The notes beneath the pieces are model-generated. The model was not told where the DNA came from and made no database searches. It saw only the letters and a list, made by a program, of their open reading frames with translations. The position numbers and the translations under genes were made by a program. From Chromatiales bacterium (GTDB lineage Bacteria; Pseudomonadota; Gammaproteobacteria; Thiohalospirales; Thiohalospiraceae), in NCBI GenBank assembly GCA_026982395.1, contig JALSHD010000177.1:1-42875 (forward strand): a DNA stretch of 42,875 nucleotides, given 5' to 3'. Position 1 is the first letter of the stretch. Every line of letters starts with the position of its first letter. Positions 1-42,875 of the stretch are shown here, piece by piece.

Positions 1-83
1 AACAACTACTCAAAAAAGTCCGGGAGCTCTGTCCGGACGCGGATCTTTATTCGGGCATGCCGGAGGCCTATCTGGACGGATAA
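1..83 (+). CDS. C-terminal fragment of an unrecognised protein (truncated by window edge)
   Basis: The third frame is open from the window edge to a TAA at 81-83 and encodes about 26 residues ending in SGMPEAYLDG. The residue mix looks like a real protein end, but the piece is too short to assign to a family. The gene would begin outside the window. The sequence after it is another, disturbed reading frame. Confidence 0.3.
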   Translation, partial: QLLKKVRELCPDADLYSGMPEAYLDG

Positions 84-867
84 CGGGCAATACTTGCCGG
101 GAGCAGGTAACCGGCAGGCGCGACTGGATCAAAACCCAAAAAGGCTGGCAACTGGAGGAAGCGCAGCCCGTCACCGACGTCTCGCTGCACCCGGGCAACG
201 CCTGGGGCGGCAGCCGCTCAAGCCTCACCGACGAGACCGACGACAGTCAGCTCTACCTGCCCAACCCGCACAGGAAACCACCCGCGAAGCCGCGCTGGAG
301 GCCAAAGAAATCGCCGCCATCAACCGCCAGCGCGCCCAACAGCTCGCCGAACGGTTCCAGACCGACCCGGCCGGCGCGGTGGCCAAATACGTGCAGGACA
401 AAAAAGACGAACTGGCCATCCTGGACTGGGCCGGCGAGTTCGGCGGCAAGTTTGGTGATGCCTGGGACATCGCCCAACAGGGCGACCTCGGCAAGGCCGC
501 CGGCGAAATGGCCAGCGCCCTGGGCAGCGCCGCGAAAAAAGCCGCCATCCGGAAAAAACAGAAAATGGCGGCGCAGAAAAAAGCGGACGACAAAGGCAAA
601 GGCCGCTGGGCGGCGAAAAAAGATAATGTTGATTTTGAGAAAAAACTGGAATCGTTAAAAGAAGAAATGAAAGGGGCAACCCTCACCTACCGAGTCTGCC
701 GCGTCCAGCTGGAGCACGACCCGAGCGGCTGCTACGGCCAGCGGGTCAGCGGCAAGGGCAAGCTGTCGCCCGCGGGCCAAAAGACCGGCTTTTGCCGAAG
801 AAAGAAAGGCACCGACATCAGGTGTGAACCGTGGACGCCCAGCGAGAAACCCGGCAAAACGCGCTGA
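84..867 (+). pseudogene. Frameshifted hypothetical gene, Ala/Lys-rich helical C-terminus
   Basis: No single frame carries this gene with a credible start. Frame 2 (about 108-275) reads like protein (KTQKGWQLEEAQPVTDVSL, then DETDDSQLYLPNP). From about 275 the protein-like reading moves to frame 1 and runs to TGA at 865-867. The frame 1 part is rich in Ala, Lys and Glu and looks like a long helix or coiled coil (EAKEIAAINRQRAQQLAERF, then AAKKAAIRKKQKMAAQKKAD), followed by a Cys-containing tail. The only frame 1 start before the switch is a TTG at 94 without a ribosome site, so I read this as a gene broken by a frameshift near 250-290. The helix-then-short-tail layout, with small orphan genes downstream, recalls polymorphic or type VI toxin loci. 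That is context only: I recognise no toxin motif. Confidence 0.4.
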
Positions 868-1020
868 CCGGCCAACCATCAAGACGACAGGAACGATGTA
901 ACGAAATGAGTGCGAACCAGCAGGTACTGACCCTGATTCGGGAGATGAACCAGTATTACAAAAAAGAGACCGGCGGGGTTTATCCCGACGCCGAGGGAAA
1001 GTCCATCCTGTGGGACAGGA
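856..1020 (+). repeat. Direct repeat copy A (5' end of the 906 gene)
   Basis: About 165 bp covering the end of the previous frame, the ribosome site and the first ~38 codons of the 906 gene recur at 2278-2440 at roughly 90 percent identity by eye. Shared landmarks are CTGACCGGCCAACCATCAAG, the codons for ANQQVL and EMNQYYKKETGGV, and TGGGACAGG at the end. Copy B lacks three bases in the GACGACAGG stretch. Confidence 0.85.
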
Positions 1021-1853
1021 TACAGAGAAGAATCCAACGGGTCATGGAAAACCCGAAAAAATACTACATGATAGACGGCTATCTGAAAGCCCTCAGCGAA
1101 TGGTATCTCGACCACAGCCAATATGCCCGCGCCTGTCTGCACGACCCGGCGCGCCAACGCACCGCCTTTGCCCAGTCGGCCTGGTGCGGCTACCAGGCGG
1201 TGAAGGTCAAGGGGGAGTTTAACCGGTTTCTGATTACGAAAACCCTGCGCATGCAGACTGTTATGCTCTTCTGGAGTGAATGCATCCTGGCTGGTTGGTT
1301 TGATGAGGCAACAGAAATTGGTCAGCGCTCTCTTGCTCCGGCCGAACAAGGTGGCCGCGCCATGACGTACGGCCGGTCGTTTGATACGGCCAGTTATTTC
1401 TTGCTTGAGTTACATTATCTTTGGCAGAACATACCTTTTGACCGGAAAACCGAAGGTTTTGATCATCCCTTGTATGATGAACATACCCCTTTTATTTACG
1501 AAGACATCCTCGACCACTGGAACACCCGGGACACCGCCCGGGTCGATGATTATGTCACCCGGATGGCCGACTATCACCTGACCCAGACCGAAGAGGAAAC
1601 GGAAACCTCCCCCGAGGACGACTACTTTGAATTCAATGATACCTTCACCCGGCTCTTCCCCTACGAAATCATGGCCTGGCTGAAACTGCGGGAGCACCTG
1701 GGGCTGCCCAACCCGGCCAAATACAGCCATCCGCTAATGCAGCAGCCGCTGGCTGAATTCATCCCGGACACCCCGCTGGACAAGCCGGACATGCCGCAGG
1801 TGGAAACCCTGCTGCAAATCGTTCGGGATGCCCTGCCCGGCGTCAGGTTGTAG
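906..1853 (+). CDS. Hypothetical soluble protein, possible immunity-type partner
   Basis: This 315-residue protein has no signal peptide or membrane segment. I chose the ATG at 906 because AGGA lies about ten bases upstream and because the duplicated copy at 2326 begins at the same place. The N-terminus is helical (IREMNQYYKKETGG). The middle is aromatic and Trp-rich (FWSECILAGWFDEATE, DTASYFLLELHYLW), followed by an acidic loop (EEETETSPEDDYFEF). The C-terminus holds WLKLREHLGLPNP and then HPLMQQPLAEF. I do not recognise the family with certainty. An all-helical, aromatic-rich protein with a WLxLREHLGLP-type segment, lying after a decayed coiled-coil gene and duplicated at its 5' end, resembles proteins annotated as immunity or accessory proteins of polymorphic effectors. 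That role is inference. The stop is two bases before the next start, so the two are co-translated. Confidence 0.7.
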   Translation: MSANQQVLTLIREMNQYYKKETGGVYPDAEGKSILWDRIQRRIQRVMENPKKYYMIDGYLKALSEWYLDHSQYARACLHDPARQRTAFAQSAWCGYQAVKVKGEFNRFLITKTLRMQTVMLFWSECILAGWFDEATEIGQRSLAPAEQGGRAMTYGRSFDTASYFLLELHYLWQNIPFDRKTEGFDHPLYDEHTPFIYEDILDHWNTRDTARVDDYVTRMADYHLTQTEEETETSPEDDYFEFNDTFTRLFPYEIMAWLKLREHLGLPNPAKYSHPLMQQPLAEFIPDTPLDKPDMPQVETLLQIVRDALPGVRL

Positions 1854-1855
1854 TC

Positions 1856-2272
1856 ATGTCCGAACAGCAACGGCAACACGAAACAGACGCACCCGTCCCC
1901 CCGGGCAAACAGGCGGATGCATCGGCCAGAGGCCTGGTCACCACTGTATATGCCCTTCAGGCAGCCGGCATTTTTCTTTTTCTGATCACCCTGGGCATTA
2001 CCTTCCTGGTTGCAGGCATCATCACCCACACCAAAAAGAAAAGCGTTGAAGAAACATGGCTGGCCTCCCACTTCAGATGGCAAACCCGAACGTTCTGGTA
2101 TGGGTTGCTCTGGACGGTTATCGGGCTGGCAAGCGCGATTTATCTCATTGGCTTTATTATCCTCATCGCCAACGGTATATGGGTGACGTATCGTGTGGTT
2201 CGGGGTTGGCTGGATCTGATTGAAAACAAACCCATGTACATGCACAAGCCCGGGATCAGCAAAGGTCGCTGA
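1856..2272 (+). CDS. Small membrane protein, DUF4870/COG3671-like
   Basis: This 138-residue protein has a polar N-terminus (about 25 residues) and then three hydrophobic segments, at about 34-56, 80-100 and 98-115; the last two may form one hairpin. The motif TWLASHFRWQTRTFWYGLLW between segments is typical of the small predicted-membrane-protein family COG3671 (DUF4870-like), whose biochemical role is not known. WVTYRVVRGWLDLIENKPM near the end also fits. It starts two bases after the stop of the 906 gene, so it is translationally linked to it. A membrane partner beside a putative immunity protein is suggestive but proves nothing. The family is fairly sure; the function is unknown. Confidence 0.8.
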   Translation: MSEQQRQHETDAPVPPGKQADASARGLVTTVYALQAAGIFLFLITLGITFLVAGIITHTKKKSVEETWLASHFRWQTRTFWYGLLWTVIGLASAIYLIGFIILIANGIWVTYRVVRGWLDLIENKPMYMHKPGISKGR

Positions 2273-2277
2273 ACGCA

Positions 2278-2440
2278 AAAAACGCACTGACCGGCCAACC
2301 ATCAAGACAGGAATGAGGTAACGAAATGCGTGCGAACCAGCAGGTACTGACCCCGATTCGGGAGATGAACCAGTATTACAAAAAAGAGACCGGTGGGGTT
2401 CATCCCGGCGCCGGGGTAAAAACCGTCCCGTGGGACAGGG
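2278..2440 (+). repeat. Direct repeat copy B of 856-1020
   Basis: This is the second copy of the 5' module: spacer, ribosome-site region and first ~38 codons of the 906 gene. Similarity ends at the TGGGACAGG motif near 2438 and is followed by a very G+C-rich stretch (about 2440-2500), which looks like a recombination junction. Confidence 0.85.
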
Positions 2441-2526
2441 TGCGTTGCCCGGGGCGCGGGGCCAGGCCGGCGCCGCCCCCCGGCGGGCGGCTCAACGGCG
2501 GTGTTCCGGTCAGCTTTTCAGGTTAG
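2326..2526 (+). pseudogene. Truncated duplicate of the 906 gene
   Basis: The ATG at 2326 gives ANQQVLTPIREMNQYYKKET, almost the same N-terminus as the 906 protein. After about 38 codons the homology stops and the frame runs through low-complexity Gly/Pro/Arg sequence (RGARPAPPPGG) to a stop at 2526. It is a 5' duplication joined to unrelated DNA, so it is unlikely to give a folded product. It may still serve as a leader for the gene that follows in another frame. Confidence 0.65.
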
Positions 2527-2534
2527 AAGCCGGC

Positions 2535-3728
2535 ATGGGCGAACCCTGCATCGACCTGCTGCTGCAATACGATCAGGAGCGGCGGCAAGAACCGGGGCGC
2601 TGTTGCGGTGGCGGCGAGCCGTACCAGCGGCCCCGTGAAGCGGCCTTTATCGACCTGGCCGAAACCCTGGCCGCGCATGTGCATATTGTGCGGCAGATCC
2701 CGTCGTTGCTGGCAGATCCGGCGCTGACGGCGGCCCACAAGCAGATGGTCTTTTATCTGCTCTGGCTGGGGGAGGACGCGGCGCAACAGCAACGGGCCAT
2801 CGGGCAATTGGCCGCGCTCGACACAAAAGCGGCCAGTGAACAGCTTGCCGTGCACTTTCTGGCCAACCCCGGACATGAAAAATATCTTCCCCTGTTTGTC
2901 GACGCGCAGGGCCGCCAGCGCCATGAAGGGGGTGTCTTCGACCGGCTGGCCGCGCGTTGTGACCTTCCGCCCCTGCGGCAAGGACTGCTCACCCGCTTCA
3001 GGGCGGCGCAGGGGGAGGAAAAACAGGCACTGGCCACTGCCTTGCTCTCGGCACATTCGGATGAGGCCCTGGAATGGTTTTGCAGTGAAGAGGGCATGGC
3101 GCAGGACCGCTGCCGGATCTTTGCCCGGCTGAGCGCGCCACTGGCGCACGCGCGCCTGAACCGGCTTGGAGAACTGCCACTCCCCGAGGCCTTCCTGCTG
3201 GAAATGGCAGACCACCTGACATGGTACGGCAACCCCTGGAGCCTCCCCTTTCTGCGCCGCTGCATGCGGCATGACAGCCTTGAGGTACAACGCGCCTTCC
3301 ATGGCTTGCTGATGGCTTACTTCGACAGAGACGACCCCGTCATGTTCCAGGGCTGGCTGCTGCGCGAAGCGGAAATGGTTTCCCCGGAAAACTACCCGGA
3401 CCAGCTAGAGGCGTTCTGGAACGCCAAAGCGGAATATCTCAAGCAAACCCTCAAAAAACAGCGCTATCTTGAAGCGGACCGGTTTGACATGAAAGCCCTG
3501 TTTGACGCCTACACCGGCCGCCGCAGCACCTATGAGCTGAACACCCCCTTCAGCGAATTCATCACCTGTCTGGGCTGGTGGACAGGACAGCACTTTTATT
3601 ACGACGCACAGGCCCTGGGCTCGAAGCAGTGCCGGCAGATACAGACCATCAGGGCCTGGCTTGAAGCGCACCCCTTTGAACCGGGGCGCTGGTACCGGTT
3701 TGGAAAAGATATTTCGGAACGTGATTAA
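2535..3728 (+). CDS. Hypothetical helical protein, HEAT-like appearance
   Basis: The ATG at 2535 gives 397 residues. A GTG at 2430 would extend it through the low-complexity junction, which looks non-native. The protein is almost entirely amphipathic helix, with repeated Leu/Ala-rich segments of about 35 residues (HFLANPGHEKYLPLFVDAQG, ATALLSAHSDEALEWF, FLRRCMRHDSLEVQRAF). This suggests an alpha-solenoid such as HEAT-type repeats. The C-terminal ~90 residues are aromatic-rich (FSEFITCLGWWTGQHFYYD, FEPGRWYRF). I see no catalytic motif, signal peptide or membrane segment. The protein follows a duplicated immunity-like 5' module and may be another protein of that locus. The family is not recognised. 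The gene ends just before the toxin remnant. Confidence 0.65.
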   Translation: MGEPCIDLLLQYDQERRQEPGRCCGGGEPYQRPREAAFIDLAETLAAHVHIVRQIPSLLADPALTAAHKQMVFYLLWLGEDAAQQQRAIGQLAALDTKAASEQLAVHFLANPGHEKYLPLFVDAQGRQRHEGGVFDRLAARCDLPPLRQGLLTRFRAAQGEEKQALATALLSAHSDEALEWFCSEEGMAQDRCRIFARLSAPLAHARLNRLGELPLPEAFLLEMADHLTWYGNPWSLPFLRRCMRHDSLEVQRAFHGLLMAYFDRDDPVMFQGWLLREAEMVSPENYPDQLEAFWNAKAEYLKQTLKKQRYLEADRFDMKALFDAYTGRRSTYELNTPFSEFITCLGWWTGQHFYYDAQALGSKQCRQIQTIRAWLEAHPFEPGRWYRFGKDISERD

Positions 3729-3729
3729 C

Positions 3730-3873
3730 CTGGCGGCTGGGTCCGATGAAAAGCTGGTTGGTGACTTGTCTGGCGCCTACTCGCGAAGAAGAAATATTCA
3801 ACATAGATTGGTCTAAGTTTGCGAAAAAGAGCATGTTGTTAAAGTTATCCGAACGTGGGCGCACTATGCATAG
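3730..3873 (+). pseudogene. Remnant of a Txe/YoeB-family toxin
   Basis: One frame reads EKLVGDLSGAYSRRRNIQHR, then LV, a TAA at 3814-3816, then VCEKEHVVKVIRTWAHYA and a final TAG at 3871-3873. This is the C-terminal half of a Txe/YoeB mRNA interferase: the family pattern is KLxGDLxGxxSRRIxxxHRLVYxV followed by a strand and a HY-type end. The N-terminal half is absent. The usual Tyr-Gln after LeuVal is replaced by a single TAA, as if three bases were lost. The gene is therefore dead twice over, with no antitoxin beside it. The stop is followed within eight bases by the attC-like site, the normal arrangement in an integron gene cassette. Family assignment from motifs is good. Confidence 0.75.
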
Positions 3874-3880
3874 AGAAGAA

Positions 3881-3965
3881 TATAACAATCGCATACACGC
3901 GGACAAAATAAAGCTGCGCCGTTCGCTCTGCACCTTTATTTTGCCGGTGATGCGAAGCGTTAGGT
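3881..3965 (+). other. Integron attC-like recombination site
   Basis: The site spans 85 bp. The right core is GTTAGGT at 3959-3965, a match to GTTRRRY. The left core ends in AAC at 3886 (ATATAAC against RYYYAAC, one mismatch). Between them are long imperfectly paired arms: TCGCAT (3889-3894) with ATGCGA (3950-3955), and CAAAATAAAG (3904-3913) with CTTTATTTTG (3934-3943). Single unpaired A residues in the left arm look like the extrahelical bases that orient attC recombination. The closing loop is short. Such a folded single strand is the substrate of an integron integrase. No integrase gene or attI is seen in the window, so the site is either an outlying remnant or a lone cassette insertion. 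Confidence 0.75.
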
Positions 3966-4391
3966 GGCCAAGAGTGAGTTGGATCCGTTTAGAACGCTTA
4001 GCCTGAATGCCAGATTTTCTTCCCGTTTGAAGAATACCTCCAGCCCCTTGTGCTTAAGGCTCTGTATCATGCATTAATTGCAACCCATCTCGTTACAGGT
4101 TACGGTTATCTTTTACGTACAATGAGGATTATCACTCCTTCATCGGCACCCTGCTGGCCGAGCCCGGGCTGGAATACAACAGTAAAAACACCCTCGGCTA
4201 ACTCACCACGGCGAGGATCGTCTTTGCACGCTATTTTGCCAAGCGTATGCTGTAGCGCATCACCGGCATAAAGAATCCGTATCCCTTGCCAAGGATGCAA
4301 TACCAGAAAATCACTGTCACCGGTGACACATTTCAGGAGCAAGGTGAGCAGTTACAAAAAATGCTCTTCTTTACCTGTCAAATCCAGCCCC
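3966..4391. other. Gene-poor spacer after the attC-like site
   Basis: I find no convincing gene in these 426 bases. A reverse frame of 78 codons (4106-4342) has only a TTG start and no ribosome site. A forward fragment reading SFIGTLLAEPGLEYNSKNT (about 4138-4200) looks protein-like but has no start. Both could be scraps of lost cassette or chromosomal genes. The region ends at the algC stop. Confidence 0.5.
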
Positions 4392-5807
4392 CTAGAAAGG
4401 CAACTCAAGATCCGGTGACTCAGACAGAATAAATTCCCGGATCCTCCGCTGTATATTCACCAGTTCCGTCTGTGTCTGCGCCTCAAAACGCACACCCAGG
4501 CTTGGAGTGGTATTGGAGGCCCGAACCAGCGCCCAGCCGGTGGGAAACTCCAAACGCAAACCATCCAGCGTGTTGGAAGTTGCATCAGAAAAATCAGCAT
4601 GTTCCATCAACCTTTCCATCAGTTCATAGTGTGAACCACTTATGACCGGGATATTGTACTCCTGTGTATTTACCGCATCCGGCAGGCAACGGAACTGCTC
4701 TGCGCTGGAGAGTGGGCTGTGGGCCAGTATTTCCAGCAGGCGGGCTCCGGCATACATGGCGTCATCAAAACCAAACCAGCGATCGGCGATAAACAGATGG
4801 CCGGTAAGCTCTCCTGCCAGCAGAGCCTTGTCCTGTTGCATTTTCGCCCGTACCACAGAGTGGCCCGTGCGCCACATCAATGGTCTGCCGCCGTGTTGCT
4901 CAATCACGTCATACAGATTGCCGGTACATTTTATGTCAAACAGAATTCTGGCCTGCGGATTGTTTTTCAGAACATCTATGGCCAGCATCATAAGCAGCCG
5001 GTCGGGCCAGATCACCTTGCCGCTGGAGTCAACCAATCCGATCCGGTCGCCGTCACCATCGAAAGCAAGTCCGACATCGGCACTGGTAGTACGCACAGTG
5101 GTGATCAAATCCTGCAGATTTCCCAGCTCGGTAGGATCAGGGTGATGATTGGGAAAATGGCCGTCAATATCACAGTACAGCTCTTGCACCTCACAACCCA
5201 GCCGGCGAAATAGCGCTGGTGCCACTTCGCCGGCCATACCATTACCCGCGTCCACCACTATTTTCATCGGTCTGCTTAACTGTACATCCGCACAGAGACG
5301 GGTCAGATATGGTTCGACAACATTTATCCGCCGGCAACTCCCCGCACCATCTACCAATTCACCCCGTTCAATGCGGCGACGCAGCGCCTGTACCCCCTCG
5401 CCATGCAGCACATCACCACCAAGAACAATCTTGAGACCATTGTATTCGGCCGGATTATGACTGGCCGTCAGCATGACGCCACTGTTACCCGCATATTGAT
5501 GGGCAGCAAAATAGAGTATGGGGGTAGGAACCCGGCCCACATCCAGCACCTCGCAACCGCTATCGCACAAAGCCCGGATTAACGCCCGACTCAGCGATGG
5601 GCTGGAAAGGCGTGCGTCCTGGCCTACAGCAATCAGGTTGATTCCCCTGGCCGCAGCTTCACTGCCAATAGCACGACCGATGCTGTATACGCTCTCTGGT
5701 GTCAATGTGCGACCGGCAATACCGCGGATGTCATAGGGTTTGAACACAGAAGCGCAAACCGGCTCCGGCCAGCCCGGTTGCACATGTTGAAGCTGTTGCG
5801 GTGACAT
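4392..5807 (-). CDS. algC: Phosphomannomutase/phosphoglucomutase
   Basis: This 471-residue enzyme interconverts hexose 1- and 6-phosphates for LPS, alginate or other sugar-nucleotide pathways in the cytoplasm. Four-domain alpha-D-phosphohexomutase signatures appear in order: the phosphoserine loop LTASHNPAEYNG, the Mg-binding loop AFDGDGDRIG, the sugar-binding loop AGELTGHLFI (GEMSGH-type) and the phosphate-binding loop VRASNTTPSLG. I chose the ATG at 5807, with a G-rich stretch upstream, over the in-frame TTG at 5828 that overlaps the dut stop. Order coaBC-dut-algC matches that in Pseudomonas and relatives, where argB follows. Here the downstream side is the accessory region instead. Whether Man or Glc is preferred cannot be told. 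Confidence 0.93.
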   Translation of the reverse strand: MSPQQLQHVQPGWPEPVCASVFKPYDIRGIAGRTLTPESVYSIGRAIGSEAAARGINLIAVGQDARLSSPSLSRALIRALCDSGCEVLDVGRVPTPILYFAAHQYAGNSGVMLTASHNPAEYNGLKIVLGGDVLHGEGVQALRRRIERGELVDGAGSCRRINVVEPYLTRLCADVQLSRPMKIVVDAGNGMAGEVAPALFRRLGCEVQELYCDIDGHFPNHHPDPTELGNLQDLITTVRTTSADVGLAFDGDGDRIGLVDSSGKVIWPDRLLMMLAIDVLKNNPQARILFDIKCTGNLYDVIEQHGGRPLMWRTGHSVVRAKMQQDKALLAGELTGHLFIADRWFGFDDAMYAGARLLEILAHSPLSSAEQFRCLPDAVNTQEYNIPVISGSHYELMERLMEHADFSDATSNTLDGLRLEFPTGWALVRASNTTPSLGVRFEAQTQTELVNIQRRIREFILSESPDLELPF

Positions 5808-5824
5808 AACGGATCCCCCCTGTA

Positions 5825-6280
5825 TCAATGTCGACCGGTATGGCCAAATCCTCCAACACCTCGCTGACTGGACTCAAACTCATCCACTACTTCGAAAGCG
5901 GCCTGCACTACCGGTACAAAAACCAGCTGGGCGATACGCTCACCCGGCTGGACTGTATATTCACCCTGCCCCCGATTCCAGCAGGAAACGAACAGCTGCC
6001 CCTGATAATCCGAGTCAATAAGCCCGACCAGATTACCCAGCACGATGCCATGTTTGTGCCCCAGCCCCGAACGGGGAAGAATCACTGCTGCCAGCGACGG
6101 ATCGGCCACATGAATAGCCATGCCGGTGGGAACCAGATGGGCATCTCCCGGCTTCAGTATCACCGCTTCGTCCAGACAAGCACGCAGATCCATTCCTGCT
6201 GCACCATCTGTCGCGTAATCAGGTAACGGGAACTCTGTACCAATGCGGGGATCGAGAATTTTCAGTTGAATTTTCTGCAT
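5825..6280 (-). CDS. dut: dUTP diphosphatase
   Basis: This trimeric dUTPase of 151 residues hydrolyses dUTP to dUMP and pyrophosphate, keeping uracil out of DNA and feeding thymidylate synthesis. All five family motifs are present: [32 protein letters not shown] (with the catalytic Asp), [13 protein letters not shown] and the C-terminal [10 protein letters not shown] that closes over the nucleotide. The ATG at 6280 is clear and the length is normal. Its stop (5825-5827) lies 18 bases before the chosen algC start, so the two are probably one transcript. Confidence 0.97.
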
Positions 6281-6445
6281 GATTTCTTCCCTTTTATCAT
6301 TGTCCGACAGACGGGCTGTTGTGACTGAACAACAAGGGGTTATCGGCTGCTGTTGTCCACTCTTTAGTTATTGTTTGGTCGAATCCCTGGATAGAATACC
6401 GAGGTTTTTTTTCAAGACAAGGAAAAACCTCACATTTTCGGTACC

Positions 6446-6465
6446 CCATCCGGAAATCCGGATGG
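6446..6465 (-). terminator. Stem-loop directly after the coaBC stop
   Basis: CCATCCGG and CCGGATGG form a perfect 8-bp stem with a 4-base loop, touching the coaBC TAA. No U-run follows on either strand, so it may be a 3'-end stabilising hairpin rather than an intrinsic terminator. A second inverted pair, GAGGTTTTT/AAAAACCTC, lies at 6403-6429. Confidence 0.4.
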
Positions 6466-7671
6466 TTATTTTCGTGTCTGTTTGTAACGCTGCCCAATCA
6501 ACTCAACCAGCTGACGTGCAATTTCTGGTTTGGTGCTCCTTGGCAACGTCGTCCCGCCACCTGGCCACAATATCTCCAGCATATTTTCATCACTTTCAAA
6601 GCCGCTGCCGGGCAGTCCGACCCGGTTGACAGCGATCATGTCCGCCCTCTTGCCATCCAGTTTGGCTTGCGCGTACTCTGCCACCCTTTCCGTCTCAGCG
6701 GCAAAGCCAACACAAAACGGCCCATTGGTCAGAGCACACACGTCAGCCAGAATATCCGGGTTCCGCACCAGTTCCAGCTTGAGATGAGAGAGATCTTTTT
6801 TTATTTTCTGTTTGCTTTGCTGCTGCGGTCGGTAGTCAGCCACCGCGGCCGCCGCAATGAAGATATCACACCGGGGTACCCGCTGCATGACCGCCTCATG
6901 CATCTCGATGGCACTGCGCACATCGATACACTCCATCCGATCCGGCCAGGGCAGACTGCTGACACCGCTGATCAATACAACTTCGGCACCTGCCTGCTGT
7001 GCGGCTGTAGCCACAGCATACCCCATTTTTCCGGAACTGCGATTGCCAAGATAGCGCACCGGATCGATATCCTCCAGGGTGGGACCGGCGGTGACCATCA
7101 CCCGTACTCCCGCCAGATAGGGGGGGATGAACAGTCCGGTCAGCCGTCGTACCAACTGCTCTGGCTCAAGCATGCGGCCGGGGCCGTTTTCACCACAGGC
7201 CTGGTTTCCCTCAATCGGACCCAACAGATGCACACCCCGCTCCCTGAGCAGTTCAATATTTGATCGGGTTGCCTCGTTGCACCACATCTGCCGGTTCATT
7301 GCCGGCGCCAAGGCCAGCGGAGCGCTGCTGGCAAGACAGATGGTGGCAAGCAGATCATCCGCCAGGCCGTGTGCCAGCCGGGCAATGGTGTGAGCTGTCG
7401 CAGGCGCGATCAGAATGGCATCCGCCCAGCGCGCCAGTTCGATATGCCCCATCGCGGATCCTGCCTCTGGCTCAAACAGCTCCGTCGGAACCGGATGGCC
7501 GGAAAGAGCCCTGAAAGTCAGCGGAGTAACAAACCGGGCGGCGGCACTGCTTAGTACCACACGCACTTCAGCACCAGCATCACGCAGCCGCCGGACCAGA
7601 TCCGCGCTCTTGTAGGCAGCGATACCACCCGTCACCCCCAGAAGGATATGTTTGCCATTCAGCTCTTTCAT
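6466..7671 (-). CDS. coaBC: Bifunctional PPC decarboxylase / phosphopantothenate-cysteine ligase
   Basis: This 401-residue cytoplasmic protein carries two consecutive steps of coenzyme A synthesis. The N-terminal flavoprotein half (CoaC, about 1-185) shows the start GVTGGIAAYKSADL, the LAPAMNRQMW motif and the FMN-site histidine region MGHIELARWAD. The C-terminal half (CoaB, about 190-401) shows VTAGPTLEDIDPVRYLGNRS and the KIKKDLSHLKLELVRNPDIL stretch that binds CTP. The ATG at 7671 gives the usual N-terminus; an upstream frame extension lacks homology. The gene is divergent from speE across 64 bp that must hold both promoters, and 185 bp separate it from dut downstream. Confidence 0.96.
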   Translation of the reverse strand: MKELNGKHILLGVTGGIAAYKSADLVRRLRDAGAEVRVVLSSAAARFVTPLTFRALSGHPVPTELFEPEAGSAMGHIELARWADAILIAPATAHTIARLAHGLADDLLATICLASSAPLALAPAMNRQMWCNEATRSNIELLRERGVHLLGPIEGNQACGENGPGRMLEPEQLVRRLTGLFIPPYLAGVRVMVTAGPTLEDIDPVRYLGNRSSGKMGYAVATAAQQAGAEVVLISGVSSLPWPDRMECIDVRSAIEMHEAVMQRVPRCDIFIAAAAVADYRPQQQSKQKIKKDLSHLKLELVRNPDILADVCALTNGPFCVGFAAETERVAEYAQAKLDGKRADMIAVNRVGLPGSGFESDENMLEILWPGGGTTLPRSTKPEIARQLVELIGQRYKQTRK

Positions 7672-7735
7672 CGTTGCAAGTGTAACAAAACATCCGGTAT
7701 CTTGTGGCTCAATTCTTTTTCGACGGAATTTTAAT

Positions 7736-8584
7736 ATGGCACTGAGCAACGACTGGTTCACGGAAATCTGCACCGAATCCGGCAGCGCGTTTTCTCTCAA
7801 GGTGAAGGAAAAACTCCATCAGGAGGAGACGCCCTTTCAGCGAATCGAGATTTATGAGACCAACCACTTTGGCACGCTAATGGTGATCGACGGTTTCATA
7901 ATGCTCTCCGATTTTGACAACTTTTTCTATCACGAAATGATGAGCCACCCCGCCCTGTTCACACACCCAAATCCGGAACAGGTTGTTATCATTGGGGGCG
8001 GCGACTGCGGCACCCTCCGCGAGGTGCTAAAACACAAGGAGGTAAAGCGGGCTATACAGGTGGATATCGATGAACGGGTTACCCGGCTGTCAGAGCAGTT
8101 TTTCCCCGAGCTGTGCGAGGCCAATAGCGACCCGCGTGCAGAACTTCTTTTTGCCGATGGCATCCAGTGGGTAAAAGACGCCGCTCCCGGATCGATTGAT
8201 ATTATCATTGTGGACAGTACGGATCCTGTCGGTCCGGCCAAGGGGCTGTTCAGTGCCGCTTTTTACCGGGACTGTTTTCGGGCTCTGGGCGATGACGGCA
8301 TTGTTGTGCATCAAAGTGAATCCCCGTTGATTCACCAGGAGCTGATCCGTGACATGCGCAACGCTATGCACAGCGCCGGATTTACTCAACAGTTGACCAT
8401 CAACTTCCCCCAACCGGTTTATCCATCCGGCTGGTGGAGTGCCACCCTGGCGGGGAAGAAGGAGATCCTGACCACCTTTCGCGAACAGGCAAGCCGTAAC
8501 AAACCGTTCGTCACCCGTTACTACAACCATGACATTCATCTGGCTGCCATGGCCTTGCCGGAGTTCTGGAGAGAGAGGGATTAG
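7736..8584 (+). CDS. speE: Spermidine synthase
   Basis: This 282-residue aminopropyltransferase transfers the aminopropyl group of decarboxylated S-adenosylmethionine to putrescine. Visible are the N-terminal beta domain (FQRIEIYETNHFGTLMVIDG), the nucleotide loop IGGGDCGTLREVL (GGGDGG in most relatives; a Cys here), the acidic VDIDERV, the active-site DSTDPVGPAKGLF and the C-terminal QPVYPSGWWSATLAG. The ATG at 7736 fits the family N-terminus, although the preceding TTTTAAT holds no clear Shine-Dalgarno. The length matches E. coli SpeE (about 288). Confidence 0.95.
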   Translation: MALSNDWFTEICTESGSAFSLKVKEKLHQEETPFQRIEIYETNHFGTLMVIDGFIMLSDFDNFFYHEMMSHPALFTHPNPEQVVIIGGGDCGTLREVLKHKEVKRAIQVDIDERVTRLSEQFFPELCEANSDPRAELLFADGIQWVKDAAPGSIDIIIVDSTDPVGPAKGLFSAAFYRDCFRALGDDGIVVHQSESPLIHQELIRDMRNAMHSAGFTQQLTINFPQPVYPSGWWSATLAGKKEILTTFREQASRNKPFVTRYYNHDIHLAAMALPEFWRERD

Positions 8585-8694
8585 TGAAAAAGGATAATAT
8601 TACGATATATCGGCTGTCCGGGTGATGGCGCACAAACTGTAGTAGATATTGCACAGTGCATCATCAGGGTCTATAGGGTATAGGGTGACAAACA

Positions 8695-9303
8695 ATGATG
8701 GAGAACACCATGCCTGCCAACTATACCTCTGTTCCGTTACACTCCCTTGGAGCCACCGTCTCCTATGGCCGCCCAACTTCGCCCGCAGCCGGAAAAGTCA
8801 GCAAGGACTCTCCTGCCTTGCAGGTCATGACCGATCTTGAAAAAGTTACCGCAGTAACTACCAGACCGGATGTAAATATCGACACTGCCAATCAACAGAT
8901 GATCACCAGCAAGGTACGCCTGCTGCTGGTAACCGATGAACAGGGTCAGGTGGTCGGTCTGATCACCGCCACCGATATTCTCGGGGAACGGCCAATGAAG
9001 TATCTGCAACAGCAGGGAGGAAAACATGCAGATATCCTGGTACGGCACATCATGACGCCTTGGGAACAGCTGGATGCACTGGATTTCAGGGATGTGGCCA
9101 ATGCCAGAGTGGGGGACATTATCGCCACCCTGATCGGCGTTGGAAGGCAGCATGCATTGGTAATAACCACTACCCCGAACGGAGCTCAATCCATTCGCGG
9201 GATTTTTTCCAGCACGCAGATCAGCCGGCAGCTGGGAGAGGCTATCGAGATCAGCGAAAAGGCCAAGACATTTGCCGAAATCGAAGCGGCACTGTCAGTT
9301 TGA
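8695..9303 (+). CDS. CBS-domain pair protein
   Basis: The protein has 202 residues. After a polar N-terminus of about 40 residues come two CBS modules. The first (about 44-100) includes SKVRLLLVTDEQGQVVGLIT followed by ATDILGER. The second (about 112-175) includes HIMTPWEQLDAL and GVGRQHALVITTTPNGAQS. CBS pairs bind adenine nucleotides or similar ligands and usually regulate a partner; nothing here names the partner. No enzyme or membrane domain is attached. The ATG at 8695 is used, but ATG 8710 has a better-placed GGAGA upstream and would give a protein five residues shorter. It is convergent with the sensor kinase across a strong hairpin. Confidence 0.85.
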   Translation: MMENTMPANYTSVPLHSLGATVSYGRPTSPAAGKVSKDSPALQVMTDLEKVTAVTTRPDVNIDTANQQMITSKVRLLLVTDEQGQVVGLITATDILGERPMKYLQQQGGKHADILVRHIMTPWEQLDALDFRDVANARVGDIIATLIGVGRQHALVITTTPNGAQSIRGIFSSTQISRQLGEAIEISEKAKTFAEIEAALSV

Positions 9304-9313
9304 GCACAAACCC

Positions 9314-9348
9314 GGGACGGGATGGCAAGCTATTTGCCTCCCCGTCCC
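9314..9348. terminator. Bidirectional stem-loop between convergent genes
   Basis: GGGACGGG-AT-GGCAA pairs with TTGCC-TC-CCCGTCCC around a 5-base loop, giving about 13 paired positions with one internal mismatch pair. It sits between the CBS gene stop (9303) and the kinase and contains the kinase stop codon. There is only a weak T-rich tail (CTGTTTCTC), so it may act partly as an mRNA end stabiliser. Confidence 0.6.
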
Positions 9349-10910
9349 TGCTGTTTCTCAAGCAGTTTCAGATCAATCCAAAAGGTACTCCCCACTCCAG
9401 GCTCACTCCACACACCGAGATTTCCTCCCATCAGCTCTGCAAGCCGTTTTGCAATCACCAACCCGAGACCACTGCCTTGTATGGAGCTGTCTTCCTGTCC
9501 GAGGCGTTCAAACGGCTCAAACAGCTGCCGCATCTTTTCCGGACGAATGCCAATGCCGGTATCGCTGACATTGATGCGCACCTTGTCTGACCCCACTACG
9601 GCGCTAAAACTGACGCAGCCATTGATTTTATTGTACTTGATAGCGTTAGAACCAAGATTTAGCAGAATCTCTTTTAACCGCACCCGATCGGCCAACAGCA
9701 TGATATGTTCAGACACCGGCATCAGTTCGAGAGTAACATTCCTTTCTCCTGCCAGCGGCTCAAGCAGATCCCTGCACTCCTGCAAAACACTACTGGCAGA
9801 TACCGCCCCCGGTTCCACGCGCAGGCTGCCTGTCTCAATCTGCGAAAAATTCAGGATGTCCTCGATAAGTTCGAGCAGGTGCCAGCCGGCATTCAGTATC
9901 TGATTAATCCCCTCCCGGTGAGGATCTGCCAGCGGTACCGCTTCATCGGTCTGCATCAACTGCCCGAAACCCAGAATGGCATTCAGCGGAGTACGCAGTT
10001 CATGGCTAATACGGGAGATAAATTCGGTTTTTGCACGATTCGCCCTTTCTGCCGCAATTCTGGCTCTTATCAACTCGGTTTCCATCATTTTGCGGCTGGT
10101 GATATCACGCAGAATACTCTGAATAACGCGCCGCCCACCCGACTCGATAACGGCACAGGAGACATCCACTGGCAATGCGCCACCGTCCTTGCGCAGTACC
10201 ACCCCGCCATGAAACGAATCACACCTCTTTTCCAGCACATCCTGGTGCAGATCGAGAAGTTCGGGGCGCACCTTTTCCGGTACCAACTGCTGCATATGCA
10301 TGTTTACCAACTCTTCCCTGGGATAACCTGTCAGCCCTTCGGCACGCCGGTTGGCCGCAATCAGCCAGCCATCCATATCGACCAGCAGAATGGCATCATT
10401 TGCCTGCTCCAGCAGCGCGCGATGTTTCTCTTCCGACAGTTGCAGCGCAGCTTCCGTCTGTTTGAATGAAGTGATTTCTGTCTGTACAAAGACATACAGA
10501 TCGCCGCTATCTGACGGGGTTACGGTCGTATCTACCCAAAACTCCCTTTCGTGACAGGTTATCTGTTTAAGCTCGCCCCGCCATATTTGCCCGGCGAAAA
10601 GAGTCTGCCAAAGCTGTTCCCGGAACGTCTGGGTGTAGTCGCCTGACAGGAGCTGACGGTAACTTTTCCCCAGCAGATCTTCCGCGCCATATCCGGAAAC
10701 AGTGCACAATTTCTGGTTGACGTAACAAAGCTTCCCCTCCCTGTCAGTTACATAAACGATGGCATGTTGCGAGACGGCGTCGAGCAGCTGTTCGTAACCA
10801 GTCGGAGATGTTTTTCCCGGTCGCGCCAGATCTTTTCCGCTTTCACCCTGACAGGACTGTGGCTGGTGAGAGGGGCTTGCTGGCCGGGCTTGTTTTGTCG
10901 CATGAACCAT
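9330..10910 (-). CDS. PAS-PAS hybrid-less sensor histidine kinase
   Basis: The ATG at 10910 gives 526 residues. Two PAS domains come first: about 40-150 (IVYVTDREGKLCYVNQKLC) and about 165-280 (AILLVDMDGWLIAANRRAEG). The HisKA dimerisation helix has the phospho-acceptor in SHELRTPLNAILGF. The HATPase domain has the N box NLGSNAIKYN, the G1 box DTGIGI, FEPFERLGQ and the G2 box GSGLGLVIAKRL. There is no receiver domain and no convincing membrane segment, so it is probably a cytoplasmic redox, ligand or energy sensor. An ATG at 11030 overlapping the pmbA stop would add 40 residues, but that DNA is AT-rich and looks like a promoter, so I prefer 10910. No response regulator lies beside it, so its partner is elsewhere. 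Confidence 0.9.
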   Translation of the reverse strand: MVHATKQARPASPSHQPQSCQGESGKDLARPGKTSPTGYEQLLDAVSQHAIVYVTDREGKLCYVNQKLCTVSGYGAEDLLGKSYRQLLSGDYTQTFREQLWQTLFAGQIWRGELKQITCHEREFWVDTTVTPSDSGDLYVFVQTEITSFKQTEAALQLSEEKHRALLEQANDAILLVDMDGWLIAANRRAEGLTGYPREELVNMHMQQLVPEKVRPELLDLHQDVLEKRCDSFHGGVVLRKDGGALPVDVSCAVIESGGRRVIQSILRDITSRKMMETELIRARIAAERANRAKTEFISRISHELRTPLNAILGFGQLMQTDEAVPLADPHREGINQILNAGWHLLELIEDILNFSQIETGSLRVEPGAVSASSVLQECRDLLEPLAGERNVTLELMPVSEHIMLLADRVRLKEILLNLGSNAIKYNKINGCVSFSAVVGSDKVRINVSDTGIGIRPEKMRQLFEPFERLGQEDSSIQGSGLGLVIAKRLAELMGGNLGVWSEPGVGSTFWIDLKLLEKQQGRGGK

Positions 10911-11026
10911 ACCTGTCTCTATCGACAGGCAGACCGATTTTCTGCAACCCCGGAATGTAAAAAAAGAGCAACTACCCGGCGAATTGAAAAATATTGTGGC
11001 AATCGAAAAAACAGTTATAACAACCC

Positions 11027-12409
11027 TCATTCACCAGCGATTGTCATCTGCTCCACCAGCCAGGAACCGGTGCGCATATTGCTGCGCAGATCCACATCAT
11101 TGCCCACCATCACCAGCCTGGCGAACATGTCACGCAGATTGCCGGCAACGGTGATCTCCTCGACGGGATACCGAATCTCGCCACCCTCCACCCAGAACCC
11201 GGCGGCACCGCGGGAGTAGTCACCTGTGATCAGGCGCACCCCCTGCCCCATCAGTTCGGTAATGAGCAACCCCTGATCCATCTGTTTCAGCAACCCCTGT
11301 AAAGAGAGATCTTCAGAAGCATGCTCTCCCCCCGATCCGGGAGCGATGGTCAGATTATGCACGCCACCCGCATTACCCGTGGTCTGCATCCCCAGTTTGC
11401 AGGCAGAGTAGTTATCCAGCACATAGCTCTGCAGTACGCCATCCCGTACCAGATCACGCTGTCGGGTAACCACCCCTTCATTGTCAAACGGTGCGCTACC
11501 CAGCGCCCCCTTGAGGTGCGGCTGCTCATAGATATGCACAAACCCGGGAAATATCTGTTTGCCCAGGTGATCCACCAGAAAACTGGATTTGCGATACAGC
11601 GCCCCGCCACGCACCGCGGAGACAAAATGGGAAAGCAGACTGTTGGCGATCTCGGCACTAAACACCACCGGCACCTGCCGGGTGGACAGGCGCCGCCCGT
11701 TCAGACGCTGCACGGTCCGCTCAGCCGCCCGGTGCCCCACCGATTCAACCGGCTCCAGCAGCTCCGCGTTGCGTGCCGTGCTGTACCAGTAGTCCCGCTG
11801 CATCTCCCCACCTTCACCTGCAATAACCGCGCAACTGATGCTGTGACGGGTGGTAGGGTAGGCACCAAGAAAACCATGACTGTTGCCATAAACATAAAAC
11901 CCGGCATGGCTGTTCACCGCGCCCCCCTCCGAATTACTGATGCGGGGGTCTGCTTCGAGGGCCGCCTTCTCACACTCACGGGCCAGCGTAATCGCCCGCT
12001 CGGGGTTCAGACCCCAAGGGTGGAAAAGATCCAGATCGGGGATCTCCGTCGCCATCAACTCTTCCGGAGCCAGGCCATGACAGGGATCTTCCGCGGTGTA
12101 ACGGGCAATATCACAGGCAGCCCGCACCGTGCTTTTCACTGCTCCGGAGCTGAACTCCGTTGTGCTGGCCGAACCTTTGCGTTGACCAAAATAGACGGTT
12201 ACACCCATTCCCTTGTCACGGTTATGCTCAATGGTCTCCACCTCTCCCTTGCGCACCGTAACCGATAGTCCTGACGCAAGATTACCCCCCACCTCCGCTG
12301 CGCTGGCACCCTGACGACCGGCTTCATCCAGCAGTTCGGACACCATTGCCTTCAGACCTTCGACATCAAACTGTTCAGCTGCATCTTTTGGAATCAGGTT
12401 TTTATTCAT
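11027..12409 (-). CDS. pmbA: Metalloprotease-like PmbA (TldE)
   Basis: This 460-residue protein is the non-metal-binding partner of TldD. The TldD/PmbA heterodimer degrades unfolded peptides and matures peptides such as microcin B17. The typical N-terminal layer is KGEVETIEHNRDKGMGVTVY then GQRKGSASTTEFS, and the C-terminal barrel has GNAGGVHNLTIAPG, GQGVRLITGDYSRGAAGFWV and VEEITVAGNLRDMF. The HExxxH metal motif of TldD is absent, as expected. The ATG at 12409 is chosen because homology begins there; ATG 12433, with GGAG upstream, is possible. It is divergent from darP. Confidence 0.95.
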   Translation of the reverse strand: MNKNLIPKDAAEQFDVEGLKAMVSELLDEAGRQGASAAEVGGNLASGLSVTVRKGEVETIEHNRDKGMGVTVYFGQRKGSASTTEFSSGAVKSTVRAACDIARYTAEDPCHGLAPEELMATEIPDLDLFHPWGLNPERAITLARECEKAALEADPRISNSEGGAVNSHAGFYVYGNSHGFLGAYPTTRHSISCAVIAGEGGEMQRDYWYSTARNAELLEPVESVGHRAAERTVQRLNGRRLSTRQVPVVFSAEIANSLLSHFVSAVRGGALYRKSSFLVDHLGKQIFPGFVHIYEQPHLKGALGSAPFDNEGVVTRQRDLVRDGVLQSYVLDNYSACKLGMQTTGNAGGVHNLTIAPGSGGEHASEDLSLQGLLKQMDQGLLITELMGQGVRLITGDYSRGAAGFWVEGGEIRYPVEEITVAGNLRDMFARLVMVGNDVDLRSNMRTGSWLVEQMTIAGE

Positions 12410-12504
12410 ATAACGGCTCTGTTTTGGGCGCATCTCTTCAGCTCCGGATGTTTCCGGGCTGGACAAAGGGTATGATTCTAACAAAACTGGCAAACATCAG
12501 GGCT

Positions 12505-12993
12505 ATGGAAGAGACGAAAAGTAAATCACAAATCAAACGGGAGATGAAAGATCTCCAGTCACTGGGAGAAGAGCTGGTCGGCTTGAGCAAGGATCGACTG
12601 ACAGAGCTCCCCCTGAACAGCGCCCTGCGGGAAGCCATCTCCCTGGCGCAAAACATCAAGGCCCACGGCGGACGCAAGCGACAGCTGAAGTTCATCGGCA
12701 AACTGCTGCGCAGCAACAGCGATGATGCCGATGCCATATTGCAATCACTTCAACTGCAGCGGGAAAAAGAGCGTCGCGCCGCAACCCTTTTTCACCATGT
12801 CGAGCAGTGGCGTGATCGTCTGCTGGAAGAGGGTGATACCGCTCTGGAAGCGCTGCTTCAGGACTATCCTCAAGCCGATCGCCAGCAGATCCGCATTCTG
12901 ATCCGTAATGCCCGGAAAGAGAGCAAGGCCGGGAAACCTCCCGCAGCTGCACGGAATCTGTTCCGTCAGCTGCGGGAGTTAATATGCGACTGA
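12505..12993 (+). CDS. darP: Ribosome maturation factor DarP (YjgA, DUF615)
   Basis: This 162-residue basic, helical protein takes part in late assembly of the 50S ribosomal subunit. The family pattern is clear: KSKSQIKREMKDLQSLGEEL, RKRQLKFIGKLLRS, RDRLLEEGDTALEALLQDYP and the C-terminal ADRQQIRILIRNARKE. The ATG at 12505 matches the usual N-terminus; an in-frame ATG at 12472 would add 11 residues and has AAAGGG upstream. It shares a 95-bp divergent promoter region with pmbA, the usual neighbour of this gene in gammaproteobacteria. Its end is convergent with the antiporter. Confidence 0.93.
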   Translation: MEETKSKSQIKREMKDLQSLGEELVGLSKDRLTELPLNSALREAISLAQNIKAHGGRKRQLKFIGKLLRSNSDDADAILQSLQLQREKERRAATLFHHVEQWRDRLLEEGDTALEALLQDYPQADRQQIRILIRNARKESKAGKPPAAARNLFRQLRELICD

Positions 12994-13024
12994 TTTCAGC
13001 GGCCTGGACAAAAGAGCTGACACA

Positions 13025-13054
13025 GCTATTGTGGAAAAAAGTGCATTTTCGGAG
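13025..13054 (+). repeat. One-ended relic of the 25510-25742 element
   Basis: The 30 bases from GCTATTGTGG through AAGTGCATTTTC match the right end of the element at 25709-25737 in about 25 of 30 positions (one gap). The match lies in the 79-bp gap between darP and the antiporter. No matching left end is visible. Confidence 0.5.
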
Positions 13055-13072
13055 CAGTCCTGCATTCTGTGT

Positions 13073-14914
13073 TCAGGCTTTTTTATCACCCGCGGACTCA
13101 GCCCTTCTGGCACTCATCTCCTCCGGCTGGATCATGGCGATGACCGTCCACCCTGGCTGGGGAGTCAGTCTGCCACCAGCCACAAAGCACTCCAGTTTTC
13201 CTTTTGGATTAAGGGCAAACAGCGGAATTGCCCGGTTGCGATATTTTTTTCGATAGGCATCAAAGTCAAACTCTTCGGTCAACAGGGTACTGCGGATTTC
13301 CGCGCCCTTGCTCATCAGACTGGCCAGCTTGGAGTAGGTAACATCCTCGCCAAACAGAACATAACCACGATGCTCTCCTGAAACAACCAGCTTTTCCGAC
13401 CTATTGACATCGGCGCTCGATTGCAGGGTATATATCCCCTTGCGGCCAAATTCCGGGCGGTATTTGAGGCTGGCCAGAGCGTTCAAATCACTCTGCCGGG
13501 AGAGTCCCAGCATCCGGCCGATCCCGACCAGATGCAAATGACGATCGGCATAATCGGACACCGGGTTCCCGTAGAAGGTCTCCAGCCCATCCTTTACCCG
13601 CGCATCCTTGATATGTTTCCAGTTGGTATCGGTCAAAACAGCACGAAAACCCTGTTTCCTGAGCGCCCGACCGATGGCTCTGGCTACTGAGTTGGCACCA
13701 ATTATCAGAAACCCCTTCGGTTCCGGCTCAGCCACGCCGAGCAGACGGGCCAGCATGCCTGCTGTGGCGCTCTGCAGAACGACGGTACCGATAATAATGG
13801 TGAAGGCCAGCGGCACCAGAAGCTCGGCGCCTTCATAGCCCTGTTGCTGCAGGCGGAGGGCAAACAGTGCGGTAATTGCCGCGGCGACGATACCGCGGGG
13901 GCCAATCCACGCCAGCAGCATGCGTTCCTGCCAAGTGAGGCTGGAACCGAGAGTAGAGATAAAAACCTTGGCGGGTCGGGCAATGAACTGGATTGCAATA
14001 AACAACGCCAGCGCACCCCAGCCAAGCTGGATAAACTGCTCCAGCTCGATGCGTGCGGCAAGAATGATGAACAACCCGGAAATCAGCAGAACACTGAGAC
14101 TCTCCTTGAAGTGGAGAATATCCCGCATTGGCACCTGCCTCATGTTGGCCAGCCAGATCCCCATAACCGTAACGGTAAGCAGCCCCGACTCTTCGGCAAT
14201 AGCGTTGGAGTAGGCATAGACGCCAAACACCACGGTGAGCGTAGCGACATTGTGCAGGTACTCCGGCAACAGATGATGACGCAGAACGAGACCCAGCAGG
14301 TAACCGGCTGCCGCTCCCAGTGAGAACCCGACCGCCAGAACGGTGCCAAAAGTCACCAGGGTGTGGGACAGAGCGCTTCCCCCCTGACCGGAGATGATGA
14401 ATTCGAATACCAGTACCGCAAGCAGGGCGCCAATGGGATCGATAACGATCCCCTCCCAGCGCAATATGTTGGCGATACTGGCATTGGGACGAACCGTGCG
14501 AAGCAGGGGAATGATCACGGTAGGACCGGTCACCACCATGACCGCGCCAAACAAAAACGAGAGCTCCCAGCTGAAGCCAAGCAGCAGATGGGTGGCCAGG
14601 GCGACAATCAGCCACGTCACCAGCATGCCGGTCGAAACCAGATTGCGGACCACCCGCTCCAGCCCGCGTATTTCATGAAATCTGAGGGTCAATCCTCCCT
14701 CGAAGAGAATAACGGCGACCGACAGCGACACGATGGGAAACAGCAGATCACCAAACAGCGCATCCGGATCCAGCCAGCCAGTAACCGGGCCGGCCACAAT
14801 GCCGGCCAGCAGCAGAAACAGAATGGCAGGCAATTTTACCCACCAGGCAAACCACTGACAGATAATTGCAATCAGGCCGATCCCGGCCAGCAACAACATA
14901 ATGTGTTCGTTCAT
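13073..14914 (-). CDS. Cation/proton antiporter with C-terminal nucleotide-binding domain
   Basis: This 613-residue inner-membrane protein has about 12 hydrophobic segments over residues 1-385, of CPA1/NhaP type: LILFEGGLTL-like VILFEGGLTLRF, VVTGPTVIIPLLRTV and WEGIVIDPIGALLAVLVFEF, with the transport Asp in the DPIGA motif, then WIGPRGIVAAAITALFAL. From about 400 there is a cytoplasmic Rossmann-like part (GFLIIGANSVARAIGRAL) resembling a TrkA-N/KTN regulator, followed by a TrkA-C-like tail. Together these suggest Na+ or K+/H+ exchange gated by a nucleotide. The ion cannot be read from sequence. The ATG at 14914 is clear. It lies 55 bp after tldD in the same direction. Confidence 0.9.
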   Translation of the reverse strand: MNEHIMLLLAGIGLIAIICQWFAWWVKLPAILFLLLAGIVAGPVTGWLDPDALFGDLLFPIVSLSVAVILFEGGLTLRFHEIRGLERVVRNLVSTGMLVTWLIVALATHLLLGFSWELSFLFGAVMVVTGPTVIIPLLRTVRPNASIANILRWEGIVIDPIGALLAVLVFEFIISGQGGSALSHTLVTFGTVLAVGFSLGAAAGYLLGLVLRHHLLPEYLHNVATLTVVFGVYAYSNAIAEESGLLTVTVMGIWLANMRQVPMRDILHFKESLSVLLISGLFIILAARIELEQFIQLGWGALALFIAIQFIARPAKVFISTLGSSLTWQERMLLAWIGPRGIVAAAITALFALRLQQQGYEGAELLVPLAFTIIIGTVVLQSATAGMLARLLGVAEPEPKGFLIIGANSVARAIGRALRKQGFRAVLTDTNWKHIKDARVKDGLETFYGNPVSDYADRHLHLVGIGRMLGLSRQSDLNALASLKYRPEFGRKGIYTLQSSADVNRSEKLVVSGEHRGYVLFGEDVTYSKLASLMSKGAEIRSTLLTEEFDFDAYRKKYRNRAIPLFALNPKGKLECFVAGGRLTPQPGWTVIAMIQPEEMSARRAESAGDKKA

Positions 14915-14969
14915 GGATGCTGCGCCCGTTTCCTGTCAGTTACCGGCCCGGCCCAGCCCGGGAAGAGGG

Positions 14970-16424
14970 CTACACCCCCGTTCCACCTACCGTCAGGCCA
15001 TCAATGCGCAAAGTAGGCTGACCCACGCCCACCGGCACGCTCTGTCCCTCTTTCCCGCAAACGCCAACCCCTTCATCCAGCTTGAGATCATTGCCTACCA
15101 TGCTGACCCGGGTCAGCACATCGGGGCCGTTGCCAATCAGCGTTGCACCCTTCACCGGCCGGCCGATTTTGCCGTTCTCGATGAGATAGGCCTCGCTGGC
15201 AGAGAAAACAAACTTGCCGGAGGTGATATCCACCTGGCCACCACCGAAATTAACCGCATAGAGGCCGTTCTCCACTGAAGCGATAATCTCCTCCGGGGCA
15301 TGGTTTCCGGGCAGCATGTAGGTGTTGGTCATCCGCGGCAGCGGCACGTGGGCGTAGGATTCACGACGCCCGTTTCCGGTCGGCTCCACCCCCATCAGGC
15401 GGGCATTGAGCTTGTCCTGCATGTAGTTTTTGAGAATGCCGTTTTCGATCAATACGGTCTGTTGGGTGGGGATCCCTTCATCGTCGATATTGAGGGAGCC
15501 ACGCCGCCGGGCCAGCGTCCCGTCATCCACCACAGTACACTGCGTGGATGCAACCTGTTCGCCGATACGTCCGGAAAATGCCGAACTGCCCTTGCGATTA
15601 AAGTCCCCTTCCAGACCATGCCCGATCGCTTCATGCAGCAACACGCCGGGCCACCCGGGCCCCAGTACCACCTGCATGGTACCGGCAGGGGCCTCTTCCG
15701 CCCGCAGGTTTACCAGCGCCTGCTGTACCGCTTTGTGGACATACTCCAGCCCCCTATCCTGCTCAAGAAAGTATTCATATCCGGTACGCCCGCCACCACC
15801 CGCGGAGCCCTGCTCGCGGCGGCCATTCTGTTCCGCAACCACATTTACATTGAGTCGCACCAGAGGCCGGATATCAGCCGCCAGAGTACCATCGCTGGCA
15901 GCAACCAGGATCACCTCATGCTCAGCCGCCAGACTAATGATCACGTGGGATATCCGGGGATCCTGACGACGCGCCTCGGCATCCAGCCGGTACAGCAGAT
16001 CCACCTTGTCCTGGGCAGAAAGGGTTTCAAGCGGATCCACCGGCGCATAAAGCTGATGTCCCGCTCCCTTGCTCCACGCCTGCACCCGCCCGGCACCACC
16101 AGTCCGGGCGATAGCCCTCGCTGCTGTTGCGGTCTGCTCCAGGGCTGGCAGAATAATCTCGTCAGAATAGGCAAAACCGGTCTTTTCACCGCTGACAGCC
16201 CGAACCCCGACACCCTGTTCGATGTTGTAGTTACCCTCCTTGACGATGCCATCTTCCAGTACCCACGACTCCTGCCGACTGGACTGGAAATAGAGATCGG
16301 CACTATCCACGCTGTGGGTCATGATCCGATCGAGCACTGTCTGAAGTTCGTTCTCTCCAATCCCGCCGGGACTCAGCAACAGGCTCTGCGCTGTGGCCAG
16401 GGCGCTGCTCATGACAGACGACAT
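14970..16424 (-). CDS. tldD: Metalloprotease TldD
   Basis: This 484-residue protein is the zinc-bearing subunit of the TldD/TldE protease. The metal and catalytic motif [11 protein letters not shown] is intact. Family landmarks include [20 protein letters not shown] near the N-terminus, [18 protein letters not shown], and the C-terminal [17 protein letters not shown]. The ATG at 16424 is used; ATG 16412 overlaps the stop of the amidase gene in an ATGA and would trim four residues. Either way it is translationally coupled to that gene. Its partner pmbA is 2.5 kb downstream in the same direction, separated by the antiporter and darP. Confidence 0.96.
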
Positions 16425-17233
16425 GGCAAACGCCGGTGCTCAAGGGCAGGGAAGGTACGGCGCCTGTTTTGCAACTGCTCGCAGTCAATGTCCGCTACCA
16501 CGATCCCCGAGCCGCTGGGCAGATGATCCAGCACAACACCCCACGGATCGACTATCATGCTGTTACCGTGGGTGTGGCGACCATTGATATGGTAGCCACC
16601 TTGGGCAGACGCTATCACATAACAGAGATTCTCGATGGCCCGCGCCCTTACCAACACCTCCCAGTGCGCCTTGCCGGTAATCGCGGTAAACGCGGCTGGC
16701 AGTGCAATCAGCTCGGCACCCTGCTCGGCCAGATTACGAAACAGTTCGGGGAAACGAAGATCGTAGCAGACCGCCAGACCCAACCGGCCAAAGGGAGTAT
16801 CCAGCACCACCAGCTCCTCTCCGGGCTCAATGGTCGCCGATTCGTTGTACTCCTCTCCGCTCTCCTTGAGTGCCACATCAAACAGGTGAATCTTGTCGTA
16901 GCGAGCCACCTGTCTGCCGGCAGCATCATAGACCAGGCAGGCAGCCCGTATCTTGTCGGACGCTGTGGCCTCAAGCGGAATGGTCCCGCCCACAATCCAC
17001 AACTCATGCCGGGCCGCCTGCCGGGACAGAAACTCCTGAATGGGCCCGTCCCCTTCCCGTTCACGAAGATCGACCTTATCCTGTTCAGTCATCCCCATAA
17101 CGGCAAAATTCTCCGGCAACACCACCATCCGTGCACCAGCATCCACCGCTGCGGTTATCAGGCGACCGGCCTCAATAAGATTGGCGCTCACATTGGGTCC
17201 GGAGGCCATTTGAATCGCTGCAATTTTACTCAT
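16409..17233 (-). CDS. Nitrilase-superfamily amidase (deaminated-glutathione amidase type)
   Basis: This 274-residue carbon-nitrogen hydrolase has the Glu-Lys-Cys triad: E41 (VVLPENF), K114 (RYDKIHLFD) and C156 ([11 protein letters not shown]). The surrounding residues ([38 protein letters not shown]) are those of the Nit1/YbeM group, which removes the damaged product deaminated glutathione. The substrate is inferred from similarity. The gene sits between yhdP and tldD, its common place in gammaproteobacteria, and overlaps the tldD start. The start ATG is at 17233. Confidence 0.93.
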
Positions 17234-17308
17234 GGTCGAATCAGTCAGTTACTTTTTTTGGAATCAAGACAATCGGGAACAATATTTGTGCCGCGTCAGA
17301 GTATCACA

Positions 17309-20300
17309 TCACTCTGCCTCAGGGGGAGCATTGCGGCTGTTTTCCCTGCCACGGGTGATTACCGGCTTTTCCCAGCTTCCGGTGACGTGATAGACGTACT
17401 GGGCCACTTTATCCAGCCGCAGCAGCTTCTCCGCCATCCAGATCAGGGCACCGGCCTGGGGTCCCCAGGCCAATGCGCCGGCAACAAACAGGTTGGAGCC
17501 ATCTCCCGGTATCACCAGGATATGTTGATCATAGTCTCTGGCTACGTAACCGGTACGGCCACTGACCGCAATCCGGGCAGTGGGGCCTTCGAGCAAAAGA
17601 TCGTGGGTTGTGGCATTGCCATCACCCAGACGTATCTCTCCCTTGATCCGGTCAAAGCGGAATCCCTTGCCGAACAGATCCCGGAAGTCCAGGGTCAACC
17701 GCCGTGGCAGAGCCTGCAGGCTGAACAGGCCGAACAGGCGGCCAGCACCCGGCTCAACGCTTTCAATCCGCCCGCTGCCAATATTCAGTTTTATCTTGCC
17801 GTTCAACGTACGCAAATCAAAGTCCATCGGGGAACCGGGCCAGTCCAGTTTGCCCTCTGCCATCAGGTTTTCACCATGCAGCATCGGGGAAAGCCCCAGA
17901 GCTTTGAGCATATCGCTCGTTCGTGGTGCAGTTAATACAAGATCAGCATGAACCTGTTGGTTGCCTGCGGCCAGCCAGTCCGCCTTGCCCTGAAGGGTCA
18001 TGTACGGAGCAGTCAACAGCAGTTCCCGTACCTCCATTCCCTGCGCTCCCCCTCTGGCTCTGAATACCAACCGGCCCAGCTCCAGTTGCCGGTATTTCAA
18101 CTGCTGAATATTCACTGCAAACACAGGCAGATAGCGGGGATCAAAATGGTGATGAATTCCTTCTCTGTCTTCTTCCTCCCCGGCACCGGGAAGCAGGTGC
18201 AAACGTTCCAGCTCCAGTTCCACATGCAGTCCGGACAGAGTGCTGTTTTTAACCGCCGACGGCCCTCCTGGCAGCAATTTCATCCATTCCGCCACGGAAA
18301 AATCATCCAGCCTCCCGGTAACCCTAAGTACCGATGCCGCCGGAAACCGGACCCTGTCCGAACCAAAGTGAATATGTCCACGTTCCAGCCGCCCCTCTCC
18401 CCCGGTTGCAGTCAGCCCGATAATTCCGTTCAGCTCTTTTCCGTAACTGAACCGGATACGGTTGCCAACGTCATCCCAGTCGATATGCAACGGTCGGGCC
18501 AAGAAGCCCTTTTTGTCCAGCGGCGCTGGAAGGCGGGAGGTGATTCCCTGTAACGATGAATCCAGACGCAGCCCAAGCGTCAAACCGGGCTGCTTACGAT
18601 GGTAATTCAGATCCAGTTCCGCCCTGAATTCACTTTCGCCATCCAGCCGTTCGAGCTGCGGCAGGCGCAACTGCCGGCCCAGCGGGGATGGCAACACACG
18701 CCCATCGATAGCGAGCCGGGTTGTAACCTGCTCACCCGCGGATTGAGTAGACACATCAATCCGGGCAGGCCGATCAAAAATAAAGGCCTCGACCGATTCG
18801 GCCCGGTAACCCTCTCTGTCAAACTGCAGCCGGCCACGGATATTGGTCGCCTCCAGATAACCGGCTCCCAACCGGTACTGAAAACTGTTATTGGTCAGAG
18901 TTACAGTTCCCTGATAGTCTACGGGATGATTGCTGAATGGAACACCAACGTACAGGCCCAAAGTTGCCTTGCCAGCTACGCTCATCCGCGCCAGCGCCGG
19001 ATCAGCTCCAGCCGCGACCGGAATTTCGCGCAGAAAACGCAGCATCTGCGCAGCATCGCCTTCTGCCTGCCCCGATACATTCAGCATCTTGTTCCGGTAA
19101 TCCAGGATATTTACGCGAGTCCCGTTGATACGCGTATTCATGATTCGCCCCGACCGGGCATCGACAGACATACTCTCGCCGCGAAACAGCACGTCAGCCC
19201 TCAATGAGTAAATTCCCGGCCACCCCTTCAGGTAATTGATCTGCACCTTGCGCGTCTTGAAACCTACTTCAAATTTTCCCTGCCCCTTCCTGTATGGAAA
19301 CAGCCCTTTTTTCAACCGGCCATGAAGTATCAGCTTACCCTTCGTCACCTCCCCATCAACCAGTGAGGCATCCAGCCACTTGACCAAATTTTTTGGCATG
19401 ATGGTGACAGGATAATAATGCGAGGCACGGGCCACGTTACCGTCGCGGAATGCCACCCGAAGATCAAGAAAAGGCGGTGTGCCCGCCCCGGATAACACCA
19501 AATCTAACTCTGCCTCTGCCTGGATATCCCTGTTGTCCAGCACAAGATTCTGCCCGGACAGATACCAGGAGCCAGCGCTTTTCTGCCAGTTGACTGTGCC
19601 GTTCAGCTGCTCAAAGGTCCAGGAATTCCGGGCCAGACGGGAAAAATCGACCTGCCCCTGACCGCTCTCCAGACGGATAGCACCGGACTCGGCATCCGCC
19701 CACAGAGTACCGCTTACCCCCTCCACACCCGGCAGATTTTTCCACGGTTTCAGGCGCAGCTCATGCACCCGGCCGGAGACAGAGAAACGTTGTGACGGGG
19801 GAGCCTTCGGTCGATAGTCAATTCGCAGGTCGGACAGTTCCCCGTGCGGGCGCATCACCTTGATCGCCTTGCCCAGCTCTGCCGGCAGGCCGTCTCCCAA
19901 CAACAACAGATTGGTAACATCGCCTAGACGCAGAAAACTCAGCCTGGCCTCATACCGAGGCGAACCCTGCCCCATCCCTTTTGAAGTCAGATGAAAACGG
20001 GCATCAGGCCAGGCATCACCCCGGGCAATACGCAGGCGGGAGATATCCAGTTCCCACCCCTGCTCGTCCCGCTGCCAATGGAACTGGCCATTCGCCAGAT
20101 CGAGTTGGAACCGGGTATCCTCGCCAGCTGACACCAGTTTGAGGTCGCGTATGCCGCTCTCCCCCTGCAGGCGGATCAGACGACCGTTTTTCCACTCGCC
20201 CCACAGCTCCATATCGAGTTGCCCTGTGCCGCTGCTGATCTGAGTCAACCGGGCCTGCTCCAGCAATGGCGCCAGCTTTATTCCTAACCCGTTGATATAG

Positions 20301-21010
20301 AACTCACCATCCCACTCATGAAACATCTCCCCGGGCCCGGTAAAATCTGCTGCAACGCGAATGGTTTCACCCAACCCGGAAGGCAGCGTGGCAACACCCT
20401 CCAACTGGTGCCGTTCACCCTGGTTCCGCAACTCGATTTTGGCGATATCGAAACGCAGGAGCTGTTCATCCCGGCGTTGATCCAGCCAGTAGATGGTACT
20501 GTCACGAATGACCAGATGGGGTTGGGAAAAGATCCACTTTCCCGCCGCAGCGGTGTCCGCCGGTGCCGCCTGTTCGAACGGCCGGGTCAGCGCCAATCCT
20601 TTTATACTGACCACTCCCTCCGGGTTCCGCTTGATTGAAAGATCCGCGCCGACCACAGTAAACAGGCCCAGCATGATCTTGCGATGCCATAGCGATTTCC
20701 ACAGATCGATACCAACCCGGAACTCCTGAAACTGCAGTAGCGTCTGTTCCCCCTGCTGATCCAGCAGCCGTACATTTTTGAATAACAGTGTTGGCTGCAA
20801 TCCCTGCATCTCTGCATCCAGCGCTTTCACCTTGACCGGCTGCTGGAGGCGCTCACTCAACCAGGAGGTTACCTGTTCCCGATACTCCTCCGCATTGGAA
20901 AACACCACGCGGGCAGTGGTCAGCGAAATCGCACCGACGATAACCAGCACGACAAAACCCACCCAGAACAGGGCAAGCAGACGCTTTACCAGAGTGCGCA
21001 ACAGACTCAC
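17309..21010 (-). CDS. yhdP: YhdP-family AsmA-like envelope lipid-transfer protein
   Basis: The protein has 1233 residues, close to E. coli YhdP (1266). A single membrane anchor at about 8-32 (LLALFWVGFVVLVIVGAISL) is followed by a long periplasmic beta-rich region with DUF3971 and AsmA-2 modules, for example the start DLWKSLWHRKIMLGLFTVVG and the end segment LFGLFSLQALPRRLTLDFRD. In E. coli, YhdP spans the periplasm as a beta-groove tube and moves phospholipids to the outer membrane with TamB and YdbH. It starts with GTG (21008-21010). It follows rng by 85 bp and precedes the amidase gene by 75 bp. Confidence 0.95.
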   Translation of the reverse strand: MSLLRTLVKRLLALFWVGFVVLVIVGAISLTTARVVFSNAEEYREQVTSWLSERLQQPVKVKALDAEMQGLQPTLLFKNVRLLDQQGEQTLLQFQEFRVGIDLWKSLWHRKIMLGLFTVVGADLSIKRNPEGVVSIKGLALTRPFEQAAPADTAAAGKWIFSQPHLVIRDSTIYWLDQRRDEQLLRFDIAKIELRNQGERHQLEGVATLPSGLGETIRVAADFTGPGEMFHEWDGEFYINGLGIKLAPLLEQARLTQISSGTGQLDMELWGEWKNGRLIRLQGESGIRDLKLVSAGEDTRFQLDLANGQFHWQRDEQGWELDISRLRIARGDAWPDARFHLTSKGMGQGSPRYEARLSFLRLGDVTNLLLLGDGLPAELGKAIKVMRPHGELSDLRIDYRPKAPPSQRFSVSGRVHELRLKPWKNLPGVEGVSGTLWADAESGAIRLESGQGQVDFSRLARNSWTFEQLNGTVNWQKSAGSWYLSGQNLVLDNRDIQAEAELDLVLSGAGTPPFLDLRVAFRDGNVARASHYYPVTIMPKNLVKWLDASLVDGEVTKGKLILHGRLKKGLFPYRKGQGKFEVGFKTRKVQINYLKGWPGIYSLRADVLFRGESMSVDARSGRIMNTRINGTRVNILDYRNKMLNVSGQAEGDAAQMLRFLREIPVAAGADPALARMSVAGKATLGLYVGVPFSNHPVDYQGTVTLTNNSFQYRLGAGYLEATNIRGRLQFDREGYRAESVEAFIFDRPARIDVSTQSAGEQVTTRLAIDGRVLPSPLGRQLRLPQLERLDGESEFRAELDLNYHRKQPGLTLGLRLDSSLQGITSRLPAPLDKKGFLARPLHIDWDDVGNRIRFSYGKELNGIIGLTATGGEGRLERGHIHFGSDRVRFPAASVLRVTGRLDDFSVAEWMKLLPGGPSAVKNSTLSGLHVELELERLHLLPGAGEEEDREGIHHHFDPRYLPVFAVNIQQLKYRQLELGRLVFRARGGAQGMEVRELLLTAPYMTLQGKADWLAAGNQQVHADLVLTAPRTSDMLKALGLSPMLHGENLMAEGKLDWPGSPMDFDLRTLNGKIKLNIGSGRIESVEPGAGRLFGLFSLQALPRRLTLDFRDLFGKGFRFDRIKGEIRLGDGNATTHDLLLEGPTARIAVSGRTGYVARDYDQHILVIPGDGSNLFVAGALAWGPQAGALIWMAEKLLRLDKVAQYVYHVTGSWEKPVITRGRENSRNAPPEAE

Positions 21011-21095
21011 GTTTCGGCCCGATCCGGATAATTTATGAAAAACAAATCGAAGGTACCGCTAAAAGTATTAATAATATTTTTTGACTAAATCCGTT

Positions 21096-22568
21096 TCACG
21101 TCAAAACAACGTCAAATTGCTCCTGGGTATAAAGCGACTCCACCTGAAATACGACCGGCTTGCCGATAAAGGATTCCAGATCCGCTACGCTGGTGGACTC
21201 TTCGTCCAGTAGCAGATCAACCACCTCCTGCGAAGCCAGCACCATGAACCGCTGGGCGTCAAACTGGCGCGCTTCGCGCATGATTTCACGAAAGATTTCG
21301 TAACAAACCGTTTCTGCTGTCTTCACTGATCCGCGTCCGTTGCAGGCGGGGCACTCTTCGCAAAGTACGTGTTCCAGGCTCTCCCGGGTTCGCTTGCGTG
21401 TCATCTCCACCAGCCCCAGATCAGACACCTCGGTAACACTGGTCCGGGCATGATCACGATCGAGCACTTTCTCCAGCGCCTGCAGCACCTGGCTGCGATG
21501 TTCCGGGCTATCCATATCGATAAAATCGATAATGATAATACCGCCGAGATTGCGCAGCCGTAGCTGACGGGCGATAGTGTGGGTCGCCTCCAGGTTGGTC
21601 TTGAATATGGTCTCTTCCAGGTTGCGATGACCAACAAACGCACCGGTATTTACATCAATGGTGGTCATCGCCTCAGTCTGATCGATAATCAGATACCCAC
21701 CTGACTTCAGCTCCACCTTGCGCTCCAGCGCACGCTGGATTTCGTCCTCAACACCGTAGAGGTCAAAAATCGGCCGCTCACCGGGATAGTACTCGATTCG
21801 TGGCGTCAATTCCGGAATAAACTTGTCAGCAAATTTGGTTACCTTCTGGTACGTCTCGCGCGAGTCAATACGTATTTTCTCCAGCTCCACACCCGCCAGA
21901 TCACGCATGATCCGCATGGCAAGGGGCATATCTTCATGAATCAACCCCCCGGCTGGCTCGCTCTCGTTGCGCTCCTGGATGGCGTCCCACAGCTTGTGCA
22001 GAAACGCCATGTCGGCACAGATCTCCTCCTCCCCCACACCTTCCGCCACCGTGCGGACGATGTATCCCCCCGGACCAAAACTCTGTGCACAGCGCTGAAC
22101 CAGCTCTTTCAACCGCTCACGTTCGCTCTCATCGGTAATTCGCTGCGAGACACCAACATGGTCATTGCCCGGCATAAAGACCAGGTTGCGCGCCGGGATG
22201 GAGATACTGGTGCTGAGACGGGCACCCTTGCTGCCCAGTGGATCCTTAATCACCTGCACCAGAACGCTCTGGCCCTCCCTCAGCAGTTCGCTTATGGTGG
22301 AGTTGTTTTTGTCAGCATCATCCTGGCTCTCATCGGCACCTCTGAGGAGGATGTCCCGCTCATGCAGGAAAGCAGTACGCTCCAGACCTACCTCCAGAAA
22401 TGCGGCCTGCATGCCCGGCAATACCCTGCATACCCGGCCCTTGTATATATTTCCGACCAGACCACGGCGGCTGGTGCGCTCGATATATATCTCCTGCAGC
22501 GCTCCGTTCTCCACCACTGCAACACGGGTTTCGCGGGGGGTTACATTAATCAGCAGCTCTTCACGCAT
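21096..22568 (-). CDS. rng: Ribonuclease G
   Basis: This 490-residue endoribonuclease matures the 5' end of 16S rRNA and cuts some mRNAs. It has an S1 domain (about 37-125: GNIYKGRVCRVLPGMQAAFL), a 5'-sensor/RNase H-like region, the catalytic magnesium carboxylates in TTIDVNTGAFVG and IIIDFIDMDSPEH, and the zinc-link CEECPACNGRG. The RNase E scaffold tail is absent, so this is RNase G. In many gammaproteobacteria maf lies between rlmH and rng; here rlmH follows after only 27 bp, with no maf. Confidence 0.97.
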   Translation of the reverse strand: MREELLINVTPRETRVAVVENGALQEIYIERTSRRGLVGNIYKGRVCRVLPGMQAAFLEVGLERTAFLHERDILLRGADESQDDADKNNSTISELLREGQSVLVQVIKDPLGSKGARLSTSISIPARNLVFMPGNDHVGVSQRITDESERERLKELVQRCAQSFGPGGYIVRTVAEGVGEEEICADMAFLHKLWDAIQERNESEPAGGLIHEDMPLAMRIMRDLAGVELEKIRIDSRETYQKVTKFADKFIPELTPRIEYYPGERPIFDLYGVEDEIQRALERKVELKSGGYLIIDQTEAMTTIDVNTGAFVGHRNLEETIFKTNLEATHTIARQLRLRNLGGIIIIDFIDMDSPEHRSQVLQALEKVLDRDHARTSVTEVSDLGLVEMTRKRTRESLEHVLCEECPACNGRGSVKTAETVCYEIFREIMREARQFDAQRFMVLASQEVVDLLLDEESTSVADLESFIGKPVVFQVESLYTQEQFDVVLT

Positions 22569-22595
22569 AATGTTGTTTTATCAGTCAGTCTGTTG

Positions 22596-23063
22596 TCAGC
22601 GATGATAAGGGTGGTGCTGAAGGATGGACCAGCTGCGGTAGAGCTGCTCTGCCACCACAATACGCACCAGCGGATGCGGCAGGGTAAGCGGCGATAGCGA
22701 CCAGGCGCTGTCTGCACGGGCGAGACACTCTGCCGCCAACCCTTCCGGACCACCCACCAGCAGCGCCACATCCCGTCCGCCCTGCAACCATCCTTTCAGC
22801 TTCTGCGCCAGCTGTGGGGTATCCCAGGCCTGGCCGCGCAGCTCCAGCGCGATAACCAGCGCCCCCTTGGGGATCGCCGCACACATGCGCTCTCCCTCCT
22901 GCTTCTTCAGACGGGACAGATCCGCCCCTTTTCCCCGCTTGCCCGCGGGAATTTCCACCAGCCGGAGGCGGCACTCCGGCGGCAGACGGCGCGCATATTC
23001 AGTATATCCCTGTTGTACCCAGTCCGGCATACGGGTTCCAACGGCCAGAAGGTGGATATTCAT
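22596..23063 (-). CDS. rlmH: 23S rRNA pseudouridine-1915 N3-methyltransferase
   Basis: This 155-residue SPOUT-knot methyltransferase acts on assembled 70S ribosomes at helix 69. The S-adenosylmethionine knot is seen in [11 protein letters not shown] and in the C-terminal [20 protein letters not shown] then [14 protein letters not shown], which is characteristic of RlmH. The start is ATG 23063, 16 bp after rsfS. Length is normal. Confidence 0.97.
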
Positions 23064-23079
23064 CGTTTTTCAGCAGCCG

Positions 23080-23430
23080 CTATTCCGGCGCATTGGTATC
23101 CCACAGCTTCTCCAGATTATAGAAATCCCTGACCTGGGGCAGCATGATATGCACCACTACATCGACCAAGTCCACTACGATCCACTCTCCGGCCTGTTGA
23201 CCTTCCACCCCCAGCGGCCGGATATCGTGCTGTTTGACCTTCTCTATGACACTGTCTGCAAGTGCCCTGACCTGGCGATCCGAGGTGCCGCTGGCCACCA
23301 CCATCATATCGGTAATGCTGCTCTTGCCTCGCACATCCAGCACCTTGATATCCCTGGCCTTGAGATCCTCCAGGGCTTCGACAACAAGTTCACACAGCTG
23401 TTCAGCACTCATGTCATTCTCTGATTTCAT
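23080..23430 (-). CDS. rsfS: Ribosomal silencing factor RsfS
   Basis: This 116-residue protein binds L14 on the 50S subunit and blocks joining of the subunits in starvation. The motifs DIKVLDVRGKSSITDMMVVA, GTSDRQVRALADSV and GEWIVVDLVDVVVHIMLPQV are standard. I chose ATG 23430 because it overlaps the nadD stop in an ATGA, indicating coupled translation. ATG 23412 (MSAEQ) is possible. Confidence 0.95.
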   Translation of the reverse strand: MKSENDMSAEQLCELVVEALEDLKARDIKVLDVRGKSSITDMMVVASGTSDRQVRALADSVIEKVKQHDIRPLGVEGQQAGEWIVVDLVDVVVHIMLPQVRDFYNLEKLWDTNAPE

Positions 23431-24068
23431 CGGTATAACTGTTGCTCCTGGATATAGTTCCATATTTCATCGGGTAGCAGATAACGTGGATTCCGTCCTT
23501 CCCTGATCAAGGCACGGATACGTGTAGAAGAGATATCAAGCTGGGTTACCGGTTGCATGAAAATCAACCCGGCCGGTTTACGGGTCAGTTCCCGGGGATC
23601 GGCCACCAGACAGCTGTCCGCCAGTTCCGCCAACGGTCCACCGTGATCATCGAGATGCTCGGGCAGCCAGCCGGGGCGATGCGACACCACCAAATGGGCC
23701 AGCCGGGGAATCTCCTGCCAGCGGTGCCAGCTGCTCAGCCCCAGAAAAGCATCCATCCCCAGCAACAGACAGAGCGGACGCTGCTCTCCCAGTTCCGCAC
23801 GAAGTTCACCGAGCGTGTCCACCATGTAGGAGGGGCCGGTGCGCTCTATTTCACGCTCATCCACCACGAAGCCTGACTGCCCGGCTATCGCCTTGCGCAA
23901 CATAAACAGACGCTCCGCGCAGCTGGCGCGCGGCGCACGACGATGGGGAGGGATTCCGGCCGGAATCAGGCGCAGTTCATCCAGTTGCAGAATCTCGAAC
24001 AGCTCCAGCGCCGGACGCAGATGGCCGATATGGACAGGGTCAAAGGTACCGCCAAAAATTCCAATCAC
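23427..24068 (-). CDS. nadD: Nicotinate-nucleotide adenylyltransferase
   Basis: This 213-residue enzyme joins nicotinate mononucleotide to AMP in NAD synthesis. The nucleotidyltransferase motif [17 protein letters not shown] and the C-terminal [13 protein letters not shown] are intact, and [15 protein letters not shown] is also typical. The start is GTG (24066-24068) overlapping the proA stop in a GTGA, so expression is coupled to proA upstream and to rsfS downstream. Confidence 0.96.
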
Positions 24069-25324
24069 GTGCGGAAATGTCCGTCACCGATAACAATATA
24101 TTTCTGCGAGGTAAGCCCCTCCAGTCCCACCGGTCCACGCACGTGAATCTTGTCGGTACTGATCCCGATCTCGGCACCCAGCCCGTATTCAAAGCCGTCG
24201 GCAAAGCGGGTAGAAGCATTCACCATCACCGAGCTGGCATCCACCTCATTGAGGAAACGCCGCGCACGGCTGAAATCCTCGGTAATGATGGACTCGGTAT
24301 GGCTGGAGCCATAACGGTGGATATGATCCATGGCTGCATCCAGATCGGCAACGATACGAACGGAGAGAATCGGTGCCAGATACTCGGTCTCCCAGTCCTG
24401 CTCAGTGGCCGCCTCGACGCCGGGCAACAGTCGGCAGGTGGCGGGACACCCGCGCAGCTCCACCCCCTCTTTCTGATACATCCGGGCCAGTTCCGGCAGC
24501 AGATCGGCGGCAACCGCCTCTGCAACCAGCAGGGTCTCCATGGTGTTGCAGGTGCCGTAGCGCTGGGTCTTGGCATTGAAGGCCACCCGGATGGCCTTGT
24601 CACGATCCGCCGCGGCATCGATATAGACATGGCACACCCCGTGCAAATGTTTGATCACCGGCACCCGGGCATCACGGCTGACCCGCTCAATCAACCCCTT
24701 GCCGCCACGCGGCACGATGACATCAACAGAGTCCTGCATGGTTATCAACTCACCCACCGCCGCTCGATCGGTGCTATCCACCACCTGCACCACATCCAGC
24801 GGCAGACCGGCCTGTTCCAGACCGGCACGGATGCAAGCGGCAATCGCCCGGTTGGAGTGGATTGCTTCCGAGCCACCGCGCAGGATGGCGGCGTTGCCGG
24901 ACTTGAGGCACAGCGCCGCTGCATCAGCCGTCACATTGGGGCGCGATTCATAGATAATACCAATCACCCCAAGAGGCACGCGCATCTTGCCAACCTGAAT
25001 CCCCGAAGGGCGGTATTTCAAATCGGTGATCTCTCCCACCGGATCCGGCAGGGCGGCAATCTGCCGCAGACCCTCGGCCATCGCCGCCACTCTGGACTCA
25101 TTCAACTCCAGCCGATCCAGCAGGGCCGCATCCAGCCCCTTCTCCGTGCCGGCCTCCATATCCTTGCGGTTTTCAGCCAGCAGCCGGGACAGACTGCTCT
25201 CGATGGCCTCTGCAGTGGCCAGCAGAGCGCTGTTTCTGACGCCGGTTTCCGCGCGGGCAACCGCCCGGCTGGCCACGCGAGCTTTCCTTCCCATCTGGCT
25301 CATGTACTGTTTGATATCATTCAT
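24065..25324 (-). CDS. proA: Gamma-glutamyl phosphate reductase
   Basis: This 419-residue NADPH-dependent enzyme reduces glutamyl phosphate to the semialdehyde in proline synthesis. The active-site Cys lies in [44 protein letters not shown] and the C-terminal [15 protein letters not shown] are family hallmarks. The start ATG at 25324 is preceded by AGGA about ten bases away. No proB is adjacent. In many relatives holA lies directly before nadD or proA; here a 1.2-kb mobile island separates them. Confidence 0.97.
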
Positions 25325-25509
25325 CCGGTAAGAATCCTGGTTGGTTTTCGTGAAACAGCAACATCATCGCAGAGTTGTGATCGCTGCAATACATAACGCC
25401 ATCTCCAGCTGTTGGCCGGGAATGGCGGTGGTTTATGCCATTCCGCCTCGCTCCATTATGGCACAACCAATTGTCACTTCAGCTGGTCCGATGCAGCTTG
25501 TTTTGTATA
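25325..25509. other. Spacer upstream of proA
   Basis: These 185 bp hold no gene I can support. They must contain the proA promoter on the - strand, but I see no clear -35/-10 pair. The spacer ends at the TATA that flanks the adjacent palindromic element. Confidence 0.4.
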
Positions 25510-25742
25510 GGGCACCTCTAAAAGCAGTAATTTTTTCGCGAGAGCAATGAAGCTCCGCGCGCACGACGGCATGGACGCAGGAGGTACGAGTCCATGGATG
25601 GACGAGGTAGAACGAAGCAGAAAGCCAGAGTCGAGAGCAATGCATGGAACAATTGCCGGGAACCGCAGTGTATGCAGTGTATAACATTCGAGCGCGGAGC
25701 TGACGCCGCTATCGCGGAAAAAGTGCATTTTTAGAGGTACCC
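25510..25742. mobile_element. 233-bp non-autonomous element with terminal inverted repeats
   Basis: The left end GGGCACCTCTAAAA (25510-25523) and the right end TTTTAGAGGTACCC (25729-25742) are inverted repeats with one mismatch. The pairing continues inward with interruptions (TTTTTTCGCGA against TCGCGGAAAAA; AGCTCCGCGCGC against GAGCGCGGAGCT). TATA flanks both ends (25506-25509 and 25743-25746), consistent with a target duplication. There is no transposase frame inside. The right end forms the last base of the toxin stop codon. Related ends occur at 37151 and 13025. The parent IS is not identified. Confidence 0.75.
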
Positions 25743-26026
25743 TATAATCGATTTTCTGCTTTGGTATATACCAGTCCCCGATCTCTTTTACCGACAGCAA
25801 TCACATAAACGACTATCTCACTATCATTAACTCCATACACCAAACGATATCCCGCCGAACGCAGCTTGATCTTATATACACTTTTGAAACCATGCAGCTG
25901 ATTTACCGGATTCCGTGGATTTTCCATTCTTTCTTCCAGTTTTTTTTTAAACTGCTTGCGTATCGGTGGAGCCAGTTTTTCCCACTCTTTCAGGGCACTC
26001 GGCAGAAACTTGATTCTATAAGTCAT
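25742..26026 (-). CDS. relE: RelE-family mRNA interferase toxin
   Basis: This 94-residue protein closely follows E. coli RelE: FLPSALKEWEKLAPPIRKQF, LHGFKSVYKIKLRSAGYRLV then VYVIAVGKRDRGLVY. The basic residues of the ribosome A-site cleavage centre (the Lys and Arg of YKIKLRSAGYR, the Arg of GKRDRG) and the C-terminal Tyr are kept, so it is probably active. ATG 26026 overlaps the antitoxin stop by 11 bases, the usual coupling in such pairs. The TAG stop abuts the palindromic element exactly. Confidence 0.9.
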   Translation of the reverse strand: MTYRIKFLPSALKEWEKLAPPIRKQFKKKLEERMENPRNPVNQLHGFKSVYKIKLRSAGYRLVYGVNDSEIVVYVIAVGKRDRGLVYTKAENRL

Positions 26027-26267
26027 CAAGTTCGACTTCTATCGCCTGTTTTTTTTCACCGGCCCTGTCCCTCACTATTTGAGCCAGCTCGGAATCTTCC
26101 AGCTTATCCATTAACCATTCATAGGTTTCTGCCGGTATGAGATACGCTGCCGGAACATTGTGGTTGAGTATTGCAATAGGAGCACCTTCAGCCTCATTAA
26201 GAAGCGCTGTTGGATTCTTCTTCAATTCTGAAATACTTGCGGAACAACTGGATAATACTTGCCTCAT
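26016..26267 (-). CDS. Phd/YefM-type antitoxin
   Basis: This 83-residue protein has the N-terminal Phd/YefM DNA-binding fold (SCSASISELKKNPTALLNEA then APIAILNHNVPAAYLIPAET) and an acidic C-terminal tail (AIEVELDDL) that would wrap the toxin. It should neutralise the RelE-type toxin and repress its own promoter. ATG 26267 is preferred because homology starts there; the upstream extension covers the promoter. The RelE toxin with a Phd-type, not RelB-type, antitoxin is a known mixed pairing. Confidence 0.9.
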   Translation of the reverse strand: MRQVLSSCSASISELKKNPTALLNEAEGAPIAILNHNVPAAYLIPAETYEWLMDKLEDSELAQIVRDRAGEKKQAIEVELDDL

Positions 26268-26285
26268 AAACACACCCAAAAAAGC

Positions 26286-26301
26286 ACTATAACGAATGTT
26301 A
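26286..26301 (-). promoter_or_regulatory. Promoter -10 and overlapping operator-like palindrome
   Basis: On the - strand TATAGT (26286-26291) lies about 19 bases before the antitoxin ATG. The inverted repeat TAAC-GAAT-GTTA (26290-26301) overlaps it, and CTAT/ATAG extends the symmetry outward. This is where a self-repressing antitoxin would bind. No good -35 is visible. Confidence 0.45.
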
Positions 26302-26342
26302 AATATAGACCTTTTTTCGGGGTTATTCAAGCTTGTTTCAAG

Positions 26343-26494
26343 GTAACTACTCAGCGAGTAATGAAAATGTTGTACAACTGCTCAGCTCGCTTCTGAAACG
26401 TGGCAGATCAAGGCGGGAAATGTGAGTTTACAGGAGTAAATGACCGTTTCCCAACGCAGAGATGGCGCGTTTCAGGAGCAGGCCGAGTAGTTAC
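26343..26494. mobile_element. 152-bp palindromic IS66-like miniature element
   Basis: The terminal inverted repeats are GTAACTACTC (26343-26352) and GAGTAGTTAC (26485-26494). Three further nested pairs share one centre near 26433: CTGAAACG/CGTTTCAG (26393, 26468), GGGAAA/TTTCCC (26415, 26447) and TTTAC/GTAAA (26427, 26436). The left side has about 30 extra bases. Flanking bases GTTTCAAG (26335-26342) and ATTTCAAG (26495-26502) form a 7-of-8 direct repeat. Ends beginning GTAA with 8-bp target duplications are the hallmark of IS66-family elements. No transposase is present. Confidence 0.75.
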
Positions 26495-26497
26495 ATT

Positions 26498-27525
26498 TCA
26501 AGGAGCCGGAAACCTGCCAAACAGCCGCGCTCCTGCCATCAACAGAATCAATTGTAGCAGTTCATCCCAGGGATTACCTTTATCAACCCCCTTGACCAGC
26601 CGATCGATACGGGCCGCACGGCGCAGCATCTGCTGCCAGCGCTGGCTGTTGTGCCGCTGCAGACCCTGGCGCACTACCGGCTTGCGCTGCTCCCATATCC
26701 GATACTGGCGCATGGCCTGTTCCACCGGACAACCGGACTCCAGTTCGGAGGCCATCCCCTCCAGCAGACGGATCTCGCGGGCCAGCGCCCACAGCACCAG
26801 TACCGGCTCAACCCCCTCACCCCGCAATCCACGCAGGGTGCGTACAGTGCGGGGCACATCGCCGGAGAGCGCCGTATCGACCAGTTCGTAGATATTAAAA
26901 CGCGCACTGTCCGCCACTGCAGCAGTAATGTCATGCAACTCCAGCGGGCTCTCACCGTGGAGCAGATGCAGTTTCTCGATCTCTTGGGCGGCGGCAAGCA
27001 GGTTTCCTTCAACCCGTTCCGCCAGCAGATTGATCGCATCCTGGCTAGCCTGCATTCCTCTGGCCTGCAAACGGCGCCGTATCCAGCCCGGCAGTTCGTT
27101 CGGTTTTGGCGGCCACAGTTGTACCACCACGCCGCGCTGCTCCAGTGCCTGATACCATTTGCTGCGCCGGACGGAGGGGTCGATCTTTGCGCTGACAATC
27201 AACAATACACACTCTTCCGGCGGATTCTCCGCCCACGCCCGCAACGCCTTGCCACCGGCATCACCGGGCTTGCCGCCCGGCAGGCGCAGTTCGATCAGAC
27301 GCTGTTCGGCAAACAGTGACAGCTCGCTGGCCGCCGAGCCAAGCCGATCCCAGTTGAACCCCTTTTCAACACTCAACACCTCGCGTCCGGTAAACCCCTT
27401 CTCCCTGACCGCCCTGCGCACGGCATCAGTCGTCTCCGCCACCTGCAGTGGCTCATCTCCACCAATCAGGTAGATCGGCGCCAGCTCCCGGGCAAGATGG
27501 CCGGCAAGCTGCTCCCCGCGGAGTT

Positions 27526-27529
<4 letters not shown>
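26498..27529 (-). CDS. holA: DNA polymerase III delta subunit
   Basis: The 343-residue clamp-loader subunit opens the beta sliding clamp. The N-terminal domain starts IYLIGGDEPLQVAETTDAVR, and the middle and collar domains follow (RYxRLQARGMQ-like RRLQARGMQASQDAINLLAE, RFNIYELVDTALSGDVPRTV, ALAREIRLLEGMASEL). ATG 27529 overlaps the lptE stop in an ATGA. The stop codon TGA lies inside the right target repeat of the adjacent palindromic element, so insertion happened at the very end of the gene without changing the protein. Confidence 0.93.
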
Positions 27530-30527
<2,998 letters not shown>

Positions 30528-32081
30528 TTATCCCACACGGCGCAGGAAAATCATCCCGAGCATCCCGGCCATCAGTACGACAATCGGCAGATTCCCCCAT
30601 CTCACGTAGGGGGTAGCGCCCTGACGGGGCTGGATCACTCCGGTCAGCGCCGCCACCTCGAACTGCGGTGCAGTAGAGGTAATCCGGCCGCGATAATCGA
30701 TGATCGCGGTAATCCCGGTATTGGTCGCCCGCACCAGGGGGCGTCCCCCTTCAAGGGCACGCATGGAGGCTATCTGCAGATGCTGGTGAGGTCCGAAGCT
30801 GTCCCCCCACCAGGCATCGTTACTTACGTTTACCAGCAGATCTGCCTCGGGCAGGGTGCGGATCACCTCGGCACCAAAGGCATCTTCATAACAGATGGAG
30901 ATCCCTATCTTGTGGCCCGCTGCCTCCAGCAGAGGCTGGTCGGGAGAACCCGGGCTGAATGAGGACATGGGAAGATCAAAAAAAGCAATCAGACCGCGCA
31001 ACTGCTCCTCGAACGGGACAAAATCACCAAACGGCACCAAATGATACTTGCGGTAAAAACCCTGGCTGCTGCCCAGACTCATCATCGCGTTGTAATAGCG
31101 ACCGGTATCCTGATCGGTGATCGGCAACCCGACCAGCAGATCGGTGTTGTGCTCCTGCGCAGCCCGCTGCAGATGACTGATAAAACCGTCTCTCAGCTGA
31201 TAATAGAACGCAGTAACAGCCGTTTCCGGCCAGACGATCAGATCACTATCCCAGTGCTGTGCAGTCAGACCGGTATACAGCTCCAGATTTGGCCGCAATT
31301 GTTCGGGCAACCACTTGATCTCCTGCGGCACATTGCCCTGCAGCAGGGCTACCTTGAGCGGCTTGCCTTTTGGTTGAGTCCATTCGATCTGGCCTGCCAG
31401 CGCCGCCCCTGCCCAGAGAGCAAACAGCACAACCAGATAACGCCACCGGGAACCGGACCGGAATACTGCCAGTACAACCAGACCAGCGCTGAATGCTGCT
31501 GCCCATGAGACGCCATACTCTCCCAGCAGCGGCGCCAGACCGGCCAGAGGCGTGCCAATCTGGCTGACACCCAGGTTCAACCAGGGAAAACCGCTGAGGA
31601 ACCACCCACGCCACCACTCAAACAACGTCCACAGGGCCGGCAGAACCACCAGCAACTCCACCACCGGCACTGCTCCTTTGGTGCTTCGCCACCAGTTCAC
31701 TGTATACGCAGCGATAAAACCCAGCAAGGCCGGATACAAAGCCATGAAGGAGACAAACAGCAAGGTGAGAAGCACTGCCAGTGGAACACTGGCGGAGCCA
31801 AATTCATGTATGGAAACAAAGATCCAGGAGACGCCGACACCAAACATCCCGAGACCAAACAGCCAGCCGCGCCGGAATCCCTGGGCGGGGGTAAGAGTCA
31901 GCAGCACGGCAAACAGCAGGGCGGGAGAAAGAACAGCGACAGGAAACAGATGATAAGGGGCAAAGGCCAGCGGCAACAAAGCCCCTGCAACCAAGGCAAT
32001 CAGATCCCCGCGCCAACCCGCAGCCAATACACCAGGACTGTCATGAGCAGACAGCCTGGACAAAGCTTGAACCAGCCTCAT
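30528..32081 (-). CDS. lnt: Apolipoprotein N-acyltransferase
   Basis: This 517-residue inner-membrane enzyme adds the third acyl chain to lipoproteins such as LptE encoded nearby. About eight membrane helices fill residues 25-220, followed by a periplasmic nitrilase domain with the Glu-Lys-Cys triad: E in LIVWPETAVTAFY, K in FYRKYHLVPFGDF and C in GISICYEDAFG. A last helix closes the protein (VLMAGMLGMIFL). The usual corC-lnt order is present, with 33 bp between them. leuS follows 30 bp downstream. Confidence 0.97.
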   Translation of the reverse strand: MRLVQALSRLSAHDSPGVLAAGWRGDLIALVAGALLPLAFAPYHLFPVAVLSPALLFAVLLTLTPAQGFRRGWLFGLGMFGVGVSWIFVSIHEFGSASVPLAVLLTLLFVSFMALYPALLGFIAAYTVNWWRSTKGAVPVVELLVVLPALWTLFEWWRGWFLSGFPWLNLGVSQIGTPLAGLAPLLGEYGVSWAAAFSAGLVVLAVFRSGSRWRYLVVLFALWAGAALAGQIEWTQPKGKPLKVALLQGNVPQEIKWLPEQLRPNLELYTGLTAQHWDSDLIVWPETAVTAFYYQLRDGFISHLQRAAQEHNTDLLVGLPITDQDTGRYYNAMMSLGSSQGFYRKYHLVPFGDFVPFEEQLRGLIAFFDLPMSSFSPGSPDQPLLEAAGHKIGISICYEDAFGAEVIRTLPEADLLVNVSNDAWWGDSFGPHQHLQIASMRALEGGRPLVRATNTGITAIIDYRGRITSTAPQFEVAALTGVIQPRQGATPYVRWGNLPIVVLMAGMLGMIFLRRVG

Positions 32082-32114
32082 CTCCGGGTTGACAACAACC
32101 GTCCGGGCAACCGG

Positions 32115-33020
32115 TTAATGTTCACCCGGAACCGCCTCTTCCGGCTGCTTCACGGCATTTTCGATTTTGAACAGTTGCAACAGATGAACCCGCCGGTTAT
32201 CCGCCCGCAACACCTTGAACTGAAAATTGTCGAGGGTTACCGTTTCTCCGCGTTTGGGCATATGCCCAAAGCCATGCATCACCAGACCACCAATGGTATC
32301 AAACTCCTCGTCACTGAATTCCGTGCCGAAGTATTCATTGAATTCGTCAATGGGGGTCAGCGCCTTGACTGTATACCGGTTGGGGCTGTAGCGCATGATG
32401 TAGGTATCATCGTCGAAATCATGCTCATCCTCAATCTCGCCTACAATCTGCTCAAGCACATCCTCTATGGTAACCAGCCCTGCCACCCCTCCATACTCGT
32501 CAACCACGATTGCCATGTGATTGCGGCTGGCCCGAAACTCTTTCAGCAACACGTTGAGGCGCTTGCTCTCGGGAATGAATGCCGCCGGACGCAGCGCCTC
32601 GCGAATATCAAATATCGCATCATCTCCCTGGGCAAGCCAGGCAAGCAGATCCTTGGCCAGCAGAATGCCGATAATCTCGTCACGACTCTCCCCGATAACC
32701 GGAAAGCGGGAGTGGGCAGACTCGATAATCACGGGAAGATAGGAGCGGGGATCGGCATCATGCTCCACAACAACCATCTGCGAGCGCGGGATCATGATAT
32801 CCCTCACCTGCATCTCGGCCACCTGCAAAACGCCTTCAATCATCGCCAGGGCATCACTGTCCAGCAAGCCGCGGCGTGATGCATCACGCATCACCTCGAG
32901 TAGCTCTTCCCTGCTGCGGGGCTCTCCCTGATAGAGAACCTGGCCGATTTTTTCCAGCCAGGAGCGTTGCGGCTTCTCTCCGTCCACCGCGGAACTGTCA
33001 GATTGACCTTCTTCGTTCAT
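32115..33020 (-). CDS. corC: CorC/HlyC-type CBS-pair transporter-associated protein
   Basis: This 301-residue cytoplasmic protein has no membrane part. After an N-terminal helix (EELLEVMRDASRRGLLDSDA) there are two CBS domains (about 65-190: DIMIPRSQMVVVEHDADPRS, then NHMAIVVDEYGGVAGLVTIE) and a C-terminal CorC/HlyC domain (NRYTVKALTPIDEFNEYF). The family is linked to magnesium and cobalt efflux and to envelope stress. It is placed between ybeY and lnt as in E. coli (ybeX). Confidence 0.95.
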   Translation of the reverse strand: MNEEGQSDSSAVDGEKPQRSWLEKIGQVLYQGEPRSREELLEVMRDASRRGLLDSDALAMIEGVLQVAEMQVRDIMIPRSQMVVVEHDADPRSYLPVIIESAHSRFPVIGESRDEIIGILLAKDLLAWLAQGDDAIFDIREALRPAAFIPESKRLNVLLKEFRASRNHMAIVVDEYGGVAGLVTIEDVLEQIVGEIEDEHDFDDDTYIMRYSPNRYTVKALTPIDEFNEYFGTEFSDEEFDTIGGLVMHGFGHMPKRGETVTLDNFQFKVLRADNRRVHLLQLFKIENAVKQPEEAVPGEH

Positions 33021-33032
33021 ACTCCGTTCACA

Positions 33033-33500
33033 TTAGTAAGGGTTCTTATAGCCTAATCTGGCCAGGATGAAAATTTCAAGCATTTCCATCTCCTGCCTCT
33101 GCTGTGGTTCGATATGGTCATACCCCAGCAGGTGCAGAACACCGTGGACGATCATATGCGCCCAGTGGGCCATTACCGGCTTGTCCTGCTCAGCCGCCTG
33201 TTGTTCCACGACTGATGCACATATTACCAGATCACCCAGCAACGGGAGCGTTACCCCGGGAGGATTTTCAAAGGGAAACGAGAGCACGTTAGTAGGGGCG
33301 TCTTTGTGGCGATAGCTCCGGTTCAAACGGGCGCTCTCCTCCGGTTCCACGATGCGAACCGTCAGCTCTGCCTCCCGCCCGGCAAAGCCAGCCCCTTCAA
33401 GCGTAGCCCGCACCCATCTCTCGATACGCTCTCCGCCGGGTATTCCCGCCATTTTCTCTACAGCGGATTGCAGATCTATGACAATAGCGCAACTGCTCAC
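33033..33500 (-). CDS. ybeY: Endoribonuclease YbeY (16S rRNA maturation)
   Basis: The zinc site HGVLHLLGYDH is intact, and NVLSFPFENPPGV and LGDLVICASVVEQQAAEQ are typical. YbeY matures the 3' end of 16S rRNA and takes part in ribosome quality control. The start is unclear because no ATG is in frame. GTG 33500 gives 155 residues, the E. coli length, and puts IVIDLQ where relatives begin. A TTG at 33533 overlaps the ybeZ stop in a TTGA and would add 11 residues. I use GTG 33500. It is part of the miaB-ybeZ-ybeY-corC-lnt operon. Confidence 0.9.
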   Translation of the reverse strand: MSSCAIVIDLQSAVEKMAGIPGGERIERWVRATLEGAGFAGREAELTVRIVEPEESARLNRSYRHKDAPTNVLSFPFENPPGVTLPLLGDLVICASVVEQQAAEQDKPVMAHWAHMIVHGVLHLLGYDHIEPQQRQEMEMLEIFILARLGYKNPY

Positions 33501-33529
33501 CACAAAGGATTGCCAGTCATGGATACGGG

Positions 33530-34495
33530 TCAATCCTCAAAGTTCTCGTAGGCCGTCACAATACGCTGCACCAGCTGATGGCGCACCACATCCCTGGCCT
33601 GAAAAAAGGTAAAACCGACGCCTTCCACTCCCTTCAGTACCTCGACCACATGGCGCAGCCCGGAACGGCTACCCCGTGGCAGATCGATCTGGGTCACATC
33701 GCCGGTAATCACCGCCCTGGAACCAAAACCGATCCGGGTAAGAAACATCTTCATCTGCTCCAAAGTAGTATTCTGCGCCTCATCAAGAATGATGAACGAT
33801 TCATTGAGGGTGCGCCCCCGCATATAGGCCAGCGGCGCCACCTCGATCACATTGCGCTCGATCAGTTTGGCAACGCGCTCGAACCCGAGCATCTCATACA
33901 ACGCATCATAGAGAGGGCGCAGGTAGGGATCGATCTTCTGGGCCAAGTCACCCGGCAGAAAACCAAGCCGCTCCCCGGCCTCGACTGCAGGACGAGTCAG
34001 AACAATACGTCTCACCTTGTCCTGCTCCAGCTCCTGAACAGCGCTGGCCACCGCCAGATAGGTCTTGCCGGTTCCAGCAGGGCCGATACCGAAGATGGCA
34101 TCCTCCTGCTGAATCTGCCACAGATACTGCTGCTGATTGGCTCCGCGCCCCCGAATCCGGCCCCGGGGGGTTTGGATAACAAGCTCCGGAATCCCGGTCA
34201 TCTCCTGCTCCAGCAGGCTGTCAACGCCAGACTCCTGGAGAAACAGATGCACACCAGAAGGGGTCAGCGGCGTTTCCACCGTCTCACGGTACAGCTCCTG
34301 AACCACCTTGCTAGCCAGTTGAGCCGCGCCACTGCCACCAATAACACGAAAGGCGTTGCCACGGTTGTTGATCTCCACTCCCAGACGACGTTCAATCTGG
34401 CGAAGGTGCTCATCAAACTGACCGCAAAGATTGGCAAGACGCTGATTGTCGGCAGGCTCAAGATCAAAATCGATGGTTTGCAGGGTTTCACTCAT
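33530..34495 (-). CDS. ybeZ: PhoH-like ATPase YbeZ
   Basis: This 321-residue P-loop NTPase works with YbeY, probably as an RNA helicase-like partner. The Walker A is [14 protein letters not shown], the Walker B region is [15 protein letters not shown], and the sensor motif is [15 protein letters not shown]. An N-terminal KH-like portion (about 40-75, [18 protein letters not shown]) is usual. ATG 34495 overlaps the miaB stop in an ATGA. Confidence 0.96.
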
Positions 34496-35847
34496 GCATG
34501 AGCACTCTGCGGAACGGATTGCACCACCAACTCACCACGCAGGGAGTTTGGTAACGCTTCGGTAATCATCACCTCGGCAAACTGCCCGATCAACGACTCA
34601 TCAGCAGCATCAAAATTGACCACCCGGTTGTTTTCGGTGCGACCCGCCAGCTGCCGGCTGTCCTTGCGGGACACCCCTTCAACCAGAACACGCTGTACCG
34701 TACCCGTCATGGCACGGCTAATCTCCGCAGCCTGCTGGCTGATGCGTTGCTGCAGAATGGCAAGGCGCTGTTTTTTTACTTCCGGAGCAACATCATCCGG
34801 CAGGTTGGCAGCGGGCGTACCGGGCCGGGCACTGTAGATAAAACTGAACGAGTGGTCGAAACCCACGCTGGCGATAAGATTCATGGTCGCCTCAAAATCC
34901 GCATCACTCTCACCAGGAAAACCGACAATAAAATCGGAGGAGATGGAGATATCCGGCCGCACGGCACGCAGACGCCGGATGATCCGTTTGTACTCCAGTA
35001 TACTGTGACCCCGCTTCATCATCGCCAGAATGCGATCCGAGCCGCTCTGTACCGGCAGGTGCAGATGACTGACCAGCTGCGGAATGTCTGCATAGGCCTG
35101 GATCAGGCTGCTGCTCATCTCCACCGGATGAGAGGTGGTATAACGAATCCGCTCGATACCGTCCACCGCCGCCACATAGGAGATAAGCAGTGCCAGATCG
35201 GCATGCTCGCCATCATCCATGAGCCCCCGGTAGGCATTGACATTTTGACCCAGCAGGTTTACCTCGCGAACCCCCTGCTCCGCCAGCTGCACCACCTCTG
35301 CAATTACATCATCAAACGGGCGACTTATCTCCTCACCGCGGGTATAGGGAACAACACAGTAGGTGCAGTACTTGCTGCACCCCTCCATGACGGCAACATA
35401 GGCCGACGGTCCTTCAGCGCGCGGTTCGGGAAGACGGTCGAATTTCTCGATTTCGGGAAAGGAGACATCAATCACCCCGCCCTGACCCGCCTGGACATCA
35501 TCCAGCATCTGCGGAAGGCGGTGCAGGGTCTGCGGACCGAACACCAGGTCCACGCAGGGGGCGCGCTTGCGCAAAAGCTCTCCCTCCTGACTGGCCACAC
35601 AGCCACCCACCCCAATCACAAGCCCCGGGCGCTTCTCTTTCAGCTCCCGCCACATACCCAGTTGAGAGAATACCTTCTCCTGCGCTTTTTCACGGATCGA
35701 ACAGGTATTAAGCAATAGCAGATCCGCCTGTTCCGCCTCGCTCACAAGTTCAAAGCCATGCGATGCATTGAGCACATCCGCCATTTTTGCGGAGTCATAC
35801 TCATTCATCTGACAACCAAACGTCTTGACATAAAGCTTGCGCTTCAT
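34492..35847 (-). CDS. miaB: tRNA-2-methylthio-N6-dimethylallyladenosine synthase MiaB
   Basis: This 451-residue radical SAM methylthiotransferase modifies A37 of tRNAs reading UNN codons. The UPF0004 domain has its three cluster Cys in [20 protein letters not shown] and GVGGCVASQ. The radical SAM motif is [15 protein letters not shown]. The TRAM domain is at the end ([15 protein letters not shown]). ATG 35847 is chosen over a TTG seven codons upstream. A G-rich ribosome site (GAGAGGGG) lies about 11 bases before it. Confidence 0.97.
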
Positions 35848-35868
35848 GGAAACAGATACCCCTCTCAA

Positions 35869-35893
35869 CGGTAAAATAGTTGGAATTTTACCG
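35869..35893 (-). promoter_or_regulatory. Perfect 9-bp stem-loop upstream of miaB
   Basis: CGGTAAAAT and ATTTTACCG pair perfectly around a 7-base loop. It lies 21 bases before the miaB start, next to the ribosome site, and 60 bases after the cheV stop. It could end the cheV transcript or influence miaB translation. No U-run follows. Confidence 0.4.
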
Positions 35894-35952
35894 CAGAGCA
35901 GCTACCCTCCACAATCCCCGGCGCTCTGGCAAGGGAGCATCAATGATGCCAA

Positions 35953-36909
35953 TCACATAGTGTTCTTCTCTTTCAGCAACGGAAGCAACACCTCTGCCAG
36001 CTCCTTGGGCTTAAATTTGCCCACATAGGCATCAGCGCCAACGCTTTTGCCTATGTTGCTGTTCGCAGCCGCAGACAGTGACGAGTGCATAATGACAGGA
36101 ACTCCGGCAAAGCGTTTGTCGCTTTTGATCTTTTTGGTCAGAACATAACCATCCATTTCCGGCATCTCGACGTCGGTCAGTATAAAGTCAAGCTTGTCCG
36201 CTACTGTCAACCCTTCTGCTTCGGCCTCGGCCGCTATCTTGTTGAGCTTTTCCCACGCCTGTTTACCGTTCTTTGCACTGGTATGATTGATTCCCATCCG
36301 ATCCATGGTCATCTCGATCTGGGTGCGCGCAACCGAAGAATCATCAGCAAAAAACATAGTTGCCGGCATTTCGGCCTTCCCTATTCCATCGAACAGATGG
36401 GGATCGGCAGTTCGGCCGGTAGTCTCATCCAGTATCTTTTCCACATCCAGTATCATTACGATACGATTGTCTTTCAAATCAGCAACAGCAGTGACCAAAC
36501 CACCGTGCCGGTGCGCCATCATCGCGGGAGGCTCCTTGATGGAACTCCACTCCATGCGCACAATTTGATCCACCGAATCAACCAGAAAGCCCTGCATGTT
36601 ATAGTTATATTCGGTGACGATCAGAGCATCCGGCTTACTGCTTACATGGACATCACAAAAGTGCGACATGTGGATAACCGGGATCATCACCCCACGCAAA
36701 CTTACCATCCCCTCCACACCGGGAGGCATGTCTGGGGCACGCACAATTTCCGGAACCCGCAGCACCTCCCTGACCTTGAATACATTAATCCCGAACATCT
36801 CTTCGCGTCCGCTGTTCTCATCTACGCCGAGACTGAATAGCAGGATTTCCAGCCGGTTGGCTCCCGCCAGACCAGTTCGATCATCTACTGACTTTAGAAA
36901 ATTTGACAT
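35953..36909 (-). CDS. cheV: Chemotaxis coupling protein CheV
   Basis: This 318-residue protein has a CheW-like scaffold (about 15-165: FGINVFKVREVLRVPEIVRA, then MVSLRGVMIPVIHMSHFCDV) and a C-terminal receiver domain (about 180-315) with the acidic pair FADDSS, the phospho-Asp in FILTDVEMPEMDGY and the Lys in YVGKFKPKE. It couples methyl-accepting receptors to CheA and can be phosphorylated for adaptation. It stands apart from any chemotaxis operon. There is no obvious flagellar sigma-28 promoter upstream. Confidence 0.95.
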   Translation of the reverse strand: MSNFLKSVDDRTGLAGANRLEILLFSLGVDENSGREEMFGINVFKVREVLRVPEIVRAPDMPPGVEGMVSLRGVMIPVIHMSHFCDVHVSSKPDALIVTEYNYNMQGFLVDSVDQIVRMEWSSIKEPPAMMAHRHGGLVTAVADLKDNRIVMILDVEKILDETTGRTADPHLFDGIGKAEMPATMFFADDSSVARTQIEMTMDRMGINHTSAKNGKQAWEKLNKIAAEAEAEGLTVADKLDFILTDVEMPEMDGYVLTKKIKSDKRFAGVPVIMHSSLSAAANSNIGKSVGADAYVGKFKPKELAEVLLPLLKEKNTM

Positions 36910-36963
36910 CGCTCACAACCCTGTTTGTCCAATTACAAACCATACACCAGCCATCAGCTGACC

Positions 36964-36978
36964 CAGACAACTTGTCTG
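36964..36978. promoter_or_regulatory. 15-bp palindrome upstream of cheV
   Basis: CAGACAA-C-TTGTCTG is a perfect inverted repeat 55 bases before the cheV ATG. Size and position fit a binding site for a dimeric regulator. No known consensus is claimed. Confidence 0.35.
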
Positions 36979-37150
36979 ACAGGATGCCCAACAAAGTGCC
37001 GAACAATAATGACCGGTCACTACCCAATAACGGCCAACCGGTCGATGTACTTGAGAGTTATTCCATAATTCACCGGGCAGACTGCTTACATCCCTCTGAC
37101 TAACCCGGTCGGATTGGCACAACTATCAAACCGATACCTGAAACTGCAGC
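36979..37150. other. Intergenic spacer between cheV and the second island
   Basis: There is no supported gene in this stretch. Short frames on both strands lack ribosome sites and homology. It probably contains the distal part of the cheV promoter region. Confidence 0.4.
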
Positions 37151-37225
37151 GCATCTCTAAAAACAGAGATTTTTTTGCGAGAGTGAGGGTGAATCGCTTC
37201 GAACGGCTATGGAAAAAACTCCATG
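37151..37225. mobile_element. Short degenerate copy of the 25510-25742 element
   Basis: Positions 37151-37183 match 25512-25544 in 28 of 33 bases (GCATCTCTAAAAACAG, then a T-run and GCGAGAG). CGGCTATGGAAAAAACTCCAT (37205-37225 region) resembles the right end of the longer copy. The interior is reduced to about 20 bases. It stands just before the promoter of the second toxin-antitoxin pair. Confidence 0.5.
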
Positions 37226-37227
37226 AT

Positions 37228-37285
37228 ACGGTGACACGTAATCACCGTTATGCTTCTTGAAAGCACCGTTAACAAGTGCTATAAA
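37228..37285 (+). promoter_or_regulatory. Promoter and hairpin of the second toxin-antitoxin pair
   Basis: TTGAAA (37257-37262), a spacer of exactly 17 bases and TATAAA (37280-37285) form a strong sigma-70-like promoter 36 bases before the antitoxin ATG. Just upstream, ACGGTGA and TCACCGT (37228-37248) make a perfect 7-bp inverted repeat, a plausible repressor site. Confidence 0.65.
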
Positions 37286-37321
37286 CAGGTCTACTTTTTA
37301 TTCTTGTCGAGGCCTAATCCT

Positions 37322-37591
37322 ATGCAAATCAAGTTTTCAGAAGATGTGATTCCCCTTTCTGACCTCAAAGTTAACCCTGGAAAGGTCGTAAATCGAGCTA
37401 AAGATACCCGTCGCCCCATTCTTCTCACTAGTCGTGGCCGGGGTATTGCTGTTGTGCAATGCCTTGATGAATATGAAAAAAATGAGGAGGAAAGGGAGTT
37501 TATGAGGGCTGTGGCTCAGGGGTTAATAGATATCAGAGAAGGAAATGAGCTACAGCTGGGAGAGGTGAAAAAGAAGCTGGGTATCGAATAA
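37322..37591 (+). CDS. Phd/YefM-type antitoxin
   Basis: This 89-residue protein reads FSEDVIPLSDLKVNPGKVVN then RPILLTSRGRGIAVVQCLDE, the Phd/YefM fold that folds as a dimer on DNA, followed by a charged C-terminal helix (EVKKKLGIE). ATG 37322 has GAGG nine bases upstream. Base composition is clearly more A+T-rich than the core genes, suggesting transfer. The stop touches the toxin start (TAA-ATG). Confidence 0.88.
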   Translation: MQIKFSEDVIPLSDLKVNPGKVVNRAKDTRRPILLTSRGRGIAVVQCLDEYEKNEEEREFMRAVAQGLIDIREGNELQLGEVKKKLGIE

Positions 37592-37891
37592 ATGAAAATT
37601 TTCATTACCAACTCAGCTATTAGTGATTTTGAGAGTATTAAAGAATACTACGAGGAAGAAGGTATTCCTCATATAGACAAACAATTCGTGTCATCAATTA
37701 TTGATCGCATTTATACATTGCGTGATAACCCTGATATTGGAAGAATGGTTCCAGAGTTTGATGAACCTAAAATCAGGGAGCTTATCCATTCGCCATTTCG
37801 TGTTGTTTATCTAAGAGAGCAATGGTCAATTCATGTGGTTAGAGTATGGCACAGTGAAAGAAAACTCATCTTGCCAGAAACCGAAACATAA
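37592..37891 (+). CDS. ParE/RelE-superfamily toxin
   Basis: This 99-residue protein is ParE-like: FITNSAISDFESIKEYYEEE, a long helical hairpin, DNPDIGRMVPEF then IRELIHSPFRVVYLREQWSI and VVRVWHSERKL. ParE members poison DNA gyrase and RelE members cut mRNA; the pattern PxxGRxVPE and the REL..SPFRVVY strand favour ParE. The putative partner is the antitoxin directly upstream. The pair is A+T-rich and lies in a synteny break beside serC, three kilobases from gyrA. Confidence 0.88.
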   Translation: MKIFITNSAISDFESIKEYYEEEGIPHIDKQFVSSIIDRIYTLRDNPDIGRMVPEFDEPKIRELIHSPFRVVYLREQWSIHVVRVWHSERKLILPETET

Positions 37892-37909
37892 AGGCGCTTC
37901 AAGAGAATA

Positions 37910-38030
37910 TTCAGAATTCTGTGTCAGCGGTTATGACAGAGCAAAATGCTCATCCAATCTCCCCTTGGAGAGTGTTCAAAATTCTGTGTCGGCGGTTATC
38001 ACAGAGCAAGATGCTCATCCAATCTCCCCT
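37910..38030 (+). repeat. Two tandem 56-bp repeats with internal hairpins
   Basis: Unit 1 (37910-37964) and unit 2 (37975-38030) share TTCARAATTCTGTGTCRGCG, GGTTATSACAGAGCAARATG and CTCATCCAATCTCCCCT with few differences, at a 65-bp period. Within each, GAGCA/TGCTC and (in unit 2) TCTGTG/CACAGA can pair. In unit 1 one frame reads MTEQNAHPISP and in unit 2 VITEQDAHPISP. AAAATTCTGTGTC-type ends recall IS256-family termini, which is a guess. Confidence 0.6.
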
Positions 38031-38147
38031 CGAAATGGATTGCCAGTTGCGAGAGGGTCAGGTTCCAGTTCTGCACCGGATGGGTCCAACGTTCGGAGGC
38101 CTTCAGTATACCGGCATAGAGCAGTTTGTATAAGCTGTTCTCGCTGG

Positions 38148-39218
38148 CTATCCGTATCGCCTCTCGAAGTCAGCCATGAAGGCCACCAGGGCATCCACCC
38201 CTTCCTCCGGCATTGCGTTATAGATACTGGCGCGCATACCGCCCACAGAGCGGTGCCCCTTGAGGGTGACCAGACCCTGTTCCCCCGCCTCGGCAAGGAA
38301 GGTGGTGTCCAGCGCGGCATCGGCAAGGGTGAAGGGGACGTTCATCCAGGAGCGACAGGCCGGTTCGACGGGATTGCTGTAGAAGTCGGAGGCATCGATG
38401 GCGGCATACAACTTCTGCGCCTTGCGCTGGTTGATACGAGCCATCGCCTCCAGCCCTCCATTACGTTTGACCCAGTCGAACACCAGCCCGGCCAGGTACC
38501 AGCTGTAGGTGGGAGGAGTGTTGTACATGGAGCCGCTGTCTGCGTGAATCCTGTAGCTGAACATACTGGGGGTGGTGGGCAGCGGATCGCCGATCAGATC
38601 CTCGCGAATGACCACCACGGTCAGGCCGGCCGGGCCGATGTTTTTCTGCGCTCCGGCGTAAATCAGCCCGAAGCGGCTCACATCCAGGGGGCGCGACAGG
38701 ATGGTGGAGGACATGTCCGCCACCAGCGGGACCTCCCCGGCATCGGGAATGTAGGGAAACTCGACGCCGGCAATGGTCTCGTTGGGGGTGTAGTGTAGCC
38801 AGGCGGCATCGGGGTTCAACCGCAGGTCGGCCTGGGATGGCACGGAATATTCGGCACTTCCGGCAATATTCACCTCGCAGTAACGCTTGCCTTCGGCAAT
38901 CGCCTTTTTCGACCAAGAGCCGGTATTGATATAGTCCGCGCTCTTTTTGCTGCCGAGCAGATTGAGCGGCACCATGGCGAACTGGCTGCTGGCGCCCCCC
39001 TGCAGAAACAGTACCTTATAGCCCTCCGGGATCGCCATGATGGAGCGGAGATCGGCCTCGGCCTGGGCGGCGATCGACATGAACTCCTTGCCACGGTGAC
39101 TCATCTCCATCACCGACATACCGGTACCGCGCCAGTCAAGCAGCTCTTCACGGGCCTGTTGCAAAACCTCTTCCGGCAGCATGGCCGGGCCGGCACTGAA
39201 ATTGTAGACACGGGGCAT
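38148..39218 (-). CDS. serC: Phosphoserine aminotransferase
   Basis: This 356-residue PLP enzyme serves serine and pyridoxine synthesis. The start VYNFSAGPAMLPEEVL is the family signature. The PLP lysine is K192 in YAGAQKNIGPAG; LQGGASSQFAMVPLNL and GHRSVGGMRASIYNAMP are also typical. ATG 39218 has AGGAG about nine bases before it. The gene lies in the conserved gyrA-serC neighbourhood, but pheA, which usually follows, is replaced by repeats and the toxin-antitoxin pair. Confidence 0.97.
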   Translation of the reverse strand: MPRVYNFSAGPAMLPEEVLQQAREELLDWRGTGMSVMEMSHRGKEFMSIAAQAEADLRSIMAIPEGYKVLFLQGGASSQFAMVPLNLLGSKKSADYINTGSWSKKAIAEGKRYCEVNIAGSAEYSVPSQADLRLNPDAAWLHYTPNETIAGVEFPYIPDAGEVPLVADMSSTILSRPLDVSRFGLIYAGAQKNIGPAGLTVVVIREDLIGDPLPTTPSMFSYRIHADSGSMYNTPPTYSWYLAGLVFDWVKRNGGLEAMARINQRKAQKLYAAIDASDFYSNPVEPACRSWMNVPFTLADAALDTTFLAEAGEQGLVTLKGHRSVGGMRASIYNAMPEEGVDALVAFMADFERRYG

Positions 39219-39270
39219 CTTGATGGGTTCTCCTGAAAAATGGTATCGAATACGGCGTGCAACTGAGGCA

Positions 39271-39480
39271 CTATGGTTGCTGCTCTGCTCTTCTCTCCTG
39301 GACAGTACTACCGTGATGTTTCCGCTGATGTCCGCACATCCAGCAGGAGCAGCGTTTGGGGGTACGCGCATGAACTCCCCGCACCCTCGGTGAAGCGTCG
39401 GCCGGAATACCGCGGTAGCTGCCCCGCTTATGCTTGAGGCGCTCCGCCTGATGGCGAACCCAGGCTCGTCCTCTTCCCAT
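39271..39480 (-). CDS. Conserved small Cys-rich protein (CSCWMCG motif)
   Basis: This 69-residue very basic protein has the motif TPKRCSCWMCGHQRKHHG and ends in TVQERRAEQQP. Small uncharacterised proteins with CSCWMCGNPRR near a basic N-terminus (here RAWVRHQAERLKHKRGSY) occur in many bacteria. The three Cys could bind zinc. The ATG (39480) has an excellent AGAGGAG eight bases upstream, overlapping the end of gyrA, whose stop lies five bases before the start. It is thus translated with gyrA. Function unknown. Confidence 0.8.
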   Translation of the reverse strand: MGRGRAWVRHQAERLKHKRGSYRGIPADASPRVRGVHARTPKRCSCWMCGHQRKHHGSTVQERRAEQQP

Positions 39481-39485
39481 TGGAG

Positions 39486-42056
39486 TTACTCCTCTTCACT
39501 GCCGGGAGCGCTCTCTTCTTCCTCTTCACCATTGTCGAGATCGACGATCCGCTCCAGTCCCACCAGCTGCTCACCCTTGTCCAGCTTGATGAGTCTGACT
39601 CCCTGGGTATTGCGCCCTACCACCGAAACCTCGGCAACGCGGGTGCGTACCAGTGTGCCGCCATTGGTGATCAACATGATCTCATCGTCGTCACCCACCA
39701 GAACAGCACCCACCACGTCGCCATTGCGGTCGCTGGTCTGAATAGCGATGACACCCTGCCCGCCACGGCCATGGGCAGGATACTCCTCCACCAGGGTCCG
39801 TTTGCCATAACCATTTGCGGTGGCTGTAAGCACATAACCCTGGTCGGCAATGATCAGCGCGATCACCTTTTGATCCGGCTGCAGCCGGATTCCACGCACA
39901 CCGGCCGCCGTGCGGCCCATGGCGCGAACGTGGGATTCGTTAAAGCGAATCGCCTTGCCGGCGCTGGTAAACAGCATCACATCACGGCTGCCATCGGTGA
40001 TATCCACGCCCACCAGGGTGTCATTCTCACGCAGGTCGATGGCAATAATACCGCTGGCCCGCGGCCGGGAGAAATCCTTGAGCGGAGTCTTTTTCACCGT
40101 GCCGCTGGCGGTGGCAAAGAATACAAATTTGTCCTCTTCAAACTCGCGTACGGGAAGAATGGCGTTGATCCGCTCCTCCTTCTCCAGCGGCAGCAGGTTG
40201 ACGATGGGTTTGCCCCGGGCATTGCGGCCCGCCTGGGGAAGCTCGTACACCTTCATCCAGTAGACGCGCCCGCGGCTGGAGAAGCAGAGAATGGTATCGT
40301 GGGTGCTGGCAACAAACAGCTTGTCGATGAAATCCTCCTCCTTCATCGAGGTAGCCGATTTACCCCGCCCGCCACGGCGCTGGGCACGATAGTCCGACAG
40401 GGGTTGCGCCTTGGCATAACCCTCATGGGAGAGTGTTACCACCACTTCCTCTTCGGTGATCAGATCCTCCAGAGTCAGATCGGAACGGGTGGCATGGATC
40501 TCGGTGCGGCGCTCGTCACCATACTGATCCCGAATGGCAATCAGCTCATCCCGGATCACCTGCATCAACCGTTCACTGCTTCCCAGAATCTCGAGCAACT
40601 CATGAATTTCATCAAGTAACTCCTGATATTCCTTGAGTATCTTGTCCTGCTCCAGACCGGTCAGGCGGTGCAGACGCATCTCGAGAATCGCCTGGGCCTG
40701 AACCGGTGACAGATGGTACAGGCCGTCAACCATACCGAACTCTTTGCCCAACTGCTCCGGCCGTGATGAGTCGGTACCTGACCGCTCCAGCATCTCCATC
40801 ACCAAACCCGGTTCCCAGCCACGGGCCAGCAGTTTTTCCTTGGCCTCGGCAGGACTGACTGCAGATTTGATCAGGGCGATAATCGAATCGATGTTGGCCA
40901 GCGCCACCGCCAACCCTTCCAGGATATGGGCACGATCGCGAGCCTTGCGCAGTTCAAACACAGTACGCCGGGTCACCACCTCGCGACGATGGCGAATGAA
41001 GGCCTCCAGCATCTGCTTGAGGTTGAGCAGCCGTGGCTGACCATCCACCAGCGCCACCATATTGATACCGAACACGCTCTGCATGGAAGTATGTTTGAAC
41101 AGGTTGTTGAGCACCACCTCCGGAACCTCGCCACGCTTGAGCTCCACCACCATACACATGCCGTCCTTGTCGGACTCGTCCCGCAGCTCGGAGATCCCCT
41201 CCAGCTTTTTCTCCTTGACCAGCTCGGCGATTTTTTCCAGCAAACGCGCCTTGTTGACCTGGTAGGGCAACTCTTTGACGACGATACGCTGCCGGCCGCT
41301 GTCCATCTCTTCAAATTCGGTGCGGGCCCGCACGTAGATACGCCCGCGTCCGGTGTGGTAGGCCTCATGGATCCCGCGGGCGCCATTGATTATCCCGGCA
41401 GTGGGGAAATCGGGGCCGGGAATGTACTGCATCAAGCCGTCGATATCGGTGTCCGGCTTGTCGATCAGCGCCAGACAGGCGTTGACCACCTCATTCATAT
41501 TGTGCGGCGGGATATTGGTCGCCATTCCCACCGCGATGCCGGCAGAGCCGTTGACCAGCAGGTTCGGAACCCGGGTCGGAAGAATGGCTGGTTCATGCTC
41601 GGACTCGTCATAGTTGGGAACGAAATCGACCGTCTCCTTGTCGATATCGGCCAGCATGTCGTGCGCAATCCGGGCCATGCGAATCTCGGTATAACGCATC
41701 GCCGCCGGTGAATCACCATCGACGGATCCAAAGTTGCCCTGCCCATCAATCAGCATGTAACGCAGTGAAAAAGGCTGCGCCATACGCACAATCGTGTCAT
41801 ATACCGCCGTATCACCATGGGGGTGATATTTACCGATGACGTCACCGACAATACGGGCAGATTTCTTGTAAGGCTTGTTCCAGTCGTTGCCCAGTTCACT
41901 CATCGCATACAGCACGCGGCGATGAACTGGCTTGAGACCATCACGTACATCAGGAAGGGCACGTCCTACGATTACGCTCATGGCGTACTCCATATAGGAG
42001 TGCTTCATCTCATCCTCGATGTTGATCGGGAGAAGCTCTTTTGCGAATGATTCCAT
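39486..42056 (-). CDS. gyrA: DNA gyrase subunit A
   Basis: The protein has 856 residues. It carries the breakage-reunion domain with catalytic Tyr122 ([10 protein letters not shown]) and the quinolone-region stretch [18 protein letters not shown], with Thr at position 83 and Asp at 87 (E. coli numbering). The GyrA box is QRRGGRGK, and six C-terminal beta-pinwheel blades wrap DNA. The tail is acidic ([15 protein letters not shown]), as in many GyrA proteins. The ATG at 42056 fits the family start ([19 protein letters not shown]). Confidence 0.98.
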
Positions 42057-42087
42057 CAGGCCATTTTTTCAGAATTCAGATCGCGAT

Positions 42088-42093
42088 ATTGTA
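42088..42093 (-). promoter_or_regulatory. Putative gyrA -10 element
   Basis: TACAAT on the - strand lies about 32 bases before the gyrA ATG. The -35 side is poor, as is common for supercoiling-sensitive gyrase promoters. No other promoter candidate is better in the gap to the transposase. Confidence 0.35.
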
Positions 42094-42225
42094 ACACAAT
42101 TTACCCATTGAAAGCGGGTATGAGCCTTGTCCAATGACACATGAGCCTGAAGTGGACGCGTGATTCCACCGAGAAGTGAGTCTGAAAGAGGACGGGAGTT
42201 TTGGGATCATCGGAGGATGATCGTG

Positions 42226-42875
42226 ATGCTCAAGACCCAAGGGCTCCCGTCACTGGAGCAGATCCGCGCCTTCCTCAAAGGCAGCCAGGCCCTCGGCTTC
42301 GAGGCCCCGGCGCGCAAGGACGCCTACGACTGGATCGCCAAGGAATTACGCCGCTTCAATTACTTACAGCTCGGCAAGGCCGACAAGGGGCTGGTGCGGC
42401 GTTACCTGGAGAAAGTCACCGGCCTCTCCCGAGCCCAGATGACCCGGCTTATCCAGCAGTTCCGCACTTCCGGCCGGATACGGGACCGCCGGGGAACACC
42501 CGCCAAGCCCTTTCCCCGGCGCTACACACCCGAGGATATCCGCCTGCTGGCCGAGCTCGACGCCCTCCATGGCACCCTCTCCGGGCCCGCCACCCGCAAG
42601 CTCGGCGAGCGTCGCCGGCCCGCCCCCCGAGGGCCGTCCCGGCTTCCTGCGCGTGGACTCCGTCCACTAGGGCGACCTCAATGGCGTCAAGGGCCTTTAT
42701 CATGTCAACCTGGTCGATGAGGTGACCCAGTTCCAGTTCATCGGCTCGGTCGAGCGCATCTCCGAACGCTTCCTCCTGCCGGTTCTCGAAGCCCTCCTCC
42801 AGGCGTTTCCCTTCGTCATCCTCGGCTTCCATTCCGACAATGGCTCGGAGTACGTCAACCCGCGTGTGGCACGCC
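42226..42875 (+). pseudogene. Decayed DDE (integrase-core) transposase, truncated by window edge
   Basis: The N-terminal helix-turn-helix part reads LPSLEQIRAFLKGSQALGFE, then VTGLSRAQMTRLIQQFRTSG and FPRRYTPEDIRLLAELDALH. It is intact to ATRKL near 42600. The next residues GERRRPAP belong much further along such proteins, so an internal deletion is likely. An extra base in the C-run at 42622-42627 shifts the frame. In the new frame FLRVDSVH is cut by TAG (42668-42670) where family members have CAG. The rve core then continues (GLYHVNLVDEVTQFQFIGS, and SDNGSEYVN with the second Asp) to the edge. ATG 42226 has GGAGG at 42212-42216. Confidence 0.8.

What the first reader, a model, noticed from the sequence alone, without database searches (positions are those of the whole stretch)
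3730..3965. Dead toxin cassette joined to an attC-like integron site, with no integrase in view
The last 144 bases before the site read as the C-terminal half of a Txe/YoeB toxin broken by one TAA, and its true stop is eight bases before a palindromic site with GTTAGGT, matching arms and unpaired A bases. Toxin-antitoxin cassettes are common in sedentary chromosomal integrons. This suggests an integron array, or a lone cassette insertion, next to algC.
Basis: partly seen in the sequence, partly recalled or inferred. Interest (0 to 1): 0.75.

Follow-up and report, generated by a model that had tools for sequence, protein, structure and literature searches.

The report
Stray integron cassette with dead toxin
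A single gene cassette of the bacterium's own integron, carrying the broken end of a bacterial growth-arrest toxin gene and an intact-looking recombination hairpin, lies stranded beside a housekeeping gene far from its integrase; it is a known kind of thing, but relatives of this bacterium carry many such stray cassettes.

Summary
Both halves of the observation hold. Window 3880-3965 is an attC site: held out of the model, it scores 78.3 bits (E 2e-22) on a covariance model of attC-like sites from this and other genomes. It folds best on the bottom strand, with three unpaired bases and a perfect GTTAGGT box. Window 3746-3873 is the C-terminal half of a Txe/YoeB toxin (E 7e-12) with one in-frame TAA. 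No intI lies in the window, but the same genome has one (contig C162, 489 bits), with a same-type attC on its first cassette. An intact copy of this toxin-antitoxin cassette, 90% identical into the attC, sits about 0.9 kb behind that intI; its own attC is cut. The window site is therefore a decayed lone cassette (a SALIN), not an array. Relatives have argB directly beside algC; here a type VI secretion (Hcp/VgrG) island separates them and the cassette remnant is embedded in it. Other species of the genus carry about eleven similar single-attC cassettes beside dapB, mobA, trpG, mutL and other genes, several with toxin-antitoxin pairs. IntI-driven insertion outside the integron is the likeliest route, but the left junction is lost, so this is inferred. 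New member of a known kind.

The parts
3746..3873 (+). C-terminal half of a Txe/YoeB toxin gene (pseudogene); antitoxin and toxin N-terminus missing
   Evidence: TIGR02116 E 7.1e-12, PF06769 E 9.7e-07; 90.5% DNA identity to the intact copy on C162
3814..3816 (+). in-frame TAA; the frame is 3 nt shorter here than in the intact copy
   Evidence: alignment with C162
3871..3873 (+). true stop codon TAG of the toxin, six bases before R''
   Evidence: sequence
3880..3965 (+). attC site (top-strand orientation as for the toxin gene; the bottom strand is the folded, recombining one)
   Evidence: held-out covariance model 78.3 bits, E 2.2e-22; bottom-strand fold z -5.45; covariation over 13 sites
3880..3886 (+). 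R'' box ATATAAC (6 of 7 to RYYYAAC)
   Evidence: sequence
3890..3904 (+). L'' arm with extrahelical positions 3895, 3899 and 3903
   Evidence: fold
3914..3933 (+). variable terminal structure (apical loop region)
   Evidence: fold
3943..3954 (+). L' arm GCCGGTGATGCG, shared with the attC next to intI on C162
3959..3965 (+). R' box GTTAGGT; expected crossover between G3959 and T3960
   Evidence: sequence; crossover position from general knowledge of attC
3963..4070 (-). short reversed frame resembling a HigB toxin N-terminus (weak, by eye only)
   Evidence: no profile hit; 14-aa similarity to a frame near another intI
4118..4177 (+). fragment of a VgrG gene
   Evidence: 75% over 20 aa, E 4e-5, to the VgrG on C161
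2430..3728 (+). island ORF (432 aa, no family hit) ending just before the toxin relic; context, not part of the cassette
4392..5828 (-). algC-type phosphomannomutase gene; relatives have argB directly beside it

Best explanation
This is a lone, decayed integron gene cassette (a SALIN: single attC lacking an integrase). It once carried a Phd/YefM-type antitoxin and a YoeB-type toxin followed by an attC site, in a genome whose chromosomal integron (intI on contig C162) uses the same attC subtype. Most likely the host's IntI excised such a cassette as a circle and joined its folded bottom-strand attC to a target outside the array: a non-classical genomic site (attG, core G-A/T-T) or another stray cassette in the argB-algC region. 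The adjoining Hcp/VgrG island then removed the antitoxin and the toxin 5' half, and a 3-nt loss gave the TAA. Shown: attC identity, toxin relic, intI and matching attC elsewhere in the genome, an intact copy of the same cassette, absence of the whole segment from relatives. Inferred: that IntI made the insertion, and the order of events. The gene is dead; the attC looks structurally competent and could still be used by IntI in trans.
For: Held-out attC model E 2.2e-22; bottom-strand fold; compensatory changes in 12 stem pairs against 4.8 in shuffles; YoeB profile hits; intI at C162:922-1908, 489 bits, with a same-type attC at C162:118-210; intact Phd/YoeB cassette at C162:2720-3289, 90.5% identical into the attC; argB-algC direct neighbours in G003 and G004; about eleven other lone attC cassettes in the genus, all with a stop codon within 8 nt of R'', one a clean insertion against three relatives.
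Against: The left end of the cassette is gone, so the insertion junction and the target cannot be read. The right junction has GTT, which a normal array also gives. The genome is a fragmented assembly and most of its array is unassembled, so the source array cannot be examined.
Confidence: 0.75

Rival explanations
1. Remnant of a larger cassette array: the ancestral integron, or a piece of it, once stood between argB and algC (or was moved there by rearrangement), and all but one cassette decayed.
For: R' is a canonical GTTAGGT as in arrays; the DNA after the attC holds another possible toxin scrap (3963-4070). The surroundings of intI in this genome differ from those in the sister G004, so the region has been rearranged.
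Against: Only one attC in 42.9 kb; flanks are T6SS debris; relatives have plain argB-algC; intI of this genome and of G004 lie elsewhere.
Confidence: 0.17
2. The segment reached this place without IntI: a copy of the C162 cassette, or a foreign one, was carried in with the Hcp/VgrG island by ordinary recombination or by the IS200-like element.
For: The cassette lies inside the island; an IS200-like ORF adjoins the C162 copy.
Against: The homology to C162 ends inside the attC with no IS sequence in the window; a similar attC with other genes is in G003, and lone cassettes without such an island occur in other species.
Confidence: 0.07
3. Chance palindrome, terminator or REP-like repeat beside an unrelated toxin scrap.
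For: It lies just behind a stop codon; GCGTTAGG alone is expected 0.72 times per window.
Against: Model E 2.2e-22 with the site held out; no Rfam family; the same sequence type stands on the first cassette beside intI.
Confidence: 0.01

Closest known systems
SALIN / single-attC CALIN (IntegronFinder usage; PMC12690207, PMC9024848)
   Same: one attC with one cassette, no integrase nearby
   Different: the gene is truncated and broken, and the genome does hold a matching intI on another contig
Toxin-antitoxin cassettes of sedentary chromosomal integrons, such as those of Vibrio cholerae (PMC11023631)
   Same: type II toxin gene ending just before an attC; attC sites of one subtype within a genome
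   Different: outside any array; antitoxin lost, toxin dead
attG insertion of cassettes outside integrons (Loot et al. 2024, not held; cited in PMC11023631 and PMC12901181)
   Same: single cassette at a place with no classical att site
   Different: measured experimentally there; here the left junction is lost, so the target cannot be read
CALINs away from the integron locus in Xanthomonas (PMC12444791)
   Same: attC sites at several loci far from a retained or lost intI
   Different: those are clusters of two or more attC at conserved places; here single cassettes at different places in each species
Txe/YoeB-Phd/YefM toxin-antitoxin module
   Same: toxin relic and its intact copy on C162 match the Txe/YoeB profile; the intact copy has a Phd/YefM antitoxin
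   Different: window copy is a pseudogene half

Membership tests
attC recombination site | R' box GTTRRRY and R'' box RYYYAAC at the ends | tested here: met
   GTTAGGT 3959-3965 (7 of 7); ATATAAC 3880-3886 (6 of 7)
attC recombination site | imperfect hairpin of the bottom strand with extrahelical bases, unpaired spacer and terminal loop | tested here: met
   bottom strand -24.4 kcal/mol, z -5.45, three extrahelical bases; covariation
attC recombination site | recognised by a profile of other attC sites | tested here: met
   own held-out model, 78.3 bits, E 2.2e-22; IntegronFinder's model was not available
attC recombination site | recombined by an IntI | not testable with these tools
   needs a recombination assay
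integron gene cassette | gene whose stop lies just before attC, same orientation | tested here: met
   TAG 3871-3873, R'' from 3880
integron gene cassette | 5' border at G/TTRRRY | tested here: not met
   toxin homology begins inside the gene at 3745/3746; the border is lost
integron (intI, attI, array) at this locus | intI adjacent | tested here: not met
   no TIGR02249 hit on C177; intI is on C162
integron (intI, attI, array) at this locus | two or more attC sites | tested here: not met
   one attC in the window
SALIN | single attC with no integrase within reach | tested here: met
   no intI in the 42.9 kb contig
Txe/YoeB toxin | profile match | tested here: met
   C-terminal half, E 7.1e-12; intact copy 90.9 bits
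Txe/YoeB toxin-antitoxin module (working) | complete toxin and antitoxin | tested here: not met
   N-terminal half and antitoxin absent, in-frame TAA
attG insertion | empty target site in a relative with both cassette junctions at G/WT | tested here: inconclusive
   left junction lost in the window; argB-algC is empty in relatives but the whole island is extra

The most novel reading that the evidence does not exclude
In this gammaproteobacterial genus IntI naturally scatters single cassettes, enriched in toxin-antitoxin pairs, through the chromosome at non-classical GWT targets. The GAT core seen in the R' box of five of about twelve lone sites would be the scar of the target and would hold the cassette in place, so that genome-wide cassettes form a dispersed second compartment of the integron.
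Probability: 0.35. Interest if true: 0.6.

Novelty: new member of a known kind. Interest (0 to 1): 0.36.

Why it matters
Cassette insertion outside integrons is known mainly from experiments. A genus in which most species retain an intI and carry a different set of lone cassettes beside housekeeping genes would be a natural record of that process. It would make it testable how often cassettes leave the array, which targets they choose, and whether toxin-antitoxin cassettes are the ones that persist. The window site itself is a fossil and of modest interest alone.

Tried and rejected
Rfam scan: nothing. GCGTTAGG by itself as evidence: chance level. Ordinary terminator or REP: rejected by the held-out attC model. 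HigB-like scrap at 3963-4070: no profile hit, kept only as a weak remark. Inverted repeat of the L' arm at 4256-4271: lies in a broken coding frame behind the VgrG piece, with no R boxes; taken as chance. Model R2 was not used because RNAalifold found no pairs. Some weak model hits are doubtful: G007:C40 is a tRNA-Ser-like sequence, and G000:C75 and G006:C31 fold no better than shuffles, so their attC status rests on the model score and the adjacent stop. R3 scores of its own training sites are not independent; only G003:C94 and G003:C23 are wholly new there. G006:C31 at mobA looked like a base-exact attG junction, but homology would start near a start codon anyway, so it is only suggestive. 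In G007:C139 the dapB side matches its sister G002 but the far side does not, so there is no clean empty site.

Full report
What is there. Window 3730-3873 reads in frame as LAAGSDEKLVGDLSGAYSRRRNIQHRLV*VCEKEHVVKVIRTWAHYA*. With X at the stop it matches the last half (positions 39-80 of 80) of the Txe/YoeB profile TIGR02116 at E 7.1e-12 and of Pfam YoeB_toxin at E 9.7e-07. The TAG at 3871-3873 ends six bases before a palindrome at 3880-3965. On the bottom strand this folds into a long imperfect hairpin (-24.4 kcal/mol, z -5.45, no shuffle as good); the top strand folds less well (-20.4, z -3.5). The boxes are R'' ATATAAC and R' GTTAGGT. The unpaired positions on the L'' side are 3895, 3899 and 3903.

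Is it attC? I built a covariance model from eight attC-like sites of this and other genomes, leaving the window site out. It finds the window site at 78.3 bits, E 2.2e-22, and nothing else in the window. Over 13 sites the named stem has 86.5% paired cells and 12 pairs with compensatory changes; shuffles give 4.8 such pairs, and structures slid by 1 to 3 columns at most 6. The later model scores the bottom strand 85.4 and the top strand 23.5 bits. With the R boxes this meets every sequence and structure criterion of attC that could be tested here.

The integrase. The window has none, but the genome (193 contigs, 2.72 Mb) has an intI at C162:922-1908, 489 bits to TIGR02249 against a cut-off of 265. 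Divergent from it, next to the presumed attI, stands a cassette for an 8xMP-family membrane protein. It ends in an attC (C162:118-210) with the same L' arm and R' context as the window site. The contig ends just beyond, so most of this genome's array is probably unassembled.

The sister copy. Window 3746-3940 is 90.5% identical to C162:2917-2720, which lies about 0.9 kb behind intI on the other strand. There the toxin is complete (TIGR02116, 90.9 bits) and preceded by a Phd/YefM antitoxin. The identity runs through the stop, the spacer and the first half of the attC. The C162 attC is then cut by DNA next to an IS200-like transposase ORF. So the genome holds one copy with whole genes and half an attC, and one (the window) with dead genes and a whole attC. 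In the window copy the frame is 3 nt shorter where the TAA appears. A same-genus genome (G003:C42) has an attC 90.6% identical to the window site.

The place. In relatives G003 and G004, argB directly follows algC. In this genome argB is on C161 and is followed by Hcp (TIGR03344, 213.7 bits) and a VgrG-like frame up to the contig end. Homology to the relatives resumes in the window only at 4392, the end of algC. A VgrG fragment lies at 4118-4177, between attC and algC. The cassette relic therefore sits inside island DNA inserted between argB and algC. That C161 and the window belong to one island is inferred from their flanks, since the contigs are not joined. The left border and antitoxin are lost at the junction around 3729-3745.

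A pattern in the genus. The attC models find other lone sites in the genus. Beside them are Phd/ParE pairs (G007:C139 by dapB; G004:C195), an RHH-like/ParE pair (G006:C102), an SMR transporter by mobA (G006:C31), a DUF1801-like ORF between exopolysaccharide genes (G006:C121), an acetyltransferase-like ORF behind a trpG-like gene (G003:C23), a PhzF fragment (G003:C42), hypothetical ORFs (G003:C94, G003:C61), and sites by mutL (G007:C132) and a cytochrome gene (G000:C75). In all of these and in the window a coding frame on the expected strand stops within 8 nt of the R'' start. At random positions a frame of 80 or more codons stops within 10 nt in 3.7% of cases (two of the frames at attC sites are slightly shorter or near that length). 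The G006:C121 insertion is clean against three relatives lacking it. Five of about twelve lone sites have GAT instead of GTT in the R' core. Published secondary-site reactions are described with GNT or GWTMW targets (PMC4618277, PMC10127599). That fits insertion at non-classical targets, but point mutation of R' after landing would look the same, especially as the following bases often resemble a normal R' box. Several weak sites fold poorly, so the exact number is uncertain.

How it works, and what is inferred. Best reading: the host IntI excises a toxin-antitoxin cassette and joins its folded attC bottom strand to a site outside the array; the stranded cassette is then eroded by the island that landed beside it. 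Shown: attC, toxin relic, intI and a matching attC in the same genome, an intact sister copy, absence from relatives. Inferred: IntI as the agent, the target, the order of events. An array remnant or passive transport with the island remain possible.

Verdict. The kind is known: single-attC elements are named SALINs (PMC12690207), single-attC calls are said to be sometimes true (PMC9024848), cassettes away from the integron are reported (PMC12444791), and attG insertion is described (Loot et al. 2024, not held here, cited in PMC11023631 and PMC12901181).

Noticed in passing
L162:9921-10700 (G007:C139), L166:750-1391 (G006:C102), L169 around 7254-7900 (G004:C195), L224:1278-1816 (G006:C121), L235:880-1588 (G003:C23), L231 (G003:C94): Species of the same genus carry single attC-ended cassettes beside housekeeping genes, three of them intact ParE-type toxin-antitoxin pairs; a stop codon lies within 8 nt of every R'' box, and five R' cores read GAT instead of GTT.
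   Followed up: partly
window 1-4391 with L180:6369-9382 (C161): A type VI secretion Hcp/VgrG island with orphan ORFs appears to be inserted between argB and algC; relatives have the two genes side by side.
   Followed up: partly
window 856-1019 and 2279-2439: A 164-base direct duplication (90% identical) covering the start of the 340-aa island ORF, the second copy truncated; looks like partial duplication in an effector/immunity array.
   Followed up: no
window 25629-25733 and L180:6269-6568: Short repeats shared between the argB side of the island and a place 21 kb further along the window (78-88% identical), unidentified.
   Followed up: no
L006:2186-2790 (C162): An IS200-like transposase ORF with a GC-rich inverted repeat abuts the half attC of the intact toxin-antitoxin cassette, about 0.3 kb behind intI; the other half of that attC was not found beside it.
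   Followed up: no
L218:2430-2545 (G006:C31): An SMR-transporter cassette ends in an attC-like site whose last bases supply the first codons of mobA; relatives keep a different mobA start, with homology resuming right after the G of a GATATC.
   Followed up: partly
L069:1434-1520 (G032:C27): Another attC of the same subtype, in a different family of the class, lies directly upstream of a catalase-like gene.
   Followed up: no
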